Origin: Desulfuromonadales bacterium
GTDB taxonomy: Bacteria > Desulfobacterota > Desulfuromonadia > Geobacterales > Pseudopelobacteraceae
Reading direction: 5' to 3'
Assembly: GCA_013349405.1 (NCBI GenBank)
Contig: DUZS01000013.1
Location: forward strand, 23,026 to 87,025
Length of the DNA: 64,000 bases
Below are positions 1 to 64,000 of this stretch, in pieces (position 1 is the stretch's first letter; every line of letters begins with the position of its first letter). Made by a program: the position numbers and the translations under genes. The notes under the pieces are model-generated. The model saw only the letters and a program-made list of their open reading frames with translations. It had not been told where the DNA came from and did not search any database.

Positions 1-573
1 CTTGCCTACAAACTGTTCTACCGGGTGTTCGACGCCTTCTCTTACCTGACTATTCCCCGCGACGCGGGCGATTTTGCCCTAATGGACAAAAAAGTGGTAA
101 AGTGTGTCCTTCAGTTCCCCGAACGGGACCTGTTCCTGCGCGGTGTCAGGGCGTTTGTCGGTTTCAGGCAGACCGGCGTCGATTATGTCCGTCCGGAGCG
201 GATGTTTGGTGTCACGACCAACAACCTGCTCAAGAACATCGGCTGGGCAAAAAAAGGGATCCTCTCTTTCAGCAACACTCCGCTCAATATTCTCAGTTTT
301 GCCGGCACCCTGCTCTTTATCATTTCAGTCATGTTGGGAGCTGTTCAGGTTGCGAGTCGTATCCTCTTCCCCGAACTTGCTCCGAGAGGGGTGACAACCA
401 TGCTGCTGATCATCCTCTTCTTCGGCTCGGTTAATCTCTTTGCTATCGGGTTAGTCGGCGAGTACATCGCCAAAATTTTTGAAGAGGTCAAGCAGCGGCC
501 GCACTTTATCCGCAAACATCTGATCCGTGACGGGGAACTGCGTAACTTTTCGATAGAGCAGCACAACAACTGA
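1..573 (+). CDS. Family 2 glycosyltransferase, C-terminal part (N-terminus outside window)
   Basis: Open frame runs from the window edge; C-terminus has two hydrophobic helices and 'GEYIAKIFEEVKQRPHFI', typical of DPM1/GtrB-like GT2 enzymes. Confidence 0.8.
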   Translation, partial: LAYKLFYRVFDAFSYLTIPRDAGDFALMDKKVVKCVLQFPERDLFLRGVRAFVGFRQTGVDYVRPERMFGVTTNNLLKNIGWAKKGILSFSNTPLNILSFAGTLLFIISVMLGAVQVASRILFPELAPRGVTTMLLIILFFGSVNLFAIGLVGEYIAKIFEEVKQRPHFIRKHLIRDGELRNFSIEQHNN

Positions 574-591
574 CCGGAGATACCTCTTGCC

Positions 592-1491
592 ATGGAAATG
601 ATATCACGGCCCTGTCCGTTATGCGGGTCATCGGACACCGGCGCCATTTTTGCCGAGGCAGACTTCAACATCGAGCGTCTCGACAGCTATGCCTTTGCCT
701 CGCGCAAAATGCCTGAATACATGCATTACCGGCTGATTGACTGCCCGACCTGTGACCTGCTCTACGCCAATCCCCTGCCTGATGCCGGCTATCTGGCTGA
801 GGGCTATAGCGAAGCGGCCTACGACAGCGGCGTTGAAGCGCAGTACGCAGCCGCAACTTATGGCGCTATTCTATCAGCCTTTATTGCGCATTTGCCGGAT
901 CGCCACGGCACTCTCGACATCGGCGCGGGAGACGGCGCTTTTCTTGAGCAACTGGTGCAATCCGGCTTTTCTCAGGTTGCCGGGGTGGAACCATCCCGGG
1001 CTCCCATTGCGACGGCACGACCAGACATCAAGCCGCTCATCAGGGAAGGGGTTTTTCGCGGAGACGACTATACCCCGAACAGCCTCACTCTCGTGACATG
1101 CTTTCAGACACTTGAACATCTCCACGACCCGATGGCAATGGCCAGAGAGGTGTATCGCCTTATCAAACCGGGCGGAGCGGCCTTTTTTATCTGTCATAAC
1201 CGCCGCGCCCTGTCGGCGCGGCTGCTCGGCAAAAAATCTCCCATCTTCGACATCGAACACCTCCAGCTCTTTTCGCCGCAGAGTGCCCGGTATCTTCTGG
1301 AACAGACAGGTTTCACCAGCGTAACACTCATGCCGGTGGTTAACCGCTACCCGCTGCGCTACTGGCTGAGGCTGTTGCCACTGCCGGTGATGCTGAAACG
1401 TTCACTCATTACCGTCCTCGACCGGATGGGAGCAGGAGGCGTTTCCTTCTCGATTCCGTGCGGTAATCTGGCCGTGGTCGGTTTCAAATAA
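592..1491 (+). CDS. Class I SAM-dependent methyltransferase with N-terminal Cys motif
   Basis: CPLCGS...CPTCDLLYANP, then GTLDIGAGDGAFLEQL (motif I) and TCFQTLEHLHDP. Confidence 0.85.
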   Translation: MEMISRPCPLCGSSDTGAIFAEADFNIERLDSYAFASRKMPEYMHYRLIDCPTCDLLYANPLPDAGYLAEGYSEAAYDSGVEAQYAAATYGAILSAFIAHLPDRHGTLDIGAGDGAFLEQLVQSGFSQVAGVEPSRAPIATARPDIKPLIREGVFRGDDYTPNSLTLVTCFQTLEHLHDPMAMAREVYRLIKPGGAAFFICHNRRALSARLLGKKSPIFDIEHLQLFSPQSARYLLEQTGFTSVTLMPVVNRYPLRYWLRLLPLPVMLKRSLITVLDRMGAGGVSFSIPCGNLAVVGFK

Positions 1492-1520
1492 AATAAAATT
1501 GTATCATTGGAGCAGAGACT

Positions 1521-2777
1521 ATGACGATCACTGAAAAAGTCGTAAAAATTGCACAGGATGCCCGTAATGCCTCGCTGGAAATGGCACGGTTATCCTCCAC
1601 CACAAAAAACAGCATGCTGCTGAGGATGGCTGATGCCCTTGAAGGTGCGACGGCAGGAATTATCCCGGAAAATCAAAAGGATCTGATTGCCGGCGAGCAA
1701 AAAGGTCTTTCCGCAGCCATGCTCGATCGCTTGATGCTTGATGAAAGCCGCATCAAGGGAATCGCCGGCGCTCTGCGCGAGGTTGCCGCACTGCCGGACC
1801 CGGTCGGTGAAGTAACCAGAATGTGGAAGCGACCGAACGAGCTTATGGTCGGTAAGATGCGTATTCCGCTCGGCACAATCGGCATCATTTACGAGTCTCG
1901 GCCTAACGTGACCGCCGATGCCGCCGCGCTCTGCCTCAAGGCCGGCAATGCCGTGGTACTGAGGGGCGGCTCCGAAGCGATCAATTCGAATCTGGCTATC
2001 GCCGCGATCCTGCAGGGGGTGCTGAGGGAGATGCATATCCCGGAAGCGGCATTGTCACTGATTCCGTTCACTGAGCGGGAAGGGGTGCTGGAGATGCTCA
2101 AGCAGGAAGAGTCCATTGATCTGATTATTCCGCGCGGTGGCGAAAGCCTGATCCGCTTTGTGGTGGAAAACTCGCGCATCCCTGTCATCAAGCATTACAA
2201 GGGTGTCTGCCATATCTTTGTCGATCAGTCGGCCGATTTCGACAAGGCGGAGCAGATCATTATCAACAGCAAGACCCAGCGCCCGGGCGTCTGTAACGCG
2301 CTGGAAACGCTCCTGATCCACAAGGATGTCGCCGCTCGGTTTATTCCGCGAATAGCCGCCACACTGACTGCGCTCGGGGTGGAATTACGAGGCGACCAGG
2401 TTTTTTGCGATCTGGCGCCTATTGCCGTGCCTGCGACGGAAGAAGACTGGCATGCCGAATATCTGGAGCTGATTCTTGCCTGCCGGGTCGTTGATGACAT
2501 CGACGCCGCTATTGACCACATCAACCGCTACTGCTCACTGCATACGGAATCGATTATTACCAGTGACTACAGTCGCGCCCAGCGTTTTATCCGCGAGGTC
2601 AACTCCTCCTGCGTCATGGTCAACGCTTCGACCCGTTTTTCCGATGGCGGCCAGCTTGGTCTGGGCGCCGAAATCGGTATATCCACCACTAAACTGCACT
2701 CCTTTGGCCCGATGGGGCTTGAGGATCTGACCACGACCAAATTTATTGTTTACGGCGATGGGCAGGTACGGGAGTAA
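1521..2777 (+). CDS. proA: Glutamate-5-semialdehyde dehydrogenase (gamma-glutamyl phosphate reductase)
   Basis: Full-length 418 aa; characteristic GTIGIIYESRPNVTADAAALCLKAGNAVVLRGGSEA and QRPGVCNALETLL. Confidence 0.96.
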   Translation: MTITEKVVKIAQDARNASLEMARLSSTTKNSMLLRMADALEGATAGIIPENQKDLIAGEQKGLSAAMLDRLMLDESRIKGIAGALREVAALPDPVGEVTRMWKRPNELMVGKMRIPLGTIGIIYESRPNVTADAAALCLKAGNAVVLRGGSEAINSNLAIAAILQGVLREMHIPEAALSLIPFTEREGVLEMLKQEESIDLIIPRGGESLIRFVVENSRIPVIKHYKGVCHIFVDQSADFDKAEQIIINSKTQRPGVCNALETLLIHKDVAARFIPRIAATLTALGVELRGDQVFCDLAPIAVPATEEDWHAEYLELILACRVVDDIDAAIDHINRYCSLHTESIITSDYSRAQRFIREVNSSCVMVNASTRFSDGGQLGLGAEIGISTTKLHSFGPMGLEDLTTTKFIVYGDGQVRE

Positions 2778-2864
2778 TTCTGCCAAAATTCAAATTGAGT
2801 GGCAAAAAACCCTGTTTTCTGATATACCGTTGCTACTCAAAATGTATGAACAAGGAGTTTTATT

Positions 2865-3869
2865 ATGAAACGACTCGTCATGAGCGTACTGGTTATTGCC
2901 GTAACCTTGCTTGGCTGTGCCCAGAATCGCTTCAATGTTCCGACAGAATATTTTTCCGAAAAAGTCAGGGTACTCGGGATTGCCCCGGCTTTTGTGGATG
3001 CGGATTCTGATATAATCCATCCGCAAAAGGATCTTTTGCTAGCTGTTATCTCGGATCTTAACCGAAAAAATGAACCGCTGCTCGTGCGCAAGCTCCAGGC
3101 AACGGGCAATTTCTATGCGGTGACGCTGCTTGCGGATGAGCCGCGCCAGCTTTTCAGCGTATTGATGGCCCGGCGTGAAAAACGGAATGATGCAAATATT
3201 GAGTACAACAAGTACTTCTGGAAAAACGATGAAATTGCCGCCTATATCAAAAAAAATCGTCTCGACGCTCTTATGATTGTCACCGTGAGCGGTTTGACCC
3301 AGAAAAGCAAAATTTTTTCCAGTAACCTGCTGTCATCGCTTGAGACCAACTACAATTTCCTGACGATGACCGCCCAGATAGTTGGTCCCGATGGCACTGT
3401 GCTGTGGGAATTCCCGAATTTCCGGGGGCAGTTTGTTTCACCATACTACCCGCTTGTCAACCTTCAGTATCCTGACTTCAGTGAATCTGAAGCGAATCAG
3501 TCCCGTAGTACCGAGGTTCGCTTTAAGTCTGTTGACGGAATTCGCCGTACATTGGAATTGAAGAAAAAGGATCTATTGTTCCGTGAAACAGAGGAACCGG
3601 AAGTCTACGGAAAATTGTTTGATGAGATGACCTCGTTAATCAAGTATTCTGCCGACAAAAAGGCGCAAAGCAATCAGCCGCCAGCCGGTGAACCGTTGAA
3701 ACCGGCTGCAACCGGCGTGACAGCACCGGTCGCGTCACCAGTTGCAGTGCCGGTTCCTCCGGTCGAAGCACCGGTAAAAGCCCCGCTTCCCAAAGGTGCT
3801 GTGGAGGTCCCGGTGGCCCCGACCCCTCCGGGAAACGAAATTGTCCCGGCAACTTCGAGCACTCTATAG
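2865..3869 (+). CDS. Putative lipoprotein with Pro/Val/Ala-rich C-terminal tail
   Basis: N-terminal lipobox-like MKRLVMSVLVIAVTLLGCAQ; low-complexity PVAVPVPPVEAPVKAPLPKGAVEVPVAPTP tail. Confidence 0.7.
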   Translation: MKRLVMSVLVIAVTLLGCAQNRFNVPTEYFSEKVRVLGIAPAFVDADSDIIHPQKDLLLAVISDLNRKNEPLLVRKLQATGNFYAVTLLADEPRQLFSVLMARREKRNDANIEYNKYFWKNDEIAAYIKKNRLDALMIVTVSGLTQKSKIFSSNLLSSLETNYNFLTMTAQIVGPDGTVLWEFPNFRGQFVSPYYPLVNLQYPDFSESEANQSRSTEVRFKSVDGIRRTLELKKKDLLFRETEEPEVYGKLFDEMTSLIKYSADKKAQSNQPPAGEPLKPAATGVTAPVASPVAVPVPPVEAPVKAPLPKGAVEVPVAPTPPGNEIVPATSSTL

Positions 3870-3951
3870 CCTTTTGTTTTGACATGGCATCCGGATTTTG
3901 CGACAATCCCGCTTTCGCTTTTTACTCTATCCGGTTTCAAATCCAGGATTC

Positions 3952-6554
<2,603 letters not shown>

Positions 6555-6567
6555 TCTTTCTGTAATA

Positions 6568-6619
6568 CGGTAAACGTAGAAAGGCCGACAGAAGACTGTC
6601 GGCCTTTCTACGTTTACCG
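6568..6619. terminator. Bidirectional hairpin between convergent genes
   Basis: Perfect 24-bp inverted repeat cggtaaacgtagaaaggccgacag / ctgtcggcctttctacgtttaccg with 4-nt loop aaga. Confidence 0.85.
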
Positions 6620-6636
6620 CGACTATTATGCGCACA

Positions 6637-9600
6637 TCAGATGACCGTTTTTTTAGCTTTAGATGTACGTCGATTGACAGGCGTCTCAGGCCGTCCAGCA
6701 AAAAGCCTGCTGCGGTAGCCGACATCCCGCGCAAGATTCACGCCTGAACTAATCGCGTGTTCCGCTTCAGCCATCTTTGCCGTTATGGTTCTGGCAGAAG
6801 CGGTGGCAGCACAACCCTCCAGCAGCAGAAGCAGCGACAGCCACTCAAAAAGCTCCTCAAAGCGCTCCTTGTTAAACCACTCGACCCCATCGCTTTCATG
6901 ATGCAGCAAAAATGCCTGACACGCTTCGAGTTCAAACAGCCCCTGCATCTGTTGCAGAGTGCTGACCGCAGGGTTCCGTTTGTTTGAGCGCCACCATTCG
7001 AGCAGTGCGGAGAGCAGCTGGGTAGCGCGACTGCCAAAGTCAGGATCGCCATCCCGCCGCAAAAACTTTCTCAGTGTATAATCAAGTCCCCTGCTGACAG
7101 GATCAAGTGTGGTCTCGCGAAGTACCAACCAGGCAAGCAGCAGGGATTGGGCAGCCTCATCCGAGAATCCGGCGGTGAGGCGGAGCTGGAATGAGCGGGC
7201 AGCGCTCGCGGATGTTTTGTGCGAACTAAGTCCGGTGAAGCAGACGTACCGCGCAAGGGCGGAGCTTTTCTTTCGGGAAGCAGTCTGTTTGGCTTTACCG
7301 GTAGATGCAGTCGTTTTGTTCTCGGCAGCAGCCTGCATAAACAGGTCAAGACTCTGCTGCAGCACTTCCGCAGTTACGGAGGATTTTTCCTCTTGTGCCT
7401 GCAGCTCAAATAGCGACCGGAATGCAGAGTTCAACTCGCCAAACTGCAGCTGTTTTCGCGCCTCCTCAAGTGAATCGACCCCCGAGCCGTTCAGATGTGC
7501 ATACAACTGCTGCCATGAGCCATCGGCATCATCATGTATTTCCCTGAAATCGAGGAACACATGGAATTGATACTCTTTCAGCTCGACATACAACCCATGG
7601 GTGCGCAGCTCAGCGGTTGAGCGAAGGTACTCAAGCCCCTCGGTCTGATCAGAGAAGGCGAGATAACTGTCGTCATCAGGGGCAACCAGTGCGTCGGCAA
7701 GCAATATCCGGTCGAGTCGTCCCCCTTCCCCTTCCCCGGCGCCGAGAAAAGCAACAGACTCCTTGATCCAGCCGGCAGTCGTCGTATGACTGTTGTGATA
7801 GAGCACCAATGCCCGATGTTTATCAACCCGGTTCGAGTAGGCAAAAACGTTTTCATCAACATGGTCACCGGCATAAAAATCGTACAGCACAAAGTTTTCG
7901 GATCCGGAAAAGAGCCAGCGGCGGCGCAGCAGCGGGAAAATCCACATTTCATGGCCACGCACCAGACCGGCATCGACCTGCTCGTCCCAATAGGCGCGTT
8001 TATACTCCATGCCGTATTTTTCGTGGAATCCTTCGATCTGGCCATGACCAAACATCGGTAAGCCGGGCATGGTGGACAACAACACACAGGCGCCGAAATA
8101 TTTACCCTGAGAACCAAACTGGGCGACGGCGGTCTTTTCATCCGGATTATTCATGAAATTAACAAACCGCTTGAGGATTTCGTGGTTGAATTCGAGAACA
8201 TTTTTGATGGTAGTCCGATATTTGGCGTTTTCCTCGGTCATAAGCATATTCATAAAGGCGCTGTTGTAGACGCGATGCATGCCAAGCGTCCTGACAAAAT
8301 ACCCCTCCATCATCCAGAACGCCTCAGCCAGCAGCAGTGTTCCCGGTGCCTCTGCCGCCACACGGTCCACCACCTCCCGCCAGAATTCGACTGGAAAGAC
8401 GGCATCAAACTCTTCTTTGCTCATGCCATGTTCGGCGCGTGACGGGACGCCGCCACCAAGGCCGCGCAGCGGAAACCAGAGACGCTGATAATGTTTCTTG
8501 GCCAGCGTCATGGCGGCATCGAAGCGAATTATCGGGAAATTTCGGGCAACATGGAGAATGGTCTGGATGACCGCTTCCCGCAGTTCGGGGATCAGATAAT
8601 TGAGCTGTGCGGTATCGTTCCAGGGGATGCTGGTGCCATCGTTGCCGTGGTAGATGTAGCGCGTCCGGCCGCTGTTCCGGTCATAATGCTTGAACACGAC
8701 GGCGGCGTCGCTCTTGTTCCAGTAGCCATCTTCAACCTGCAGACAGACGTTGGCATCGGAAGAGAGATCTGCTCCACTGAAGTGATAGGTGGGGAAGGGG
8801 GGGTAGTCGGTCTGAATGAACCAGTCCGGGTGCTGGATCACCCAGCGGGAATAGATGCCGGTGTGATTCGGTACCATATCACTGGCAAGGCGGATACCAC
8901 GGCGACCGGCCCGCTCACGCAGGTTTGCCAGCGCTTCCCAGCCGCCAAGGTCTGCTGCCACTTCGTAGTCGAACAGTGAATAAGCAGAGGCGATCGCATC
9001 CGGGTTGCCGCAGAGCTGCTTTATCTGCTGCGATGCCGGAGAGCGCTCCCAGAGTCCGATCAGCCAGAGTCCGGAAAAGCCCCGTGCCGCCAGTCGTTCG
9101 AGTTCGGCATCAGGCACCTGATCGAGCATGGTGATCGGATACCCGTAGGTGCGACTGAGCTGGTCAAGCCAGACATAGACCATCTTGGCCATCAGGACGA
9201 CGTGAGACATCCAGCCGGCATCGGACGAAAAGGCCTCATACGCGGGATAGTCGAAGCCGTGAAACACCGCATTGGTTCCGGAATTGTGGGAAGGGTCTCC
9301 AATCGAGTGCCCACCGCGGCGGAAATCAAGTACCGGAGCCTGCCCCGGGTCACCTCCACCGCCGCCACGCTCACGCTGTTCCTCCTGCAGAATATCAAGA
9401 GCTCTTTCCACGTCATGAAGCAGCTCCGGCGGCAGAATACCCTGCCACTGTTCGCGGAGGTAGGCAACCTGCCCGGCCAGTGAATGGGGGGATGCGTTGA
9501 TTGCCGCCATGAGAGCTTCAATCAGGGTGCATCCTCTTTCGGCAAGAATCGGCCCATCCTTCAGCGATTGATCAAATATCTGAATGATGGTGGAGTAATG

Positions 9601-10146
9601 AGATGATGCGGCCAGAGCACGGTCGTCAACCAGCTCCCGAAAACTGTCAATCGCCGGATTGGCTGAAGCCAGGCGCAGCAGCAGCATTTCCCGCAACAGC
9701 TGATGCGTACGCATGGAACTGCTCAGGCTGTCAGCGAGCCAGTCGGCAGCTTCAGTATTCTCCATAAGAACAGGGGTGGGTGGAAATAACTCCACAAAAC
9801 GCCGGGCCGTTGACTGTAAACTTCTGCCGGATGGGTCAAAGCCGCTTTTCTTCAATGAATTGATGAGCAGAGACGATTCCGGAGCATGGGCAACACCGTC
9901 GATAAGGTAGCGTAATGCCTTCTGGAGGGATGCGTACAGGTTTAGTTCAGCGGCATGGACAACCGGGGAACCGGGAGACCGTCCGCTGTTAAGTTTGAGA
10001 GCCAGTTGCCGAAAAAACTGTATCTGAGGGATACCGCGCTCTTTAATGGTGTCAGAAAGCGAGCCGAGGTCAAGAGACCGCCAATGGAAAGAGGAAATCT
10101 GGATATCGTAGGGGAAGTAGGAATCTGTGCCGCTTGGAGCAGTCAT
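6637..10146 (-). CDS. Large alpha-amylase (GH13-like) family protein, 1169 aa
   Basis: LASDMVPNHTG, IIRFDAAMTLAKK, LLLAEAFW, FMNNPDE motifs in GH13 order. Confidence 0.8.
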   Translation of the reverse strand: MTAPSGTDSYFPYDIQISSFHWRSLDLGSLSDTIKERGIPQIQFFRQLALKLNSGRSPGSPVVHAAELNLYASLQKALRYLIDGVAHAPESSLLINSLKKSGFDPSGRSLQSTARRFVELFPPTPVLMENTEAADWLADSLSSSMRTHQLLREMLLLRLASANPAIDSFRELVDDRALAASSHYSTIIQIFDQSLKDGPILAERGCTLIEALMAAINASPHSLAGQVAYLREQWQGILPPELLHDVERALDILQEEQRERGGGGGDPGQAPVLDFRRGGHSIGDPSHNSGTNAVFHGFDYPAYEAFSSDAGWMSHVVLMAKMVYVWLDQLSRTYGYPITMLDQVPDAELERLAARGFSGLWLIGLWERSPASQQIKQLCGNPDAIASAYSLFDYEVAADLGGWEALANLRERAGRRGIRLASDMVPNHTGIYSRWVIQHPDWFIQTDYPPFPTYHFSGADLSSDANVCLQVEDGYWNKSDAAVVFKHYDRNSGRTRYIYHGNDGTSIPWNDTAQLNYLIPELREAVIQTILHVARNFPIIRFDAAMTLAKKHYQRLWFPLRGLGGGVPSRAEHGMSKEEFDAVFPVEFWREVVDRVAAEAPGTLLLAEAFWMMEGYFVRTLGMHRVYNSAFMNMLMTEENAKYRTTIKNVLEFNHEILKRFVNFMNNPDEKTAVAQFGSQGKYFGACVLLSTMPGLPMFGHGQIEGFHEKYGMEYKRAYWDEQVDAGLVRGHEMWIFPLLRRRWLFSGSENFVLYDFYAGDHVDENVFAYSNRVDKHRALVLYHNSHTTTAGWIKESVAFLGAGEGEGGRLDRILLADALVAPDDDSYLAFSDQTEGLEYLRSTAELRTHGLYVELKEYQFHVFLDFREIHDDADGSWQQLYAHLNGSGVDSLEEARKQLQFGELNSAFRSLFELQAQEEKSSVTAEVLQQSLDLFMQAAAENKTTASTGKAKQTASRKKSSALARYVCFTGLSSHKTSASAARSFQLRLTAGFSDEAAQSLLLAWLVLRETTLDPVSRGLDYTLRKFLRRDGDPDFGSRATQLLSALLEWWRSNKRNPAVSTLQQMQGLFELEACQAFLLHHESDGVEWFNKERFEELFEWLSLLLLLEGCAATASARTITAKMAEAEHAISSGVNLARDVGYRSRLFAGRPETPVNRRTSKAKKTVI

Positions 10147-10192
10147 ATGTATTTCCAGTCGCGGAATGCCGGGATGTCAAACAAATCGCTGA

Positions 10193-12115
10193 TTACGGTT
10201 TTGCCTTAGGTACAGCTGTTGCCTTTGCACCAGCAGGGGCAGTTTTGGCAGCCGCGGGCGTTGTCTTGGCAGCGCCTGCGGATTTGGTACTTTTTGAGCT
10301 TTTTGAACTTTTTTTACTTTTTTTCGTTTTTCCTTTTTTACCTTTCGTTATTTTGCGTGGCTCAGGATTGAACTCATCACGAATATTATTCAGCAATACG
10401 GTGGTTTCTTCCATCGAGGGGTCAGCTTTTTTTGCTGCTTCGAGGGTCTCTTTTGCTTCAGGCAGGCGGCCGGTTTTCATGTACAGTCGGCCCAGTGCAT
10501 TGAGTGCCCGGGCATTGTCCGGCTTCAGTTCAATAGCTTTTTTATAAGAACCGGCCGCACTCTCATACTCTTTTTTAAAATCATAAATCAAGCCAAGCTT
10601 GTAGTGATTGACCGGGTCATCGGGGTTCAGTTCGACCGTCTCCTTGAGAAGAATCATGATTTCGTCATACTGCTTGTTTTTCACATACATCGAAATAAGC
10701 GCGGTACGCGCTTCACTGTCGTTTTTCTGAATTTCAAGCGCTTTTTTGTAGTGCAGAAGCGCCTTTTCATTGTCCCCTTTCTGTGCGTACAGAGCCGCAA
10801 TTTCCCGATTGGCATCACCATCGTTCGGGCTATAGGTCAACACGGAGTTATATGAAGCAATTGCCAGCTCGCTTTCTTTGCTTTTCGCATATATCCGGCC
10901 TAACTTAAGATGGATATCCGGGCTTTCAGGGCGTACCTTGAGAAACGCCGAATACTGCTCCACCGCGTCTTGAAACAGGCCGCGGGAGAAGCGGATATCA
11001 CCCAGTCGCAAGTGAGCTTCGGCGCCGTTCGGATTTACACTGATAGCCCGTTTGTAGGCGACAGCTGCTTCATCAATCTGTCCCTTTTTCTCATACAGTA
11101 TCCCCAGATTGAGATACACGTCGCTGTTGGTGCTGTTCCGGTGCTCTGCCTCACGATAGGCATCGATCGCCTCCGCATCCTTTCCGGCAGCCCGGTATAT
11201 ATGCCCGAGCTTTTCGTATGAAAGCGTATCTTCAGGGCGCTCCTTGATTGATGCCTTGAGGCTTCCGATCTCTTTGTCAACTCCGCTCACGCCATCCTGA
11301 GTAGCAGGATTCTGGACGGCTTGGGCGAGTTTACTTTTACCGCCCAGCAGCAGATGATAATCTGTCAGTTTGGCATCACCCTTATTTTTGTAGATATCGG
11401 CCAGCATCAGGTGAATCTCACGATTTTGCGGTGCAGCGACTTCTCCACGTTTCAGCTGTTCAAGAGCCTTGTCCACCTCGCCCCGCTGCAGATAAATCGC
11501 TGTGATGCCGATATGAGCCGGTGCTGAAGCGGGATCGGCGACGAGCGCCCTCCGATATTCCTGCTGTGCCTTATCCGGTTGGCTCAGGGCGGTGAAAACC
11601 TCCGCCAGGCCGATAAAGATAGAAGCATCCGTTGTCAGCTCCCGGCCAGCCTCGGTATAATGGTAGGCGGCGAGCGGATATACTTTCTGGGTAGCCAGGA
11701 TTCTGGCCATTGCCTTATGATAGTAAGGGTTTTGAATGGAAGCGAGACCGCGAGCCAGCTGGACTGACGCATCATCAGTCATCCCTTTCTGCGCATAGAG
11801 CAGGCCGAGATTGCCGCTGGCACGTGCGAATGAGGGGGCCTGCTGCAGAGAGCGGCGATATTCTTCTATTGCACCATCAAAATTACTGATCCGCTCCTGT
11901 TGCAACGCGTTGACAAAATGGGCAGCAGCGCCATCCGGGCACTGGCTGGTGATTTTTGCCTCTGCTTGGCGCATCAGTGCTTCATCACGCAGGGAGTTCA
12001 GCGTCCCGGCGATTTCGAGCGCTTCTTTGCAGGGATCGGAGCCTAAACCCCAGCTGAATCCTGTCAAAAAAAGCGTGGCACTTGCAAGCAACAGGTATGT
12101 TTTCAGGATCTTCAT
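10193..12115 (-). CDS. Exported tetratricopeptide-repeat protein with Lys/Ser/Ala-rich C-terminal tail (ORF extends to 12187)
   Basis: Signal peptide MKILKTYLLLASATLFLTGFSWG; many TPR units (e.g. NSDVYLNLGILYEKKGQIDEAAVAYKRAISVNPNGAEA); tail KKGKTKKSKKSSKSSKSTKSAGAAKTTPAAAKTAPAGAKATAVPKAKP. Confidence 0.85.
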   Translation of the reverse strand: MKILKTYLLLASATLFLTGFSWGLGSDPCKEALEIAGTLNSLRDEALMRQAEAKITSQCPDGAAAHFVNALQQERISNFDGAIEEYRRSLQQAPSFARASGNLGLLYAQKGMTDDASVQLARGLASIQNPYYHKAMARILATQKVYPLAAYHYTEAGRELTTDASIFIGLAEVFTALSQPDKAQQEYRRALVADPASAPAHIGITAIYLQRGEVDKALEQLKRGEVAAPQNREIHLMLADIYKNKGDAKLTDYHLLLGGKSKLAQAVQNPATQDGVSGVDKEIGSLKASIKERPEDTLSYEKLGHIYRAAGKDAEAIDAYREAEHRNSTNSDVYLNLGILYEKKGQIDEAAVAYKRAISVNPNGAEAHLRLGDIRFSRGLFQDAVEQYSAFLKVRPESPDIHLKLGRIYAKSKESELAIASYNSVLTYSPNDGDANREIAALYAQKGDNEKALLHYKKALEIQKNDSEARTALISMYVKNKQYDEIMILLKETVELNPDDPVNHYKLGLIYDFKKEYESAAGSYKKAIELKPDNARALNALGRLYMKTGRLPEAKETLEAAKKADPSMEETTVLLNNIRDEFNPEPRKITKGKKGKTKKSKKSSKSSKSTKSAGAAKTTPAAAKTAPAGAKATAVPKAKP

Positions 12116-12301
12116 AATTGGGTGCTTCCTTGTTTTATATCTGTAGTGCGGCGGGATTATACACATAACGTGGCAATATTTCAACAATTTAGGTTCTCAT
12201 CCGCCGAAACGCTTGATTATTAGGGCCGATTGTGGATAATAACGGTTTGTGATTAGCCATTATCCGCGGCCCTCGGCACGTTGCTGCACCCATAGGAACC
12301 A

Positions 12302-13150
12302 ATGAACAGAGAACTGGAAGTGATGATCATGACCGCCAGCGACCTACCGACTATTCCGGTGGTTGCAACCAAGGTCATGCAGCTTATTGAGAGTGAAAAT
12401 GCCACTGCGGAAGAGCTGTCAAAAGTGGTTGCCTCAGACCCGGCTGTTGCCGCCCGCGTACTTAAAATATCAAACTCCTCCTATTACGGCTGTCAGCGTC
12501 AGATACAAACCCTTTCGCATGCGATTGTTGTGCTTGGTTTTGGAACATTAAAGAGCCTGATTGTGGCAGCATCTGTCAAACAGGTGTATCAGCCCTACGG
12601 TCTTACCGAAAAAATGCTCTGGGAGCACTCCTTCGGGGCCGGACTGGCAGCACGCATCATCGCAAAAGAGACCCGTATGGCGAGCGAAGAAGAGGCTTTT
12701 CTTGGCGGACTTTTTCATGATATCGGCAAAATAATCATGAACAGTATGAACAGCAGCCAGTTTCAGGCTGTCATGCAGAGATGCTACAACGACGGACTCT
12801 CTTTTGAGGATGCCGAACGGCAGGTATACCCCTATACGCACGCTGAAGTCGGCGGGCTGGTCATTAAAAAATGGAACTTTCCCGACATGCTGATGCATGC
12901 GGTCTTGAATCATCATTCCTTTGATTTTGGAGAAGATTCGGATATGTTTCAGGTCAACCTCACCTGTGTGGTCGGCCTGGCTGACATGTTCTGTCATAAG
13001 GCCGGCATCGGCATACGTGAGCCGCACGACGGCTTGGACCTTCTCCACACAGTACCGGCACAGAAACTCGGTCTTACGGAACAGCGCCTGGACACTCTTT
13101 TGGCTCTCTTCACCGAAGCATATGAAAAGGATAAGAGCTTTTTTAACTGA
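12302..13150 (+). CDS. HDOD domain protein
   Basis: LPTIPVVATKVMQLIES...VVASDPAVAARVLKISNSSYYG...GLFHDIGKI. Confidence 0.9.
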   Translation: MNRELEVMIMTASDLPTIPVVATKVMQLIESENATAEELSKVVASDPAVAARVLKISNSSYYGCQRQIQTLSHAIVVLGFGTLKSLIVAASVKQVYQPYGLTEKMLWEHSFGAGLAARIIAKETRMASEEEAFLGGLFHDIGKIIMNSMNSSQFQAVMQRCYNDGLSFEDAERQVYPYTHAEVGGLVIKKWNFPDMLMHAVLNHHSFDFGEDSDMFQVNLTCVVGLADMFCHKAGIGIREPHDGLDLLHTVPAQKLGLTEQRLDTLLALFTEAYEKDKSFFN

Positions 13151-13215
13151 TTGCAGCACTACTGTGAAATAGTGTTATCGAGACCTTGAAAATTCCACTA
13201 AGGACACATTACCTC

Positions 13216-13722
13216 ATGATCCGCACCATTCTCACCTACCCAAACCCCGAGCTCAAAAAAAAATCCGCCCCGGTAACAGTTATTACTGATTCGATCCGGG
13301 AACTTGTTCAGGATATGGCCGAATCAATGTACGCCGCTCCGGGAGTCGGGTTAGCCGCTCCGCAGCTCGGCATCCATCAACGTGTTATTATTATCGATAT
13401 ATCCGGCAAAAACGAGCCGCCCGATCTGATTGTCGCCATCAATCCAAAGATTGTTCATGCTGAAGGTGATGCCTATGAAGAGGAGGGCTGCCTCTCCGTA
13501 CCGGACTATGCCGCCAATGTCAAACGTCGCGCGCGGGTGACCGTTAAAGCGCTCGATCTGGAGGGGGCTGAACGAACCTGGCAAGCCGAAGATCTCCTCG
13601 CAATTGCTTTTCAACATGAAATCGACCACCTTGACGGAATCCTGTTTGTCGATCATCTCTCCACTCTCAAGCGCGAACTGTTTCAGCGCAAAGCCCGTAA
13701 AGCGGCTGAGGAGAGAAGATGA
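13216..13722 (+). CDS. def: Peptide deformylase (ORF extends to 13186)
   Basis: GVGLAAPQLGIHQRVII, EEGCLSVPDY, AIAFQHEIDHLDGILFVDH. Confidence 0.96.
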   Translation: MIRTILTYPNPELKKKSAPVTVITDSIRELVQDMAESMYAAPGVGLAAPQLGIHQRVIIIDISGKNEPPDLIVAINPKIVHAEGDAYEEEGCLSVPDYAANVKRRARVTVKALDLEGAERTWQAEDLLAIAFQHEIDHLDGILFVDHLSTLKRELFQRKARKAAEERR

Positions 13723-14678
13723 CCGGCTGGCGTACCATTTTTATGGGAACACCTGAATTCGCCTGTCCGACACTACAGATGCTGATCGAGCGCGGGGAGC
13801 AGATAGTGGCCGTAGTTACCCAGCCGGACCGGCCAAAGGGGCGGGGTCAGAAGTTGATGCCCCCTCCGGTCAAGGAACTGGCCGAAAAAAATGGTATCCC
13901 CGTATATCAGCCGCTCAAAGTTCGTAATTCGGAGTTTGTTGAGGTCATCCGTGAGCTGAAACCGGATGTTATTGTTGTCGTGGCCTTTGGCCAGATACTG
14001 CCGAAAGTCCTGCTGGAAATTCCACCATACGGCTGCATTAACGTCCATGCCTCGCTGCTGCCCCGCTATCGCGGTGCCGCCCCGCTCAACTGGTGCCTCA
14101 TGAACGGTGAAACCGAGACCGGCGTTACCACCATGCTGATGGATGTCGGTCTTGACACCGGCGATATGCTGCTGGCGCGAAAAACCGCTCTGGATGAAAA
14201 CGAAGACATCAGTTCGTTGCATGACCGCATGGCGACAATGGGAGCTGAGCTGCTGGCCGAAACGCTTGACCGGCGCGCGGCAGGTGATCTTGTGCCGCAG
14301 CCGCAGAATGACGCCGACAGTTGTTATGCGTCGATGCTCAAAAAAGAGGACGGCATCATTAACTGGCATGCTGACGCCCGTTCGATCCACAACCAGGTGC
14401 GCAGCCTGGCGGTCTGGCCGGTGGCGTCTACCACAATAGGCGGTCAGGTGCTGAAAATCTACCGCACCCGCATCGGCAGCGGTTCCGGAGAACCGGGAAC
14501 TGTGCTGCAGGCGGCAAAAGGCCTCCTTGAGGTTGCCTGCCAATCGGGCAGCATCTTTTTACAGGAAGTGCAGCTGTCCGGAAAAAAACGTCTCGACTGC
14601 ACCAGCTTTCTCTCCGGCTTTCCCCTCTCCGCAGGCACCCTGCTCGGCAATGACCACACTGAGGATGAGCACCAGTGA
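13719..14678 (+). CDS. fmt: Methionyl-tRNA formyltransferase
   Basis: IFMGTPEFACPTL, VVTQPDRPKGRGQKL, INVHASLLPRYRGAAPLNW; overlaps def stop. Confidence 0.97.
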   Translation: MTGWRTIFMGTPEFACPTLQMLIERGEQIVAVVTQPDRPKGRGQKLMPPPVKELAEKNGIPVYQPLKVRNSEFVEVIRELKPDVIVVVAFGQILPKVLLEIPPYGCINVHASLLPRYRGAAPLNWCLMNGETETGVTTMLMDVGLDTGDMLLARKTALDENEDISSLHDRMATMGAELLAETLDRRAAGDLVPQPQNDADSCYASMLKKEDGIINWHADARSIHNQVRSLAVWPVASTTIGGQVLKIYRTRIGSGSGEPGTVLQAAKGLLEVACQSGSIFLQEVQLSGKKRLDCTSFLSGFPLSAGTLLGNDHTEDEHQ

Positions 14679-15475
14679 CTGAAACCCCCAAAACAGCAGC
14701 GACTCCGCCACGCAAGCGGCTCTTTGTCACCCTGATGGGGGTAACCTGCCTGATCGTCGTGGCCGTTATTTTCCTCGCCTGGTGGATACCGAACCGTGGC
14801 CTGGCCAACATTCACCCGAATCTGCCGCATATTGTCGGCGTAATCATGGTGGTGCTTTCCGGGGCGGCGATTCTTGGCACCGGTCTGCTGGTGTTGACTA
14901 CTGCGCTCGGCAAGGATATTTTTCTCACCCGCTTCATGCGTCTTGTGGTGATCAAGTTTCTGCTGCCGGTGATAGAATTTGTGGGGAGGGTGATTGGGCT
15001 CGACAAGGACAATATCCGCCAGTCGTTCATCGCCATGAACAACAGCCTGGTAACATCGCAGCGGATGAAGGTACGACCGGACCGGATTCTCGTGCTGCTG
15101 CCGCACTGCATCCAGTTATCGGACTGTGAAATAAAAGTGACCGGCGATATCCATAAATGCCTGCAATGCGGGCGCTGCAGTATCAAGGGACTGGTCGATG
15201 TCGGTTACAAATACAACATCGACATCTCGGTGGCTACCGGCGGTACGCTGGCCCGTAAAGTTATTGTTGAAAAACGTCCGAAGCTCGTAATTGCAGTCGC
15301 CTGCGAACGTGATCTGACCTCCGGGATCAAGGACTGCTACCCCCTGCCGGTTATCGGCATCCTCAACGAACGTCCCTTCGGTCCCTGTTTCAACACCGTT
15401 GTCGATGTGTCAAAAATTGATGCGGCGTTAAGTCAGGTCCTGGAGTACGAAAAAAATGTGGTTTCGAGCAACTGA
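14675..15475 (+). CDS. DUF116 domain membrane protein
   Basis: Hydrophobic N-terminus then LLPHCIQLSDCEIKVTGDIHKCLQCGRCSIKGLVDV; follows def-fmt. Confidence 0.8.
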   Translation: MTETPKTAATPPRKRLFVTLMGVTCLIVVAVIFLAWWIPNRGLANIHPNLPHIVGVIMVVLSGAAILGTGLLVLTTALGKDIFLTRFMRLVVIKFLLPVIEFVGRVIGLDKDNIRQSFIAMNNSLVTSQRMKVRPDRILVLLPHCIQLSDCEIKVTGDIHKCLQCGRCSIKGLVDVGYKYNIDISVATGGTLARKVIVEKRPKLVIAVACERDLTSGIKDCYPLPVIGILNERPFGPCFNTVVDVSKIDAALSQVLEYEKNVVSSN

Positions 15476-15489
15476 ACCGGCTCTTCAAC

Positions 15490-16944
15490 TCACCCGTTCG
15501 CAAGCATTTCACGCAGATTTTCCACCACGATTCCCTGTGAGCCCAGCTCATCGCAGGTAACCAGTTCAACCCTGCCGTCCGGACGTAGTTTATAGCAGGC
15601 GCTGTCATCAGTCAGTTTCGGAAAGTATTTCCCCCCGACATCCTCGTAGAGATCGACACGGTAAAGTTCCTCTCCGTTTTCCCACTGCCACTCGCCACCC
15701 AGATTGAGTATCCCGTCGTTCTCATAGACCGTTGCTGCTCCGTTCGGATTGCGGTAGCCGACGTAATATTTTCCTTCCCGCTTGTCGTACACAGCTGCGT
15801 TCATGGGCCACAATCTGTCACCGACCACCTCACTGAAGGTCCGCCCCTGAATGAAAAACGACTTGTCAGCCCTGCTGAGAGGCCACTCAGAGGTCATCTT
15901 GTCGGGGCTGTGGGTGAGAATCGTAGACTCTTTTTGTAATACCGTATACTTCAGGCGGCGATAGTCGGTATGAACAACGCTCCGGCGCGTTGCAATATCA
16001 TGAATCACAATCGCATCCTCAAAAGCCGACAATGCTTCAACGTAGCGTTGGCGACTCCAGGCCCTCTCAATATAATCGTTGATGTCGCCATACAGCACAG
16101 ATGCCGCTTCAAACTCGTCGGAAGAACAGCCGAGTCGCTGCGGGCGCCTTTCACTATAGAGCGCCTGCCACAATTCTATGTCATGCGCGGTATCACCGCT
16201 GAAGACCAGTGACTCCCCCGCAGTGCGGAATTTCACACCGATGCCCGGCACCCCATGCCAGACCGGGGCATTTATGGCCTCAATGGTGAACCCGCCCGGA
16301 TCGCGATAGATATTCCGGTCTTCTTCGTAAAACGTCGGTGACGAAAAGGGATAGAACTGTTCCGGCTCAACCCATTCACCATACTCCGGATCCTTGAAGA
16401 GCAACCGTGCCGTGCCGTTTTTTGCACTGATGACAATTTTTGCCTGCCAGGGGGGTACTGCTGCCCCCTGCGCATCGACAACAGCGGGCCTCGTGCCGCC
16501 GGCACCGGTATCCAGGGTGGCAATCCGGTATTTTGCCCGGGGGCCGAGTGTGTGAAAATCAATGTAATCATCATAGGAAAGATCAATGACCCGCTTTGCC
16601 TCGCTGTCGAGGCTGCTATAAAGGGCCGGACCGCTCGCGGTGCGCAAGCCATCGCTGATGGTCCCGGTGGTAAATACCTGAAGTTTACCGGTGATATCAG
16701 GCGCATAAAGGTTAAAGAGAGCAAGGTCGGTTAACCAGCGTTTATGGTCGTCGTGGCAATGAGTGATAATAAGCCCTCTTATGGCTTTGAGTCCATGACC
16801 GCCGATCTGCTGAAACAGGGGCGAACCGCAATCGACAAGAAAGCTGCTGTCACCGATGCTGATCTGATAACCGACACTTTTTCCCATAGCGGAAAACGGC
16901 CCATAATCTCCCAGTACCCGGACTAAAATTCCATCAGTAGCCAT
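15490..16944 (-). CDS. MBL-fold metallo-hydrolase-like protein, 484 aa
   Basis: IITHCHDDHKRWLTDLALFNLY (HxHxDH-like) and late GDTAHD motif. Confidence 0.75.
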   Translation of the reverse strand: MATDGILVRVLGDYGPFSAMGKSVGYQISIGDSSFLVDCGSPLFQQIGGHGLKAIRGLIITHCHDDHKRWLTDLALFNLYAPDITGKLQVFTTGTISDGLRTASGPALYSSLDSEAKRVIDLSYDDYIDFHTLGPRAKYRIATLDTGAGGTRPAVVDAQGAAVPPWQAKIVISAKNGTARLLFKDPEYGEWVEPEQFYPFSSPTFYEEDRNIYRDPGGFTIEAINAPVWHGVPGIGVKFRTAGESLVFSGDTAHDIELWQALYSERRPQRLGCSSDEFEAASVLYGDINDYIERAWSRQRYVEALSAFEDAIVIHDIATRRSVVHTDYRRLKYTVLQKESTILTHSPDKMTSEWPLSRADKSFFIQGRTFSEVVGDRLWPMNAAVYDKREGKYYVGYRNPNGAATVYENDGILNLGGEWQWENGEELYRVDLYEDVGGKYFPKLTDDSACYKLRPDGRVELVTCDELGSQGIVVENLREMLANG

Positions 16945-16956
16945 GTAACACCTCTC

Positions 16957-18942
16957 TCACTTTTCCGTCAGCCGCACAACTTTTTCCGGATCACACTCAA
17001 CTACGACCGTCTCGGCTTCCGAATCCAGAGGGTTGAGAGAAAAAATGCCGACGGGTATATCTTTGCCCTTGACGATGACCCGCTCCTGGCCGAGAATCGA
17101 GACTCCCCGGAGCAACCCGGAAGCAATGCCTGGGCGCAGTTTTTCCAGCGTATACTCTGTTATCAGAATTTTTGCATTATATCGACGCGTCAGGCCTTCA
17201 ACCCGAGCCCCCAGATTGACATGATCACCGATAACGGTGTAGTCCATCTTCTTTCCTTCCGCACCAATATTACCGACAATCGCTTCACCGCTGTTCAGGC
17301 CGATTCCGGAAAAGAGTGGCGCCCTTCCTTCCGCTTCCCATTTGAGACGTAATTGTTCAAGCCGCTTCTGCATCTCCAGGGCACACCGCACCGCCCGCTC
17401 GGCATGGTCATCCTGTTTCATGGGGGCGCCCCAGAACACGACTATCGCATCACCGACAAATTTATCGAGAATTCCCTCCCACTTCAGTACGATATCAGTC
17501 ATCGCTCCCAGGTATTCATTGAGTATTGCGACCACTTCCTCCGGTTGATGATTTTCAGAATAGACGGCAAATTCTACAACATCTGAAAAAAGAACAGTTA
17601 CTTCACGCTTCTGTCCGCCCAGTTGGGCCATTTTCGGGTTGCGGATCATCTCGTCAACCAGGCGTTCTGTGACATAACTGGAAAACATGGCCCTGATTTG
17701 ACGAGACTGCTTTTCTTCGAACAGAAGCTTAGTTACCGTTTGTGTCGTTACAATAGCCATCATTGTTGTCAGCGGATAGATCAGTGAAAGCCAGATTCCT
17801 CCCAGGCAGGCTATTTCTGAGGCGATAATATACGCTGCCACGAACGAAAAGCCGACGACAACGCCGTTGCGAGCGGACAGCCGTGGCAAGAGAAGCGATA
17901 ACAAAATAGAGGTAGACAGTATAACTGCCAGTTCAACGACACCGGGGCTTTTACGCATGAATCTGTTGGTGAGAATATTTTCAACAACAGTGGCATTTTT
18001 TTCAACACCCGGCATTTCTGCTGAAAACGGTGACACTTTTTGATCGTAGGTTGCCAGTGCGGAGGTGCCTATCAGCACAACCTTACCGGCCAAAACCTCA
18101 CTTTTAACCTGGCCGCTCAGTAGATCAGCCGCGCTGATATAGGGAAAGCTCCCCTCGGGACCGTAGTAGTTGATCAGAACCCGGTTTGACAGGTCGGTCG
18201 GAATAAAACGCTCTCCGAAGCGTATATTTGACCCACCATACAGGCCAAGATCCTCCTGACGCAATCCCTGGGCCAGGCGAGCAATCTGCAACGCCAGTGA
18301 GGGATAGGCGTCATCTCCATGGTTGACCGCCATAATCTCCCAGCGCATGACGCCGTCCATATCGGGGTGTGACGTAACATGCCCCAGTGCGGCAGCAGCA
18401 TGCGCAATAGCGGGTCGTGGTGGGAGTGGCCGCACTCCCTGAATAGCCCACTGTTTCCAGGGGATGCCCGGAACTGTTTTTACCTCCATAAAGGCGGCGT
18501 CCCAGAGCAGATCGTTCTGTTCCGCAGTCGGAGGAGCGGTGCCTTTGGCCACATCGGAAAAAGCCACCGGCAGCACGGCATTACCGGCAGCCTTGACAGC
18601 GGCTGCAAGTGCAGCATCTGCTTCGGGGCTCTCCGGCTCACTGAAAAATATATCGATACCGATTGTACGGGGGTGCCCGGAAGAAACCGCTTGCACCAGA
18701 CGCGCTGTTACCGTTCGGCTCCATGGCCAGCGGCCATATTCTTCAAGGCTTTTTTCATCAATGGCAACGATGACGATATCATTCCGACGGGGTGACGGTC
18801 GCAGCTGTTCCCGCAAACGCATCCGCAGATCGTAGGTTTTGCTTTCCAGATGTTCACGGATAACGGCGGGGTCCTGCCACTGTGCGAGGAAAGCCAGCAG
18901 AGTAGCGATCAGGGCAACAATATAAAAGGGGCGGTTCTTCAT
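16957..18942 (-). CDS. CHASE2 sensor / class III adenylate-guanylate cyclase
   Basis: CHASE2-like extracytoplasmic N-terminus (VAIDEKSLEEYGRWPWSRTVTARLVQA...IGIDIFFSEPE), TM helices, cyclase core VTVLFSDVVEFAVYSE, LNEYLGAMTDIV, FVGDAIVVFWG. Confidence 0.92.
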   Translation of the reverse strand: MKNRPFYIVALIATLLAFLAQWQDPAVIREHLESKTYDLRMRLREQLRPSPRRNDIVIVAIDEKSLEEYGRWPWSRTVTARLVQAVSSGHPRTIGIDIFFSEPESPEADAALAAAVKAAGNAVLPVAFSDVAKGTAPPTAEQNDLLWDAAFMEVKTVPGIPWKQWAIQGVRPLPPRPAIAHAAAALGHVTSHPDMDGVMRWEIMAVNHGDDAYPSLALQIARLAQGLRQEDLGLYGGSNIRFGERFIPTDLSNRVLINYYGPEGSFPYISAADLLSGQVKSEVLAGKVVLIGTSALATYDQKVSPFSAEMPGVEKNATVVENILTNRFMRKSPGVVELAVILSTSILLSLLLPRLSARNGVVVGFSFVAAYIIASEIACLGGIWLSLIYPLTTMMAIVTTQTVTKLLFEEKQSRQIRAMFSSYVTERLVDEMIRNPKMAQLGGQKREVTVLFSDVVEFAVYSENHQPEEVVAILNEYLGAMTDIVLKWEGILDKFVGDAIVVFWGAPMKQDDHAERAVRCALEMQKRLEQLRLKWEAEGRAPLFSGIGLNSGEAIVGNIGAEGKKMDYTVIGDHVNLGARVEGLTRRYNAKILITEYTLEKLRPGIASGLLRGVSILGQERVIVKGKDIPVGIFSLNPLDSEAETVVVECDPEKVVRLTEK

Positions 18943-18948
18943 TCGGTA

Positions 18949-19713
18949 CTAAAAATTAACTCCGATGTTCACGGCGCCTGGTTTTGGCGGCGGCGGCTGC
19001 TGACGATCGAATTTCGGAACAACCGGAATCGGCGTTACTCCGACAGTGCCGTAAATAGCTACGCGCGGCACCGTATCAGGCAGCTTGATTTCTGCGCCGG
19101 AGGTGCTGGTATCACGCTTCAGCTTTTCCAGTTCTGCCGGAGAGAGCTGTGTGGGCGTCGGCATCGGCTGGCCAGCCATAACAAGAATCGTTTCGCCCGG
19201 CGAAAGCTTGACGGTTGCCGCTCCTTCCCCATCCTCCAGTTTACGTACATCAACGATCCCTTCGAGGCAGGTCACTCGGGTAAAGGCTTGACCGTTCAGG
19301 ATGCCGACTTCAAAAAGGATCACCGTTCCCCTGGCCGCTGCAACAACCGTTGGGGTTTTGACTTCAAATTTCGTTTTTCCCACGACGGCGCGCATTTTGC
19401 CATCAAGCAGATTAAACAGGGACTTACCCCGATCAGTCCGTGAGTGAATAAACGTCTCGACACTCATACGGGACTTCTCTGCCAGCGTCAACACACTGTC
19501 GTCAATAAACAGGAGCTTGACCCTCCCTGCTTCAGGAGTTGCAACAGTATCCTGAAGCTCTATCCCGAGTTTCGGCTGCGCATCAAGCTTTTGTGTGCCC
19601 CGCTCGACCGTGGCTTTGCCACGCACCGCCACAACAGATGCCACCGGTTCGGCATGTGCAGCTACGACGGCAAAAAAAAGTCCGCTGCAAAGTGCTGTAA
19701 TAAGTGATTTCAT
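18949..19713 (-). CDS. FecR-domain exported protein (ORF extends to 19776)
   Basis: Signal peptide MKSLITALCSGLFFAVVAAHAEP; VRGKATVERG...VKTPTVVAAARGTVILFEV...VTCLEGIVDVR. Confidence 0.88.
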   Translation of the reverse strand: MKSLITALCSGLFFAVVAAHAEPVASVVAVRGKATVERGTQKLDAQPKLGIELQDTVATPEAGRVKLLFIDDSVLTLAEKSRMSVETFIHSRTDRGKSLFNLLDGKMRAVVGKTKFEVKTPTVVAAARGTVILFEVGILNGQAFTRVTCLEGIVDVRKLEDGEGAATVKLSPGETILVMAGQPMPTPTQLSPAELEKLKRDTSTSGAEIKLPDTVPRVAIYGTVGVTPIPVVPKFDRQQPPPPKPGAVNIGVNF

Positions 19714-19714
19714 A

Positions 19715-21004
19715 TCAGTACCTTCCCTGGAAGAGGATGCTGGTGATTCCCCTGGTGTATTCGTATTCAGGAACATTTGAAGAATTTATGGTGTGGTAAT
19801 AACCTACCGAAACGCCTACCTGTTTATATGCCTGCCAGGTGAGAGAGGCAGAACCGGTAAACGTTGTATCCGAACGGAGTACCGTTGATCCGGCCTGGAT
19901 GGCGTCATAGTCTATGCCGACCAGATCTGCAGAAACGTCAAGCAGCACTTTATTCGACAGAGAAACAGCAACTCCTGCCGTCCCGCGATGCGCGGTCGAA
20001 CTCCAGGCACTGACATCGGCTAATTCCCGCTCGAATGAGTAGCCGAGGCACAGGTTGACGGTTTCAGTGATACGTTGGTTGTGGCTGAGCAAAAGGACGT
20101 GGGTCACGCCGTTCCGTTCGCTGTTGGTGGGATAGAGAGCTGAATTTTTGAAGGTCGAGTCACGAAAGGTGTAATCAAGTTTGGTCTCCATGCCTTCCTT
20201 GAGTGTTATCAGTGCGCCGGGTGTCACAGTAACGTCATTCATATACTGATTGCCGCCCAAAGAAATCGCCTCGAAGCCGCCGCTTATTTTTACCTGTACG
20301 AGTGGGGAAAGCTTGCGCCGGTAGCTGACGTCAAGGAGGTTTTGGGTAAGATTGAAGTCGGTTAGATTGAAATGAACTGTTTGATAGAGTGAATAACGAC
20401 CGCTCAATTCCTGCGTGCTGTCACGGTACGCTGTGCCGTTGAGACCAAGATTGAATACTGCCCGCGTGTCGCCCTGCCGATTAACTCCAACCGGAAGCTG
20501 TACATTGTCGGCAACAAGCGGCACGTTGGAATCATACTGCAGACCGCTCATCAGGGTAATTCCCCACCGTTTACCGCCGCTCTGACTGCGAATGCCGGCA
20601 AGATAGGCCTCCGCCGCAGTTTTCATCACGGGATCAGGATTTCTGGCCAGCAGATTCTCGAAGTAATCGCCGGCTTCATCATACATGGTGCGTTTGTAGT
20701 AGAGTGTGCCCAATTCAAAGTTGATCCGCGGGTTTCCCGGTTCGCGGTTCAGCGCCGCTTTCAGGGCTGACTCAGCGCCCGGATCACCGGCCCGGTTGAG
20801 GGCGATGGCAAGATAGAGAGACGCTTCCTGGTCCGCAGGATGCTCGGCAAGGGCCGCGCGGAACTCTTCCTGGGCGAGAGCGACGTTATCGCCATCCAGC
20901 GCCGCAACACCACGCGCCATACGCTTTTCAAAATCGGCCTCGGTGGCAAAAGCGGAGGTTGAAAGACAACAAAGTGTACCAAGTAGTATCAGTTTTCGGA
21001 ACAT
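19715..21004 (-). CDS. TPR N-terminal / outer-membrane beta-barrel C-terminal protein
   Basis: Signal peptide MFRKLILLGTLCCLSTSAFA; TPR repeats; C-terminal half of alternating amphipathic strands ending in aromatic GITSILFQGRY. Confidence 0.75.
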   Translation of the reverse strand: MFRKLILLGTLCCLSTSAFATEADFEKRMARGVAALDGDNVALAQEEFRAALAEHPADQEASLYLAIALNRAGDPGAESALKAALNREPGNPRINFELGTLYYKRTMYDEAGDYFENLLARNPDPVMKTAAEAYLAGIRSQSGGKRWGITLMSGLQYDSNVPLVADNVQLPVGVNRQGDTRAVFNLGLNGTAYRDSTQELSGRYSLYQTVHFNLTDFNLTQNLLDVSYRRKLSPLVQVKISGGFEAISLGGNQYMNDVTVTPGALITLKEGMETKLDYTFRDSTFKNSALYPTNSERNGVTHVLLLSHNQRITETVNLCLGYSFERELADVSAWSSTAHRGTAGVAVSLSNKVLLDVSADLVGIDYDAIQAGSTVLRSDTTFTGSASLTWQAYKQVGVSVGYYHTINSSNVPEYEYTRGITSILFQGRY

Positions 21005-21019
21005 GGTTCCTCCTGCATT

Positions 21020-21556
21020 TTATTGAATGGTAGTGGTAAGCGTCGGAGAAAGTGAGATTACATTGGTATCGGTGGCAAGCATGTCATAGACTAATGCACC
21101 GATGGTAGTGAAAGCCTGAAACGTGAGCAACTTGAAATCACCGGCTACCGGTTTTGTTCCGTCTGCTACCTTCAGGTGAATAGTAATCGTGTCGGATGCG
21201 GAGAATCCGGCCGCTTCAATCGCGTAGACAGCCAATTCGGCAGGGGCTGTTGTCGTAGCGCGGATGAACGTAGCGCCCGGAAGGGCCTGATTTCCTGGTA
21301 CGGTGCTTGTTATCTCCACTGTGGCGGCAGAGTCAACGCTTCCATCGGCTTTGAACGTCGGTGTGACGCCGGCTGGTACGGTAATCGACAGATTTATTCC
21401 GGCAATTCCTGCACCGCTGTTTGACAATGCCGCCGATTTAATGACTGCCTTGATGGTTCTGCTGTTCACCGCCGGTGATGATTGTGTGCCGGAGCCGCAT
21501 GCTGACAGCAGTGCAATGGAAAGCAGCATTACCATACCATTTTGTAGCTTTTTCAT
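21020..21556 (-). CDS. Putative lipoprotein, possible cohesin-like beta-sandwich (ORF extends to 21598)
   Basis: Lipobox MKKLQNGMVMLLSIALLSACGSG; INLSITVPAGVTPTF...IHLKVADGTKPVAGDFKLLTFQAF. Confidence 0.55.
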   Translation of the reverse strand: MKKLQNGMVMLLSIALLSACGSGTQSSPAVNSRTIKAVIKSAALSNSGAGIAGINLSITVPAGVTPTFKADGSVDSAATVEITSTVPGNQALPGATFIRATTTAPAELAVYAIEAAGFSASDTITIHLKVADGTKPVAGDFKLLTFQAFTTIGALVYDMLATDTNVISLSPTLTTTIQ

Positions 21557-21594
21557 AGTCCCTGTTCCTCCATAATACAAAATTTTTCTATTCA

Positions 21595-24500
21595 TCATAA
21601 TCCGATCACTCTACGCAACGTCACGATGGTATCCCCTAAATTTATCATTGTTTTATTGCCCGGTGGCTGCGGGATGCCATTTACCAGCGGAGAAACATTC
21701 GCTCCGGCGAACTCTTCAGGTGTCGGTGTCATCACCTTCATGGCGAAATTGAGCGATCTGAGGGCATCCTCCAAGGTTGGTTCCAGTTTTTGTGCGGCAG
21801 GAACAATTATTCCATCGGTTGGGCCAATCAAGACAACGGTCAGTTTGGGTGCCGAAATATTGCCGGCAGCGTCTTTGGCGTACGCATATAAAATGTTGTT
21901 GCCCCAGGTACGGAATGTGTATGAAGTCGGGGGCGTATTCATCCAGTCAGGATCAGTGGCAAGCGGCGGCACCGCCGTGTCTTTCAGCAGATACCCGGTC
22001 ACGCCGGCTGCGTCGGTGGCACTCAGGGTTATCGCAACAGCCCGAGTTGGGGCCGTTGTCGGCGCAGTAAAGGTTGTATCCGGAGCGGTGGTATCGACAA
22101 AAATTACCGTTATGGCCGTTGTGGCGCTCTGCCCGTTGAAATTGGCAATGTCAGTCGGCGTGAAAGTCACCGACAGCGTCTGCCCGGCTCCGGCGTTCAG
22201 CACCGTTCCGGAAGGCGGGGTATAGGCAAAAGTACCGGCGATTCCACCTGAAGCTGCGTTCAACTGGGTGGCGCTTAACGCGGTGCCGGAATTTATGGCA
22301 GTCGGGTTTGCCCAGGTGATGACCGGGTTGGCTTTGTTCACAGTGACGCTCACCGTGCCGGTGGTAATGTTGAAGTTGGCCGAGTCATTCGGTGTAAAGG
22401 TGACACTTTGTGCGGCAGTTCCGGCAGTTGGTGCGGTTGTCAGTGTAGTGAAAGCAAATGCACCTGCCGGGGTCGCTGTGCCGCCGTTCAAGGTCGAAGC
22501 TGCCAGAGTTTGTCCGTAGGTGATGACGCTGGCGGTCGGCCATGAGATTGCGGCATCGGCCTTGTTGATGGCGAAGTTGCCGGCGGAGAGTCCTGATGCT
22601 GCGCTGTAGTTGGTGCTTGCCGCACAGTCAACCGTAGCGGGGTACGATCCGGCGTTGGTACCGCTTCCGCCACTTGCCAGTGTTGCCGTACCACCACCAA
22701 GGCAGGCCACCGTGGCAGTTTGAACGAAACTGTTATAGGTAACCGGTGTGTTGGTTATTGATGCGGTAGGTGATGGCGGGACGGTTGAAGTAAAGCTCGC
22801 GACAACAGTGCAATCCGCGGATACGGCATTGGTAGTGAATGTGGTACCAACCAATGAGCCTCCGCAAGTGCCGCCGACACTTGCAGAATACCCGGAGTTA
22901 GACGTTATTGTAAATGAAGCCGAAGAGCCTGAAGTAATGGTTTGCGGCGTTGATGGTGAGATAGTGCCATTCGCCCCTGCTGACGGGGAAACCACGGCAG
23001 TCGTGACCGGTGCAACAGGGGTTACACTTACCTGGGATGAAGATGCGCCCTCTCCACCGTTTACCACGGTATATACATCCAGGCCCAAGGGAAGTGTCCC
23101 GACAGTGACCGTCGTCACGACGGTATTGGTAGTAGTATCAATGACCGATACACCCCCACCCTGACCTGGCACATACGCCCTGTTAATCTGCGGAATTACG
23201 ACAATTGAAGATGGGAGTGAGCCTACAGGTATAGTCTTGACAACGGCATTACTCGTCGCATCTATTACCGATACCGTATTGCCACTCAGATTGGTCACAT
23301 ACACCCTGTTTGTCTGCGGATCTACGGCTATTCCGCTAGGAGTAGTTACTCCAGTGATAGTCGTCACAACGGTATTGTTAGTAATATCAACGACCGAAAT
23401 TGTATTATCAGAATAGTTTGTCACATACGCCCTGCTTGTCTGAGGATTGACCGCTACACGCGCAGACTGAAGCCCCACGCCAACATTGGCTACAACAGTG
23501 TTGTCAGTTGTATTAATAACATACACTGTGCTGCCACCCCAGCTTGTCACATATGCCCTGTTTGTCAGCGGATTTACAGTTATGGACGCTACAGCGGACA
23601 TACCACTGATGGTCGCAATAATGGTATTGCTGGTAGTGTCTATAACCGACACCGTATTAGGGGTCCCGTTGGTAACATATGCCCTGTTTGTCAGCGGGTT
23701 TACCGCAACGCCATTTGGACCGGACAATCCGGTGATAGTCGCTACAACGGTATTAGTATTCGTATTTATGACATCCACGCTATTACCATAGACATTTGTC
23801 ACGTATGCCCTGTTTGTCTGCGAATTGATCGCTACGTTAGTCGGATCATTCCCAGTAGCATTGATTGTCGCTGAGACTGTGTTGGTAGCAGTATCTATGA
23901 CCGATGTGTTAAAGCTAACTTCGTTTGCCACATACACACGCTGAGTGCTGTCTGAAGCTGTTACGGTGTAATAATAAGTCGTTCCGTTCACCGCAGTAGT
24001 GTCGATGTAAGAGGTGGTGGTGCTTGATCCAACAAGCGTCCCCTGAACGCCGCTTGTTGTAGAACGATAGATATTGTAATAGGTTGCGCCGCTGACTGGA
24101 TTCCAAGTGATGGTCGCCTGTGAGTTGCCTGGGGTGGCTGTGCCGATGATCGGTGCGGCGGGTGGTGGAATGGAAGGAGTTACGCTGTTGGATGCAGCGG
24201 AGGCTAGTCCGGCACCAACTGTGTTAGTGGCGGTAACGGTAAATGTGTAGGTGGTGCCATTTGCAAGGCCGGTGATGATATGGCTCAGGCCGGTTGTTCC
24301 GGCGTTACTGTCTGTACCGCCAGCTGGAGCGGACACGACGGTATAACCGGTGATGGGGCTGCCGCCGTCGGCTGGTGCGGAAAAGCTTACCGTAGTCTGG
24401 GTGTTGCCAGCCGCTGCAGTTACGGAAGTTGGTGCGCCGGGCGCGGTTGTGTAAAGTGTTGATGCACTATATGGCGCCGACCAGTTGCCGGCAATATCCT

Positions 24501-27500
24501 GGAATTTTACATAAACCGTCTTCACTCCGACTCCGGCAGCAAGATTCCATGCGGCGGAAGTCGCATAGGTTACGGCTGCATCGAAGGTCGTGCCGTCATT
24601 ACTGAACTGCATATTCGCCACGCCATTGGCATCCTGCGCCGCAAGTGTCAACGTCACACCCTGGCTGATGGCAGTGGCGGCGCCGCTGTTTATTACTATA
24701 GCCGAAGGGTAGCCCAGTTTTTTTATCGATCCGTCGGTATAATTGTTTGCCAAAGTACCCCGTTCTGACCAATAAATCCCCGTGGCATCCGCAACTATAC
24801 CAACCCCCGGCAAGCCGGTAAGGAGTGTCGTGACAGTGCCCCCGGTTTTTGGAATCGACTTCAGTGCTGTATACCCGGATTCCATCCAGTACACATTGGT
24901 GTCATCTATCGTCATAGAACCGTTATTCCAAGATGGTGCTGAAGTTAGATACTGTTGCCCCGATCCATCTTTGTTCATTTTACTGATAGTGCCGCCCCCG
25001 GTAAGCCAATAGACGTTCGTGGCATCAACTTTTATGGTGGTGGGGTAATCGCCTGTTGCCAGGGTAACCGGGTTGCTGCCATCCTGACCAATTTTGCCGA
25101 CATTGCTGCCCATATAGCCTGCCCAATAGACATACGAGGAATCAATAGCAATTGATCCGTAACCGATTTTGACATTTGACACCAAAGAAACTTTTGTTCC
25201 CGTACCGTCTTTGGCAATTTTGTTTACGGCACTATCATTAGTACCACTCCAACCGGAGTAAGGGGTTCCCGTTTCCAGCCAATAGATGTTCGTGGCATCG
25301 ACTGCCGCATTCATCAAACTACCGTTCATTCCGGTAACAAGAGTCGTTATCGCACCACCGGTTTTGGCGACCGATTTCAGGTAACTTCCGGAATTAGTCC
25401 CATCGGAATACGACCAGTAAACAGCGGCCTTATCCGATGCAACAACCGCCGGATAGGTCAGTCCGGTAGCAAGCGTGGTAACGTTTCCGCCATATTTGCC
25501 GACTTTTCTGATTCTGCCATCGGTGTTGCTATAGTTAACCACGTCGTTATTACTGCCCGCTTCGCCGAAGTAGACGCCATCAGCATCAACAACGACGCCC
25601 CGTGGATCCATAAGTCCGGAGGCGATGGTGAAAACGGATCGCGCCCCGGAAACAGGGGGTGCGGGAGGAGTTGTGTCGAGTGTGATTGTGGCGCTGTAGG
25701 GAATTGACCAGTTGCCGACGGCATCCTGGAACATAACCGAAACGGTTTTAAGTTCGTCACCTGCGGAAAGCGCCCAATCGGATTTGCTCGTCGCAACAGC
25801 TTCAGGGGTTGACCAGCTAGTGCCATTATTGGAGAACTGCATCTGGCTGCAACCGCTGCCGGCATCATTGCAGGAAATAGTCAAATTTATCGTTAATACG
25901 TTTGTGTAGGTTGCCGCAGGATTTATTGCAATAGTTCCCGTAGGGGCGGTGCTGTCCGAAGATGCAGGAGTAGCAGTGACCGTAGCTCCAACAGACCAGT
26001 TACCGGCTGCATCCGTGGCACAGACGCGGTAGTAGTAAGTAACTCCGCTGGTCAGGCTTGTATGAACAACCGGTTGACCACCGGAAATGTCAATCAGGGT
26101 TCCGTTAGTACACGTTGCTGCAAGTGCGTTTGCGGTGTCAAACACCAGCTTGTAGCCGGTAACACCCACGTTGTCAGATGCTGCGGTCCAGGAAAGAGAA
26201 ACCTGGCCGTTACCGGGGGTTGCGGTGAGGGTGTTGTCACTTGAGGGAGCTGAGGTATCAAGATAGATGGATGCGGTAAACGGACTGGAGGCATTACCGA
26301 CAACGTCAATGAACTTGACATAAACCGTTTTACTGCCATCACCGGCAGATAGTGTCCAGGGCGCCGATGCAGCAAAGGGCACCGGTGCATCGAAGGTCGC
26401 ACCGTCGTTACTGAACTGCATCTGGGCTACACCACTGGCGTCAACGGCCGACAGTGTGAGGGTTACATTTTGAGAGTTGGTTAAAGAGGCTCCCCCGTTT
26501 ATTTTGATAGCCACTGTTTCAAGTTTCCTGACCACGCCATCAGTATAGTTTGGTGCTGTACCCACTTCATTGAAATACGTTCCAGAAGCGTCTAAGGTAA
26601 CGGTATACGGATCGTGCATGCCGGAGGCAAGGGTTGTTATGGGCCCACCACCTAGAGGCATCATCTTGACCGTGCCGTCAGTGTAGTTGTTGCCGGCAGT
26701 CCCCTGCTCCAACCAATAGATATAGCCGCCAACAGAATCAACAGCAACCCCACCCGGCGTGTTCAGCCCAGAGGCAAGTATTGTCGGTGATCCGCCGCTT
26801 TTAGGGATTACTTTTAATGTCCCCGGAGCTTCCTGTTGGGTCCAGTAAATATTATTCGCATCCTGGGCCATGATTGCGGCGTTGATACCGGACAAAAGCT
26901 GCGTGGACGAACTGCCCCCTTTGGGTGTCTTGTTCAGAGTACCATTAACACTGTATATCCAGTAGACGTCCGTGGCATCGATCGTCAGCGGTCCGCTGCC
27001 CCATTGTCCGGATGCAGGCCCCCAGTTTGTTACTGCACCACCGTTTACACTGACGCTGCCACCGGTACCATTAACAGCGTAATTATTGGTCCAGTAGACT
27101 CTGACGCCATCTGTCGCAATAAAGACCGGCCACTGAGTGGACGCTATAGTTGTTATTGCCCCACCATTTACCCCGATTTTCTTGATGGCGGACGCCGCAT
27201 ATTCGGCCCAGTATAAATTAATACCGTCAGTTGCGAGATAATATGGCGTGCAGAGTCCGGTCGCCAAAGTGGTGACGGCACCGCCAGACTTGGACACTTT
27301 CATTACACTGCCATCGCAGGATGGATAGTGCCCTGCAAAGGTCCAGTAGACATTTAAAGCATCGGTTGTAATGGCATAGGGACCTGTCGCCGACGTAATT
27401 GTTGACAGGAGGACGCCCGAGCCACCTGCAGTGGGCGGCGTATTGTCCACAGTAAAGGTGGCACTCGGCCCGGCTGCCGGAGCCAGATTGCCGGTCAGAT

Positions 27501-30500
27501 CGCTGGCGGTGCCGGCCGCAATGGAAATGCCAAGGGTGCCGTCACCGGTTATGGACGAAAGGGTAACCGTCCGGGTGGTGCCGCTGCCAGTGACCGCGAT
27601 TGAAGCAGTGGCTGATCCGGTGGTGTTGAGGCTGATATTGCCAGAGGCAACTGTAGCGGCGCTGAAGTTGGCATCAGCGTAGGTGACGGTGTAGGTGATC
27701 GGGCCGCTTTTGGTGAGAGTGGCTGATGGTGCACCGATGGAGATGGTGGGAGGAGTAGAGTCGGCAAAATTGGCCGCGATATTCAGGTTGGCTGTGACAT
27801 TAGTCACCGTCAGCGGATTGGTCGTAGTTGTTGTAAAGCCCGCGCCGGTCCAGTTGACAAAGCTGTAGCCGGGATTGGCATTGGCAGTGACTGCCGTCGC
27901 ACTGCCCCCGCTGCTGATGCCGGTCTGGCTGGCAGTGCCGGTCAGGGTGCCGGTGCCGGCAGGAGCCACGGCAAAATTCACCGAAAAGGTTGACCCGGCA
28001 AACGAAACTGGCACTGGCACGGCAGTCGTATCCGTGACAGTCATGGCAAAGATTTTTGCGAACTTGTTTCCGCTGGAGTCTGCGGCGACCGGTATCGTTT
28101 TTGTGGCGGTAAGGCCTGGGTCAGAAGCCACAAGCACCGGCGTACTGATGGCAGTTGCCGCATTTCCGGACATCTGTCCTGCACTGTCCAACTTCATAAG
28201 CCAGGCATCAATGACATACATTCCGGTGCCGATTTGCGTCTGACCGACCAGAATATAGCCACCGTCAACGGTTGGCTGCACCGCTGAGCCATAATCAAAT
28301 ATAGATCCGGCACCGCCATATGTGTGATTCCAGAGCAAGTTCCCGCTTGAATCGACTTTTATCAGCAGGGCGTCACGACTGCCGTTCACCGGAGTGGACC
28401 CAGCCATTATGTATCCACCATCAAAGGTCTTGCTCATGGAAGTGACAGCAGTATCACCATAGCTCTGCTGCCAGACAATCGCACCTGCAGCATCAATTTT
28501 GGCAATAAAGGTATTGTTACCGGCCGAATATGCCGGATTCGAGTATCCGGCAACCGTATAGCTGCCATCAGCGTTCTGCACAACCGAGGCTATTTCATAG
28601 GTATTCCCTGTTTTGCCGAATGCCGCTCTCCAGGCAATTGTGCCATCAGCATCGACCTTGTGCAGCACCGCTGATGTTCCATCACCACCACCGATAATGT
28701 ATCCACCATCCGTGGTCTGAATTATTTTATCGGAACCACCGGCACCAAGATACTTCTGCCACTCGGTAGTTCCATCACTGGCAATCTTGACCAGCCAGAA
28801 AGAACCACCTGAGCCTCCAGCTGCAATGAAACCTCCGTCTGCTGATTGTATTACTGAAGAAAGTGAGTCATATACTGCGGTATCACTGCCAAAAGCCCGG
28901 TTCCAGATATGCGTGCCGGAAGCATCCAGACGCATCACCCAACCGCGACTCCCGCCATTGACATTGGCCCGTCCCGTTAGAATATAGCCGCCGTCACCCA
29001 ACTGCTGAATAGAAGCAACCCATTCATCCGCTTTTTGATTGAAGTTATCTTTCCCCCCGTACTGCTTCTGCCAGGCGACCGTGCCATCGGCATTCATTTT
29101 CACGACCCAGTAATTTCGTGTCACACCGCCATTATATCCGTAGTTGCCGGCCATAACATAACCGCCATCGGCAGTCTGCTGCACCACTGAAGCCACATCT
29201 TCAGTGCCTATCGTTCCCAAACTGTTGGACCAGGTTTGCATTGCCGGAGGAGTTGAAGTGTAATTGGCGGTGATGTTTTTGGTTGCATCCATGGTTACCA
29301 TGCAGACCGTGGAAATATTGCCGTTACAGGCAGAACCGTTCCAGGTATTGAAGTACGTTCCAGGCGGCGGGGTGGCGGTCATAGTAACGAGGGTACCCGA
29401 TGGGTACGGGCCGCTGTTGACGGGAATAACGGTTACCGTCCCATTGACACCACCGGCGCCGACAACTCCCACAGTGAGAGCATATATATTGCTGTCAATG
29501 ATCTGGACTGTCGTGCTGCTTGCCACATAAGCAAAGGTGCTGGCTGTATCTACGGCGACAGAATTGGCAGTGAGCATTAATCGTGAGATGGTATTTGTTG
29601 CACCATCAATGATGATCAGCGGGTTCGCGGCCGCATACACGACATTGGCACTGGTATTGATAGCAAGCTTGGCAGCATAGACCGGAAGGGTAGCGGTGGT
29701 ATTGTCTACACCGTTGATCACAGTCAGAGCAGTGTTGTCGGCGACATAAATCTTATTGGTGACCTGATTTACCGCCACGACTTGTGGATTGGTACCGGCA
29801 GTAATGGTGACAGGAGCTGCCGTAAGGTCTGCACCGTTGATAACGCTGACATTGCTGCTGTTATAATTTGCGATATAAACCTTGTTGGCTGTTTCGTTGA
29901 CTGCCAATGCAATTGGATATGTACCGACAGTGACCGTGGCAGCCACCGTATCACTGGCTCCGCTGATTACTGTCACCGTATTGCTGTTACCATTAGCCAC
30001 ATACACCATGTTTCTGGTTTCATCAACGGCAACTGCTACTGGAGTGCTGCCAACTGGCACCGTTGCCGTAATCGTTGTCCCGTTGATAGCTAGTAATGAG
30101 TTCGTGCCAGAGCGAGAGACATAGACCGAATCGGTCACCGTGTTCACCGCTATGCCGGTGACATTGCCCGACACAGCGCTGACAAATGTGGCAACATTCG
30201 TTCCACCGTCTATCTCCGTTACGCCCGGCAAACCTGAAAAGCCCGCGTGACGAGTGTAGATCTTCTTGTTGTGCGGATTGACCAAAAGACCGACTATCGG
30301 CTGGGTAATGGGTATCGTGGCAGATAAGGTATTGGTCCCACCGTCAATGACCTCGACGGTGGTTCCCCCGTTAGACGCAGTATATATCTTGTTCATGCTT
30401 GGGATAAATCCTACATAACTGGGATAAGTTGCGGCAATGCTCGTCTTAACCATGTGGGCATCGGCACGGTCCGGCAACAGCATGATGCTGAGCGAACAAC

Positions 30501-30552
30501 AGAAAAACAGCAGAATTTCGATCAGAAAAGATGCGTGGATATTTTTTTTCAT
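21595..30552 (-). CDS. Giant secreted multi-repeat surface protein (YVTN beta-propeller units, InlB-B-like, YWTE-type propeller, FN3 and MBG-like domains, dockerin-like C-terminus), 2985 aa
   Basis: N-terminal signal sequence MKKNIHASFLIEILLFFCCSLSIMLLPDRADA; repeated 'VYVANxxSNTVTVIS', 'DGGYIMAG', 'NVYWxxxG', FN3 strings; no internal stops. Confidence 0.85.
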   Translation of the reverse strand: MKKNIHASFLIEILLFFCCSLSIMLLPDRADAHMVKTSIAATYPSYVGFIPSMNKIYTASNGGTTVEVIDGGTNTLSATIPITQPIVGLLVNPHNKKIYTRHAGFSGLPGVTEIDGGTNVATFVSAVSGNVTGIAVNTVTDSVYVSRSGTNSLLAINGTTITATVPVGSTPVAVAVDETRNMVYVANGNSNTVTVISGASDTVAATVTVGTYPIALAVNETANKVYIANYNSSNVSVINGADLTAAPVTITAGTNPQVVAVNQVTNKIYVADNTALTVINGVDNTTATLPVYAAKLAINTSANVVYAAANPLIIIDGATNTISRLMLTANSVAVDTASTFAYVASSTTVQIIDSNIYALTVGVVGAGGVNGTVTVIPVNSGPYPSGTLVTMTATPPPGTYFNTWNGSACNGNISTVCMVTMDATKNITANYTSTPPAMQTWSNSLGTIGTEDVASVVQQTADGGYVMAGNYGYNGGVTRNYWVVKMNADGTVAWQKQYGGKDNFNQKADEWVASIQQLGDGGYILTGRANVNGGSRGWVMRLDASGTHIWNRAFGSDTAVYDSLSSVIQSADGGFIAAGGSGGSFWLVKIASDGTTEWQKYLGAGGSDKIIQTTDGGYIIGGGDGTSAVLHKVDADGTIAWRAAFGKTGNTYEIASVVQNADGSYTVAGYSNPAYSAGNNTFIAKIDAAGAIVWQQSYGDTAVTSMSKTFDGGYIMAGSTPVNGSRDALLIKVDSSGNLLWNHTYGGAGSIFDYGSAVQPTVDGGYILVGQTQIGTGMYVIDAWLMKLDSAGQMSGNAATAISTPVLVASDPGLTATKTIPVAADSSGNKFAKIFAMTVTDTTAVPVPVSFAGSTFSVNFAVAPAGTGTLTGTASQTGISSGGSATAVTANANPGYSFVNWTGAGFTTTTTNPLTVTNVTANLNIAANFADSTPPTISIGAPSATLTKSGPITYTVTYADANFSAATVASGNISLNTTGSATASIAVTGSGTTRTVTLSSITGDGTLGISIAAGTASDLTGNLAPAAGPSATFTVDNTPPTAGGSGVLLSTITSATGPYAITTDALNVYWTFAGHYPSCDGSVMKVSKSGGAVTTLATGLCTPYYLATDGINLYWAEYAASAIKKIGVNGGAITTIASTQWPVFIATDGVRVYWTNNYAVNGTGGSVSVNGGAVTNWGPASGQWGSGPLTIDATDVYWIYSVNGTLNKTPKGGSSSTQLLSGINAAIMAQDANNIYWTQQEAPGTLKVIPKSGGSPTILASGLNTPGGVAVDSVGGYIYWLEQGTAGNNYTDGTVKMMPLGGGPITTLASGMHDPYTVTLDASGTYFNEVGTAPNYTDGVVRKLETVAIKINGGASLTNSQNVTLTLSAVDASGVAQMQFSNDGATFDAPVPFAASAPWTLSAGDGSKTVYVKFIDVVGNASSPFTASIYLDTSAPSSDNTLTATPGNGQVSLSWTAASDNVGVTGYKLVFDTANALAATCTNGTLIDISGGQPVVHTSLTSGVTYYYRVCATDAAGNWSVGATVTATPASSDSTAPTGTIAINPAATYTNVLTINLTISCNDAGSGCSQMQFSNNGTSWSTPEAVATSKSDWALSAGDELKTVSVMFQDAVGNWSIPYSATITLDTTPPAPPVSGARSVFTIASGLMDPRGVVVDADGVYFGEAGSNNDVVNYSNTDGRIRKVGKYGGNVTTLATGLTYPAVVASDKAAVYWSYSDGTNSGSYLKSVAKTGGAITTLVTGMNGSLMNAAVDATNIYWLETGTPYSGWSGTNDSAVNKIAKDGTGTKVSLVSNVKIGYGSIAIDSSYVYWAGYMGSNVGKIGQDGSNPVTLATGDYPTTIKVDATNVYWLTGGGTISKMNKDGSGQQYLTSAPSWNNGSMTIDDTNVYWMESGYTALKSIPKTGGTVTTLLTGLPGVGIVADATGIYWSERGTLANNYTDGSIKKLGYPSAIVINSGAATAISQGVTLTLAAQDANGVANMQFSNDGTTFDAAVTYATSAAWNLAAGVGVKTVYVKFQDIAGNWSAPYSASTLYTTAPGAPTSVTAAAGNTQTTVSFSAPADGGSPITGYTVVSAPAGGTDSNAGTTGLSHIITGLANGTTYTFTVTATNTVGAGLASAASNSVTPSIPPPAAPIIGTATPGNSQATITWNPVSGATYYNIYRSTTSGVQGTLVGSSTTTSYIDTTAVNGTTYYYTVTASDSTQRVYVANEVSFNTSVIDTATNTVSATINATGNDPTNVAINSQTNRAYVTNVYGNSVDVINTNTNTVVATITGLSGPNGVAVNPLTNRAYVTNGTPNTVSVIDTTSNTIIATISGMSAVASITVNPLTNRAYVTSWGGSTVYVINTTDNTVVANVGVGLQSARVAVNPQTSRAYVTNYSDNTISVVDITNNTVVTTITGVTTPSGIAVDPQTNRVYVTNLSGNTVSVIDATSNAVVKTIPVGSLPSSIVVIPQINRAYVPGQGGGVSVIDTTTNTVVTTVTVGTLPLGLDVYTVVNGGEGASSSQVSVTPVAPVTTAVVSPSAGANGTISPSTPQTITSGSSASFTITSNSGYSASVGGTCGGSLVGTTFTTNAVSADCTVVASFTSTVPPSPTASITNTPVTYNSFVQTATVACLGGGTATLASGGSGTNAGSYPATVDCAASTNYSAASGLSAGNFAINKADAAISWPTASVITYGQTLAASTLNGGTATPAGAFAFTTLTTAPTAGTAAQSVTFTPNDSANFNITTGTVSVTVNKANPVITWANPTAINSGTALSATQLNAASGGIAGTFAYTPPSGTVLNAGAGQTLSVTFTPTDIANFNGQSATTAITVIFVDTTAPDTTFTAPTTAPTRAVAITLSATDAAGVTGYLLKDTAVPPLATDPDWMNTPPTSYTFRTWGNNILYAYAKDAAGNISAPKLTVVLIGPTDGIIVPAAQKLEPTLEDALRSLNFAMKVMTPTPEEFAGANVSPLVNGIPQPPGNKTMINLGDTIVTLRRVIGL
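23165..23890 (-). repeat. Tandem ~126-nt (42-aa) YVTN beta-propeller repeats within the giant ORF
   Basis: Recurring '(c)acatatgccctgtttgtc(t/a)gcgg' blocks about 126 nt apart, encoding 'INPLTNRAYVTNxxxNTVSVIDTTxNTVVATI'. Confidence 0.8.
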
Positions 30553-30683
30553 AAATTTCCCCTCTCCGGATTCAGCAATAGTTCATTTCAATTAGCCGCC
30601 ACTTTGGGGATATTAATATACTTATAGAGCTAATTCAAATAAAATATAATTTTAAAAAGTAAATATGAACGTGATAAACTGAA

Positions 30684-30713
30684 TTGACGCTGTCCCGTTC
30701 GAGCTGATATTAT
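30684..30713 (+). promoter_or_regulatory. Candidate sigma70-type promoter for 30770 CDS
   Basis: ttgacg - 18 nt - tattat upstream of ATG at 30770. Confidence 0.4.
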
Positions 30714-30769
30714 TCTAGATGTAGAAAAGAATAAAACATGCATTCATAATTTCTCCGGAGTATTAATTA

Positions 30770-33334
30770 ATGGAAACCTCTTCTATCAGCAGTGCCGAAA
30801 TCAGCGCAATCACTCTTTTCAAAGATATTCCGGAAGGTGAACTGATAAAGATTGCTCCCCGACTCACGTCGAAAACATTTCCCGCCGGTCAGACCATCAT
30901 CTTCCGAGGCGATGAGGGTTATTCGATGTTCATCCTGCTGGAAGGGGCGGCCGCGGTCACGCTGATTAATGATGAGGGGGTGGAGTACACAATTGCCGAA
31001 CTCGGCCCGGGGGAGGCTTTCGGCGAGATGGCGCTCCTCACCGGCGAACCGCGCTCGGCGAATGTGAAAGCAGTCGGAGAAACGACCGTTGTCGAGATCG
31101 GCCAGGATCATCTCAACGAACTGATGGATGCCTGCCCGGGGCTTAACCGGGCGCTTTTCCGGCTGCTCGCCAAACGCCTCGGTGCCATGGGCGTTCTGCA
31201 GAACACGCAGCATCTCGAACGGGTCGAACTGATCGCCTCTCTGATGACAGTGCGGAGCAAGCCGGAACGGGATACTTTTCCGGGAAGCACAAAATGGGCG
31301 GTCGAGTTTAACGCGACGCTGAAAAAGCTGGCAGGGGAACGGCAGCATGTGCTCGTGCTTGGTGAAGCAGGAACGGAGACAAAGCTGGCCGCCAATCTGA
31401 TCCATCATTATGGAGAGGGTGGGGCGGGTCCGATGCTCTATCTCGACTGTGGTAACCCGCCCCCTGTCCAGCGTGAAAGGGCGAACCTGCAGGAACAGCC
31501 AAACGACTCCCTGTACAAGGAGGTGGCACAGGAGGGCGCGCTTTTCGGGCATACGGCAGAGTCGGGAAAATACGGCAAGGGCGACAGGATCGGGTTGCTG
31601 GATCTTGCCGGCGGCGGAGTGCTGCTGCTTGACAACATTGATCAACTGACGCAGCGGGTTCAGATCCAGCTGCTGGATGCTCTGGCGGCGGATACGGGGG
31701 CAAAAGGGAAAGTCCGGGTCATCGCCACATGTCGCACCCACGAAGGCGATGGCGATCTTGACCCGGCACTGCGCAGGGTGATAGCTGAGGCAACGGTGAC
31801 CGTCAAACCGCTCAGGGAACGGAGGAAGGATATCCACGCGATAGCCCTGCTCTATCTTGACGAATATAATCGCAAGTTCAGTAAACAGACCACAAAGTTC
31901 AGCACCGCTGCCTTGAACATGCTGCTTGATCACTCATGGCCGCTGAACAGTCTTGAGCTTCGGCAGGTGGTGGAAAGAGCTGTTGCCAGCTCGCAACAGG
32001 AGAAAATTGATGCCGACCATATTTTCCTGAATCTTCCAAAGTTTGCCATGACCGGCAAATTCAACCTGCTCAAGAGCGCGCGACTCGACGCTCTGGTCAG
32101 AAACAGGTGGGTTCCTCTCGGGCTGAAAATGGTCTCCGTGCCGTTTATACTTTTTCTGATGATAGTTACCCTGATCGGGCCCGAAAAACAGAATGTTGCC
32201 AATCTGATCGTCTGGTCGGTCTGGTGGCCGTTTCTGATCTTCTCAATCGCCTTCACGTCACGAAGCTGGTGCGCGTACTGCCCGCTTCCGGTTATATCCG
32301 ACGGCGTCTCGTCGTTTCGCTCCCGCTTCAGCCCGGTTCCGGTATTTTTGAGCAGATACGGGGTCTGGTGCGGAGTTATCGGCTTTGCGCTGATTGTTGC
32401 GGTGGAGCATCTGACTCATATGTTTACCACCCCGCGTGCAACCGCTCTGCTGCTGCTGTCAGTCCTCGGCGGCGCGGTGGTGACGACGCTGCTGTACGGC
32501 AGCCGTTCCTGGTGCAAGCATCTCTGCCCCCTGGGGAGCATGCTCGGCACCACGGCTTCCCTGTCGATCCTTGAAATCGGGAGCAATCCCAACGTCTGCT
32601 CGACCCAGTGCCAGACGCTTGATTGTATCAAGGATAATAACTGCCCGATGGGACTGCATCCGTCGTCAGCGGCGCTCACGAGAGAATGCGTCCTTTGTCT
32701 CGCCTGTGTCAAAAGCTGTCAGCATCACTCAGCGCGGCTGAACCTCCGTATGCCCTGGCAACAGATGATCGCGCGCGGAAAATGGGAGTGGAGCGTCAGT
32801 ATCAGCGCCCTGCTCATGGTCGCCATGGTGCTTGCCGTCAGGGGAGCCGAATGGAGTGCAGCGGGGCGCCTGCTCGGCAGGGTAGTGCCGGATCTCCCGG
32901 CCCTGCTTCATGACACTGCCGTCCTGTTACTGATCGTCTCCCTGTTTCTGGCTGCCGCCGCCATGGCAGCGGGGTTTCCGTTCAGCGGCAACTGGCGCAA
33001 AAATTTGCAGATATCCGGCTATCCGTATCTTTTTATGGCGTTTGCCGGACTCTTCAATCTCTATTTCTATGAATTTGTTCATCATGGCAATCAGCTTGGC
33101 GTGTGGGCACTGCAGAATCTTTCTCTCGACCGCTTCATTCCCGCAGAGTGGGTGACCCCGGAGTTGGGCACGTTGCAGATCGTGTTCCCGATCATCTCTA
33201 TTCTCGGAGGAGCCGCAGCCAATTACCTGCTTGGCAAGCTCGTCCGGCGGGAGTCGCTGCCGCAGTTTCTGCTGCGGAGCAACCAGCTGCTGATAGCAGT
33301 AACCGTAGTTCTGTATGTTCTGATGTTCTGGTGA
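30770..33334 (+). CDS. Fusion: cyclic-nucleotide-binding domain + degenerate sigma54-activator-like AAA domain + membrane 4Fe-4S (NapH/NosR-type) polyferredoxin
   Basis: GEAFGEMALLTGEPRSANVKA (cNMP-binding); ALFGHTAESGKYGKGDRIGLLDLAGGGVLLLDNIDQL (EBP AAA-like); SWCAYCPLP, SWCKHLCPLG, CVLCLACVKSCQ with multiple TM helices. Confidence 0.88.
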   Translation: METSSISSAEISAITLFKDIPEGELIKIAPRLTSKTFPAGQTIIFRGDEGYSMFILLEGAAAVTLINDEGVEYTIAELGPGEAFGEMALLTGEPRSANVKAVGETTVVEIGQDHLNELMDACPGLNRALFRLLAKRLGAMGVLQNTQHLERVELIASLMTVRSKPERDTFPGSTKWAVEFNATLKKLAGERQHVLVLGEAGTETKLAANLIHHYGEGGAGPMLYLDCGNPPPVQRERANLQEQPNDSLYKEVAQEGALFGHTAESGKYGKGDRIGLLDLAGGGVLLLDNIDQLTQRVQIQLLDALAADTGAKGKVRVIATCRTHEGDGDLDPALRRVIAEATVTVKPLRERRKDIHAIALLYLDEYNRKFSKQTTKFSTAALNMLLDHSWPLNSLELRQVVERAVASSQQEKIDADHIFLNLPKFAMTGKFNLLKSARLDALVRNRWVPLGLKMVSVPFILFLMIVTLIGPEKQNVANLIVWSVWWPFLIFSIAFTSRSWCAYCPLPVISDGVSSFRSRFSPVPVFLSRYGVWCGVIGFALIVAVEHLTHMFTTPRATALLLLSVLGGAVVTTLLYGSRSWCKHLCPLGSMLGTTASLSILEIGSNPNVCSTQCQTLDCIKDNNCPMGLHPSSAALTRECVLCLACVKSCQHHSARLNLRMPWQQMIARGKWEWSVSISALLMVAMVLAVRGAEWSAAGRLLGRVVPDLPALLHDTAVLLLIVSLFLAAAAMAAGFPFSGNWRKNLQISGYPYLFMAFAGLFNLYFYEFVHHGNQLGVWALQNLSLDRFIPAEWVTPELGTLQIVFPIISILGGAAANYLLGKLVRRESLPQFLLRSNQLLIAVTVVLYVLMFW

Positions 33335-33338
33335 AACC

Positions 33339-36300
33339 TCATTCTCCCGCAACCACAAACAACCGGTCAAACACATCGCGTATTTTGCCGGTTATCTCCT
33401 CGTAATCACATATCAGGGCGGCGCCCGGATTCTTCAATGTGGGATCGTAGCCCATGCGGCGCGCCAGTTTGTTCAGGTAGACTCTCGTTCCGGAGAGGTC
33501 ATTGGCCGAATAGTCATGGATGATGCGCAGGCGGTTTTCGAGTTTGCGGAGAAATTTGTAACCGGCCAACAGCGTCTCGGCGCCCCCCTCCGGGATCAGG
33601 CCGAGTGTACTGATTTCTTTCAGGGCGACGACGGTACTGGGGCTCCGCAACTCGGGAGAGTGGCACCCTTCTTTCAGTTGCAGATATTGCACGGCAAATT
33701 CTACATCCACCATGCCGCCGCGACCGGTTTTTATGTTGTAGTTGCCATCGGACTCACGGGCCAGCTCGTTCTCCATGCGCATGCGCAGACGCCGGATCTC
33801 CCGCCTCCCCTCTTCGTCAATGGTCGTACCATAAATAGTGTAGTGGATAATATCGTGAAGCTGGTCGGCCAATGCCTCATCACCAAGTACCACGCGGGCT
33901 TTGGTAAGCGCCTGACGTTCCCAGACCTGGGCTTCCTTGCGGTGATACTCAAGAAATGAATCGAGCGAGGTAACGAGCGGGCCGGAATTCCCTGACGGCC
34001 GCAAGCGGGTATCGATCTTGTAAACGAATCCTTCACGGGTCTGCATGGTCAGGATCGAGATTATTTTTTGGGCCAGCTTGGCAAAATATTCGTGATTTGA
34101 AATCTGTTTTTCACCGTCGGTTGTCCCCTGATGATCGTAGACGAAGATGATATCGAGGTCCGAGTGGTAGTTGAGTTCGCCACCGCCGAGCTTACCCATG
34201 GCGACAATCGCCAGATTTGCCTGGACAGCAGACCCTTCCCGGTGCCAGATCGGGCGGCCAAAGCGTCCCAGTTCCGCAACTGCCAGCTGAAATGCTGCAA
34301 CGAGACAGACCTCACCGAGCAGACTCAGCTGCTCAGTCACTTCCCCCTGCAGTAAACGACCATGAATATCGTTCAGGCCGATGCGCAGAAATTCCTCATT
34401 GCGGTACCGTCGCAGTATGTTCAGGTGGTCCTCAAAATAGTCGCTCTGCTCAAGCAGCGCGTCCAATTCCTCCAACATCATTTCCTTTGTTTTAATAATG
34501 GATGAGCCGCTGCGCGAAACGAGGCTGTCAAGCAGCTCCGGATGGCTGATCAATATTTTTGAGAGGAATTCAGACATGCCGAACAGTGATGCTAGCAGTT
34601 TGATCGTGGCTCTGTTCTCCGCCAGCAGGGCATAATAGGAAGAGCGGGTGGCAATGACTGTCATGAAGCGTTCCAGATTGGTAAGTGCCAGGTCCGGGTC
34701 GTATGAATCAAAAAGTTCCTGCACCAGCAGCGGAGCGATTTTTTCCAGGATGCGCCGACTCCGTTCGGTCAGATTCCCTCTCGCCGGACCTCTCCGCAGC
34801 GAAATCAGGTTTTCGTAGGCCCGATCGACATCTTCAAAGTGCCGTTCGGCCAGCATATCCTTGACCAGATCGGCATCCGCTTTGGGATCGAGAAGAAAAA
34901 GCACCTGCGGGTGAATGTCCTGCTCCAGCTTTGCGTCGCGGGAATGGAAGAGGGTGCCGTAGATGAATGATACAAAACTGCGGTGCTCTTCCAGTACCGC
35001 GCGAAAACGCTCCAGGCCGTTACTGCGCAGATAGCCGCTCCGCCGTGACAGCGCGAGCATCTCCTCCTCCTTGGGCGGCAGATTGTGAGTCTGGCGTTCC
35101 TGCACTACCTGAATACGGTGTTCGACTGAACGGAGAAAACGATAGGCATCACGGAGCTTGAGGTGGTCATCCGCGCCAAGCAGATTGGCAGCGAGAAGTG
35201 TGTCGAGGGCGCGCAGTGAATTACGCTCGCGCAGTTTCGGGTTTTTACCGGCATAGACGAGCTGCAGAGCCTGGATGAAAAATTCGATTTCACGAATCCC
35301 GCCCCGCCCGAGTTTGAGATTTATTTCGCTTTCACGGGAACGGGCCAGCGATGCATCAATTTTCTGCTTCATCTGTTTCATATCCTCGATCAGGTTGTAA
35401 TCGAGATATTTTCGATAGATAAACGGCTGCAGCGTTTTGAGAAGCTGCTCACCGAGCGCCAGCGAACCGGCAACCGGCCGCGCCTTCAGCATGGCGGTGC
35501 GCTCCCATGACTGCCCCCACGATTCATAATAGATTTCAGCAGAGCGGAGCGACACCGCCATATCGCCCGATTTCCCTTCGGGGCGGAGTCCGACATCGAC
35601 GCGAAAGACGAAACCGTCCTCGGTTACCTGGGACAACGCCTTGCTGATCATCTCTCCCAGCTTGTTGAAGAAGGCATGGAGCGAGATGACCCCTTTTCTG
35701 CCGCCGGAACTGTTTTCTACGCCCGCAGTCTCCCCTTGATCCGACTCATAGAAGTAGATGATATCTATATCGGAAGAAAAATTGAGCTCCCGTCCCCCCA
35801 GTTTGCCCATACCGATGACGGTCATCTCCGCTTCAAAGAGCGACGCGTTGTCCCCCGCCAGTTCCGGGGCACCGTGGTCGCGTATCAGGCAGCGCCGACA
35901 GACCTGATAGGCGACCTGCAGTGTAGCCGAGGCCAGGTCGGCAAGCTCCCGCATCACCTCTTCAAGCGGAGCCAGTCCATTCAAGTCCCGTGCGGCAATG
36001 CGCATAATTTCACGCCGTTTGAAACAGCGCAGCGCCTTCTGCAGCGCCGCAAAGTCGGTTGATTCGTTTACTGTTGCCGCTACTGCAGCGTACATATCTT
36101 CGGCAGAACGGCAATGATCGATGCCGTTTTCAAGAAACAGCCAGCGTACGATATCGGGGGATTTGTACATGAAGTTGACGAGAAACGGTGAGGAACCGCA
36201 GAGCATAATACAGTGGGCAAGGCGTTTTTTACGCTCCGCCAGTTTGTGCAGGTCTTCGGGAGAGATGACGCCGGTCAACCGCTCAAATGAGTTGAGAGCC

Positions 36301-36515
36301 TGATCAGGAGAGGGGCTTTTTAACGCAGAGATAACGATGCGGTGGAGTGTTTCTACGGTGAATACGTTCCGGAGCAGCAGAATGTTTTCAGCTGCCCGGC
36401 TGCCGTACTGATACCCGTGTGACTTGAGAAACAGGGCCAGCTCGGGGAGCCGGTGATCTGCATCGGGGAGGGCGAGAATACGAAGGAAGTCGAGAGAATA
36501 CCGATCAATGTGCAT
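33339..36515 (-). CDS. glnE: Bifunctional glutamine synthetase adenylyltransferase/deadenylase (ORF extends to 36659)
   Basis: Two nucleotidyltransferase modules: GMGKLGGRELNFSSDIDIIYFY and AMGKLGGGELNYHSDLDIIFVYD. Confidence 0.95.
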   Translation of the reverse strand: MHIDRYSLDFLRILALPDADHRLPELALFLKSHGYQYGSRAAENILLLRNVFTVETLHRIVISALKSPSPDQALNSFERLTGVISPEDLHKLAERKKRLAHCIMLCGSSPFLVNFMYKSPDIVRWLFLENGIDHCRSAEDMYAAVAATVNESTDFAALQKALRCFKRREIMRIAARDLNGLAPLEEVMRELADLASATLQVAYQVCRRCLIRDHGAPELAGDNASLFEAEMTVIGMGKLGGRELNFSSDIDIIYFYESDQGETAGVENSSGGRKGVISLHAFFNKLGEMISKALSQVTEDGFVFRVDVGLRPEGKSGDMAVSLRSAEIYYESWGQSWERTAMLKARPVAGSLALGEQLLKTLQPFIYRKYLDYNLIEDMKQMKQKIDASLARSRESEINLKLGRGGIREIEFFIQALQLVYAGKNPKLRERNSLRALDTLLAANLLGADDHLKLRDAYRFLRSVEHRIQVVQERQTHNLPPKEEEMLALSRRSGYLRSNGLERFRAVLEEHRSFVSFIYGTLFHSRDAKLEQDIHPQVLFLLDPKADADLVKDMLAERHFEDVDRAYENLISLRRGPARGNLTERSRRILEKIAPLLVQELFDSYDPDLALTNLERFMTVIATRSSYYALLAENRATIKLLASLFGMSEFLSKILISHPELLDSLVSRSGSSIIKTKEMMLEELDALLEQSDYFEDHLNILRRYRNEEFLRIGLNDIHGRLLQGEVTEQLSLLGEVCLVAAFQLAVAELGRFGRPIWHREGSAVQANLAIVAMGKLGGGELNYHSDLDIIFVYDHQGTTDGEKQISNHEYFAKLAQKIISILTMQTREGFVYKIDTRLRPSGNSGPLVTSLDSFLEYHRKEAQVWERQALTKARVVLGDEALADQLHDIIHYTIYGTTIDEEGRREIRRLRMRMENELARESDGNYNIKTGRGGMVDVEFAVQYLQLKEGCHSPELRSPSTVVALKEISTLGLIPEGGAETLLAGYKFLRKLENRLRIIHDYSANDLSGTRVYLNKLARRMGYDPTLKNPGAALICDYEEITGKIRDVFDRLFVVAGE

Positions 36516-36516
36516 G

Positions 36517-37557
36517 TCAGATTCCTGATACTTTGCGCAGACCGTTGCAGTAATCACCTTTGACAATGCCGTTTTCGGTAATGATTGCGTTGATATACCG
36601 GGCCGGAGTGACATCGAACGCCGGATTGCGGACCCGGACCCCCTCCGGCGCAATGGCAATCCCCTTGATATGGGTCACCTCGCTGAAGGGGCGCTCCTCG
36701 ATCGGGATCCTGCTGCCATCGGCAAGAGAGAGATCGAGCGTTGAAACCGGTGCGGCGACGTAAAAGGGGATATTATTCTCTTTTGCTAGCACCGCAACAG
36801 TGTAGGTGCCGATCTTGTTCGCGGTATCACCATTGGCGGCGATCCGGTCGGCGCCAACGACGCAGCAGGTAATCTCGCCACGATTCATGAAAAAACCGGC
36901 CATATTGTCTGAAATCAGTGTTGTCGGAATCCCCGACTTCATCAGCTCCCAGGCGGTCAGACGTGCCCCCTGCAGCCAGGGTCGGGTCTCGTCGGCAAAG
37001 ACCTGGATCTTTTTACCCGCTTCGTGAGCGGCACGGATAACGCCGAGCGCGGTGCCGTACCCGGCTGTCGCGAGCCCCCCGGCATTGCAGTGGGTCAGAA
37101 CCGTAGCACCTTCGGGAATCAACGTGGCGCCCCATTTGCCGATGTTTTTACAAATGGTCAGATCCTCCTGCTCAATCCGGATCGCCTCTTTTTTCAGCGC
37201 GTCACGGATCTTGTCGAGTTTTTTATCGCGATGCGCTTCCGCGACCCGCTTCATCCGTTCCAGTCCCCAGAAAAGGTTGACCGCCGTCGGGCGGGTGCGC
37301 CCCAGGACGTCGCAGACGTTATCGAGCTGGCGGTAGAAGGATTCATGGGTATCGGCGATGATCGACCGCGCTCCAAGGGCAACCCCCATGGCGGCGGCTA
37401 CGCCGATGGCGGGCGCCCCACGGATGACCATCCCCCTGATCGCTTCGGCAACCGATTGAAAGTCGGTGTAGGTGTTGTAAACCTCTTCCCCCGGCAGACG
37501 GGTCTGGTCGATCATGACAACGGCGTCATCAAGCCATTCGATGGTGCGGAAGGACAT
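36517..37557 (-). CDS. mtnA: S-methyl-5-thioribose-1-phosphate isomerase
   Basis: [62 protein letters not shown]. Confidence 0.96.
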
Positions 37558-37689
37558 GGCGGAACTCCTTTAATTTTGAGTACGGAAAACCTAACCACAC
37601 TATCAATAGTGCTGTCAACAGTGTTATTCAAGCAACAGGGAGAGATACATTTTCCTGACAGTCGTGATGGTGTTACGTGAGTTTAACGT

Positions 37690-38988
37690 TTATGCCGAAG
37701 CGATAAGGCACCACCGCCACACAGGAAGTACATGGATTGTGCAGCCATTTTCCCGCACGGTTTCCTCTCCCTCAAGCGTGAGGATATAACCTTCCGACAG
37801 GCCAAACTCTGTCATCGCCTCCATTACGCCGGCGATCTCCCGTTTTCTCGTAGTCTGATCGTTCATGGCAGCGGTAACCTGGATGGCAGTTGTGACCTTA
37901 CTGTTTTCCATGATCAGAAAATCGCATTCTTTTTTGCCTTTCCAGTAATAGCACTCACCGCCGCGCCGCTTAAGCTCGGTCAGCACAAGGTTTTCCAGTA
38001 GCTTGCCGATGTCTTCCGAAAATTTGAATGAGACAGACTGTATGAAGCCGGTGTCGATACTGTATATCTTGCGCGGGTAGGTTAGTTGCTGCCGCACCGA
38101 ATAGGAAAAATGTTTGACTGTTAAAAAGAGATACACGTCTTCCAGGTAACCCAGATACTCCTCAAGCGTATGCTGAGCCGTACCAAGAATCGGTGATAAC
38201 CCTTTTGGGCTGAAGGGAGAGGTGGCATTACTGATGAGATAATGCGCGGCAGCTTCATAGCGGGCTGTCTGGCGTATCGGATAGCGGCGCAGCACGTCTC
38301 TGGTCAGGATAGAGTTATAGTATTCCTTGAGTAGAAGTGTCTTAAGCTTTTTATTCGGTTCGCGAACGACCTCGGGGAAACCGCCCTCTTTCAAGTATTC
38401 ATTAAACTGATGCAGCAGTTTTGGTTTGTTGGCCAATAGGACATGTCGCTCAAACCCCTTATTCCAGCCGGATGCAATAAGCGCCTCACGGAACGAGAAG
38501 GGGAATATTTCTGCTGTCAGAGTCCGTCCTGTCAGGAGGGTGGCGTAATCACCTTTGAGCAGGGAAGAATTTGATCCGGTGATGACCATCTTGATGTTTC
38601 GTGGTCCGTCATACAGTTTGCGAAGATCTCTCTGCCACTGGCCCGCTTCCTGTATTTCATCGAGGAAAAGGTACAGGCTTTCGTCAGGATTCATCAGCTC
38701 AAGATACTTCTCGTACAGAGTTAGAATTGAGATGCCGGTAAAGGCCGGGTCTTCCAGATTCAGGTGGAGTATGTTGCGCGGAGGAACGCCTTCATTCAGG
38801 AGACCTTGAACAAGCAGATGCAGGATAGTCGTTTTTCCGGAACGACGGACACCGGTGATGGTGAGTATTTCTTTCCGCTTCAGCAACTCTCGGATAAGGT
38901 CAATGTCTTCACGTTCAACAGCCTGAAGCCAGTCACTCTCGTTTTGCCACCAGGGATTCCAAAATGTGATTGACTCAAATAGATTCAT
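37690..38988 (-). CDS. AAA ATPase / DUF4143 family protein
   Basis: ITGVRRSGKTTILHLL Walker A, LFLDEIQEAGQWQRDLRKLYD, C-terminal LENLVLTELKRRGGECYYWKGKKECDFLI. Confidence 0.92.
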   Translation of the reverse strand: MNLFESITFWNPWWQNESDWLQAVEREDIDLIRELLKRKEILTITGVRRSGKTTILHLLVQGLLNEGVPPRNILHLNLEDPAFTGISILTLYEKYLELMNPDESLYLFLDEIQEAGQWQRDLRKLYDGPRNIKMVITGSNSSLLKGDYATLLTGRTLTAEIFPFSFREALIASGWNKGFERHVLLANKPKLLHQFNEYLKEGGFPEVVREPNKKLKTLLLKEYYNSILTRDVLRRYPIRQTARYEAAAHYLISNATSPFSPKGLSPILGTAQHTLEEYLGYLEDVYLFLTVKHFSYSVRQQLTYPRKIYSIDTGFIQSVSFKFSEDIGKLLENLVLTELKRRGGECYYWKGKKECDFLIMENSKVTTAIQVTAAMNDQTTRKREIAGVMEAMTEFGLSEGYILTLEGEETVRENGCTIHVLPVWRWCLIASA

Positions 38989-39474
38989 TATGCCGCTCCT
39001 TAAACCTTATAATAGAGCATTATATGTAGTCACGATGTATATGCAAGCTAATTGTGCAGCCAGGCGCGGTATTGGAAAGGGATAAAAAAGATAAAAGCGG
39101 ATAACAGCAAAAACAAAAAGTTTTTTTGGTAAAACCATATCGGTTCCGACTCGCCCAGGTTGGGCTGAATGAAGCTTTGGCAAATGCTGCCTTCCCTCAG
39201 GACATACCAAAAGTGCATTGCAAAGAAATCCGACACCAAGTCGTACACAAAACCACCCTTCAAAAGCGGAGTGTGATAATGGCCCCGGAAGCCCGCCCAC
39301 AGGGGTTTAAGAGGAAATGTATGTTTGAATATTGCTGTGCCAAATCAGATATCCACGATTTTCACCGGTGGTTTATATGAGATAGGCTCCAAGTCCCTGT
39401 CGGAATTTCTTACATAAATGTAGCCACCGTTGGAAGCAGAAATTTTTTTTAAATAATATTAAATATTTACAATT

Positions 39475-39491
39475 TTGGCACAGCCATTGCT
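39475..39491 (+). promoter_or_regulatory. Sigma54 (-24/-12) promoter for PEP-CTERM gene
   Basis: TTGGCACAGCCATTGCT matches TTGGCACGN4TTGCW with correct GG-N10-GC spacing. Confidence 0.75.
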
Positions 39492-39562
39492 AATAAAAAT
39501 GGCACTAACGAATTAAACGAGCGATTTGCGGATCGCATAAAAAAAGTATGGAGGAAAAGAAA

Positions 39563-40189
39563 ATGAAATCGACATTATTGGCAGCAGTTTTGGCGGTTGG
39601 TTTAATAGTGGCTGGGATGGTTGTTACGGCTGGTGCGACTGAATGGACTCGTCATGATGAGAGTTGTAGTAATGGCGACTGCAAAAATGGAATCGTAACA
39701 TCTTGGACATCTGTGTATGATTTTACTCCTGATGTTACGTTGGATAGCAAAGGAGATAAGGCCACTGCTACGTTTTCAAGTCTCCCTGGTTTTATTCCCG
39801 GAGTGGACACCCTAAGCAGTTTAGAATTCATCGTTACCGTGGAAGATGCAAAAAATAAAAATGATAAATATACTCTTAGCTCACTAAAGTGGAACACTCC
39901 TAAAATAAATCCAGACACCAATAGCAATAATCCTTTTTCAACTGCAACTACGGTGAATGGTGCCCATTCTGCTGATGTTATTGCAGATTTCCAAAAAGAT
40001 GGAATTCTTGGTCTTGATATCAACTGGGCAGGTGGCGATTTTATTGTAATGTCTGTTGAAGCAATTGCAACCGGATGTGACATAAATATTGCAGCCCCCG
40101 TCCCGGAACCCGGTACCATGATGCTCCTCGGAATCGGCATGCTCGGAATGGCAGTATACGGCAAGCGTCGGATGAACAGGGAAGCATAG
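39563..40189 (+). CDS. PEP-CTERM sorting-domain exported protein (ORF extends to 39548)
   Basis: Signal peptide MKSTLLAAVLAVGLIVAGMVVTAGA; C-terminal VPEPGTMMLLGIGMLGMAVYGKRRMNREA. Confidence 0.9.
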   Translation: MKSTLLAAVLAVGLIVAGMVVTAGATEWTRHDESCSNGDCKNGIVTSWTSVYDFTPDVTLDSKGDKATATFSSLPGFIPGVDTLSSLEFIVTVEDAKNKNDKYTLSSLKWNTPKINPDTNSNNPFSTATTVNGAHSADVIADFQKDGILGLDINWAGGDFIVMSVEAIATGCDINIAAPVPEPGTMMLLGIGMLGMAVYGKRRMNREA

Positions 40190-40224
40190 TCACGCAATTG
40201 ATCGCTTTACCTCACAAACAACAC

Positions 40225-40259
40225 AAAAGGGCGGTGCCATTCAGAGGCGCCGCCCTTTT
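40225..40259. terminator. Bidirectional rho-independent terminator
   Basis: aaaagggcgg...ccgccctttt inverted repeat with flanking A/T tracts. Confidence 0.8.
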
Positions 40260-40317
40260 CACTTTTCCACGACCCATCCGGACCATGTCAAATCGCTGGT
40301 GCTTGAATCAGAAAGAG

Positions 40318-41187
40318 TTACGGCTTCCAGCTGAACGTTTCATTCACCTGCATCCGCTTGAAAACGGTCTTGAGGTTGCGCTTTTTCAACGCCTGCTCAA
40401 ACGCCTCCGGAGTGCCGGTCAGGGCAGCGTATGTGCCAAAATGCATCGGGATGACCATCTTCGGGTTGACCAGTTCGACTGCGGCAGCTGCGCTCTCCGG
40501 TCCCATTGTCATTTTATCTCCGATGCAGGTCAGCATAACGTCCACATTGGCTACGTTACCTATCAGCTTCATGTCGCTGAACAGATCGGTATCACCGGTA
40601 TGATAGATCGTTGGGCCACCCGCAACAGCAATAACAAACCCTCCTGGATTACCTGCGTAGGCTATGCTTTTTGGCGGACCTGCCTTATCTTCATATTCCA
40701 GTGAGGAGCTATGCACCGCATGGGTAAAAGTCACTTTCACCTCACCCTCAAGAAGTATCACCGTTCCACCTGCGTTGCCGGCACCGGATGGGGCAGCCTG
40801 TTTAGCCGGGAAATCAGCATACTTGACCAATGCTTTCATCAGGTCATTGCTGGCTACCAGCTTGGCACCGGTTTTTTTGGCAATCTCAACGGTATTGCCA
40901 ATATGGTCGCCGTGGGCGTGGGTCAACAGGATCTGATCAGCCTTATCGAGACCGGCCAGCAGCTCTTTTCCTTTGGGGTTGGCCGGATTAGCGAGCCAGG
41001 GATCGATCAGCAGAACCTTGCCGGTCGGTGTCGTGATTTTGAAGGCAGAATGGCCATACCAGGTGATGTCCGTTGTGGTGGCTGCAAATGCAGTCAATGG
41101 TGAAAGTGTCAGAGCAGTAAGAGCTATCAGTGCACGCGCGATCCGTTTCATGGTGAAGACCTCCTCGAATACGTTTGTAAATAACAA
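40318..41187 (-). CDS. Exported metal-dependent hydrolase (UPF0173/MBL fold)
   Basis: ITWYGHSAFKITTPTGKVLLIDPWL, LLTHAHGDHIGNT, YHTGDTDLFSDM; N-terminal signal peptide. Confidence 0.9.
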   Translation of the reverse strand: MLFTNVFEEVFTMKRIARALIALTALTLSPLTAFAATTTDITWYGHSAFKITTPTGKVLLIDPWLANPANPKGKELLAGLDKADQILLTHAHGDHIGNTVEIAKKTGAKLVASNDLMKALVKYADFPAKQAAPSGAGNAGGTVILLEGEVKVTFTHAVHSSSLEYEDKAGPPKSIAYAGNPGGFVIAVAGGPTIYHTGDTDLFSDMKLIGNVANVDVMLTCIGDKMTMGPESAAAAVELVNPKMVIPMHFGTYAALTGTPEAFEQALKKRNLKTVFKRMQVNETFSWKP

Positions 41188-41231
41188 CTGGACAAATTCT
41201 ATCCTTTTTGTTTTTTCACGTAAACAGGAAA

Positions 41232-41613
41232 TTACATCTCCATAATCACCGGTAGTATCACCGGTCGCCGCTCGATGGTCTTTTTGCAGAAGCGCCGCAG
41301 CGCCTGGTGGACAGTGGTCTTCACCTCGTCAGAATCGCAGCGCATTTCGGTGTTGATTTCATCCAGTTCAAACGCCACCACTTTGTGCGCATCTTCCATA
41401 TATTCCTGACTTTCATCCTCGAAGACAAAACCGCGCGACACAATATCAGGGCAGTAAATAATGGCGCCGGTCGTCATATTAAGCCCGATGTTGACGATGC
41501 TTGCGGTCCCGCAGCACCATCCTGCCGACGTCACCCACCCCTTTGCCATCGACAAAAAATCGGCCTGATTCGATATGCTCGACAATCGCCGCTGTGTCGG
41601 AATAAAAGTAAAC
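41232..41613 (-). pseudogene. Truncated, frameshifted duplicate of RNase J 3' end
   Basis: Encodes GLNMTTGAIIYCPDIVSRGFVFEDESQEYMEDAHKVVAF...RRFCKKTIERRPVILPVIMEM and, in another frame, FYSDTAAIVEHIESGRFFVDGKGVGDVGRMVLRDRKH; matches the C-terminus of the intact gene at 45593-47266, with a ~23-nt deletion. Confidence 0.93.
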
Positions 41614-41903
41614 AACCTGGGGGGGCGGGGACTGGATACATATTTGCCAATTAATATGGATGACCCCAGAATTGCCCCCGATCTCTAAAAAAACGGGCAG
41701 GTTTTTACAGGGAGCTATTGGAGGCAGTTTTGATGCAGACAGAATACCGGGCGGGTTTTGGAATAACCTGAAGAACTGGCTGCATGTGCAGCTTTGCAAT
41801 GCCAGCAGTCCGTTAATTGTGATGGCGCTTGTGGAGATTGGCAGAATTACGAATGGGCGGTTAGGGGGTTAGCATTATTAAATTGGGGATAATTTCCCCG
41901 GAA

Positions 41904-42485
41904 TTACGGTGTCTCTCCCTGCATCACAACAACTCTGCTTTCTTCTTCTATAATTCGAAACATCGTGTGCCCAGTTGCTACCTGAACTGCCTTCTCTTCT
42001 GCCGATGTGTCGTCCTCGGTCATCTCCACCGGAGCCGTTTCAATCGGAGCAACGTCTTCGACAGGTATATCAGCCTGCATATCTGCAACTGCAGTTTCTG
42101 TCGGATTTATATTCATCTCTTCTTTTGAGACCAGGAAGTCGCTTTCATGAATATTCAGAGTCTGAAGAGCCTCGTACTGGTATTCCGGCGGCGCAACCGA
42201 CTGTACCTTAAGCCGGTCAATGTTCACAGTTTGAAGTGAATCCATCACACCGTTGGCCGGACTTCTGCCAACAACAGTTTTTTGCAACTGATCCAGTTCC
42301 CGCTCCCGCTGGGTTGTTGAATACGGCTTTACTGAAGATTGTGGCTGTACATTCGCAACAATAGCTGGACGTGTAAGTCGGCGACGCTCCTCTGCAAACT
42401 GCTGCTGAGGATCACCTGCAGCCTGACTGGCAGCAACTGCGCAGAGCAGAAATACGGAATCAACGTAGAATATGGCTGGTCGCAT
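41904..42485 (-). CDS. Hypothetical protein with N-terminal hydrophobic segment (ORF extends to 42665)
   Basis: MRPAIFYVDSVFLLCAVAASQAAG signal-like start; acidic C-terminus; no recognised domain. Confidence 0.5.
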   Translation of the reverse strand: MRPAIFYVDSVFLLCAVAASQAAGDPQQQFAEERRRLTRPAIVANVQPQSSVKPYSTTQRERELDQLQKTVVGRSPANGVMDSLQTVNIDRLKVQSVAPPEYQYEALQTLNIHESDFLVSKEEMNINPTETAVADMQADIPVEDVAPIETAPVEMTEDDTSAEEKAVQVATGHTMFRIIEEESRVVVMQGETP

Positions 42486-42553
42486 ACAACAGACACCTTG
42501 TAAAGTGACTACCGGACCCGCCGAAACGGGTCCGGAAAAAGACAAGCATCGGA

Positions 42554-43729
42554 TTATTTTTCTCTGCTGAAATATATTGCCTTTGATTGATTCCAATCTG
42601 TTGGCGTCCCCGCAAAAAAATTCGCATCCGTTTCTGTTGAACCGTACATCGAAGACACGATACAAACTTTGCCGCTTGCGTCAAGAACAGCTCCGCTATG
42701 TGCGGTTCCAACCACATTGACATTAGCGCTCCAGGTGGCACCATTATCGGAACTCTTATTAACAGTTATACGTCCGTCAGGTCCCCAGTTGACATAATGG
42801 CCGACAACCGTGATTACCTTGCTGGAATTGACCGTGATGGATGGATACGTGCCATATACCGTCGCATTAGGTGTAACCGGTCGCTTGGTCCAGGTCTTGC
42901 CGCCATTAGTTGTTACGGCAACCCAAATGCTTAATGATGTTGGCGTAGATTCTTTGTAGGCTATATAGATATTATTTGCGTCATAAACGGCTATCGAAAC
43001 ATTATCACTCGCATTTGGCGAGATCGGTACACTTGACCAGGTTGAGCTGCCAAAAGATTTTTTGTGAAATGTAACGCTGTTGCCTACATAATCTACTGCA
43101 TAAATGTTATTACTCCCGTCAATCGCGATGGCAAAATTATTCCAGTCAGCCCCCCACGGCAGAACAACAGGAGTCCCAAAGGTTGACTCTGCAGAATTTG
43201 CTGATGTATAGTTCAAGCCGTCAGAGGCACCAAAAAACAGATGGAGGCTGCCATTGGGCGCTGCGACAATCTTGGTTATCCACGGATCCACTGTTTGTGT
43301 GCCTGCGATGACGACGGGAGCACTCCAACCCGCCCCGGCAGGGCGATCAGCAAAAAATGAGTACATGAGTCCTTCTGTATCGGCCCATGTGGCAACAATA
43401 AGGTTCTTGCCGGTATAAAGTGGATCTTTGACTTTTACTATGCGTGGCTGTGTACCGGTTGCTGACAAGAGAGCCGGCACTCCCCAGGTTAAGCCTCCAT
43501 CTGTACTCCGCACAATCCTTGCTTCGCCGTTTGTACCATTGAACGCAACATAGACATTATTTCCATCAACAACAAGCTGCCTATTGTCGTTAATATCATC
43601 CATAAAGCCATCTGCCACCTTTGTCGACTTGGCACCCAGATTGAATACCGGGACCGCTGGCGTTGCAGCTAACGCCAGAGAAGCCGTCAACATAAGACCT
43701 GTCACAATTACTGCCATTCTTTTTAACAT
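42554..43729 (-). CDS. Secreted BNR/sialidase-like beta-propeller protein (ORF extends to 43783)
   Basis: Signal peptide MLKRMAVIVTGLMLTASLALAA; Asp-box-like RSTDGGLTWG, TTNGGKTWTKR, SSDNGATWS. Confidence 0.82.
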   Translation of the reverse strand: MLKRMAVIVTGLMLTASLALAATPAVPVFNLGAKSTKVADGFMDDINDNRQLVVDGNNVYVAFNGTNGEARIVRSTDGGLTWGVPALLSATGTQPRIVKVKDPLYTGKNLIVATWADTEGLMYSFFADRPAGAGWSAPVVIAGTQTVDPWITKIVAAPNGSLHLFFGASDGLNYTSANSAESTFGTPVVLPWGADWNNFAIAIDGSNNIYAVDYVGNSVTFHKKSFGSSTWSSVPISPNASDNVSIAVYDANNIYIAYKESTPTSLSIWVAVTTNGGKTWTKRPVTPNATVYGTYPSITVNSSKVITVVGHYVNWGPDGRITVNKSSDNGATWSANVNVVGTAHSGAVLDASGKVCIVSSMYGSTETDANFFAGTPTDWNQSKAIYFSREK

Positions 43730-44106
43730 ATTTTCTCCTTTAACATAAAATTCTGTGCTCAGCACAGATAGCGTGTAATTCAAGCAGATATAAACAGTAA
43801 TATGGTGATGATGCTCTGACCATTAAAAAATTTCTTCCCTTGCAGGTCGGCCGAACAATTCTAATTAAAGCAGGCGACGGTTACTATCATACTCAATTTA
43901 TTAAAGCAACTATAATTGCAACCAAAAATAGAATTTATTCATAGGCCATCCGGTGCAGCCGTTCTACCAAGCTTTGGGGGGGGGCTGTAGAGTTCTGGGG
44001 ACATAATTTCGGAAATGAGGGAGTGTTACGTGTCGCATTATTTGAGGCTCATTGTTACGAGGGAGTTCTGGGAACACACACGGTTTTATGAAACTTTCAG
44101 AAAATG

Positions 44107-44418
44107 TCACCCCCAATAAGCTGTATCGTGGGGACCAAGGGCAATGAACTTGATGGTGTCGTCAAGACTGTCAGGACAGTCTGCACAGAGGACAATGGCA
44201 TCGTCTCCCTTCTTTCGGCAGGTTGCGCAGTAAAGGAAAATAATCAGGAAATTGCGTTTGACTGAGCAACTGTAGAAACCACGAAAGTTTCCTTTGAGCG
44301 GTTCACCCAGAGCCACTGGACTTTCGCAGATCATAGTCACTTTTTTTCGGACAGCTTCTTTTATTGAACTGTGTTTTTTGAGAGAGGCAGCAAAATCATC
44401 ACTAAAAACAAGATTCAT
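44107..44418 (-). CDS. RelE/ParE-superfamily-like toxin
   Basis: 103 aa; PVALGEPLKGNFRGFYSCSVKRNFLIIFLYC pattern; overlaps upstream antitoxin-size ORF by 4 nt. Confidence 0.75.
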   Translation of the reverse strand: MNLVFSDDFAASLKKHSSIKEAVRKKVTMICESPVALGEPLKGNFRGFYSCSVKRNFLIIFLYCATCRKKGDDAIVLCADCPDSLDDTIKFIALGPHDTAYWG

Positions 44419-44669
44419 TTAAAAACCTCATCATAACTGAGCCAACTGACGGTACCTGCTTTAACTCGTTCAATTGTGCTTAGAAGTGAATCAGAAAAAT
44501 CAGGGTCTGCCAGTATCGTTTCAGTAGGGTCATTTTCCTTAACCCGCTTCAGCTTTAGAGCGAATTGGGTAAAGACCTCGGAAACCGTTGTTCGCTGGGT
44601 TTCAGCATATTCTTTGATAAAGTCAATTAAGTCGGCGTCAAGAGTAAGGTTGATTCGAGATTTTTGCAT
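44415..44669 (-). CDS. Antitoxin partner of 44107-44418
   Basis: 84 aa; ribbon-helix-helix-like RINLTLDADLIDFIKEYAETQRTTVSEVF; overlaps toxin start. Confidence 0.72.
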   Translation of the reverse strand: MQKSRINLTLDADLIDFIKEYAETQRTTVSEVFTQFALKLKRVKENDPTETILADPDFSDSLLSTIERVKAGTVSWLSYDEVFK

Positions 44670-44807
44670 AGCGCACCTCCTGGATGTTACATTATGCGCA
44701 TGACATGCGTCTTGTCAAGTTAGGTCATCACACCAATCAGTTTCTTGCTTGCCACATTTCCAATCATTGAGTACATTGATGTCACTGCAATCACTGGAGG
44801 CACTCAA

Positions 44808-45053
44808 ATGGCTAGTATTACTGTTAGAAATATTGATGAATCATTGAAAACCAAACTTCGTCTGCAATCGGCACAGCATGGCTGCTCGATGGAAGCTGAG
44901 GTGCGCAATATTCTGCGTCAGGTTCTCTTGCCGTCCGCAGCTCAGTCTGATTTTGCTGTTCGTGTTCATCAGCGCTTTGCTGCTTTGAATATGGATACCC
45001 TGTCGATCCCGTCACGTCAGGAAGTACGTACTCCCCCGGACATGGATATTTGA
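44808..45053 (+). CDS. FitA/VapB-type antitoxin (ORF extends to 44745)
   Basis: MASITVRNIDESLKTKLRLQSAQHGCSMEAEVRNILRQVL. Confidence 0.9.
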   Translation: MASITVRNIDESLKTKLRLQSAQHGCSMEAEVRNILRQVLLPSAAQSDFAVRVHQRFAALNMDTLSIPSRQEVRTPPDMDI

Positions 45054-45055
45054 TT

Positions 45056-45487
45056 ATGGGTGGCATTATACTGGATACCAATGTGCTGTCAGAATTGATG
45101 CGGTCGCAGCCAGATCCTGTCGTGCTGGAGTGGTTTGCGCGTCAAACTTCGGTGATTTTTTATACGACTGCAATTACACAGGCGGAAATAATGCTTGGTG
45201 TTGCACTTCTGCCTGCCGGCAAACGCCGTCAGGCGCTTGCGGAAGCTGCCGAGAAAATGTTCCGGGAAGATTTTTTTGGCAACTGCCTCCCGTTCGATGA
45301 ATCTTGCTCCCATCACTATGCTTACCTTGTTGCAAACCGCCGCCGCTCAGGTTTTTCAATCACAACCGAAGATGCCCAGATTGCCGCGATAGCCCTGAAT
45401 CGCACCATGCCGCTTGCCACTAGAAACACCAAGGACTTTCTTCATATTGAAGGGCTGACTCTTCATAACCCTTGGTTCCTGCCATAA
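45056..45487 (+). CDS. FitB/VapC-type PIN-domain toxin
   Basis: MGGIILDTNVLSELMRSQPDPVVLEWFARQ...TQAEIMLGVALLPAGKRR; immediately follows FitA-like ORF. Confidence 0.92.
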   Translation: MGGIILDTNVLSELMRSQPDPVVLEWFARQTSVIFYTTAITQAEIMLGVALLPAGKRRQALAEAAEKMFREDFFGNCLPFDESCSHHYAYLVANRRRSGFSITTEDAQIAAIALNRTMPLATRNTKDFLHIEGLTLHNPWFLP

Positions 45488-45592
45488 CACACCACAGGGG
45501 TAACCCTCTCCCTCAGGGAGAAGGGATTGTTTAAGCTTTTGCGGTGGATTAGAACGAATCAGGTAGAATGATGAGCGTATTTGAGATACCGG

Positions 45593-47266
45593 CTACATCT
45601 CCATAATCACCGGTAGTATCACCGGTCGTCGCTCGATGGTCTTTTTGCAGAAGCGCCGCAACGCCTGACGGACGACTGTTTTCACCTCTTCAGCATCGCA
45701 GCGCATTTCGGTGTTAATCTCCTCCAGCGCGAACGCCACAACCTTGCGGGCATCTTCCAGATATTCCTGACTTTCATCCTCGAAGACAAAACCGCGCGAC
45801 ACAATATCAGGGCCGTATATAACAGCCCCCGTGGTCATATTCAGTCCGATGATAACGACGATCATACCGTCTTCCGAGAGATGCTTGCGGTCCCGCAGCA
45901 CCATCCTGCCGACATCACCCACCCCTTTACCGTCGACAAAAACCCTGCCTGATTCGATATGCTCGACAATCGCGGCGGTGTCCGAATAAAAGGAAACGAT
46001 TTGTCCATTGGTCGCGAGGATGCAGCGTTCCTCAGGGATGCCGACTTTACGGGCCAGTTGGATATGTTTGATCAGATGACGGTATTCTCCGTGAATCGGA
46101 ATGAAAAAGCGCGGCTGCACGGTGTTGAGCATCAATTTCAACTCTTCCTGGCTGGCGTGCCCGGAAACATGCACCTCGGAGACCCGTTCATGAAAAACTT
46201 CGGCGCCGCGGCGGTAGAGATGATTGATCAGTTCCGAGATGGTACGCTCATTGCCCGGAATGACGCGGGAGGAGAGGATAACGGTATCACCTTTTTCGAG
46301 TTTGATCTGTTTATGATCGTCCATGGCGATGCGGGTCAGAGCGCTCATCGGCTCCCCCTGGCTGCCGGTGGAGATGATGCAGACCTGTTCCGGGGGCAGA
46401 TGAGGTAGTTCGCGCAGATCCATGAGATCTTCGTCGGCAATCGTCAGATAGCCTAAATCCCGGGCGATCTGAACATTTTTCAGCATCGAACGGCCATTAA
46501 GGAGGATCTTGCGGCCGCAGCGTGTGGCGACATCGACAACCTGTTGGACACGGTGGATGCTGCTGGAGAATGCCGCGACAATGATACGGCCCGTGCATTT
46601 CGGGAAAATATCGCCGAACGCTTCACCGACATATTTTTCCGAGAGCGTGTACCCTTCGCGCTCGACATTGGTGGAGTCCGACAACAGTGCCAGAACACCC
46701 GCTTCGCCGTAGCGCGACAGGCTGGCCAGATCGGTCAGCTGGCCGTCTACCGGGGTGTGATCAATTTTGAAATCGCCGGTATGAATGACAACCCCTTCCG
46801 GACAGGTTATTGCCAGAGCACAGCCATCAACAATAGAATGGGCCACGCGCAGGAACTCGACCTGAAACGAGCCGATTGCCACGGTTTCGCGAGGTACTAC
46901 GATTATCAGCTCGACGGCGCCGTCCAGTTTGTACTCCTCCAGTTTGGCGGTAACGAGACCGAGTGTCAGGGCAGTGCCGTAGACCGGAACATTGAGTTCC
47001 TGCAGGACAAAGGGGAGGGCGCCGATGTGGTCTTCGTGACCGTGCGTAAGACAGATCGCCCGTACCTGTTCCGAACGCTCCCGCAGCCAGGTGATGTCAG
47101 GGATGACATAGTCGATGCCGAGCATGTCGGGGGTGGGAAACATCAGGCCGCAATCGACGATCATAATATCGTCACCATACTGGTAGGCCATCATGTTCAT
47201 GCCGATTTCGCCCAAACCGCCGAGGGCGACTATCTGCAGTGCTGAATATGATTCTGCTCCATCCAT
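45593..47266 (-). CDS. rnj: Ribonuclease J
   Basis: LGGLGEIGMNMMAYQYGDDIMIVDCGLMFP, THGHEDHIGALPFVL, HVSGHASQEELKLMLNTVQPRFFIPIHGEYRHL. Confidence 0.95.
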   Translation of the reverse strand: MDGAESYSALQIVALGGLGEIGMNMMAYQYGDDIMIVDCGLMFPTPDMLGIDYVIPDITWLRERSEQVRAICLTHGHEDHIGALPFVLQELNVPVYGTALTLGLVTAKLEEYKLDGAVELIIVVPRETVAIGSFQVEFLRVAHSIVDGCALAITCPEGVVIHTGDFKIDHTPVDGQLTDLASLSRYGEAGVLALLSDSTNVEREGYTLSEKYVGEAFGDIFPKCTGRIIVAAFSSSIHRVQQVVDVATRCGRKILLNGRSMLKNVQIARDLGYLTIADEDLMDLRELPHLPPEQVCIISTGSQGEPMSALTRIAMDDHKQIKLEKGDTVILSSRVIPGNERTISELINHLYRRGAEVFHERVSEVHVSGHASQEELKLMLNTVQPRFFIPIHGEYRHLIKHIQLARKVGIPEERCILATNGQIVSFYSDTAAIVEHIESGRVFVDGKGVGDVGRMVLRDRKHLSEDGMIVVIIGLNMTTGAVIYGPDIVSRGFVFEDESQEYLEDARKVVAFALEEINTEMRCDAEEVKTVVRQALRRFCKKTIERRPVILPVIMEM

Positions 47267-47269
47267 AGC

Positions 47270-47671
47270 TTATCTTTCCTGTTGCAGGGGTACCAGCGCG
47301 GCAATTTTCTTATCGCATTTTTCGATCCAGCTCATACCGGGTGTGACCAGCCAGTGGTCGGCGTAGAACGAACTGCGCAGGGAGCGATAGGCAATCAGGG
47401 CGCGGTTTACATCGCCGAGACGTTCATTGGTTTCACCGATCAGCCAGAGCTTTTCTGCAGCCATTTCAATGGTCGGGTGGTAGGGGATATACATGTGCAG
47501 AGCGGATTCGTATCCGGCCACCGCGCCGGTAAAATCGCCCTTGCGATAGGCTTCTTCGCCCCGGCTGAACTGACTGCTCATGCGCCACCAGGTTCCTGCA
47601 AGGAAAAGGAGCATGCTGATCAGGCAGATAACGATGCCATTGGCGATGATGTTTTTCAGCTGTTCGTTCAT
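47270..47671 (-). CDS. Membrane-anchored TPR-like protein
   Basis: One N-terminal TM helix then EEAYRKGDFTGAVAGYESALHMYIPYHPTIEMAAEKLW. Confidence 0.7.
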   Translation of the reverse strand: MNEQLKNIIANGIVICLISMLLFLAGTWWRMSSQFSRGEEAYRKGDFTGAVAGYESALHMYIPYHPTIEMAAEKLWLIGETNERLGDVNRALIAYRSLRSSFYADHWLVTPGMSWIEKCDKKIAALVPLQQER

Positions 47672-47675
47672 GAAA

Positions 47676-47867
47676 TTACCTGCCCTGGAAAAAACCGGGA
47701 ATAAAGGTGAGCAGAACGCCTAACGCACACGAGACAACTCCGCACAGGACGACAACCGCTGCCGCGATGTCAAAGGGTTTTTTCAAGCGATGAGCCGCTG
47801 GAAATCCCCAGATCATGCCGGCCAAACCGGCGATAATCAGTACAATATACTGATAACCGATAGTCAT
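47676..47867 (-). CDS. Small two-TM membrane protein
   Basis: 63 aa with two hydrophobic helices, tightly packed between neighbouring minus-strand genes. Confidence 0.6.
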   Translation of the reverse strand: MTIGYQYIVLIIAGLAGMIWGFPAAHRLKKPFDIAAAVVVLCGVVSCALGVLLTFIPGFFQGR

Positions 47868-48572
47868 TCAATGCTCCAGAACGGATTCAATCTGTTTTCG
47901 TACCTGCTCCATCATCCAGCTTTCTGCTTCACTCCTGCGGAGTTCGGAAGGGAACGCGACCGGAGGATGCAATGTGATGCTGATATTGCCGCTGAACAGC
48001 CTGATCCGGTTGGCCGGATTTACCCGCCCGCTGCCGTTGATCGTAACCGGAATGACCGGTACGTCTGCTTTACGCGCAAGTATGAACCCGCCGCGTTTGA
48101 ACGGCAGCAGGGTGCCGTCCGTTGTGCGGGTCCCCTCGGGAAACAGGACGACGCTCTTGCCCTGATTAATCGCCGCTGCGGCCTCATCAAGACTCTGCAG
48201 CGCTTTACGGCCATCGCCGCGATCGAGGGGGATATAGCCGCCACGGCGCATGGCATGGCCGAACAGCGGAATTTCGAAGAGTTCCTTCTTGGCAATCCAG
48301 TAAAAGCGTCGCGGCATAGCCGCCAGAAGAGCTAAAATATCAAAGTTGCTCTGATGGTTGCTCATAAAGATCACCGCTCCTTCCGGGAGCAGTTCACTGC
48401 CGCTGACCGTTACCTTGACCCCGTTCAGCGCCAGCATCAACCGTGCCCAGGTGCGGGCGTGCCAGGCATGAACGCGTCCACTCCCGTCAAAAAGCGTCGA
48501 AAGAACGGAGCTGACCGAAAACAGGAGTGTCAGAGGGATAAAAACCGCCAGGTAGAGGTACGCGCGAATCAT
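47868..48572 (-). CDS. plsC: 1-acyl-sn-glycerol-3-phosphate acyltransferase (ORF extends to 48737)
   Basis: FMSNHQSNFDILAL (HX4D) and VVLFPEGTRT motifs. Confidence 0.92.
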   Translation of the reverse strand: MIRAYLYLAVFIPLTLLFSVSSVLSTLFDGSGRVHAWHARTWARLMLALNGVKVTVSGSELLPEGAVIFMSNHQSNFDILALLAAMPRRFYWIAKKELFEIPLFGHAMRRGGYIPLDRGDGRKALQSLDEAAAAINQGKSVVLFPEGTRTTDGTLLPFKRGGFILARKADVPVIPVTINGSGRVNPANRIRLFSGNISITLHPPVAFPSELRRSEAESWMMEQVRKQIESVLEH

Positions 48573-48576
48573 CGCC

Positions 48577-48897
48577 TTAATCCAAAGAGGTACGGAAGCG
48601 TTTTTTTTCTGACACGATGCGTTTTTCTGTGAGGCGATTTTCTTTTGTTCTTTTCGGCACACGAGTGGCGATACGTTTTTTGATAATGCGCTCACGACGT
48701 GCCAAAGCATGGCGCAGTCGTTCCATGGCAACTGCACGGTTTTGGAACTGGCTGCGATTCTCCGAAGCCTGAGCCACGATTCCGGTCGGCAGGTGGCGGA
48801 TTCGTACCGCTGAATCAGTGGTATTGCGGTGCTGTCCCCCCGGACCGGAGCCGCGGTAAAATTCGATTTTTATGTCAGCTTCATGGATTTCGATCAC
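48577..48897 (-). CDS. Stand-alone RF-1 domain (GGQ) protein, peptide-release-factor-like
   Basis: [42 protein letters not shown] followed by a basic tail; 106 aa, no codon-recognition domain. Confidence 0.88.
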
Positions 48898-48912
48898 AAA
48901 TTGGTTATCCTG

Positions 48913-49932
48913 CTACCCTTCTGCCTTCAAGTCACGGGCCATCAGTTCAATGACCGCCTGCCGCGCCGGTTTGTTCTCGTGCAGAATCTGGTAGGTCTTC
49001 TCCACGATCGGCATTTCGGCGCCACGCTTACGGGAGAGCTGATAAACGGACGCGGCGCTCTTGACCCCTTCTGCGACCATACGCATCTCGGCAAGAATAT
49101 CGGTCAGCATCATTCCCTGACCAAGCTTGAAGCCGACGGTACGGTTGCGGGAAAGATCACCGGTGCAGGTTAACACCAGATCTCCCATGCCGGCTAATCC
49201 CGAAAAGGTCGTGCTTTGCGCCCCCATGGTCTGTCCGAGACGGTTCATTTCTGCAAGGCCGCGTGTAATCAGGGCGGCTCGGGCGTTGTGGCCGAAGCCG
49301 AGGCCGTCGCAGATTCCGGCGGCAATGGCGATAACGTTTTTAACGGCCCCGCCCAGTTCGACACCGATAACATCACTATTGGTATAGACCCGGAGGCAGG
49401 GGCAGCTGAAAGCGGCCTGAACCCGCCCGGCTGCAGTGGCATTCCGTGACGCAGCGACTATCAGTGAGGGAAGTTCCTGAGCGACTTCGCGGGCAAAGGT
49501 CGGCCCGGAGAGTGCGACATACCGGGCCAGCGCATCGTCACCGAGCAACTCTCCGCATATGAGGGACACCGTCTGGAGGGTTTCCAGTTCAATCCCTTTT
49601 GAGGCATTGGCAATAATCGCGTCATGGGTAATATGGGGGGCCAGCTGTTTCAGCACACCGCGCATCACCTGAACCGGCGTTACCAGCAGCACAATGCTGC
49701 GTCCGCGTACGGCTTCCTCCAGGTCTCCCGTGCAGGCGAGAGTCGGGTGCAGGTTGATTCCGGGGAGATAGAGCGAATTGGTACGGCGTGCATTAATTTC
49801 CGCCACGAGTTCCGGCTCATATGCCCAGAGCACCGTATCATTGCCGTTAGCCGCCAGACGACCGGCTAACGCGGTACCCCAGCTGCCGCCACCGATAACG
49901 GCGATCCGTTCGATCTCTCTCGTTCTGCTCAT
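48913..49932 (-). CDS. gpsA: NAD(P)H-dependent glycerol-3-phosphate dehydrogenase (ORF extends to 50025)
   Basis: IAVIGGGSWGTALAGRLAANG, LSGPTFAREVAQELPS, GGAVKNVIAIAAGICDGLGFGHNARAALITRGL. Confidence 0.96.
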   Translation of the reverse strand: MSRTREIERIAVIGGGSWGTALAGRLAANGNDTVLWAYEPELVAEINARRTNSLYLPGINLHPTLACTGDLEEAVRGRSIVLLVTPVQVMRGVLKQLAPHITHDAIIANASKGIELETLQTVSLICGELLGDDALARYVALSGPTFAREVAQELPSLIVAASRNATAAGRVQAAFSCPCLRVYTNSDVIGVELGGAVKNVIAIAAGICDGLGFGHNARAALITRGLAEMNRLGQTMGAQSTTFSGLAGMGDLVLTCTGDLSRNRTVGFKLGQGMMLTDILAEMRMVAEGVKSAASVYQLSRKRGAEMPIVEKTYQILHENKPARQAVIELMARDLKAEG

Positions 49933-49939
49933 TACCTCC

Positions 49940-51529
49940 TCATTCATCGAAGTCATCGTCATCAAATCCCTCCTCCAGACGCGGATCATATCCTTCCGCC
50001 AATGTCTGCCGGGCAGCGTCGACACTGTCCAGAATTAAACGCCGCACGAAAGGGTGACGAGCATCGGGTAGAAAATTGCCGACCAGACTTAATGCCGTCG
50101 CCAGGGTTTTTTGGACGGCGCTCTCGTCACTTTCGATCTGCTGAAGGTAATCGGCGGTCAGCAGCAGCCGCTTGATGATATCGGCACGCCTCGGTGCTAT
50201 CAGCGTGTCACAGCAGAGTGATATCTCCACTTCCAGGGCCTCCGGCGCTACGGAGTCCGGTTCGCCGTCCGTTTCTAACGCAGTGAAGCGATCAGCAACA
50301 TCATAGAGTGCCGTTTCGGTTAGGACCCACCCTTCAAGGCCAGGTTCATCAAGCAGGTCGTTGCTGGTGGCAACGTATCCCGGAATTTTTTCAACAATAT
50401 CTTCAAGATATGTGAGCTTGAACCGGGGAATATACACTTCCGGCCTGAGAACATCGGGGCGGAAGAGGCGCATATCAACGTAGAAATCGGGCGGGAGGTA
50501 AAAACCCCCTTCGCGGCTGCGGTGGAGTGCGTCACGGAGTGAAGCAAGAGCATACACTGAATCGACCGGCATGAGCATTTCGCCGCCGGCCACATCTTTT
50601 AATATGTGGCTATACTCCTTTTCATCCTTCATGCGATAGCTGATCGCGTTCAGCAGACCGTCACTCTCGCCGGTCAGAATCAGCATCGCAGCGAAGGCAT
50701 GGTCATCAAGCTGCCATGAGAACCAGAGGGTTCGTGAGCCGTAAAAGTCCACGGGGCCGGCATATACTTCATGAAACGGGAGCGGTTGCTGAAGAGTCTG
50801 CGGCAGTTCGAGCGCCTCACGGATGCCGGTGAATGAGAGGCGCAGGATATTTCGTCGGATCAGGTCGGTAAGATCCCCCGCAAGGCGTATTTCGGCGCGT
50901 TGCAGGACATCAAGGGCATAGCCGCACCGTGCCCGTCCCAAAGCTTTGATCGCTGCGCATGCGATTTCCTGCTTTTCGAAGGAGAGCAGTATTTCCAGCA
51001 GCGCCACCGCTTCGGCTGAGGCCTTTTCAGAAAGGCGCTGCATCATTTTTACGCGAAATTCGTCGGCAACATCGAGAAAACTGTCGATAAACCGGACAAG
51101 TCCGCGCTCATTATCACCCAGGCAGTCATCGACAAAACCTTCAAGAGTGGGGGAGCCATAGCCTGTCATGGCGGCGAAGGGGGGGGCGGTGACATCAATA
51201 CCGCTTTCGTGAAGCAGATCGAGGAGGGCCAGTTTGCCATCCTCTTCCAGATCCTTGCGCTGCAACGTGATCTGGATCAGCTGATCCATCCAAGCTGAGG
51301 CGTCAAAGAAATCAAGCATGCAGGTATAACGATACAGGGCGGTGCCGTTCTGCTCACGCCAGAGTTTGCGAACCAGTGGAGAAAGCGCCCGTTTGCCGGA
51401 TTTCTGCAGCCGCCTGCCGATGCGCTCCATCTGCTCACCGGTCAGGTCGTCCCGCTTGAGAAAATCCAGCAGTCGGTTGATACGACGCCGTTCCCGCAGA
51501 GTTTTGTCTATTTTTAGGGGGAGGGTCAT
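49940..51529 (-). CDS. HEAT-repeat-like protein of unknown function (ORF extends to 51547)
   Basis: Alpha-helical repeats (e.g. AVALLEILLSFEKQEIACAAIKALGRARCGYALDVL). Confidence 0.6.
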   Translation of the reverse strand: MTLPLKIDKTLRERRRINRLLDFLKRDDLTGEQMERIGRRLQKSGKRALSPLVRKLWREQNGTALYRYTCMLDFFDASAWMDQLIQITLQRKDLEEDGKLALLDLLHESGIDVTAPPFAAMTGYGSPTLEGFVDDCLGDNERGLVRFIDSFLDVADEFRVKMMQRLSEKASAEAVALLEILLSFEKQEIACAAIKALGRARCGYALDVLQRAEIRLAGDLTDLIRRNILRLSFTGIREALELPQTLQQPLPFHEVYAGPVDFYGSRTLWFSWQLDDHAFAAMLILTGESDGLLNAISYRMKDEKEYSHILKDVAGGEMLMPVDSVYALASLRDALHRSREGGFYLPPDFYVDMRLFRPDVLRPEVYIPRFKLTYLEDIVEKIPGYVATSNDLLDEPGLEGWVLTETALYDVADRFTALETDGEPDSVAPEALEVEISLCCDTLIAPRRADIIKRLLLTADYLQQIESDESAVQKTLATALSLVGNFLPDARHPFVRRLILDSVDAARQTLAEGYDPRLEEGFDDDDFDE

Positions 51530-51628
51530 GTTTTTACGTGCCTTCATACCTTTTTCGTCAGCGGAAGGACTTTATCACACGAACCTATTGAAGGCAATCA
51601 TGTCTGCAAATCATTGTCTGCAAATAAG

Positions 51629-52750
51629 TTACAAGACCGGCTTGCCAACAATTTTAGAGAGCAGGACGATGGCGTCACCCGTGTCGACAACGCCATTCGG
51701 CACTGATATGCCATTTATAACGGGAGCCACATCAAGCCGAGCTACCTGCTCCGCAGTCGGTGTTACTTTTCCGGAGCCGATCTGAAGTGCGAGCAGGGCA
51801 TCGGATAACGTAGTACCGCCTGTGACCGGCAGGATAATGGTGGTTGCGGCAGAACGGCTGCCGGAGACGTTGCCGGCGGCATCTTTGGCCCAGGCGTAGG
51901 CGGTCTTGCTGCCTTCTCCGGAGAAAGTGAAGCTTGTCGGTGCGGTGACAGACCAACCGGGTGCAGTTGCCGCCGGTGTTGTGGCGCTTTCGCTGATCAG
52001 GTAGCCGGTGACACCGATGGCGTCGCTGGCGCTAATTCCGGTGACCGGAACAGTCAGTGCTGCGGCGGTGGACGGCAGGGAAAAGGTGGTCACCGTCGGG
52101 GCGGTAACATCCGGAATCGGATTGTTCACCGTCACAGATACGGAGGAGGATTGTGCGAAGTTGCCGGCACTGTCTCGGGCGATGGCCATCAAGGTGCAGT
52201 TACCGTTGACAAAAGAAGTCGTGTTCCAGCTGAACGCATAAGGGGCCGTGTTGCTTGCAAACAGGAGCGCGCCGTTACGGTAAAACTCTACCATGCTCAC
52301 TCCGACGTTATCACTGGCGCTGGCTGTAATCGCTACGGTGCCGCTTACGTCTGTATTAGCGGCGGGAGAGGTGAGAGAGATAGAGGGAGGGACCGCTTCA
52401 AGGACTGCAACTACATTGGAATAGGGACTTTCAAGCCCTGATGTGTCATAGGCGGTAACGGCAACATAGTACGTCCGGTTGGGATCAAGACCGCTGATGG
52501 TCGCTGTGGTCAGATTGTGAACATCGACAGGAGAGGTGCCTTCGACAGCACCGACGCCGTCAAAAGGGAGCGAGGAGGAGTCCGCTGTATAGTACACCTT
52601 GTAACCGCCCAGATCGGGCTCACTGTTTGCGTCCCATGAAAGTGTCACAGTCTCTGCAAAACAGATTGTTTGCCCGACGAGAAGGCTCGTTATGATGACA
52701 TAAAATATAAGCGCAGATAATGTGCAACGGCTGTAGCATGTGTTAGACAT
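51629..52750 (-). CDS. Secreted FN3/Ig-like protein with dockerin-like C-terminal module
   Basis: Signal peptide; VTLSWDANSEPDLGGYKVYYTADSSS (FN3); DNVGVSMVEFYRNGALLFASNTAPYAFSWNT (Ig-like); C-term TLSDALLALQIGSGKVTPTAEQVARLDVAPVINGISVPNGVVDTGDAIVLLSKIVG. Confidence 0.88.
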   Translation of the reverse strand: MSNTCYSRCTLSALIFYVIITSLLVGQTICFAETVTLSWDANSEPDLGGYKVYYTADSSSLPFDGVGAVEGTSPVDVHNLTTATISGLDPNRTYYVAVTAYDTSGLESPYSNVVAVLEAVPPSISLTSPAANTDVSGTVAITASASDNVGVSMVEFYRNGALLFASNTAPYAFSWNTTSFVNGNCTLMAIARDSAGNFAQSSSVSVTVNNPIPDVTAPTVTTFSLPSTAAALTVPVTGISASDAIGVTGYLISESATTPAATAPGWSVTAPTSFTFSGEGSKTAYAWAKDAAGNVSGSRSAATTIILPVTGGTTLSDALLALQIGSGKVTPTAEQVARLDVAPVINGISVPNGVVDTGDAIVLLSKIVGKPVL

Positions 52751-52773
52751 AAGTCCCTCTATAAGACAAAAAA

Positions 52774-52812
52774 GCGGGTCGTCGATACCTGTGCAGTAAT
52801 TCGGCGACCCGG
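52774..52812 (-). terminator. Rho-independent terminator of gene-proximal GEMM riboswitch
   Basis: Minus strand: CGGGTCGCCGA-loop-TCGACGACCCGC then TTTTTT; the 5' arm overlaps the aptamer's 3' strand. Confidence 0.75.
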
Positions 52813-52879
52813 CTGTCTCTAAGAGACCCTGTAGGCTTTCCGTCCCATCCTCACGGATGGTTTAGTATTTTCGTGTACC
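52797..52879 (-). ncRNA. GEMM-I cyclic-dinucleotide riboswitch aptamer, gene-proximal copy
   Basis: Minus strand: ggtacacgaaaatactaaaccatccgtgaggatgggacggaaagcctacagggtctcttagagacagccgggtcgccgaa; GNRA-capped ccatcc/ggatgg stem and conserved GEMM-I core. Confidence 0.92.
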
Positions 52880-52891
52880 ACAAATAAAAAA

Positions 52892-52930
52892 CCGGGTCGT
52901 CGACACCAGTACGGTAATTCGGCAACCCGG
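52892..52930 (-). terminator. Rho-independent terminator of gene-distal GEMM riboswitch
   Basis: Minus strand: CCGGGTTGCCGA-loop-TCGACGACCCGG then TTTTTT. Confidence 0.75.
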
Positions 52931-52997
52931 CTGTCTCCAAGAGACCCTGTAGGCTTTCCGTCCCATCCTCGCGGATGGTTTAGTATTTTCGTGTACC
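52915..52997 (-). ncRNA. GEMM-I cyclic-dinucleotide riboswitch aptamer, gene-distal copy
   Basis: Minus strand: ggtacacgaaaatactaaaccatccgcgaggatgggacggaaagcctacagggtctcttggagacagccgggttgccgaa; near-identical to the proximal copy, 118 nt apart. Confidence 0.92.
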
Positions 52998-53105
52998 AAA
53001 ATTTTAATCCTGTCTACACGGTATAGTGTGGTTAGTCAATCAATAATTTTGCCAATAATTTTGCCGGATCTATAATAAATACTTACATATAAGATAGATA
53101 CAGTT

Positions 53106-54596
53106 TCATGGGGTTGCCCACCCTTTTGCCCGCTCAAGTGCTCTGCTCCAGCAATTGCGCAGCTCTGCCGCCTCACTTCGCTCCATGGCCGGAGTAAAGG
53201 TCCGTTCCACCTTCCAGAACCGGCCGATCTCAGCGCGATCACGCCAATAGCCGATTGCCAGACCGGCCAGGTAGGCTGCTCCGAGTGCGGTCGTCTCCCG
53301 CACCTGTGGCCGCACGACCGGAACGCCGAGGAGATCTGCCTGAAACTGCATCAGCAGATCATTGTCAGTGGCTCCGCCATCCACCCGCAGTTCGGTCAGC
53401 GGAGTGCCGGAGTCCTTTTCCATCGCTTCGAGTAGATCGGCACTCTGAAAGGCGATGCTTTCCAGAGTGGCCCGGGCAAGGTGCGCCGCCGTAGTGCCAC
53501 GCGTGATGCCTAGTATGGCGCCGCGAGCGTACGGATCCCACTGCGGGGCGCCGAGGCCGGTAAAGGCGGGAACGAGGTAGACGCCGCCGTTGTCGGGCAC
53601 CGATGCGGCCAGAGCTTCGACCTCACCTGAGGAACGGATGATGCCGAGGCCATCACGCAGCCACTGCACTGCCGCACCGGCGGAGAAAACGCTCCCTTCA
53701 AGGGCGTATTCAGTCTCCCCGTCGAGCCGGCAGGCGACGGTGGAGATGAGATTCTGCCCGGAGGTAACCGGACGCCCGCCGGTATGCATCAGCATGAAAC
53801 AGCCGGTGCCGTAGGTGTTCTTGACCATGCCGGGGCGATCGCAGAGCTGGCCGAACAGCGCCGCCTGCTGGTCACCGGCGATGCCGGCAATCGGTATCCG
53901 TGACGCGAAAAAACGGGCTGCGGTCTCACCGTAGACAGCGCTGGAGTCGACTACTTCAGGGAGAACTGCTGCCGGGATCCTCAACAGTTCCAGAAGCTCC
54001 GGATCCCAGGCTCCGGTGTGGATATTGAACAGCAGCGTCCGTGAAGCGTTGCTGGCGTCAGTCAGGTGCCGCTCTCCTCCGGTCAGGTTCCAGACGAGCC
54101 AGGAATCGATCGTACCGAAGGCCAGTTCTCCCGCTTCTGCCCTCGTGCGAGCGCCCGGAACGTGATCAAGAATCCAGGCCAGCTTGGTGCCGGAGAAATA
54201 GGGGTCGAGCAGCAGTCCGGTTCGGGCGCGAAAGAGCGGCTCATGCCCCTGGCGCCTGAGAAGATCACACTCGCCAGCGGTGCGCCGGTCCTGCCAGACA
54301 ATCGCATTGTGGATCGGTTTTCCGCTCCGGCGGTCCCAGACGACTGTTGTTTCACGCTGGTTGGTGATGCCGATGGCGGCAATGTCAGCGGCGGCTGCAC
54401 CGGCACGGGCAACGGCCTCGATGGCCACACCAAGCTGTGAGGCCCAGATCTCCTCCGCGTCATGTTCAACGAGGCCGGGTGCGGGAAATATCTGGCGGAA
54501 CTCTTTCTGAGCAAGGCCGCGAACGGTGCCATCATGGTCAAACACGAGGGCACGGGAACTGGTTGTTCCCTGGTCAAGGGCGAGGATGAAGCTCAT
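53106..54596 (-). CDS. glpK: Glycerol kinase
   Basis: [46 protein letters not shown]. Confidence 0.96.
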
Positions 54597-56146
54597 TGTC
54601 CATAACCTCCGTTATTTTGTTGTTCCGGTTTGCCTGCCGTCGGAGGGATCGGCGTGCGATTATTTACGGCAAAGACCTCGATACCGGCCTTGGTCTCCAG
54701 TGGGCAGACATTTTCGCAGATGCCGCAGCCGTTGCAGATCTCCTCAACGAGATACGGCTCTTTAACGGTTCGCGGCAGACCGTCAAGCCCGACCACCGTG
54801 ACGGAACGGGAGCGGATCGCTTTATCCGGAATCGGGCAGTGCTCTTCACAGACGATGCAGTCGATCTTGCGGGCAAACGGGAGACAGTGGTTTTTATCGA
54901 ACACCGCCTTGCCGATTACTTCCCGTTTTTTTGCCTCCAGCGGAAGAGCCGGGATAGCTCCGGTCGGGCAGACCTGGCCGCAGAGGGTGCAGTTGTACTC
55001 GCAATAGCCGAGTCGCGGAATGACCTGAGGGGTGAAAATGCCCTCCAGTCCGGCTTGATAGGTCGCCGGATAAAGGGCGTTTTTCAGGCAGACCTTCATG
55101 CATTCGCCACAGCGGACGCATTTTTTTAGAAAATCATTCTCGTTCTGTACCCCTGGAGGTCGCAGCAGTCGCGACTCTTTTTCGGGAGGACGGAAACGCG
55201 TCGGCACGGCCAGCAGCAGGCCTCCCGCAAAGCCTCCGAGCAGCAATCGCCGCTCCGGAAGGAGCGGCCCGGTGACACTCACTGATTTTCGGAGGCGGAA
55301 TGATATCCTGTCGTGGGGACAGCCCCGGTGGCACGCCATGCAGAGGGTACATTCCTCTTTGCGCAGCGTGTCCTGATCAAAGCCGGTCGGACAAAGCTCG
55401 CGGCACTGCCCGCAGTCACTGCACAATCCGCCCGGTGTCCGCTCGAACAGGGAAAAGCGTCCCAGCCAGCCGAGCAGTGTGCCGAGCGGGCAGAGGTTTC
55501 GGCACCAGTTGCGGGTTTCATACCGTTCCAGGGCGATAATGCCGAGAAGGGTGGCGGCAGAAAGGAGCGCCAGGGGATACATCGTGTCGCGAAAGGGGAG
55601 CAGATTGTCACGGATCAGCGCGTAGGCCGGCGCGACGGCATCACGCCGTTCGCCAATGATCCGGTACAGACCGACCCACCACTCCCTGGCGGCGCTGCCG
55701 AGCAACGGATAAAGAAAAAATGTCAGGCCGCGCAGCAGAATGGCGATCGGATCGAGCAAGCCGCTCAAGTTGAGGTTGACCAGTGATGCTGAGAGCAGCG
55801 GCAGCAGCAGCCAGTATTTGGTGGTGCCCTTGAGCGCACGGATTGGCACACTCTTTTTGATGCGCGTGGTCACCAGATCGAGGATGGTACCGAGTGGACA
55901 GATCCAGCCGCAGAAAAAACGTCCGAGTAAAAGCGTCGCCACAGCCATCAGCAGCGCCGGAAATAACAGCCATGTCCATGATTTTGCTGCCAGCAGGTAG
56001 CTGATCAGGACCAGGGGGTTGGCGCGAAAGAACGAATTGACCGCTGCATTGATCTCATCGCGGCCACGGTACTCGGTCTGAACGAACAGGAGCAGAAAGA
56101 GAGCAAGGAAGAGTAGCTGGCATATGCGGGCAGGCGTGGGTTTCAC
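54593..56146 (-). CDS. Membrane 4Fe-4S polyferredoxin (NapH-like N-terminus + ferredoxin domains)
   Basis: [29 protein letters not shown], several CxxCxxxC clusters; stop overlaps glpK start. Confidence 0.9.
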
Positions 56147-56149
56147 CGT

Positions 56150-57034
56150 CTACGCCTTGACAACCTTGATTTTATCGAGGTTCATTTCGCCGAGGCCCCG
56201 TTTGTAGGCGGCAACAGTCACCGGAATATCGGCCGGTTTCATGCCGAACAGCGTTGTCGCATAGGCGTCTGCTGCGACGATATCGGTGGAGGCGATGACC
56301 TTGTTAAGCACCTTGACGTCGGCGATATTGCCACCCTGCGGGCCGTGGGCGGTCAGAATGCGGGTCGCATCGATGATGGTAAGATGACTCTTGAAATGTG
56401 CGTTGAGATCTGCTAGAGCGACATCGATAGTGCGGTGGATATAGCCACGACTGCCCCCCATGATGCCCATAATATTCTTCAATCCAAGCGTCAGTTTGGA
56501 GAGTCCGTGGTGCTTCGCTACCGGAACATTGATATAGACATTCGCCGAAAGCGCTTCATCATACAGTTCCCATTCTTTGAGAAACTGGCCATTCAGCGTG
56601 ACTTTTTTGAACCGCTCCGTTTCAATCTGCTTGCACTCGACACCCTTCATGCCTTTCAGGGCGCCCTCAATGCCGCTGTTGACATAGCAGCGACGCGAGT
56701 CATTGCAGGTGTTATCAAACACTTTGACCTTTTTTGCCCCCGCCGCCAGACACTCCTCCACGACCGCCCGTACCACCAGCGGGTGGGTATTAGCGGCAAG
56801 ATCGCTGGAGCGATCCCACCCCATATTTGGCTTTACCACGACGACATCGCCCGGCTTGACAAACCTGCTCATTCCGCCGACTGCGTTGATGGCCTTCCGG
56901 GTAATTGCAGGGTAATCGGTGCCTTCCGCAACAGCTACCAGAGGCTGCTCATTGGCCGCGAAAACATCTGTAACCAGAACAGGGCCGAGTAATACTGCAC
57001 TGCCGGTAGCCTTGATAAACGTTCGTCTGTCCAT
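56150..57034 (-). CDS. DUF362 domain protein with Tat-like signal (ORF extends to 57106)
   Basis: MDRRTFIKATGSAVLLGPVLVTDVFA; VVVKPNMGWDRSSDLAANTHPLVVRAVVEECLAAGAKKVKVFDNT. Confidence 0.88.
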   Translation of the reverse strand: MDRRTFIKATGSAVLLGPVLVTDVFAANEQPLVAVAEGTDYPAITRKAINAVGGMSRFVKPGDVVVVKPNMGWDRSSDLAANTHPLVVRAVVEECLAAGAKKVKVFDNTCNDSRRCYVNSGIEGALKGMKGVECKQIETERFKKVTLNGQFLKEWELYDEALSANVYINVPVAKHHGLSKLTLGLKNIMGIMGGSRGYIHRTIDVALADLNAHFKSHLTIIDATRILTAHGPQGGNIADVKVLNKVIASTDIVAADAYATTLFGMKPADIPVTVAAYKRGLGEMNLDKIKVVKA

Positions 57035-57255
57035 GTAATCCTCCTGAGCAATTGTAGGAAAAAAGGTTTGTGCCCCGGATTGTACTCTTCCGGATGGATA
57101 TTTCAAGCGCTCTTACACATATAAAAAATTGAGCGGTTTTTCAGGTTGCGTGGCAGGTATATTTGCACTACCATGCCACCACATTTTTCAGCCCGTAATA
57201 AAAAGTATCCCCAGCTCAGCCCCATATAATTTCATAGCGAGGAGTACCCGTAAAA

Positions 57256-58347
57256 ATGGATGAACACCTTCAGGCAACACCGATCTGCAGCAGGCATCGT
57301 AACCTTCATGCCCTGATGGCCCCGTTTGGCGGGTGGGACATGCCTATTCAATATGAGGGCATTATCGCAGAACATAGCTGGTGCCGCACCAGGGCTTCAC
57401 TCTTTGATATCTGCCATATGGGCGAGTTCATTTTTCAGGGTGATTTTGAGAGCGGCGGCCTGGAGGATGTCTTCACTTTTTCGGTAAAATCGATTCCGCT
57501 CGGTCGCTCACGCTACGGCTTCCTGCTCAACGAGCAGGGGGGCATTATCGACGACCTGATCGTGTTTCGCCTGGCTGGAGACAAGGTCATGATCGTGGTT
57601 AATGCCGCCACGGCACCCAAGGACTTTGCCGTTATCAAGGGGCGCCTGAAGGGAGGCCTGTTCACCGACATTACCGCTGCCACCGGCAAGCTCGATCTTC
57701 AGGGGCCGCTGTCGCGCGACGTTATGGTTGCATTCTTCGGGGAGGAGGTCGCCACAATCCCCTATTTCAAATTTGTCACGATGAATATCCTCGGAGTCGA
57801 GACGATAGTCAGCCGCACCGGCTATACCGGTGAGTTGGGGTATGAAATATTCATCCCGGCGGAAAAAGTCTGCGGGTTGTGGGATCTGCTGCTGACGGAC
57901 GAACGGGTCAAACCGGCCGGACTCGGCGCACGCGACGTGCTGCGTCTTGAAGTCGGCTATTCACTGTACGGCAGTGATATTGATGAGGAAACGACGCCTC
58001 TGGAGGCGGGTCTGGAGGCGTTTGTCAATTTCGACAAAACCTTTATCGGTAAGGAAGCACTGCTGAAATTGAAAGAGCAGGGTGTTACCCGTGAGAAAAT
58101 TGCCTTTGAGGTCAACGGTCGGCGTTCGCCGCGACACCATTATGCTATCTGCTCAGCAGGGAAGGTCGTCGGAAATGTGACCAGCGGTGTCTTTTCGCCG
58201 ATTCTTGGCAGGGGCATTGGTATCGGCTTTGTCTCGCTGGAAAATGTTGCAATCGGTACGCCGCTGACTATCAGCCACGAGAGGGTCAGCATGGAAGCGA
58301 CGGTCTGTGAGTTGCCGTTTTTCAAGGATGGTTCGGTGCGTGCGTAA
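57256..58347 (+). CDS. gcvT: Glycine cleavage system aminomethyltransferase T
   Basis: APFGGWDMPIQYEGIIAEH, SRTGYTGELGYEIF; first of a gcvTHPAPB cluster. Confidence 0.96.
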   Translation: MDEHLQATPICSRHRNLHALMAPFGGWDMPIQYEGIIAEHSWCRTRASLFDICHMGEFIFQGDFESGGLEDVFTFSVKSIPLGRSRYGFLLNEQGGIIDDLIVFRLAGDKVMIVVNAATAPKDFAVIKGRLKGGLFTDITAATGKLDLQGPLSRDVMVAFFGEEVATIPYFKFVTMNILGVETIVSRTGYTGELGYEIFIPAEKVCGLWDLLLTDERVKPAGLGARDVLRLEVGYSLYGSDIDEETTPLEAGLEAFVNFDKTFIGKEALLKLKEQGVTREKIAFEVNGRRSPRHHYAICSAGKVVGNVTSGVFSPILGRGIGIGFVSLENVAIGTPLTISHERVSMEATVCELPFFKDGSVRA

Positions 58348-58431
58348 TAAACTCAAGTTCGCAGTTGCTTAAAAGTCCCCTCCCCCCTGGCGGGGGAGGA
58401 TTTGGTATGCCAATAAAGGAGGAATGAAAAA

Positions 58432-58803
58432 ATGAGCATGTATTTCACCAAAGAACACGAGTGGGTAAAAGTAGCGGGAAACGTAGGAACTATAGGCATC
58501 AGCGATCACGCTGCGCATGAACTGGGTGATATCACCTTCGTGGAACTGCCGAAGATCGGCGCGACCGTCACACAGTTCGGTGTGCTCGGCAGCATCGAAT
58601 CGGTCAAGGCGGCCAGCGATATTTTTTCACCGCTGTCCGGCAAGGTAACCAAGGTAAATGATGCGCTGGAGACCGCCCCTGAGGTCGTCAACGAAAGCGC
58701 TGAAGATGCAGCCTGGATGGCTCAGATTGAAATCGCCGATACAGCAGAGCTTAAAAATCTCATGACGCAGGATCAATATAACGATTACCTGAAAACTTTG
58801 TAG
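58432..58803 (+). CDS. gcvH: Glycine cleavage system H protein
   Basis: [31 protein letters not shown] lipoylation motif. Confidence 0.97.
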
Positions 58804-58816
58804 GGAGAAATATACC

Positions 58817-60163
58817 ATGAACGACAGCCATTACTGTCCCCATACACCGGAGGAGATTGCAGAAATGCTCTCCGTTATCGGCGTGGCCAGTGTTGAAGAA
58901 CTTTTCGCACCAATCCCGGCTGCACTTAGGGCCAAGACGTTTAACATCCCTCCCGGCATGTCCGAATTTGAAACATTCAGCAGGATGCAGGAGATTGCCG
59001 GAGAAAACAGCCAGGGGATGACCCACTTCATCGGCGGCGGATTTTATGATCACATCATTCCCTCTGTTGTGGACCATCTCGCCAATCGCTCCGAGTTTTA
59101 CACCGCCTACACCCCCTATCAGCCGGAATGCTCCCAGGGAACACTGCAGGCGTTATTCGAATATCAGACCGCCATCTGTCGCCTGACCGGGCTGGATGTC
59201 TCTAACGCCTCGCTCTACGACGGCGGCACCGCATGCGCTGAAGCGGCGATGATGGCGCTGCGCGTGACCGGCCGGAACAAAATAATTCTGGATGGCTGTG
59301 TCAGCCCATTCTCCCGGGAGGTGCTGAAAACCTATCTCTTTAATCTGGATGTAGATATCGTCGAGATTGCTCCTCTGGACGGCCTGCTCAACCGGAGTGC
59401 GCTTGCTGCTGTACTTGATGACAGTGTCGCTGCCGTGCTGGTGCAGAACCCCAACTTCTTTGGCAGTATCGAAGATTTCAGCGCTCTGTCGGAGCAGGTT
59501 CATGGCGTCGGTGCATTATTGATCGGCTCGGTCTATCCGATATCGCTCGGCATCCTGAAGTCACCCGGCGAGATCGGTATTGATATCGCTGTCGGTGACG
59601 GTCAGAGCCTCGGTAATCCTCTCTCTTTCGGCGGCCCCTCCTTCGGTTTCATCGCTGCCACAAAGAAATATATCCGCAACATGCCGGGTCGTATTGTCGG
59701 CGAAACCGTGGACCGGAACGGTAAACGCGGCTTTGTCCTGACGCTGCAGGCTCGCGAACAGCATATCAAACGCCACAAGGCAACTTCGAATATCTGTAGT
59801 AATCAGGGACTCTGCGCTCTGCGCGGCTTGATCTTCCTCTCCTCAATCGGTAAAGAAGGGCTTACCGACCTGGCCCGTCTGAACCGGGACAAGGCAGAAT
59901 ACGCCAAGTCTTTATGTGTCGGTATTCCTGGCGTGTCCCTGCTCCAATCTTCCGTTACCTTCAACGAATTTACTTTGGTCCTGCCGAAACATGCCGCTGA
60001 CGTCGTTGCCGGGCAGCTTGAAAAGGGTATTGCTGCCGGTGTACCGTTGGGGCAGTATTACGATGGGTTGGAGAATTGTCTGGTGGTGACGGTGACTGAG
60101 AAGCGGACGAAGAAGGAGATAGAGCTGTTTGTCAAAGAGCTGGAGGTGGCGCTATGCAACTGA
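58817..60163 (+). CDS. gcvPA: Glycine dehydrogenase (decarboxylating) subunit 1
   Basis: [42 protein letters not shown]; follows gcvH. Confidence 0.96.
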
Positions 60164-61602
60164 TCTACGAACAATCCACCCCCGGTCGTCGCGGCGTCAA
60201 ACTGCCGGCATCTGATGTCCCGACTGCTTCTGCGCTCCCGGGTACTCTGCTGCGAGCGGAAAAAGCCGGTCTGGCGGAAGTTTCCGAGCTCGACCTGGTG
60301 CGGCATTTTACCAACCTGTCCCGCCGCAACTTTTCGGTGGACACCAACTTCTACCCGCTCGGTTCCTGCACCATGAAGTATAACGCCAAGGTGCTGGAGA
60401 ACTCGGCCGCCCTGTTTGCCCCGTTCCATCCGATGACGGCACTTCTGCCGGGCGGTGTCGAGTTCTGCCAGGGAACGCTCGGGATGCTCTATGACCTGGG
60501 GCAACTGCTGGCCGATATCACCGGCATGGACGAGGTCACCACCCAGCCGCTGGCCGGCGCTCATGGCGAAATGACCGGTATCATGCTGATTGCCGCCTAC
60601 CACGCGGCAAAGGGGAACAAAGCCAAAAAGAAGTATGTGGTTGTCCCTGATTCATCACACGGGACCAATCCCGCCTCGGCGGCGATAGCGGGGTACGAGA
60701 TTATCACCGTGCCGACTGCGCCGTATGGCGATATGGATCTGGATCTGTTCAAAAAAGCGATGAGTGATGAAGTGGCGGCGGTCATGATGACCTGTCCCAA
60801 CACTCTCGGACTGTTCAACCCGCATATCAAGGAGATCAGCGATATTGCTCACCGTTTTGATGCGCTGATGTACTACGACGGCGCCAACCTGAATGCCATT
60901 ATGGGCAAGGTGAAGCCGGGCGATGTCGGTTTCGACGTCATTCACGTCAATCTGCACAAAACCTTCGGCACCCCTCATGGCGGGGGCGGTCCCGGATCCG
61001 GGCCGGTAGGCGTTAAAAAGGCACTGATCCCTTTTCTGCCGCAACCGCGCATTGTCATGGATGGTGGCGGCAAGCTGCTCCTGGAAACAGCCAACCCGGG
61101 AACAATCGGTCGCACGGCCAACTTTTTCGGCAACTTCGGGGTGATGGCCAAGGCGTACGCCTACATCATCATGCTCGGCCGTGAAGGGTTGATAGAGGTG
61201 TCGGAACAGGCAGTGCTGAATGCCAATTACATCAAGGAGAAACTCAAAGGGTATTACGACCTCCCCTACGATATGACCTGCATGCATGAGGTCGTCTTTT
61301 CCGCATCAAAACAGCTGGAACATGGCGTTCATGCCATCGATATTGCCAAATTTCTGATCGACAGGGGCTATCATCCACCGACGGTTTATTTTCCGATGAT
61401 CGTCAAGGAAGCAATCATGATTGAGCCGACCGAAACGGAGAGTAAAGCGACTATGGACGCCTTTATAGAAGTGATGATTGAAGCGGCCAGAACCGCTGAA
61501 AGCAATCCGCAGGCGCTTCATGATGCGCCGCTGACGATGCCGATTTCACGGCTCGATGAGACCAAGGCCGCACGGGAGCAGAACGTCTGCTGCGCGTGGT
61601 AG
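60154..61602 (+). CDS. gcvPB: Glycine dehydrogenase (decarboxylating) subunit 2
   Basis: [40 protein letters not shown] (PLP-lysine motif). Confidence 0.97.
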
Positions 61603-61654
61603 TTCCGATTTAGAATTGGTATAAAGGGAGGTGTGATCCGTTTTTGGTACATTG

Positions 61655-61690
61655 AAAGCACTCTGATGAATCGTCGTCAGGGTGCTTTTT
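61655..61690. terminator. Bidirectional rho-independent terminator after gcvPB
   Basis: aaagcac(t)ctga ... tcag(g)gtgcttttttt hairpin between convergent genes. Confidence 0.8.
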
Positions 61691-62372
61691 TTGATTGGTT
61701 CAGGCGACCCAGGAAGACGGCATGACGGAGACCTCCCCGGCCGGGGCGGTTGGTTGTTACGGTAAAACCGGCGCCCTGCAGGCGTTTGTCGAAATTTTCA
61801 TCATAGTTTTCTCCCCAGACGGCAACAACGCCGCATGGTTTGAGTGCTGCCCGTGTGTTTTCGAGGGCGCGACTGCCGTAGAGAGGGTCATCTTTCTGAT
61901 CCGTTTTTGCATGGGGGCCACGGTACAGATCAAGAACAATGGCGTCGAAGCGTGATTTGCCGCCAGCCTCGGCGGTCATGCGGATGCGACGGGCCACGTC
62001 ACCGATCTCCACGGTGACGCGCGGGTCGCCCACGGCGTTCTCCGTAAGTGCCGCCAGTGGTCCCCGGCACCATTCGAGAATAGTCGGGTTCAGCTCAGCC
62101 ACGATAACGCGAGCCGAAAGAGGCAGGCTGTCAAGCACCGCCCTGAGCGTAAATCCCATGCCCAGACCGCCCACCAGCACCTGCGGATTACTGCTCTCCT
62201 TCAAATGGCCGCAGCCGAGCTGTCCAAGCACCACTTCTGACCTGTTTGACAGGCTGTTCATCAGTATCTGCGAGCCGATGGTAATTAAGAAGTCCCGCTC
62301 GCCGCGCTGGCGCAGTTCGAGGATTCCTTCGTCGGTTGAGATAGTGTCAATGGTTTTCCAGGGTTGAGCCAT
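61677..62372 (-). CDS. Spermidine-synthase-like methyltransferase-fold protein
   Basis: QVLVGGLGMGFTLRAVLDSLPLSARVIVAELNPTILEWCRG. Confidence 0.82.
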   Translation of the reverse strand: MAQPWKTIDTISTDEGILELRQRGERDFLITIGSQILMNSLSNRSEVVLGQLGCGHLKESSNPQVLVGGLGMGFTLRAVLDSLPLSARVIVAELNPTILEWCRGPLAALTENAVGDPRVTVEIGDVARRIRMTAEAGGKSRFDAIVLDLYRGPHAKTDQKDDPLYGSRALENTRAALKPCGVVAVWGENYDENFDKRLQGAGFTVTTNRPGRGGLRHAVFLGRLNQSKKAP

Positions 62373-62405
62373 TATGTATTGCCTTTCACGTCTTCTCCGG
62401 TCGTG

Positions 62406-62888
62406 TCAGCAGACAGTGATTATTTCAAAATTCTTTCCGTCAATGCCGATCATGACCATATCCCCGACCGTTTTCCCGATCAGATTTTTCCCCAATGGTG
62501 AAGCGGGGGTAATAACCACGATCTCTGTCCCGGTCAAATGGTCGATAATTTTCATGCCACCCTCCAACGGGCCGATAAAGACAGTTCTGTTTGCCGCATC
62601 GTCACCGGCAAGAGAGACCAGCGCGGTGAGGCGAATGGAGCTGTCATCGTCAAACTGCCGGAGCGTCAACTGTTTATAGGTTTCCAGCGCCCGCTTGATC
62701 TCCTGAGCCCGGTTAGCCTGCCCCTGGGCAACGTATGAAGCCTCAAGCGCAAGTGTTTCATACTTGTTGTCAGGGATATTTTCTGAATCGGTAGACGCTT
62801 CATGGGCCGTAATGGCCGCTTTGAACTGGACAGCCAGATCACTGGTGAGCTGCTCCGTTATGAGTTGAATGATGGCGGTCTTATCCAT
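62406..62888 (-). CDS. GreA/GreB-family-like protein with atypical N-terminus
   Basis: C-terminal VITPASPLGKNLIGKTVGDMVMI resembles GreA C-domain; helical N-terminus DNKYETLALEASYVAQGQANRAQEI. Confidence 0.75.
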   Translation of the reverse strand: MDKTAIIQLITEQLTSDLAVQFKAAITAHEASTDSENIPDNKYETLALEASYVAQGQANRAQEIKRALETYKQLTLRQFDDDSSIRLTALVSLAGDDAANRTVFIGPLEGGMKIIDHLTGTEIVVITPASPLGKNLIGKTVGDMVMIGIDGKNFEIITVC

Positions 62889-63600
62889 GAGTCATGTCTG
62901 CTGCCGGCACTTCGATGGTGCCGATCAGGCGGGTAAAAAACTCCGGAACGCCGGTTTCAAAGAACATCCGTCTGCCGTTGACCGGGTGCGTGAAGGAGAT
63001 CGACCGGGCATGAAGCGCCAGAGTGGCAAATGCGTCGTTCCCCTTACCGTACTTTTTATCCCCTACGACCGGATGGCCCTGCTCCGACAGATGCACCCGT
63101 ATCTGGTGTTTGCGACCGGTCAGCAGCTTAATCTCGAGCAGGCTGAAACCCTTGACCTCTTTCAGGACGGTGTACTCGGTACGGGACAATTTCCCGGCGG
63201 TTTGATCCGGCGTCGAATAGACCGTAAACGCGCTGTTTTCAGCCAGGTAGCTGCTGATAGTGCCCGTTTTTTGTGTCAGTGAGCCATGCACAACCGTAAG
63301 GTAGCGTTTGTCGGTCTCCTGCCACTGCCCCTGCAGGAATGTCTTGGCCGCTTCACTCCTGGCAAAGATCAGAATGCCGGAGGTCTCGCGGTCAAGGCGG
63401 TGGACGATGTAGACCCGGTTGCGGGAGCGTGGGTCACCTTTGCGGACATACTCGTTAAGAATCGTATGAGCTGTACGTATTTTGTCGCGCTCTGTTCCGA
63501 TTGTCAGCAGGCCGCCCGGTTTTTCCACGACGATAATGTCCCTGTCCTCGTGAAGGATCGTAACTCCTTTCGGTTGATATTTTGTTGGGTGATGTTTCAT
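62881..63600 (-). CDS. RluA-family pseudouridine synthase
   Basis: VYIVHRLDRETSGILIFARSEAAKTFLQ, LLTGRKHQIRVHLSEQGHPVVGDKKYG. Confidence 0.94.
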   Translation of the reverse strand: MKHHPTKYQPKGVTILHEDRDIIVVEKPGGLLTIGTERDKIRTAHTILNEYVRKGDPRSRNRVYIVHRLDRETSGILIFARSEAAKTFLQGQWQETDKRYLTVVHGSLTQKTGTISSYLAENSAFTVYSTPDQTAGKLSRTEYTVLKEVKGFSLLEIKLLTGRKHQIRVHLSEQGHPVVGDKKYGKGNDAFATLALHARSISFTHPVNGRRMFFETGVPEFFTRLIGTIEVPAADMTHG

Positions 63601-63851
63601 TTCTGACAGGGTCCTTCTCGCGAAAATAAAAAACCACAGGGGTGGCTCCAGTGATTCTGATATGTTGCTCGTATATCATGCCGCCATCTATTACGGCAAT
63701 GGTTTCTTCAATGGGGTCATTTTTCCATTTGACATGCTGAGATTATGTATGATAGAAGTTTCGTCCCTTTTGAACGGCTGTTTGGTCTTTGGTTTGTTTT
63801 TTCCAAAAGTCGGCTGTTTCAAAAAAAGATTGTCGATAAGAAAAAAAGTTA

Positions 63852-63880
63852 TTGACAGTCGGTATTGATTTGAGTATGTT
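63852..63880 (+). promoter_or_regulatory. Strong sigma70-type promoter, probably of an rRNA operon
   Basis: TTGACA - 17 nt - TATGTT preceded by A-rich UP-like tract (gataagaaaaaaagtta). Confidence 0.65.
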
Positions 63881-64000
63881 GCTCGTCTGGTTGCAGCGCC
63901 GAGAGTTTTCGGGTGCACCTCTGGTCTTTGAAAACCGAATAGCAGTTGATGTAAGTGAATTGTGAGTATCAAAGCAATTAACATTGCCAGAAGTAAATTT
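63881..64000 (+). other. Probable pre-16S rRNA leader (rRNA operon continues outside window)
   Basis: ggtctttgaaaaccgaatagcag... leader-like sequence downstream of the strong promoter, no ORF. Confidence 0.6.

Follow-up and report, generated by a model that had tools for sequence, protein, structure and literature searches.

Upstream of a gene for a 373-aa exported protein, the 64-kb stretch of DNA analysed here (the window) carries two near-identical GEMM-I aptamers. The leader that they form is best read, with a probability that we put at about 0.88, as two consecutive, complete GEMM-Ib (cGAMP) transcriptional ON-riboswitches that would work by antitermination in series. This reading, made from sequence, would bring a secreted FN3/Big_7 protein family into the cGAMP regulon predicted for Geobacter-like bacteria.

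Two complete riboswitch units precede one gene

An earlier note on this DNA had described two near-identical GEMM-I copies, 118 nt apart on the minus strand and sharing a 5' segment. The tandem is real. The entire window was searched with cmscan against all of Rfam (4227 families), and both copies match RF01051 (c-di-GMP-I/GEMM-I) at full length (model positions 1-87 of 87), with the consensus structure complete and with scores above the gathering score of 35 bits (Table 1). They are therefore GEMM-I members. No other Rfam family among the 4227 reaches its gathering score anywhere in the window. The copies start 118 nt apart, the 118-nt units are identical in register at 107 of 118 positions, and beyond either end of the repeat similarity is no higher than background. 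The shared segment, ACGAAAATACTAAACC, is present in each.

Both units comprise an outer P1 (GGUA...UACC together with inner CG/CG pairs), a P2, a P3, a terminator and a U-tract. In both copies one stretch, GCCGGGUYG, serves as the aptamer's 3' strand and also as the terminator's 5' arm, so that by sequence and RNAfold the two pairings would be mutually exclusive, as in an ON-switch. One gene is thus preceded by two complete units of aptamer plus expression platform, which makes this a tandem riboswitch. The genome has 15 A20-type units (described below), and an automatic scan detected the same overlap in 12 of them. The other three are L005, second in its tandem and with no detected U-tract, L015, which has an alternative stem, and L021, where the scan picked an early T-run. 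The U-tract of unit 2 ends 17 nt upstream of the ATG at 52750, with the ribosome-binding site in between.

Where does transcription of this leader begin? A candidate sigma-70-like promoter lies just upstream of copy 1, and the form TTGACW-N15-TRTAGA is common, by eye, to the window leader and to that of the closest homologue (G031/L044). The assignment is an inference from such reading. A scan for consensus promoters called none on the relevant strand upstream of the leader, which counts against the main reading.

Table 1. Features of the tandem leader and its surroundings (window coordinates)
Feature	Position	Strand	Basis or detail
Regulated gene, 373-aa exported protein	51629..52750	-	ORF, domain search, alignment
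Ribosome-binding site AGAGGGA	52754..52760	-	Sequence
Intrinsic terminator 2	52768..52813	-	RNAfold -18.6 kcal/mol; z -3.3 vs shuffles
GEMM-I aptamer copy 2	52800..52876 (match 52876-52800)	-	cmscan 46.7 bits, E 5.5e-06; 13/13 contact nucleotides
Copy 2 key sites	A20-equivalent 52866; A47/A41-equivalent 52839; C92/C75-equivalent 52804	-	
Intrinsic terminator 1	52886..52931	-	GCCGGGUUG... CGACCCGG UUUUUU; RNAfold -22.7 kcal/mol; z -4.4 vs shuffles
GEMM-I aptamer copy 1	52918..52994 (match 52994-52918)	-	cmscan 50.1 bits, E 8.2e-07; 13/13 4YAZ contact nucleotides
Copy 1 key sites	A20-equivalent 52984; A47/A41-equivalent 52957; C92/C75-equivalent 52922	-	
Copy 1 outer P1	GGUA 52997-52994; UACC 52916-52913	-	Can pair
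Candidate sigma-70-like promoter TTGACT-N15-TGTAGA	53013..53039 (-35 53039-53034; -10 53018-53013)	-	Read by eye
glpK-like glycerol kinase (FGGY), upstream neighbour, end of previous transcription unit	53106..54596	-	

What if only one copy is functional and the other is a recent duplication with no effect of its own? The copies are the same in 98 of 106 columns (92%), terminator 2 is the weaker of the two and has a bulged C close to its base, and the closest homologue of the regulated gene (72% identity in the alignment), in the MAG STC_69 (G031; L044/L133), has the same A20 unit in its leader as a single copy. A search of that homologue for a degenerate second copy found none at E up to 5. 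Against this stands the fact that all 13 ligand contacts, P1, P2, P3 and a terminator are kept in both window copies. Moreover, each is about as distant from the G031 unit as from the other copy (98, 98 and 100 of 106 for the three comparisons), and therefore neither looks decayed. The near-equidistance of the three units also means that the pair arose, or that G031 lost one copy, around the split of the two lineages. Finally, the genome has five tandem pairs, and tandem GEMM-I pairs recur in relatives. A single working copy is therefore unlikely, and we continue with two working switches.

A ligand pocket of predicted cGAMP type

Positions 20, 47 and 92 are given here in Vc2 numbering, and the contact list of structure 4YAZ points to the same columns. 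Two sources give those contacts as G8, A9, A11, A12, U13, A14, C15, G40, A41, A42, G74, C75 and C76 (PMC7288161, PMC6274999). Mapped onto the window, all 13 are the same in both copies. Rfam position 11, the equivalent of Vc2 G20, is an A in each, as the earlier note had said, and A in place of G at this position is what defines GEMM-Ib. According to the same sources, cGAMP is also bound when the canonical class carries a G20A mutation (structure 4YB1). Validated aptamers of the same type show a preference for cGAMP of about 1200-fold (pgcA) and about 1600-fold (Gm0970) (PMC6456294, PMC8835794). The rule that A20 brings a preference for cGAMP, stated in the earlier note, gains support from the 13 contacts, from a GacA orthologue that carries the diagnostic Ser and from 15 A20-type aptamers in the genome. 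The window copies are thus supported as predicted cGAMP-type (GEMM-Ib) riboswitches.

The genome as a whole, a 3.43-Mb draft assembly containing the window, points the same way. It holds 22 GEMM-I aptamers, of which direct reading assigns 15 to the A20 type and seven to the G20 type. Its five tandem pairs are C13 (the window), C7 (205 nt), C14 (139 nt) and C18 (274 nt), all with A20, and C1 (144 nt), with G20. The A20 units precede genes for a PTx-repeat CXXCH protein that resembles PgcA, another CXXCH protein, an L,D-transpeptidase with a SPOR domain, a subtilase, an RCC1-repeat protein, an ice-binding-like protein and others. This set resembles the published cGAMP regulon with its cytochromes and transpeptidases (PMC6456294). 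A GacA orthologue (G000:C44:3864-4334) has an N-terminal REC (receiver) domain and a GGDEY domain in which Ser replaces Asp (GHLIGS), the mark of a Hypr GGDEF enzyme. Among PDB structures it matches best 6d9m, which is from the Hypr GGDEF protein Gmet_1914 of G. metallireducens (E 8e-62, against 6e-42 for PleD). Given this signature, the genome is predicted to have the machinery to make cGAMP.

Another possibility is that c-di-GMP is the main ligand of the switches, or shares them with cGAMP, and that the gene is part of a mixed cyclic-dinucleotide regulon. Some binding of c-di-GMP by cGAMP riboswitches is possible (PMC9262584), through a protonated adenine according to work cited there, and the omcST switch is reported to respond to both ligands (PMC6456294). 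In addition, most of the approximately 19 GGDEF genes of the genome look like ordinary diguanylate cyclases. However, the agreement of all 13 contacts with those of a cGAMP-selective aptamer and the selectivity of the related validated aptamers argue against this possibility, and so does the C1 pair (G000:C1:201998-202218; L134:499-719). This pair, which lies upstream of a gene with a Laminin_G_3 domain, has G20 in an otherwise GEMM-Ib background. Its 33-nt core, GCTAAACCATCCGCGAGGATGGGACGGAAAGCC, equals that of window copy 1 except for G in place of A at position 20; the first C1 copy also has A replacing C at the 92 position. Both alternatives are therefore kept side by side in one genome, a natural experiment in which the aptamer cores of two tandem pairs differ by the single specificity nucleotide. 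We consider a main response to c-di-GMP, or a mixed one, quite improbable at the window locus and retain cGAMP as the predicted ligand. Chance similarity or a non-regulatory repeat can be rejected with near certainty, given E-values of 8e-07 and 5e-06 in the 64-kb search of 4227 families and the placement directly upstream of a gene, with terminator and ribosome-binding site.

GacA and A20 across the order

In an order-wide survey of 141 genomes, in which the association is not corrected for phylogeny, 124 genomes have a GacA match and 113 of these carry the A20 pattern, as do 10 of the 17 that lack such a match. Strict co-occurrence of the two is thus rejected; it is only partial, and this counts against the main reading. 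A reversion of GacA to Asp where A20 is absent is ruled out, since Ser is kept in all orthologues that can be read in frame (28/30). The A20 form occurs in 123 of the 141 genomes; the G20 form of the GEMM-Ib background has 18 matches in 16 genomes.

Four genomes of the window's own genus (G008, G021, G023 and G032) have GacA with Ser but no strict match to the A20 pattern. Their GEMM-I matches score high as ordinary c-di-GMP-I.

A proposed mechanism and its precedents

How might the tandem leader work? With no ligand, each aptamer would give up its 3' strand (GCCGGGUYG...) to a downstream pairing that forms the intrinsic terminator, and RNA polymerase would stop before the gene. 3',3'-cGAMP would be made by the GacA-type Hypr GGDEF enzyme of the genome. 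On binding, its adenine would be read by A20 and its guanine would pair with C92. The aptamer would then retain its 3' strand, the terminator would be blocked and transcription could go on. Because the polymerase would have to get past one switch and then the other, both answering to the same ligand, we propose less leakage and a steeper response than a single switch would give. The parts of the scheme that can be read as such in the DNA are both aptamers, the identity of the pockets, the mutually exclusive pairings, the terminators and the synthase gene.

Precedents exist for each step. In the pilM cGAMP switch of G. metallireducens, aptamer and terminator are mutually exclusive and the switch is ON (PMC9262584). 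Deletion of gacA in G. sulfurreducens lowers all GEMM-Ib genes and increases termination, the tandem GSU2885 included, and in the GSU2885 leader no RNA is then detected by the second riboswitch (PMC6456294). Tandem repeats of one riboswitch class give steeper responses (PMC9481103). For the window locus we infer the ligand, the ON direction and the steepness of the response.

The window copies share with the Geobacter GEMM-Ib switches (Gs1761 pgcA, Gm0970 pilM; 4YAZ) all 13 contacts, A20, the compensated C21:G46 and U22:G45 pairs, the overlapping terminator and the ON architecture. They differ in a P3 loop one nucleotide longer than the 4YAZ numbering implies, and cGAMP is here a predicted ligand. 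With canonical c-di-GMP-I (RF01051, Vc2) they share the overall fold, A47 and C92, but have A for G20 and C:G for G21:C46. Tandem GEMM-Ib switches have already been described in G. sulfurreducens (e.g., GSU2885 omcAHG), so the window pair is a further example of a known arrangement. In both, a pair of A20-type switches stands in series ahead of a single gene; in the window this gene encodes a secreted FN3/Big_7 protein, whereas GSU2885 is a cytochrome operon. Tandem c-di-GMP-I riboswitches number 347 doublets and 12 triplets, the doublets being the most numerous tandem riboswitches in one survey (PMC9481103). They too repeat aptamer and expression platform, and a steeper response is predicted for both; the window pocket differs in its A20.

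The regulated protein

The earlier note had called the product a secreted FN3/dockerin-like protein, and the first half of this description holds. The protein has an N-terminal hydrophobic signal, an FN3 domain (Pfam fn3, 3.2e-08), Big_7 (2.3e-20), an Ig-like region and a C-terminal helical segment that looks dockerin-like. The dockerin half fares less well. The window protein has no Pfam dockerin match and does not belong to PF00404, the dockerin type I family with its duplicated Ca-binding loops. A shorter paralogue, encoded in L048, has a dockerin-like loop, GDVNRDGKVDVSDALLALHMAVG, which reaches 16.9 bits for Dockerin_1 against a cut-off of 22.9. Therefore "dockerin-like" denotes resemblance, not membership. 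An AlphaFold model (six sequences) has a mean pLDDT of 61, too low for a fold search, and gives C-terminal helices only. The protein presumably acts at the cell surface.

Leaders of the FN3 family in relatives

A single A20 switch precedes FN3-family genes in L044, L046, L048, L055, L108, L114 and L119, and L166 has A20 followed by A20 before one FN3 gene. Other leaders are mixed. An A20 switch is followed by a canonical c-di-GMP-I switch (G20/A47/C92) in L167 and ahead of the FN3 gene that comes next in L166. In L130:1328-1741, L131:386-681 and L135:362-651, one or more A20 switches stand ahead of a variant that contains TTTCCGAAGRGGTAAACC and GGGTTGGCGA. The inner P1 C-G/C-G pairs of this variant put G (A in L185) at the C92 position and J1/2 is one nucleotide shorter, which gives a predicted G20/A47/G92 pocket. 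Searching the 141 genomes by pattern gave 17 copies, spread over 14 genomes (L170-L186, e.g., L172 and L174; the match lies at or near locus position 1500). All 17 precede genes for FN3-family secreted proteins and the variant was found only there; three of them follow A20 switches. Rfam places two copies marginally under c-di-GMP-I-UAU (66.7 vs 65.9 bits), yet neither has a U/A/U pocket. No description of the variant was found in the literature examined; the study that defined GEMM-I variants of this sort is reportedly Weinberg 2017.

Perhaps, then, the leaders of this family are a hot spot for swapping and stacking GEMM-I riboswitches of different ligand types. This is a tentative idea, and we would sooner bet against it than for it. 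If it were true, the mixed tandems, which possibly act as two-signal AND gates, would be natural two-input devices that read a pair of cyclic dinucleotides, and the GEMM-I variant among them might recognise a new ligand. The integration of cGAMP and c-di-GMP signals by cells would become directly testable with true two-signal gates. The G20/A47/G92 variant may be a more novel lead than the window pair itself.

Other features accompany these leaders. A CRP/FNR-like palindrome, TGTGA-N6-TCACA, lies upstream of the GEMM aptamers in L046, L048, L055, L058, L053, L108, L114 and L119, and in the promoters of FN3-family leaders it is often followed by TGCGATAA; it is absent from the window leader. 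In L166 and L167 an open frame resembling the Crp/Fnr family lies on the minus strand upstream of the first GEMM pair and adjoins two FN3-family genes with tandem riboswitches. By eye, the FN3-family proteins behind A20 switches in L053, L058 and L102 begin with repeats that resemble MshEN (c-di-GMP-binding) domains.
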